Shown here: piece by piece, positions 1-12,911 of the stretch
Position numbering within the stretch: the stretch's first letter is position 1
How the letters are laid out: each line of letters opens with the position of its first letter
NCBI GenBank assembly: GCA_003159055.1
Contig: PMLH01000211.1
Coordinates: forward strand, 14,596 to 27,506
Length of the DNA stretch: 12,911 nucleotides
Reading direction: 5' to 3'
Source of the DNA: Myxococcales bacterium
GTDB lineage: Bacteria; Myxococcota; Polyangia; Fen-1088
The notes under the pieces: generated by a model
Told to the model about the DNA's origin: nothing
Databases searched by the model: none
What the model saw: only the letters and a program-made list of their open reading frames with translations
Program-made: the position numbers and the translations under genes

Positions 1-762
1 CTGGCGCTGACCCGGCTGATTGCTGACGGTCGCATCCATCCGACGCGTATCGAAGAAATGGTTCGCAAGGCCACCGATGAGGTCGAAGCCCAGTGCAAGG
101 AAGCCGGCGATCAGGCGGCGTTCGATCTTGGCATCGGCCGACTGCACCCCGATCTTGGGCGACTGCTGGGCAAGTTGCGCTTTCGCTCGGGAACCGCGCA
201 GAACCTGCTTGCGCACTCCATCGAGGTCGGCTTTTTGGCGGGCACCATCGCGGGCGAGCTTGGCTATCCGGTGAAAGTGGCACGCCGGGCGGGGCTTCTG
301 CACGACATCGGGTGCGGCGTGGATCAGGAGGTCGACGGGTCGCACGCCGTCGCGGGCGCTGTGATGGCGCGCAAGTTTGGCGAGGCGCCGAAGATTTGCC
401 ACGCCATCGAAGCTCACCACGGCGAAGTTCCGGCCGAAGACGTGCTGGACCACATCGTGGACGCGGCCAACGTTCTGGCCAACCAGCGCCCCGGGGCTCG
501 GCGAGAGTCGCTGGAATCCTACGTCCAGCGTCTGGACGACCTGGAGAAGGTGGCGTCTGGCTTTGAAGGTGTCGAGCGGGCCTTCGCGATTCAGGCCGGT
601 CGTGAAGTGCGGGTCCTGGTCGAGAACAACAAAGTCAGCGACGAGCAGGCGCGCGTGCTGTCCAAGGACATCGCCCGCAAGGTCGAGGCGCAGCTCTCCT
701 ATCCCGGCCAAATCCGGGTTTCGGTCGTGCGAGAAACCCGCGCCGTGGACTTTGCCAAGTAG
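1..762 (+). CDS. rny: Ribonuclease Y, C-terminal part (5' end outside window)
   Basis: The reading frame is open from base 1, so this is the last 253 residues of a longer protein (RNase Y is usually about 500-520 aa). RNase Y is a membrane-anchored endoribonuclease that starts mRNA decay. The visible part holds the HD domain and the C-terminal domain: LIADGRIHP at the start, AHS (about residue 72), LLHDIG (about 99-104), GSHA (about 115), AHHGEV (about 139) and the family signature RPGARRESLESYVQRL. The usual K after HDIG is C here (HDIGCGVD). The usual Asp in the AADAIS-type metal motif reads Asn (DAANVLAN, codon 469-471). The N-terminal transmembrane segment, coiled coil and KH domain lie outside the window. 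The gene is followed by a short gap and a lipoprotein gene on the same strand. Family identity is seen clearly; whether the HD site is active is open. Confidence 0.93.
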   Translation: MALTRLIADGRIHPTRIEEMVRKATDEVEAQCKEAGDQAAFDLGIGRLHPDLGRLLGKLRFRSGTAQNLLAHSIEVGFLAGTIAGELGYPVKVARRAGLLHDIGCGVDQEVDGSHAVAGAVMARKFGEAPKICHAIEAHHGEVPAEDVLDHIVDAANVLANQRPGARRESLESYVQRLDDLEKVASGFEGVERAFAIQAGREVRVLVENNKVSDEQARVLSKDIARKVEAQLSYPGQIRVSVVRETRAVDFAK

Positions 763-784
763 CAAATGGGCGTTTTACTTGACG

Positions 785-812
785 GGCTGGATCTCGCTGC
801 GAAGATCCAGCC
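785..812 (+). promoter_or_regulatory. Perfect 10-bp hairpin abutting a start codon
   Basis: Bases 785-794 (GGCTGGATCT) pair perfectly with 803-812 (AGATCCAGCC) around an 8-nt loop. The second arm ends one base before the ATG at 813. No U-tract follows, so it is not a standard intrinsic terminator of rny. No Shine-Dalgarno sequence is visible, and the place where one would sit is inside the stem. It could control translation of the next gene or block 3' exonucleases after rny. The structure is read directly from the sequence; its function is inferred. Confidence 0.5.
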
Positions 813-1583
813 ATGAACGCGCGCCGCTTGATATGGGGGCTTGGTTCGCTGCTCGCCATGGGCTGCGGGAACGAAAACAAGCCTTTGACTCCGACCGACT
901 TCAGCAATCGCTATGCGCAGGCGGTCTGTGCAGAGGTGTCGCCCGCTTGTCTGATGCCAGAGACCTCGTGCGTCGCGGAGCAACTCTCCGTCCGTGCGCA
1001 GGAGGACCAGAGCTCTACGGCGCAAGGCTGGATTTTCATGCCGGCCAGCGCGGCGGCATGCCTGAGCACGGTGAACCGTGTGTACGGCCAGTTGCACCAA
1101 CGTCCGGGTGCCCTCAGTGCAGCGGATCTGGATACGCTCGACCAAGCGTGCAGCGAAGTCTACCGTGGCGCGAAGTTGGCCAACCAAGAGTGCTCGTTTG
1201 ACGAAGACTGCGTCGCGGGGCTCATCTGTGACCAGGGCAAGGGCTCCCCGGGGCGCTGCGGAACCGAGACCGTGGTGTTGCAGGGAGCAGGCTGCGCGAA
1301 CATCGGAGAGATTTGTCCACCGGGCTTCTTCTGTGGGGACGCGGCCGGGGTGTGGGCCTGCCAGCCCAAGATGGGCTTGGCTGCCGCGTGCGATTCAGCT
1401 CCTTGCCTTGAGAGCCTGCGCTGCGCTGGCGGAATCTGCGTTTCTCAGTTCGACATCGGCGAAGCGTGCACGGCGGGACAGGAGTGCTCCACCGGGTTTT
1501 GCGAACCCTACGCGCACCTGTGCGCGGACTACGTCGGTTTCGCCATCCATTCCGCGGCCTGCCAGGCGATGGGCGGAACGTAG
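813..1583 (+). CDS. Cys-rich secreted lipoprotein, function unknown
   Basis: A 256-aa protein with a short basic start and hydrophobic stretch ending in LLAMGC, a plausible though not ideal lipobox with Cys18 as the lipid site. The protein is therefore probably anchored in the outer membrane. The second half is dense in cysteine with spacing such as CSFDEDC, GLIC, CPPGFFC, CSTGFC and CADY. Such dickkopf-like Cys-rich segments are common in myxobacterial surface lipoproteins and are expected to form disulfides. An in-frame TGA lies at 780-782, so the start cannot be moved far upstream. The next Met (residue 16) would destroy the signal peptide, hence ATG 813. No ribosome site is visible, and a hairpin directly precedes the start. 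The gene runs convergently into the next one, with 29 bp between the stops. No enzyme motif was recognised. Confidence 0.78.
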   Translation: MNARRLIWGLGSLLAMGCGNENKPLTPTDFSNRYAQAVCAEVSPACLMPETSCVAEQLSVRAQEDQSSTAQGWIFMPASAAACLSTVNRVYGQLHQRPGALSAADLDTLDQACSEVYRGAKLANQECSFDEDCVAGLICDQGKGSPGRCGTETVVLQGAGCANIGEICPPGFFCGDAAGVWACQPKMGLAAACDSAPCLESLRCAGGICVSQFDIGEACTAGQECSTGFCEPYAHLCADYVGFAIHSAACQAMGGT

Positions 1584-1612
1584 CTTAGGACTACACCCAG
1601 GGTCGAGATCCT

Positions 1613-2404
1613 CTAGAGTCCGCTGAACGAGCCCACCATGGCGAGACCTTGACCCGTCCGCCCCATCTGGACGGGCAGGACCGAGGCCCGCACATGCTCG
1701 GTGAGCACCAGCTGGTGATATCGCGAGGCGAGTCCCAAGATGATGAAGCCCGCACCCAGTGTCTGGGTCACTCCGCCAACCACCAGCAGCGTCTTCCAAT
1801 CGCTCGCGTCGCTGTTGTCGCAGGAATAGTAGTAGGTGCTAGAGCTAGAACAGCTTGTGTCTTTCACCGTCGCAAGCGCGAGCCACGGTCCAAGCACCGG
1901 AATGTACAGCAAGGAATTGTTGAACGGCACATCGTTGGAGCTGGAGGATGAGTAGGAGGAGCTCGATTCGGTGCTCGAGGCTGCAACCAGCAGAGCAATT
2001 CCGTAGCTGATACCGAAGATGATGCTGCCCGAAACCACGAATCCTTTGCGAGCGCTGCTCTCCAAGCGGTACCCAGGCGGAATCGGTTTGTCCGGATCGT
2101 AGTCGAGGACCGCCGGGCGCATGTCCACTGGGGGCAAGTAGTAGGGCTGCGGATAGGCCGCGGGCGGTGGGTACCCATACTGCGAAGGCGGGTACCCAGG
2201 CGCGGGCTGAGAGTACGGCCCCGGCGGCTGCGGCGGGTAGTATGGTTGGGGGGGAGGCAGACTTGGGGCGGGCTGAACGATGTCCTGCCCTGAGGACGGC
2301 GCCGTCGCCTGAGCGATGACCCTCGGTGCGGCTTGCACCGAGGAGTCGAGCAGCAAGCTCACGAAGACCGCTGCCAGAATACTTACCAACCGCAGGCCCG
2401 TCAT
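1613..2404 (-). CDS. Secreted/membrane protein with Pro/Tyr-rich N-terminal region
   Basis: A 263-aa protein. The start at 2404 is chosen because AAGGAG lies 6 nt upstream of it and it gives a clean signal peptide with predicted cleavage after VQA (residue 25). Residues about 45-100 are rich in Pro, Tyr and Gln with repeated PPQPYY/GYPP-type motifs, probably an extended periplasmic or surface segment. After it come PPGYRLESSARKG, a hydrophobic helix (about 121-141), a Ser-rich stretch, a second hydrophobic segment (about 163-181), a short Cys/Tyr-rich loop and a third helix (about 205-226). Proteins of this plan are frequent in Myxococcota and are annotated only as hypothetical membrane proteins. 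An in-frame extension to 2506 exists, but it has no signal sequence at its front and is rejected. Function unknown. Confidence 0.8.
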   Translation of the reverse strand: MTGLRLVSILAAVFVSLLLDSSVQAAPRVIAQATAPSSGQDIVQPAPSLPPPQPYYPPQPPGPYSQPAPGYPPSQYGYPPPAAYPQPYYLPPVDMRPAVLDYDPDKPIPPGYRLESSARKGFVVSGSIIFGISYGIALLVAASSTESSSSYSSSSSNDVPFNNSLLYIPVLGPWLALATVKDTSCSSSSTYYYSCDNSDASDWKTLLVVGGVTQTLGAGFIILGLASRYHQLVLTEHVRASVLPVQMGRTGQGLAMVGSFSGL

Positions 2405-2409
2405 GTCGA
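2405..2409 (-). other. Spacer before start of the Pro/Tyr-rich gene; SD just upstream fixes the start
   Basis: On the - strand AAGGAG (at 2411-2416) is followed by this short spacer and the ATG at 2404-2402. This spacing decides the start at 2404 over the longer in-frame extension. Confidence 0.5.
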
Positions 2410-2589
2410 ACTCCTTGTCGAATTCCTTGCGGCCCGGCGCCGCAACAATTTGGCTGAACGACCTTGGCGCGCTGGTCGCGGCGAGATGTCGCGCCGCCGC
2501 CGCCAAGAGGAGGTCAACATATCAGTTCTTCTGGACTCTTGTCACGACCGACGGCGCGCCCAGGGGTGGTTCCAGAGTCTTCGCCCAGC
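2405..2589. other. 185-bp intergenic region upstream of the Pro/Tyr-rich gene
   Basis: This should hold the promoter of the gene starting at 2404 and any terminator of the gene ending at 2590. I see a GC-rich potential small stem (GCGGC...GCCGC, 5 bp) around 2428-2445 but no convincing promoter hexamers and no U-tract terminator. Confidence 0.3.
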
Positions 2590-2862
2590 TTACTGGTCCT
2601 CCATGGTCTTGATCAGCTCGGCTTCGAAGCCTTCGCGGATCTCGATGAGCGACGGGTGATGAGCGCGTTCGGTTGCCATGATGAGCTCGCCGTCAGGGCC
2701 GAGCAGGCCGCCTTCAACGTCGTCGTCGGTGAACTCTAGGTGCTTGACCGGCACCCACCCGTCGTCTTGCGCCTGCTGGTAAACCGCCCCTTGCGCCGAG
2801 GCAGAGCCCGAAAGTCCTGTGAGCGCGAACGTGGCAAGCAGAAGCAGATGTGTGGTCTTCAT
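2590..2862 (-). CDS. Small secreted protein, possibly CglF-like (gliding motility)
   Basis: A 90-aa protein with a typical signal peptide cleaved after SASA (residue 23), leaving a mature periplasmic protein of about 67 aa. The start at 2862 is chosen because GGAGGG lies about 5 nt upstream and the signal peptide begins there; a longer in-frame ORF to 2913 lacks these. The mature part has the pattern LEFTDDDVEGGLLGPDGEL followed by a basic/His stretch and HPSLIEIREGFEAELIKTMED. From memory, this pattern (acidic DDxxEG, then PDGE, then a helix with IRxxF) resembles small periplasmic proteins annotated as adventurous gliding motility protein CglF in myxobacteria. I could not align it, so the match is tentative. 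It is divergent from the small membrane protein at 3014. Confidence 0.72.
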   Translation of the reverse strand: MKTTHLLLLATFALTGLSGSASAQGAVYQQAQDDGWVPVKHLEFTDDDVEGGLLGPDGELIMATERAHHPSLIEIREGFEAELIKTMEDQ

Positions 2863-3013
2863 GATATCCCTCCTGCTTCGATCAACGTCGGAAAGGCGGT
2901 CTTGTTCCGCCAAACTGCACGCCCGAGTGGCGCCGGTTCCACGTCAGCGATTAAGACTGCATCCGCGGGTGCGGCGTGCAACACTCGCTACGCAACCTGT
3001 CGCCACGGCAACC
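2863..3013. promoter_or_regulatory. Divergent intergenic region, 151 bp
   Basis: It separates the starts of the small secreted protein (- strand, 2862) and the DUF1279-like protein (+ strand, 3014), so it should hold promoters for both. The - strand gene has a strong Shine-Dalgarno at about 2868-2874. The + strand gene has no clear one. I do not see convincing -35/-10 pairs. Confidence 0.35.
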
Positions 3014-3310
3014 ATGAACCGACAACGACTGAAGGCTCTCCTCGCCGAATACGGACAACTGGCGCTGTACACCTATCTGGTGCTTTTCGTGCTTGTTCTG
3101 CTGGGTTTTGCGGCGGCCATCCACCTTGGTGTCCACACTGACAGCACGGCTGGCAAGGCAGGGCTGTGGGGGGCGGCTTGGCTTGCCACCAAGGTTACCC
3201 AGCCGCTCCGGATTCTTGCCAGCGTAGCCCTGACGCCCCTGGTGGCGAAGGTGCTGAAGCGACGGAAGAAGCCGGTCCCGAAGGACACGCCGGAGGATAA
3301 GAAAGAATAG
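3014..3310 (+). CDS. Small membrane protein, FAM210/DUF1279-like
   Basis: A 98-aa protein starting MNRQRLKALLAEYGQLAL, with one strong transmembrane segment (about residues 18-40, YTYLVLFVLVLLGFAAAIHLG). A second moderately hydrophobic stretch (about 50-82) is followed by a basic tail (KRRKKP) and a charged end. The opening L-x-x-Y-G-x-x-A/L-x-x-Y-T-Y-L before a hydrophobic helix is the layout of the DUF1279/FAM210 family, whose bacterial members are uncharacterised. The frame is open upstream to 2819, but that part is Arg-rich and antisense to the preceding gene. ATG 3014 is therefore preferred although its ribosome site is weak. It converges on the radical SAM gene with 49 bp between stops. 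Confidence 0.7.
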   Translation: MNRQRLKALLAEYGQLALYTYLVLFVLVLLGFAAAIHLGVHTDSTAGKAGLWGAAWLATKVTQPLRILASVALTPLVAKVLKRRKKPVPKDTPEDKKE

Positions 3311-3316
3311 GGCACA

Positions 3317-3345
3317 TGGATGTCGACGAGGGGTCTCCCCATCCA
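3317..3345. terminator. Possible hairpin between convergent genes
   Basis: GGGG (3330-3333) and CCCC (3337-3340) pair across a 3-nt loop. An outer TGGAT (3317-3321) can pair with ATCCA (3341-3345), leaving a bulge of 8 nt on one side. It lies between two convergent stop codons, where a shared terminator would be expected, but there is no U-run on either strand. Confidence 0.25.
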
Positions 3346-3359
3346 CTCAGTGAACCCGG

Positions 3360-4493
3360 CTAGCCCTCGAAGTACGTTGTTTCCGCGGACGTGGGCTCGT
3401 CGTCGAGCAGGTCGTAGCGATGGTGCTTCATCGCCTGGTAGTAGAAGCAGTAGGTGTCGCCCGCGTCGAGATCGGTTTGGCTGTGGCGTTTCCAGGTGCA
3501 GCCACCGCGGCACACGTCACCGTAGCGACAAACGCGGCAGAAACCGCGCAGATCGTCCATGCGAAAGCCACGGTTGTAGAGAAATCCGGTCTTGCGGTGC
3601 CAGATGTCGCGCAGGCTCTCCGTTCGGATGTTGCCCTCGACGTAGCCGGCTTGGCCGTGCCTTTCCGAGGGCAAGGACAGGCAACCCTTGACGTTGCCGT
3701 TGCTCTCGATCCCGAGCACGTGCATCCCCGCCCAGCAGCCAAGCCAGAACGGCATGCTCACGTCGGCCTGGCGCAAGTGCGCTTCGGGCTTGCCGAAATA
3801 CCCTACGTGGTCGCTGGCGACGACGACCATGTGGCCCTTGCGCTCTCGGCAGAGGTCGGCGATCTGCGGGACCAGCCACAAGAGATCCTCGGCCGGCAGC
3901 ACGAGATCTCGATGCGCCGCCATGGCTCCGGTGGGGATGGCGTATTGCAGTTGCCACGAGCGCACGCCCGCAAAGGCGAGAAGGTCGCGCATCTCCACCA
4001 GCTGATGGCGATTTCCGCGATGAATCGTCGTGTTCACTGTCGCTTCCAGCCCCGCCGCACGCACGTCGGCGATGGCAGCGCGCACGCGGGCGAAGGAACC
4101 CGGCGTGCGAAAGGCGTCGTGCTCGGCCTCTAGGCCGTCGAGACTGAAGCCGACACTGCAGATTCCGGCGCGCGCCGCCCGTTCGGCGTCGCTCGCCTGC
4201 CAGGCCCAAGCGTTGGAAATCATTCCGACCCGCACCTTCTGTCGGGTGAGTCGCTCGGCCACTTGATCCCATGCCGGGTGCAGCGTGGGCTCGCCGCCGG
4301 TCAGGGTCACGCGCTGGCAGCGCAGCTCGACCAACGCGTCCGCGAGGCGCAGGCACTCGTCCGTGGTCAGCTCGTCATCTCGCGCGCGGCCCGCGAGCGA
4401 TCCGCAGTGGGTGCAATTCATGTTGCACCGAAGCGTTAGCTCCCAGCCGCAGGCGCGCGGCACGAAGCCGACGCGACGAAAGACCTCGAGCAT
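3360..4493 (-). CDS. Radical SAM/SPASM peptide- or protein-modifying enzyme
   Basis: A 377-aa protein with the radical SAM motif CNMNCTHC (Cys23, 27, 30) that binds the SAM-cleaving [4Fe-4S] cluster, TGGEPT (65-70) and a typical partial barrel. The C-terminal SPASM domain is complete: C253-x12-G266-x4-C271, then C319-x2-C322-x5-C328-x3-C332, then C349. This pattern binds two auxiliary [4Fe-4S] clusters in SPASM enzymes such as anaerobic sulfatase maturases and RiPP maturases, which modify peptide or protein side chains or backbones. The start is 6 nt after the stop of the repeat-containing lipoprotein, so the two are very probably one transcript and translationally coupled; the upstream ribosome site is weak. 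No RiPP recognition (PqqD-like) domain is evident. The natural substrate is unknown, and the upstream lipoprotein is the obvious candidate. It is cytoplasmic, with no signal peptide. Confidence 0.92.
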   Translation of the reverse strand: MLEVFRRVGFVPRACGWELTLRCNMNCTHCGSLAGRARDDELTTDECLRLADALVELRCQRVTLTGGEPTLHPAWDQVAERLTRQKVRVGMISNAWAWQASDAERAARAGICSVGFSLDGLEAEHDAFRTPGSFARVRAAIADVRAAGLEATVNTTIHRGNRHQLVEMRDLLAFAGVRSWQLQYAIPTGAMAAHRDLVLPAEDLLWLVPQIADLCRERKGHMVVVASDHVGYFGKPEAHLRQADVSMPFWLGCWAGMHVLGIESNGNVKGCLSLPSERHGQAGYVEGNIRTESLRDIWHRKTGFLYNRGFRMDDLRGFCRVCRYGDVCRGGCTWKRHSQTDLDAGDTYCFYYQAMKHHRYDLLDDEPTSAETTYFEG

Positions 4494-4499
4494 GACGGC

Positions 4500-5045
4500 C
4501 TACTTCTTCTCCGGCGGCGCCAAGGGGCCGGGTGACGTCCCTGGCGCGCCAGTTGCCAATGGCTTGTCCGCCGCCAGACTAAACACGACATACGGCGGAG
4601 GCGGAAAGGGGATGTCGGGCCGCACGTCCAGCGGCGCCTCGGAGGCGTCTCGGTCGGTGTCTCGGTTGTCGACTCGGTCGGCGTCTCGGTTGTCGACTCG
4701 GTCGGCATCTCGGTTATCGACTCGGTCGGCGTCCACGCTCGGCGCTTCCAGCGCATCTGCTGCGACGTCCGCTGCGGCGTCTTCCACCATGACTGCCAGA
4801 TACGGCACATTCATCAGTGGGAGGTCGTCCTTGGTGGCCGCGTCCGCCAGATCCGGCGCGCTGGCCAGGGTGTCCGAATTCTCGGCCACGAGGTCGGGGC
4901 CACCATCCGCGGGCTTGCCCTGCAGCGCATGCCGCTCGCACCCTGCTGCCGAGAGCCCCAGTCCCATGGACGCCGGCACGACCACCGTGCGCGCGGTCTT
5001 CTTCAAGAATTGCGCGATGCGATCGCGTATGTCCTTTTCCTTCAT
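4500..5045 (-). CDS. Asp-rich lipoprotein with DADRVDNR repeats; candidate substrate of the adjacent radical SAM enzyme
   Basis: A 181-aa protein. A long charged start (MKEKDIRDRIAQFLKK) is followed by a hydrophobic stretch ending LSAAGC, giving a probable lipid site at Cys36. The n-region is longer than in ordinary lipoproteins and may act as a recognition leader. The rest is acidic and Ala/Asp-rich, with three exact DADRVDNR octapeptides (residues 105-128) plus a DTDR remnant. A Pro-rich C-terminus contains PFPPPPYVVFS. Two Pro-Tyr-hydrophobic motifs occur: NVPYLAVM (Tyr82) and PPPYVVFS (Tyr152). Cys36 is the only Cys. GGAGGGGG precedes the ATG by about 9-12 nt and supports the start. The downstream SPASM radical SAM gene begins 6 nt after the stop. 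I recognise no named family; substrate status is inferred from the pairing. Confidence 0.8.
   Translation of the reverse strand: MKEKDIRDRIAQFLKKTARTVVVPASMGLGLSAAGCERHALQGKPADGGPDLVAENSDTLASAPDLADAATKDDLPLMNVPYLAVMVEDAAADVAADALEAPSVDADRVDNRDADRVDNRDADRVDNRDTDRDASEAPLDVRPDIPFPPPPYVVFSLAADKPLATGAPGTSPGPLAPPEKK
4662..4733 (-). repeat. Three tandem 24-bp repeats inside the lipoprotein gene
   Basis: Three codon-phased 24-bp copies (4662-4685, 4686-4709, 4710-4733) each encode the octapeptide DADRVDNR. Copies differ by one or two bases, all silent, so the peptide is kept exactly. Partial copies flank the array. This suggests recent expansion, with the protein repeat under selection or the copies too young to have diverged. 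Confidence 0.9.
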
Positions 5046-5062
5046 GGCCCGATTCCCCCTCC

Positions 5063-5068
5063 ACTATA
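5063..5068 (-). promoter_or_regulatory. Possible -10 element for the lipoprotein/radical SAM operon
   Basis: On the - strand TATAGT stands directly before the ribosome site (GGAGGGGG) of the repeat lipoprotein. No good -35 was found. If used, the mRNA leader would be only about a dozen bases. A similar TATACT followed by GGA lies before the next lipoprotein start (6084-6089). Low confidence. Confidence 0.25.
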
Positions 5069-5134
5069 CGAGCTTCGGTGCCGGGCGAACACGACGAAGG
5101 AAAGAAAGGAGCGTGCCTGGTGCGGAGGCTCACA

Positions 5135-6076
5135 TCATTCAACCGGACAGCCGCGCCAGGAGGTCCCTCCCGATGTCCCGTCCAGGTCGCAATAGCAGGG
5201 CATCGCGCTCGCGCACGAGCTGCAGCACGTCGGGCAGTAGCAATAGGAGTCTAGAATGGCGCAGTACGAATAGGAGGAGGCGCCCGAAGCAGGACACTCC
5301 TGACATTCGACCGGCAGCGAGAGATTGGTTTGGCTTGTGGCGCCCGCGCAAACAGTGCTGGTGCCGGTCGTGTCGGTGTAGGTAGAGCTGCGGATGTTGA
5401 CCTGGAGGGCAACGATAGAACCGCAAGCGGGCGATGCACCCGGTGTGATTGGAGGGCAAGTGAGCTTGACGAATTTGACGTCCTTGCCGGCCTCGATCTT
5501 CGATGTGCAGTCAAGCGATTGCCCACCAGGCAACGACACAACCATGGACACATTCCATGGGTTTCCATCCCACTCGGTGCGCTCCACCCTGCCGCTCATC
5601 CACAGCTGACTGTTGGTTAGAACGAGGTGAACCTTCGTCGGATCAAGAGCCACGGAAGTGCAACACGCGGGAGGTCCGCAGGTAATCGGTGCTGCCGTGC
5701 CTCCTGCTCCACCCAGGCTTGACGTGCCGCCCGCGCCCGTCCCACCCAAGCCACCGCCGGCACCGCCGTTGCCGCCACCAGCCCCACCCATGCCTCCTGC
5801 TCCTGCGAGACCCGAACTGCCCCCCGTGCCCGCCCGGCCCAAGCCACCGCCGGCCCCGCCGTTGCTGCCGCCGGCCCCGCCCGTGTCCGAGCCACCGACG
5901 CCTGTGTCGCCGACGCCCGCGCCCCCCGTGCCTCCGCTCTGCTTGCCGTCCGGGGCAGTTGCAGAAGGTCCTGCCTCCGCGGCAAGGCTCCTACTCGACT
6001 TGCTGCAGCCATTACCGGCCAACATCGAGAGGCCTACCAACACGGAGAACGACAACAACGCCCATCGGAGTCTCAT
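5135..6076 (-). CDS. Lipoprotein with Gly-rich tandem repeat and Cys-rich C-terminus
   Basis: A 313-aa protein with a signal peptide and lipobox region ending LAGNGC (Cys24). A long Gly/Ala/Ser/Thr linker (about 48-127) contains two near-identical 31-residue repeats. A compact domain follows (about 130-255; starts ITCGPPACC, contains PTKVHLVLTNSQLWMSGRVERTEWDG-type beta-rich sequence). The last 57 residues hold 13 cysteines, in patterns such as CQEC, YCYCPTCC, SSC and PCYC. The Gly-rich linker after the lipid site is typical of myxobacterial outer-membrane lipoproteins. ATG 6076 is chosen; a TTG eight codons upstream is also possible but unneeded. No strong Shine-Dalgarno is seen. The Cys-rich tail could form many disulfides or bind metal; no known domain was recognised. 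It lies 89 bp upstream of the repeat lipoprotein, same strand. Confidence 0.8.
   Translation of the reverse strand: MRLRWALLSFSVLVGLSMLAGNGCSKSSRSLAAEAGPSATAPDGKQSGGTGGAGVGDTGVGGSDTGGAGGSNGGAGGGLGRAGTGGSSGLAGAGGMGGAGGGNGGAGGGLGGTGAGGTSSLGGAGGTAAPITCGPPACCTSVALDPTKVHLVLTNSQLWMSGRVERTEWDGNPWNVSMVVSLPGGQSLDCTSKIEAGKDVKFVKLTCPPITPGASPACGSIVALQVNIRSSTYTDTTGTSTVCAGATSQTNLSLPVECQECPASGASSYSYCAILDSYCYCPTCCSSCASAMPCYCDLDGTSGGTSWRGCPVE
5696..5881 (-). repeat. Two tandem 93-bp repeats encoding a Gly-rich linker
   Basis: Copies at 5789-5881 and 5696-5788 encode 31-residue Gly-rich segments (GGAGG-N-GGAGGGLG core) that are nearly the same. They make up most of the linker of the surrounding lipoprotein and are a likely site of length variation. 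Confidence 0.75.
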
Positions 6077-6326
6077 GGTGTCCAGTATAGCGGCGCGCAA
6101 TCTTGGGAGAAGAGTCCATCACCCCCCCCAATTCCATGTCTGTGATCATGCGCTCAGGGACGTTGCCGTGATGGGGTCCCTCGAAACGATGTTCTTCGCC
6201 ATCTGCCGTCCGACCGCCGCCGTGTTTTCGATGAAACCTTTGGGCCCGGCTGGCAATCGAACAACACGTGCTTGAGGCCGCGCCTGGCGACGCTGGCAAA
6301 TTGCACAGCTAAGCAAAGGACATATT
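6077..6326. promoter_or_regulatory. Divergent intergenic region, 250 bp
   Basis: The longest gap without a gene, lying between the starts of two divergent lipoprotein genes, so it should contain both promoters. On the - strand TATACT (6084-6089) is a candidate -10 placed only 7 nt from the start codon, without a good -35. On the + strand I see AAGGA (6314-6319 area) as ribosome site for the gene at 6327 but no clear promoter. A run of eight C occurs near 6122. The - strand frame open over part of this region looks like chance coding. Confidence 0.4.
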
Positions 6327-7103
6327 ATGGTGATCTCGCGACACTCGCTTACTTTTGGGTTCTTTTCGATGCTTTACACCCTTGTGGTTGTCGGGTGTGG
6401 CAGCAGCTCCACCGGCGGCGGGGCGGGCGGGGCACTCGGCTCGGGCGGGACGGCGAAGATCGACGCTGGCTCTGACAGCGGCCGCGTTGGTTCCGGCGGG
6501 GCGGGGGGCAGTGGTGGCAGCACCGGATCGCTGGACGCCGCGAACGACATTGCCATTTCTCAGCCTGATGCCGCGGCGGATTCTCCTGCGATTGATGCGG
6601 CGATCCCGACCCTCGACGGCTCTGTCGAGACCGGCCTCGATGGCGGCGCGACGCTGGCACAGATCAAGGCCCTTGTCGCGGCCCGCTGTGCTGCCTGCCA
6701 CACAGGAACCGGAGCAGCGGCAACGCGTATCAATTTCACTGACGACATTGATGCGGGTACCTCACTGTACGCTCGTCTGCTCGCACCGCTGCTGCTTGAA
6801 ACCTACTGTGGCGAGAACGTAGATGCCGGCGGCGACGCGGCTCAGCCGCGTAGAGCGGTCGTTCCCGGAGATCCCGGGTCGAGTTTTCTCTACCTCAAGA
6901 TCACTGGCACAGAGCCCTCGCCCGGCACTCCGCCCGCCAACTGTGGCTCGCGCATGCCGCGTGTATTGGTCCCAGGCGTTGACGGCGGCGCTGCAACGAT
7001 GCCCTCGTGCGATTCCCTCGACGGCGGCGCTGCTGCGAACTGCCTTGGCGCAGCCGACATCGATCTCGTCCGGCAGTGGATCCTCGAGGGCGCGCCCCAG
7101 TAA
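6327..7103 (+). CDS. Lipoprotein with one c-type haem site
   Basis: A 258-aa protein with a signal sequence ending LVVVGC (Cys24 as lipid site), a Gly/Ser then Asp/Ala-rich linker (about 25-107) and a C-terminal cytochrome c-like domain. The haem motif is CAACH (121-125) after a helix QIKALVAAR. NCGSRMP (Met210) is a plausible sixth ligand, and IDLVRQWILEGAPQ makes the usual last helix of class-I cytochrome-like domains. Lipoproteins of this plan are common as multiple paralogues in Polyangiaceae-like genomes. It probably sits at the outer membrane and may pass electrons, though the partner is unknown. AAGGA about 7 nt before the ATG supports the start. Its stop is separated from the stop of the convergent dsrK by one base. 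Confidence 0.85.
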   Translation: MVISRHSLTFGFFSMLYTLVVVGCGSSSTGGGAGGALGSGGTAKIDAGSDSGRVGSGGAGGSGGSTGSLDAANDIAISQPDAAADSPAIDAAIPTLDGSVETGLDGGATLAQIKALVAARCAACHTGTGAAATRINFTDDIDAGTSLYARLLAPLLLETYCGENVDAGGDAAQPRRAVVPGDPGSSFLYLKITGTEPSPGTPPANCGSRMPRVLVPGVDGGAATMPSCDSLDGGAAANCLGAADIDLVRQWILEGAPQ

Positions 7104-7104
7104 C

Positions 7105-8703
7105 CTACTCCTCCCAGCTCAGAAATCCCGGCTTCGCGTCGGTCATTGCGTTCACGATCAATTCGACCAGGCCGCCGTAGCGGATGCCGACCTTTTCCTT
7201 GGCTTGGTAGCGCCCGAGGATGTCACGGATGGCGCCTTTGCAGTTGCTGCACGGGGCGCACACGTATTTCGGATGCTCGGGGGCAAGGTCGTCGCGGAAG
7301 GCTTCTAGGATTTGCCTGAATTTTCGCCGGCTCGCGACCCGCATGCGCCAGTCGGCGAAGTTGTGGCTGGACATGATGGCGAAGCCGCTGCCGCCGCCGC
7401 AGCAATAGTTGTGGACGCCGTGCGGGGTCATCTCGCGGAACTTCGGCGCGATCTTGCGCAGAATCCTGCGCTGAGGCTCGACGATGCCCATCAGACGAAC
7501 CACGTTGCACGGGTCGTGCAAGGTGACGGGAAAATCGTTGCGGGACGGGTCCAGTTTCAGCTTGCCGCTGGCCACAATGTCGTCGAGCAAGGTCAGCGAG
7601 CTTTCGCGCGGAATGTTCAGCTCGCCGGTGAGGATGCGGTCGCCGATGACCATCATCGACTTGTGGGCGTGCCCGCACTCGCCGATCACGATCTTCTTCA
7701 CGCCGAGCTTCTTGGCGATCTGGGCGTGTTTGATGGCGACGCGGGCGAATTGCGCGTCGTCGTACCACAGGCCGTAGTTGACGGCATCGTAGCCGACCAG
7801 ATCGCTCGACAGGGTCCACGAGATTCCGGCGGCGTCGAGAATCAGCGCGAAGGCCCCGGGATTTTCCGGCCACGACAGGATCTCGCCCGCGTTGTGAAGC
7901 AGCAGCACGTCGGCGCCCGCGACGTCCCACTTGGTTTCGACCTTGATGCCGGTCTTTTCGGTCATCTCTTCGTCGACGAACGCCATGTTGTCGCGAACGG
8001 CGGCCTGATTCATCCCGGTTGACGAACCGGAACGTAGCTGAAGCATCGAACCCTTCTCGTGAATCTCCTTGGGCGCGATGCCGAGCTCCATGCTGAACAG
8101 CTTGCGAATCTCCCGAGCGATCAAACCGTTGTCGGCGCCCATGGGGCAGGTCTGGGCGCAGCGACGGCAGAGGTTGCAGCGGTACGAGAGCTCGAGCAAG
8201 CGCGCGATTGTGGTCCAATTGATATCGATGTCGCCGTGCTGAAAGCGCGAAAGCAAGCTGCCGCCGCTGCGGTGCTTGTGGTAGAGGCGGCGCAGAATCT
8301 CCGCGCGGAAGGTCGGCCGATACAGCTCGTTCCGGCCGCTTTCCTCGAAGATGTGGCACGCCTTCGCGCAGGTCTGGCACTTCGTGCAGTGATCGATGGA
8401 AAGGACCAGCGGTTGCAGGAAGGTCCAGTTGTTCTCGCGGCTGAAAAGTTTGTCGAGGCCGGCCAGGAAGCCTTCGACCAGCGCCTTCTCGGCTTCCGGG
8501 CTCGCGGGGTGCGGGACCGAGACCGCGACGGTGTCGTCCAGCGAGCATTCGCAGCGGGCGTGCAGCTCGGCCGAAAGTGCCGGCAGCGGCGGTTCTTGCC
8601 AGGCGTCGTATGGCGGCGGCAGCGGCACGCGATCGTTGTCGTCGAGCTGGCCTAGGCGCTCGCTGGGTTTGCCGACCGCGGAGAATGGAATGGCGACGCT
8701 CAT
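7105..8703 (-). CDS. dsrK: DsrK-like Fe-S subunit of the Dsr membrane complex (HdrD-like)
   Basis: A 532-aa cytoplasmic protein, the usual length for DsrK/HmeD. Two ferredoxin-type clusters are bound by C106-x2-C109-x2-C112-x3-C116 and C176-x2-C179-x2-C182-x3-C186. The C-terminal HdrD/CCG-type part has GECGHA (Cys343), LHDPCN (Cys399), YCCGGGSG (Cys434, 435) and CAPCSNC (482, 485, 488), a complete set for the catalytic non-cubane-type cluster. In the family DsrK pairs with DsrM and is proposed to act on the DsrC trisulfide/disulfide, linking quinol oxidation or reduction to sulfite chemistry. The start at 8703 follows GGAGGTG and overlaps the dsrM stop as ATGA, so coupling is expected; an in-frame extension to 8775 lies inside dsrM and is rejected. 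It is the last gene of the operon. A related HmeD-type subunit of a methanogen-like complex is the main alternative. Confidence 0.87.
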   Translation of the reverse strand: MSVAIPFSAVGKPSERLGQLDDNDRVPLPPPYDAWQEPPLPALSAELHARCECSLDDTVAVSVPHPASPEAEKALVEGFLAGLDKLFSRENNWTFLQPLVLSIDHCTKCQTCAKACHIFEESGRNELYRPTFRAEILRRLYHKHRSGGSLLSRFQHGDIDINWTTIARLLELSYRCNLCRRCAQTCPMGADNGLIAREIRKLFSMELGIAPKEIHEKGSMLQLRSGSSTGMNQAAVRDNMAFVDEEMTEKTGIKVETKWDVAGADVLLLHNAGEILSWPENPGAFALILDAAGISWTLSSDLVGYDAVNYGLWYDDAQFARVAIKHAQIAKKLGVKKIVIGECGHAHKSMMVIGDRILTGELNIPRESSLTLLDDIVASGKLKLDPSRNDFPVTLHDPCNVVRLMGIVEPQRRILRKIAPKFREMTPHGVHNYCCGGGSGFAIMSSHNFADWRMRVASRRKFRQILEAFRDDLAPEHPKYVCAPCSNCKGAIRDILGRYQAKEKVGIRYGGLVELIVNAMTDAKPGFLSWEE

Positions 8704-9599
8704 TTCTTCACCTCCGCAGTGGCGACGTCGACCCAGTTCTTTCCGCCGCCACCGCCGACGTGGGCAGCGGCCCACGTGACCTTTTCACCAAGCTGGCGCT
8801 GGATCTTTGCTTCCAGTCCGGACCCGACGCGGTTGACCTGGTCGTCCCAACGAACGCTGTGATACATGAACCACTTGGTGAAGAAGTGGGACATGTGTGA
8901 AAGCGGCAGGTAGACCAGCAGGGCCAAGCCGACGACGATTTCTGCGACCACGAGGGTGGGTAGATCCGCCACGGGCTCTAGGGTGAGAAGGGATCGCGCG
9001 AAGCCGCGCAGGCAGGCGAAATCGCCATCTGCGAGTGCGAAAGTCGCCAGACCCAGGGTCGCGAGGACGCAGAAACACACAAGGTTGAAGAGATCCGCGG
9101 GCGCGCTGTGCGTGCGCAGGGCGGGATCGGCAAGGCGCCAGAGCAGCAATCCCAGCGCACCTGCGCCGAGCAGGATGAACCCGGCGACGCCGACGAACAC
9201 GGTGACGGTCGCAAGGGCGGAAGCGAGGCCGGCCATGTCGAGGCCGTCGGCGATGGCGCCAAGGCCCAGCAGAAGCAGGAAGCTGGCCAGCAGATACAGC
9301 CCGCCGTGGAAGGGATAGCTGCGCAGCCAGAGCGAACGGTTGTGCTCGCGCACGCCGTCCAGAAGCAGGATCTCCCTGGCCATGACTTTCAGATCGCCGA
9401 GGTGTTTGGTCGAGGCGCGAACCCGCCACCAGTTTAGATTTTCGAGCACCGATCCGCCGTGGGCCGCATTTGCATCGTGCGGAACCGGATACAGCTCCCA
9501 GCGCAGATGAAGCGGCATGCGGGCGATCTTCAGCGCGCGCAGCACGATGGCTAAGCCGAAGGCGACCACGGCCAGATAGGTCAGTGCCAGCAGAATCAT
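8700..9599 (-). CDS. dsrM: DsrM-like membrane cytochrome b (NarI-type)
   Basis: A 299-aa integral membrane protein. The first transmembrane helix (2-23) is followed by HLRWELYPVPH (31-41) and HGGSVLENLNWW, a signature of DsrM/HmeC proteins. Four more helices follow (about 98-118, 127-154, 169-190, 213-240). Candidate haem b ligands are His98 (FHGG), His235 and His238 (SHMSHFF). DsrM is the NarI-like subunit that exchanges electrons with menaquinone and passes them to or from DsrK. The start at 9599 has AAGGAG 8 nt upstream and overlaps the stop of the sirohaem synthase gene by 4 nt. The longer ORF to 9722 overlaps that gene and lacks a reason to be used. It ends in a 4-nt overlap with dsrK, the usual DsrM-DsrK pairing. 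Confidence 0.88.
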   Translation of the reverse strand: MILLALTYLAVVAFGLAIVLRALKIARMPLHLRWELYPVPHDANAAHGGSVLENLNWWRVRASTKHLGDLKVMAREILLLDGVREHNRSLWLRSYPFHGGLYLLASFLLLLGLGAIADGLDMAGLASALATVTVFVGVAGFILLGAGALGLLLWRLADPALRTHSAPADLFNLVCFCVLATLGLATFALADGDFACLRGFARSLLTLEPVADLPTLVVAEIVVGLALLVYLPLSHMSHFFTKWFMYHSVRWDDQVNRVGSGLEAKIQRQLGEKVTWAAAHVGGGGGKNWVDVATAEVKK

Positions 9600-11335
9600 C
9601 GCTTGTGCTCCTTGTGGTTCAGGGCGGTCATTGCGGCCAGGTCTTCCCTGCCGCCCAGCACCGTGACCTCGCTCCAGTTGCGCTGTCGGGCCGTCGCCGC
9701 GAGGTCGGCGCTGCGACACCACACCGGTGTCTTGCCGAGAAAGTCCGTAGCGCCTCGCTCGCGCTCAAGAGCATCGAGCTCGGCCGCGCTTCGAACCAGC
9801 CAACCGGAGAGTGGCTCCGAACCAAGCACGATGCGCGCGGCTGCGGTCAACGGTTTGGGCGCGGCCAGAATTTCGGCGCCAGCGGCGTGCAGAGCCCGCG
9901 CCACGTCGCATGCCGGTGCGAAGGTTGCGACGCGCAGGCCTCGAAGCGGAGGCTGCTTACTGGCGAGCGCCTCGGCGTGCGCGACCACGCCACCGATGAC
10001 GAAAATTGCAGGGGATTGGATTTCGGCCTTCTCGGCCGCGGCCGGCAGCTCGGCCAGTGACGTGCGCAGGGAGCGCTGTCCGGGAAGGGTTGCGCGCTCG
10101 ATGAGTGCCGCCGGTGTTTCGCCGCCCATGCCAGCCGCCATCAACGACGCACTGACCTCGGCAAGGTTGCTCACGCCCATGTAGCCAACCAAGGTTGCGT
10201 GCTGGTCTTGGGCGAGCAGATCCCAGCGGACTTGTGGGGTTCCGCCTTCGTGTGCGGTGACGAAGGTCAGTCGGACCGCTTCGCGACGGTAGGTGACTGG
10301 AATGCCTGCTGCGGCCGGTGCGGCGATGCCCGCGGTGACGCCGGGGACGACTTCGCACGCGATGCCGTGCGAGCGCAGCAGCATCGCCTCCTCGCCGCCG
10401 CGGGCGAAGACGAAGGGATCGCCGCCTTTCAAGCGCACGACGCGTTTTCCGGCGCGGGCCAGGCGCAACAGGATCTGATTGATTTCGTCCTGCGGGACTG
10501 GATGGTGGCCTGCTTCCTTGCCGACGCTGATGAGCTCGATGCGATCGGAAAGGTCGAGCGGGATCGCAGGAATCGCGAGGCGGTCGTACACCACGGCGTC
10601 GGCCCTGCGCAAAAGGTCCAAGCCACGCACGGTCAGCAAGCCCGGATTGCCGGGGCCGGCGCCCACCAGCGCAACGTGGCCGGTCTTCTCAGCCGCGCCC
10701 TTGTCGCCGCCGCTTCCCGCTGCAATCCACGCGGCCTCTTCTTCCGCCGTCGGCAGGCGAACAGCCAAGGTGGCGTCGTCGACGGAATGCTCCACCCATC
10801 GGTCGAAGACCGCCTCGGCCGCAGACGGTGCAAGGGCGTTGGCCTGCACGCGCTGGCGGAATTGCTTGGCCGCGGAAACCCATTCGGACCATTCCGGACC
10901 GAACTTGCGTTCGAGCAACTGTCGCAGCCGGCGAACTGCGAACGGCGCGCCGCCCGCCGAGGCGATGGCGAGTTGGAAATCTCCCCGCTGCACGCGGGAG
11001 GGAAGATAGAAGTCGCACAGCGCGGGCACGTCCGCCACGTTCACCCAGATTCCGCGCTTTTGGGCGGCGTTGACGACCTGCTGGTCGACCGCACGGTCGC
11101 CCGTGGCGACGAACACGAGCTGAAAGCCCTCGACATCGGCGTCGGCGAACGGCCGCTCACGCAAGGCGACCGTCCCCTCGGCGGCAAGCCGCGCGACGGG
11201 CTCGATTGCGGTGGGAGCAACCACCGTCACCCGTGCACCCTCCGCCAGAAGGGAAAGCAGTTTCCGGTGCGCGACTTGGCCCGCGCCCACGAGGAGGCAG
11301 GGACGGTCGTGCAGGTCGAGCATGATGGGGTACAT
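9596..11335 (-). CDS. cysG: Sirohaem synthase, CysG-type with extra C-terminal domain
   Basis: A 579-aa multidomain enzyme. Residues 1-about 200 are the precorrin-2 dehydrogenase/ferrochelatase part (VGAGQVAHRK at 16-25, VNVADVPALCDFYLPS at 98-113, IASAGGAPF). Residues about 219-455 are uroporphyrinogen-III methyltransferase: VGAGPGNPGLLT (224-235), RLKGGDPFVFARGGEE (301-316), VPGVTAGIAAPAAAGIPVTYR. Together they make sirohaem from uroporphyrinogen III. E. coli CysG ends at about 457 aa; here about 115 more residues (463-579) start PLRGLRVATF and look like a shortened uroporphyrinogen-III synthase (HemD) half: RALHAAGAEIL, GWLVRSAAEL, VTVLGGREDL. That last point is inference. Sirohaem is the DsrAB cofactor, which fits the dsr neighbours. 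The gene is 64 nt after dsrJ; the end overlaps dsrM by 4 nt. Confidence 0.92.
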   Translation of the reverse strand: MYPIMLDLHDRPCLLVGAGQVAHRKLLSLLAEGARVTVVAPTAIEPVARLAAEGTVALRERPFADADVEGFQLVFVATGDRAVDQQVVNAAQKRGIWVNVADVPALCDFYLPSRVQRGDFQLAIASAGGAPFAVRRLRQLLERKFGPEWSEWVSAAKQFRQRVQANALAPSAAEAVFDRWVEHSVDDATLAVRLPTAEEEAAWIAAGSGGDKGAAEKTGHVALVGAGPGNPGLLTVRGLDLLRRADAVVYDRLAIPAIPLDLSDRIELISVGKEAGHHPVPQDEINQILLRLARAGKRVVRLKGGDPFVFARGGEEAMLLRSHGIACEVVPGVTAGIAAPAAAGIPVTYRREAVRLTFVTAHEGGTPQVRWDLLAQDQHATLVGYMGVSNLAEVSASLMAAGMGGETPAALIERATLPGQRSLRTSLAELPAAAEKAEIQSPAIFVIGGVVAHAEALASKQPPLRGLRVATFAPACDVARALHAAGAEILAAPKPLTAAARIVLGSEPLSGWLVRSAAELDALERERGATDFLGKTPVWCRSADLAATARQRNWSEVTVLGGREDLAAMTALNHKEHKR

Positions 11336-11399
11336 AGGCGGGGCCTTCTTTTCCTTGGTTCTCTCGCCCCTTCTTTTACTCCTAGCAGCTCGAAGTCAG
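11336..11399 (-). other. 64-nt gap between dsrJ and cysG
   Basis: The only real gap in the operon. On the coding strand it is purine-rich, with AGGAG, AAGAAGG and AAGGAAAAGAAGG runs; the AAGG about 8 nt before ATG 11335 is the likely ribosome site. No terminator hairpin with U-tract is seen. Confidence 0.4.
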
Positions 11400-11780
11400 C
11401 TACGGTCGCGCGATCGTCGACTGCGGATGGCATTGCCAACAGGAAAGCGTGACGCCGACTTGCGTGTGGCATCGCTCGCAGAACTTGCTCGCTTCGCCGT
11501 GGCAGCCGAGGCAGGTCTCCGCGAGGCCGATGCGAACATCGCGACCGTCGGTGGTGCGGTGGGTGCGCTGGCCGAGCCGGACCGCCTGTTCGCGCCAACT
11601 GGACAGCAACGCCGGGTGATTGCGGCGCATGGAATCCTTGGGTTCGATGCACTGTCCAGTGCCGCTCGGCGGCACGGCTGGCTCGCTCCTGGCGCCCCTT
11701 ACTGCGCCAACCCAAAGCGGTCCAGCCGCCACCACGGCCGCGATCGCGATTCCTCCGACGACTTTGCCGATATCCATCAT
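11400..11780 (-). CDS. dsrJ: DsrJ, periplasmic triheme cytochrome c
   Basis: A 126-aa protein with an N-terminal signal anchor (about residues 5-25) and three haem c sites: CLGCH (90-94), CERCH (101-105) and CWQCH (114-118). Between anchor and haems lies QCIEPKDSMRRNHPALLSS (43-61), the DsrJ hallmark with a conserved Cys (Cys44) and MRRNH. In Allochromatium vinosum DsrJ a Cys in this region is a distal ligand of one haem (His/Cys ligation, essential for function). DsrJ is the periplasmic electron-transfer subunit of DsrMKJOP. The start ATG 11780 overlaps the stop of the upstream gene as ATGA; a second ATG follows at once, so the start could be one codon later. It is cut off from the classic dsrO and dsrP neighbours, which are not seen in this window. 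Confidence 0.92.
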   Translation of the reverse strand: MMDIGKVVGGIAIAAVVAAGPLWVGAVRGARSEPAVPPSGTGQCIEPKDSMRRNHPALLSSWREQAVRLGQRTHRTTDGRDVRIGLAETCLGCHGEASKFCERCHTQVGVTLSCWQCHPQSTIARP

Positions 11781-12911
11781 GAGTCCGGCTGCGCGATGGG
11801 CTCGCGCCGAAAGTTGAGGGTTCGCGACTTCTCGCCCTTCATGACGAGGGCATTGCCAACCAACTCGTGCAACCCGGCGACGCGCACAGGGGGCGACCAG
11901 TAGTCACAAACGGTGGTCAGCGTAGCGCGATCGATGGCGCAGATCGTGACCAGACTGTTCACGCCGTGCGCGTCGCGAACCTGCGCCACTGCTTTGCCGC
12001 GGCCCATGCCGGCGCGCAGTCGGACTTCCATGTTCTCGTCGGCGGCAAGTCCGGCGCCACCGCCGCAGCACAAAGTTCGCTCGCGAATCGTGTCTTCCGG
12101 CATCTCATGGAATTCGCGGCACACGGCGCGCAGGACCACGCGCGGTTCCTCCAGAAGACCCATCGCGCGGGCCGGGTTGCACGAGTCGTGGAAGGTGGCG
12201 CGCACCGCTGCGTTCCGAGACGGGTCGAGCTTGAGCTTGCCGTGCGCAATGAGGTCGGCCGTGAACTCGGCGATGTGGACCATCTTGGTCGAGCGCGCGT
12301 GCAGGAACCTGGTACCGGTGACGGGCGAGGTCGGCACTTCGAGAAAATCCGCCGGACCGTTCATGGTGTCCATGTACTGGTGGATCACCCGCCACATGTG
12401 GCCGCATTCGCCACCCAGGATCCACTTGACACCGAGCCGCTTGGCTTCGGCGTAGATCTTCGCGTTCAGCCGCTTCATCAGCTCGGGCGAGGCGAAAAGT
12501 CCGAAGTTGCCGCCCTCCGAGGCGTAGGTGCTGAAGGTGTAGTTGAGGCCAAGCTCGTGAAAGAGGGCCAGGTAGCCCATCGCTGTGTAGGTGCCGGGAT
12601 CCGCCAGCAGGTCGCCCGACGGCGTGACGAACAGAATGTCGGCGCCCTTGCGATTGATTGGCACATCGACGCGGATGCCGGTCACTTCCTCCAGCTCGTC
12701 GGCGAGGAATTCGAGCGAATCCTTGATCCCTTGTGGCTGAATGCCGAGGTGGTTGCCGGTGCGGTAGCAGTTCGCCACCGGTTCCATAACCCAGTTGGCG
12801 GAAAGCCCGAGTCGCAAGAGGAGGTCGCGGCCAAGCATGGTGAACTCGGCGGTGTCGATTCCGTACGGGCAGAAGACGGCGCAGCGACGGCACTCGGTGC
12901 ACTGGAAGAAG
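11777..12911 (-). CDS. Second DsrK-like Fe-S protein with altered CCG motif (5' end outside window)
   Basis: The frame is open to the window edge; 377 residues are visible. The edge codes for CTECRRCAVFCP (residues 4-15), a [4Fe-4S] motif, so at least one earlier ferredoxin motif and the N-terminus are probably missing. An HdrD/DsrK-like domain follows: GGECGHM (Cys169), HDSCNP (Cys244), LCCGGGAG (Cys281, 282). The final motif, normally CxxC, reads ICAID (Cys324, Asp327), so one expected cluster ligand is Asp. The nucleotide codons (gat at 11930-11932 on the - strand) show this is not a reading error of mine. It is a paralogue of the DsrK at the operon's end, with 4-nt overlap into dsrJ. The family acts in disulfide or trisulfide chemistry; what this copy does is unknown. 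ATG 12838 is internal, not the true start. Confidence 0.86.
   Translation of the reverse strand, partial: FFQCTECRRCAVFCPYGIDTAEFTMLGRDLLLRLGLSANWVMEPVANCYRTGNHLGIQPQGIKDSLEFLADELEEVTGIRVDVPINRKGADILFVTPSGDLLADPGTYTAMGYLALFHELGLNYTFSTYASEGGNFGLFASPELMKRLNAKIYAEAKRLGVKWILGGECGHMWRVIHQYMDTMNGPADFLEVPTSPVTGTRFLHARSTKMVHIAEFTADLIAHGKLKLDPSRNAAVRATFHDSCNPARAMGLLEEPRVVLRAVCREFHEMPEDTIRERTLCCGGGAGLAADENMEVRLRAGMGRGKAVAQVRDAHGVNSLVTICAIDRATLTTVCDYWSPPVRVAGLHELVGNALVMKGEKSRTLNFRREPIAQPDS

Follow-up and report, generated by a model that had tools for sequence, protein, structure and literature searches.

A candidate Tyr-site modification system pairing a radical SAM/SPASM enzyme with a lipoprotein in Myxococcota

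A radical SAM/SPASM enzyme and a lipoprotein-like protein with Tyr motifs, encoded side by side, form what sequence comparison indicates is a real and conserved pair, spread within one phylum, the Myxococcota. In the copy studied here, from a 12,911-nt stretch of Myxococcales DNA (the window), the lipoprotein is very probably the substrate of the adjoining enzyme. The sequences back the pairing itself, an N-terminal segment shared by close relatives, a lipobox-like Cys, repeated Tyr motifs and the grouping of the enzyme with nif11-class and GDL maturases; the reaction type, the order of steps, export and display are what we infer. The precursor would be made in the cytoplasm, its N-terminal segment doubling as lipoprotein signal peptide and enzyme-recognition leader, and before export the enzyme would act on each of the Tyr-centred motifs that follow the lipobox, probably excising tyramine from the backbone. 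The modified protein would then be exported and lipidated on the Cys, the leader would be removed by lipoprotein signal peptidase, and the modified residues would be displayed on the cell envelope. Taken as a whole, this two-gene modification unit (signal peptide as leader, excision at Tyr sites, displayed lipoprotein) is a proposition for which the chances look even. RiPP precursors are as a rule small peptides of the cytoplasm, from which the modified part is cleaved and then exported; a lipid-anchored substrate with a signal peptide as leader would extend RiPP chemistry to envelope-displayed proteins.

The two genes lie on the minus strand in the order and with the 6-nt spacing that the initial annotation had given (Table 1): the lipoprotein gene runs from an ATG at 5045 to a stop codon ending at 4500, and the enzyme gene follows from an ATG at 4493 to a stop codon ending at 3360. 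The sequence GGAGGGGG stands 9 nt ahead of the lipoprotein ATG. The lipoprotein does have the one Cys, charged N-terminus, three exact DADRVDNR repeats and two Pro-Tyr motifs ascribed to it, and its neighbour is indeed a complete SPASM radical SAM enzyme.

Table 1. Features of the gene pair, in window coordinates
Feature	Position	Strand	Evidence
Radical SAM/SPASM enzyme, 377 aa, predicted modifying enzyme	3360..4493	minus	PF04055 1.7e-23, PF13186 1.8e-8
Lipoprotein-like protein, 181 aa, predicted precursor	4500..5045	minus	two Tyr motifs behind a leader-like N-terminus
Leader/signal segment MKEKDIRDRI...GLSAAGC, residues 1-36	4938..5045	minus	lipobox-like Cys is residue 36
Tyr motif 1, VPYLAVM (Tyr82)	4788..4808	minus	Tyr82 in at least 90% of alignment of 53
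Tyr motif 2, PPPPYVVFS (Tyr152)	4578..4604	minus	Tyr152 in at least 90% of alignment of 53
Tandem array encoding DADRVDNR x3	4649..4733	minus	24 bp x 3.5 copies

The enzyme carries the radical SAM triad CxxxCxxC (C23, C27 and C30) and seven SPASM Cys (C253, C271, C319, C322, C328, C332 and C349), and all ten are invariant in an alignment of 28 sequences. Both Pfam matches are above cut-off, which places it among the radical SAM/SPASM peptide maturases. Among the matches listed, none of 25 NCBIfam models reaches its own cut-off with the enzyme: the top two are TIGR04103 (242.5 bits, cut-off 725) and TIGR03913 (239.9 bits, cut-off 591.75), the third is TIGR04133 (144.4 bits, cut-off 425), and each of these three matches all 28 aligned sequences. 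Scores against the PqqE model (81 of 381 bits) and the mycofactocin model (119 of 265 bits) are also below cut-off. The nearest folds of the predicted structure (mean pLDDT 74, SPASM part poor) are PqqE, SuiB and SkfB, which indicates the expected superfamily only; a PDB sequence search put SkfB and PqqE at the top over the radical SAM part only, and a phage search gave four weak matches. Enzymes of about 545 aa with C-terminal TPR repeats also exist (L010, L011 and many matches of the homologue search), and in L003, L004 and L007 an ORF of similar appearance begins where the enzyme gene ends. Inspection of the window's ORF list and of the sequence downstream of the relatives' enzymes picked out no PlpY-like RRE gene.

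A Tyr-motif lipoprotein-like gene lies directly upstream of the enzyme in 27 of 30 assessable enzyme genes. The count starts from 36 loci found by a contig scan with the enzyme alignment, from which L031 and L033 (at a contig start, with no more than the C-terminus of the enzyme) and the haloarchaeal L034-L036 (27% identity) were left out. The other 31 loci, together with second enzymes in L003 and L004, hold 33 enzyme genes (L023 and L030 are split over two frames, L016 and L029 clipped by contig ends), and L013, L016 and L028, with less than 400 nt upstream, were not assessed for pairing. The positives were read by eye, L015 on its Tyr motif alone; an automatic partner filter was too strict and mis-framed, picking the right partner in 15 of 32 scored cases and unrelated ORFs in L015 and L024. 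No recognisable Tyr-motif lipoprotein partner was found within 2.5 kb of the enzyme in L021, L022 and L029 (in the first two, some short ORFs bearing a single Tyr motif but no lipobox were set aside by eye). The gap from partner to enzyme is -4 to 64 nt in most relatives and 205 nt in L030, and L028 has a lipoprotein-like gene with a MYAAV site just downstream of its enzyme. The expectation of the initial annotation that the same N-terminal segment always lies upstream was right for 14 of the 30 enzyme genes; among the rest, 12 have another N-terminus with a lipobox-like Cys, one runs off the contig and three have no recognisable partner. The idea of the lipoprotein as substrate gains support from the pairing, but the window-type N-terminus is not universal.

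Other genes of the window lie on both strands. A gene run at 7105-12838 (minus) includes matches to DsrK (443 bits, cut-off 400) and to the siroheme synthase CysG (438 bits, cut-off 400), along with a cytochrome b that weakly resembles NarI/DsrM and a second Fe-S protein (CCG), and by these matches looks like an electron-transfer set of the sulfite-reduction type. An HD-domain protein at 58-762 (plus), which may run past the window start, has a C-terminus that we take to resemble the end of RNase Y. The upstream neighbour of the pair at 5135-6100 (minus) encodes a lipoprotein-like protein of 321 aa that is rich in Gly, has a Cys-rich C-terminus and belongs to no Pfam or NCBIfam family; it was considered as part of the unit and rejected, as it was not found in the fetched flanks of L001-L012.

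Neither Pfam nor NCBIfam has a family for the window lipoprotein at E<=0.1, and a homologue search with it gave 53 proteins at that threshold, the window copy counted. In close relatives the N-terminal segment of about 36 residues (MKEKDIRDRI...VVPASMGLGL..GC) is conserved up to the Cys, which in the window protein ends a motif, ...GLSAAGC, judged by eye to be lipobox-like. The sequence after the leader is of low complexity; the alignment of 53 has a mean column identity of 23%. This window-type segment is recognisable in 14 of the 27 paired precursors, and another 12 have a different N-terminus that likewise closes with a lipobox-like Cys. In keeping with this, a search of 12 enzyme-bearing genomes with a profile of the segment gave matches at E<=0.01 in 3 (in one of them no better than 0.008) and nothing at that threshold in the other 9.

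Close homologues conserve the N-terminus and the Tyr motifs, and the wider family the Tyr motifs, which, judging by the alignments, are there the lasting feature of the lipoprotein partners. The DADRVDNR repeats were stressed in the initial annotation and are probably irrelevant: among the 53 homologues the exact unit is confined to the window protein, and a second protein has one near unit. By this comparison the array is a copy-specific expansion of the window gene, and its candidacy as functional core was rejected for that reason. After the Cys, the 28 precursors hold 172 Tyr, 41 Phe and 9 Trp. The residue before Tyr is mixed, whereas those after it are constrained: +1 is Met in 86 cases, Gly in 27, Ala in 15, Ser in 14 and Leu in 10 (n=172), +2 is Ala in 103 and Gly in 15, and +3 is Pro in 89. 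A mixed -1 with constrained +1, +2 and +3 fits the expectation that X of X-Tyr-Gly is free. In the 51 close homologues +1 is Leu in 91 cases, Pro in 24, Val in 22 and Gly in 14 (n=194), and the window sites are PYL and PYV, without Gly at +1. Only YGVP/YGIP-type sites occur in L027 and L032, whose enzymes form a sister group to the rest of the family in the tree; all three sites of each have Gly at +1. The pattern Y[GAMSLVI]xP, picked after inspection of the 28 precursors, occurs 85 times in them against 11.7 +- 3.3 in shuffled sequences (highest of 2000 shuffles, 24). It recurs 167 times in 79 further leader-bearing proteins (Tyr 392, Phe 125, Trp 18), against 27.8 +- 5.0 when shuffled (highest of 1000, 45). 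At E<=0.001 a profile weighted towards the leader found 193 proteins, and the 79 come from the 82 new ones among the best 120 of these, a core of at least 40 aa being required; the set is not wholly independent, because a few full-length members had contributed some core columns to the profile.

Enzyme matches at E<=1e-60 were found in 75 of 188 Myxococcota genomes sampled, with at most 10 candidates scored per genome. Thirty loci were taken from this sample, of which 6 repeat earlier places and 24 are new, a set of more distant enzymes. By eye, a Tyr-motif partner is present in 11 of the new loci (L075, L088-L091, L094 and L096-L100), and no convincing one was seen in the other 13. In L075 the enzyme scores at family level (494 bits) and the nearby lipoprotein-like gene, with five YG sites, is on the opposite strand. 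In most of the 11 the partner has a second architecture, in which a zinc ribbon at the N-terminus is followed by a hydrophobic stretch ending in Cys and then by YG sites (L088, L090, L091, L094 with three copies, L096, L097 with two copies, L098, L099 and L100), and L037-L039 resemble it in having a zinc ribbon, a lipobox-like Cys and YG sites. In L043, C[DE]YGVxPP-type units recur in a Cys-rich frame downstream of a more distant enzyme. A bolder reading, which we hold tentatively and somewhat short of even, is that myxobacteria edit the backbones of their surface lipoproteins: a splicease-like enzyme would excise tyramine from as many as a dozen or so sites in each lipoprotein, the lipoprotein signal peptide would be a RiPP leader removed by signal peptidase II, arrays of reactive ketoamides would be displayed, and short charged and zinc-ribbon leaders would both have been recruited in one phylum.

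The enzyme tree places this family among maturases with Tyr-bearing precursors. In a tree of 53 rows (without L016, L023, L029, L030 and, apart from two haloarchaeal rows, any enzyme below 200 bits) the 30 rows of the window family form a clade (support 100/99) inside a 47-row clade (99/99) that also holds a Nostoc nif11-class maturase 3, two GDL-type maturases and an Agathobacter enzyme; the order of groups within the larger clade is not settled by the tree. The MftC, NirJ, TIGR04053, haloarchaeal and PqqE rows fall outside it, PqqE on a long branch. The Nostoc enzyme is a true member of TIGR04103 (853 bits, cut-off 725), which we take to be the PlpX 'splicease' subclass and which presumably corresponds to IPR026482. 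One GDL-type enzyme is a true TIGR03913 (768 bits, cut-off 591.75) and the other, L063, is below cut-off. Thirteen alignment columns set the family and its relatives apart, being common to 90% or more of 36 rows (the family's 30 together with L043, L051, L052, L056, L057 and L059) and to at least 7 of 8 reference rows, but to no more than 1 of 6 outgroup rows. The Nif11 precursor adjoining the Nostoc enzyme ends in ALYGLPPELF, and the candidate RRE-type protein beside that enzyme has no Pfam match. The GDL enzymes adjoin DUF1843 peptides of about 60 aa with Tyr motifs (LYGGAM, PYGVAI, MYMATM and LYAAGI, in the N-termini, and also MYAASI and PYGAGI), and a tiny ORF ahead of the Agathobacter enzyme ends in GPVMYGTGVRM; no such Tyr-motif peptide was picked out alongside the Tropicibacter enzyme (L066).

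Both the kinship of the enzyme and the shape of the sites make tyramine excision the likeliest reaction, and we would give it about an even chance. The main doubt is that Tyr is followed by Leu or Val in the window clade and mostly by Met in the wider family, where PlpXY has been described with Gly; an enzyme score far below the TIGR04103 cut-off and the lack of an evident PlpY-like gene also count against it. The enzyme could instead modify the Tyr motifs by other radical chemistry, such as a C-C crosslink from Tyr to a neighbour (a cyclophane), epimerisation or another change of Tyr, but this seems less likely. A three-residue cyclophane would require a beta-carbon on residue +2, where 15 of the 172 Tyr sites have Gly, and neither the PqqE nor the mycofactocin model is reached at cut-off, the nearest models being TIGR04103 and TIGR03913. 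Crosslinking would nevertheless be suited by repeated aromatic-centred motifs and by a +1 that is mostly not Gly, and SuiB and PqqE, among the nearest folds of the enzyme model, are both described as C-C bond formers (PMC8326336).

Doubts about the substrate itself carry less weight. The small protein might not be an exported lipoprotein at all, its hydrophobic segment being an ordinary RiPP leader and its Cys incidental: the export signal was judged by eye, and in the leader alignment the charged n-region looks long and the hydrophobic stretch modest. That Cys is, however, invariant in the 16 chosen leader copies aligned, and a lipobox-like Cys, picked by hydropathy, is present in 26 of the 27 paired ones and in the window (the N-terminus of the remaining one, L015, is off the contig), with no later Cys except in L026, which makes an ordinary leader improbable. 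Still more improbable is that the enzyme and lipoprotein are mere neighbours and the enzyme modifies something else. The three enzymes without a recognisable partner would fit such a coincidence, as would one leader lipoprotein of genome G001: of the five there, three adjoin an enzyme, that of L109 (1618-2328, plus) has none beside it in the fetched stretch, and that of L110 (1502-2200, plus) has none in a stretch where it lies 0.37 kb from the contig end. The L109 lipoprotein precedes a frame that by eye resembles prolyl-tRNA synthetase. Against coincidence, the pairing persists in enzymes of 43-50% identity, and when the 13 window proteins were compared with the fetched flanks of L001-L012 (E<=1e-6), matches were confined to the enzyme (in all 12 loci) and the lipoprotein (in 10 of them); L009 and L010, without a match to the window lipoprotein, have lipoproteins of their own. 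The Tyr motifs also recur although the remaining core diverges.

Modification of the lipoprotein by the adjoining enzyme, the preferred reading, finds its closest parallel in PlpXY, which has already been used for protein labelling. PlpXY is reported to act on MYG and LYG sites and to excise a tyramine equivalent, C8H9NO (PMC10533398), and PlpX is described as a SPASM enzyme of subclass IPR026482 with an RRE partner and precursors bearing Nif11- or nitrile-hydratase-like leaders (PMC11002830). TIGR04103 is the top NCBIfam model for the window enzyme, which shares the 47-row clade with a true TIGR04103 enzyme, and both systems have Tyr-centred sites, several per precursor, as in the Nostoc precursor end. 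The window enzyme differs in falling below the TIGR04103 cut-off and in having no recognised RRE partner, its precursor has a lipoprotein-like leader instead of a Nif11 or nitrile-hydratase type, and X-Tyr-Gly sites are not the rule (PYL and PYV in the window, Gly after 27 of 172 Tyr in the 28 precursors). The GDL trio (TIGR03913 with DUF1843) is alike in enzyme score, clade and the same Gly/Ala/Met choice after Tyr, but the window enzyme is below the TIGR03913 cut-off as well, and the trio's precursors lack a lipobox, while the window partner has no Pfam match.

By their names, TIGR04133 (rSAM_w_lipo) and TIGR04134 (lipo_with_rSAM) also join a SPASM enzyme to a lipoprotein, so the general idea of the possible new modification system proposed in the initial annotation is already contained in NCBI names; neither window protein matches at cut-off. 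Membership of the enzyme in TIGR04133 was rejected on score, the lipoprotein has no NCBIfam match at E<=0.1, and TIGR04134 had no match in G001 or G010, where control models gave none either. Signal-peptide leaders have been called highly unusual, yet are known for bufferins and oxazolins, and for about 16% of Buf2 bufferins the prediction is a lipoprotein signal peptide (PMC12452194). MNIO-modified RiPPs, bufferins among them, are similar in that a Sec signal peptide replaces the classic leader, and differ in enzyme class and in their Cys-based chemistry. A literature search found no paper joining spliceotides with lipoproteins; the survey of Scott et al. 2022 (Chem), credited by PMC10533398 with 939 predicted splicease systems, was outside its reach and may already include some of these loci. 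A SPASM maturase with a lipoprotein is already known, and so is a splicease with Tyr sites; the combination of a splicease-like enzyme with a Tyr-motif lipoprotein looks like a new variation on these. If Met, Leu or Val is accepted after Tyr, the site rule described for PlpXY (MYG and LYG; PMC10533398) would widen.
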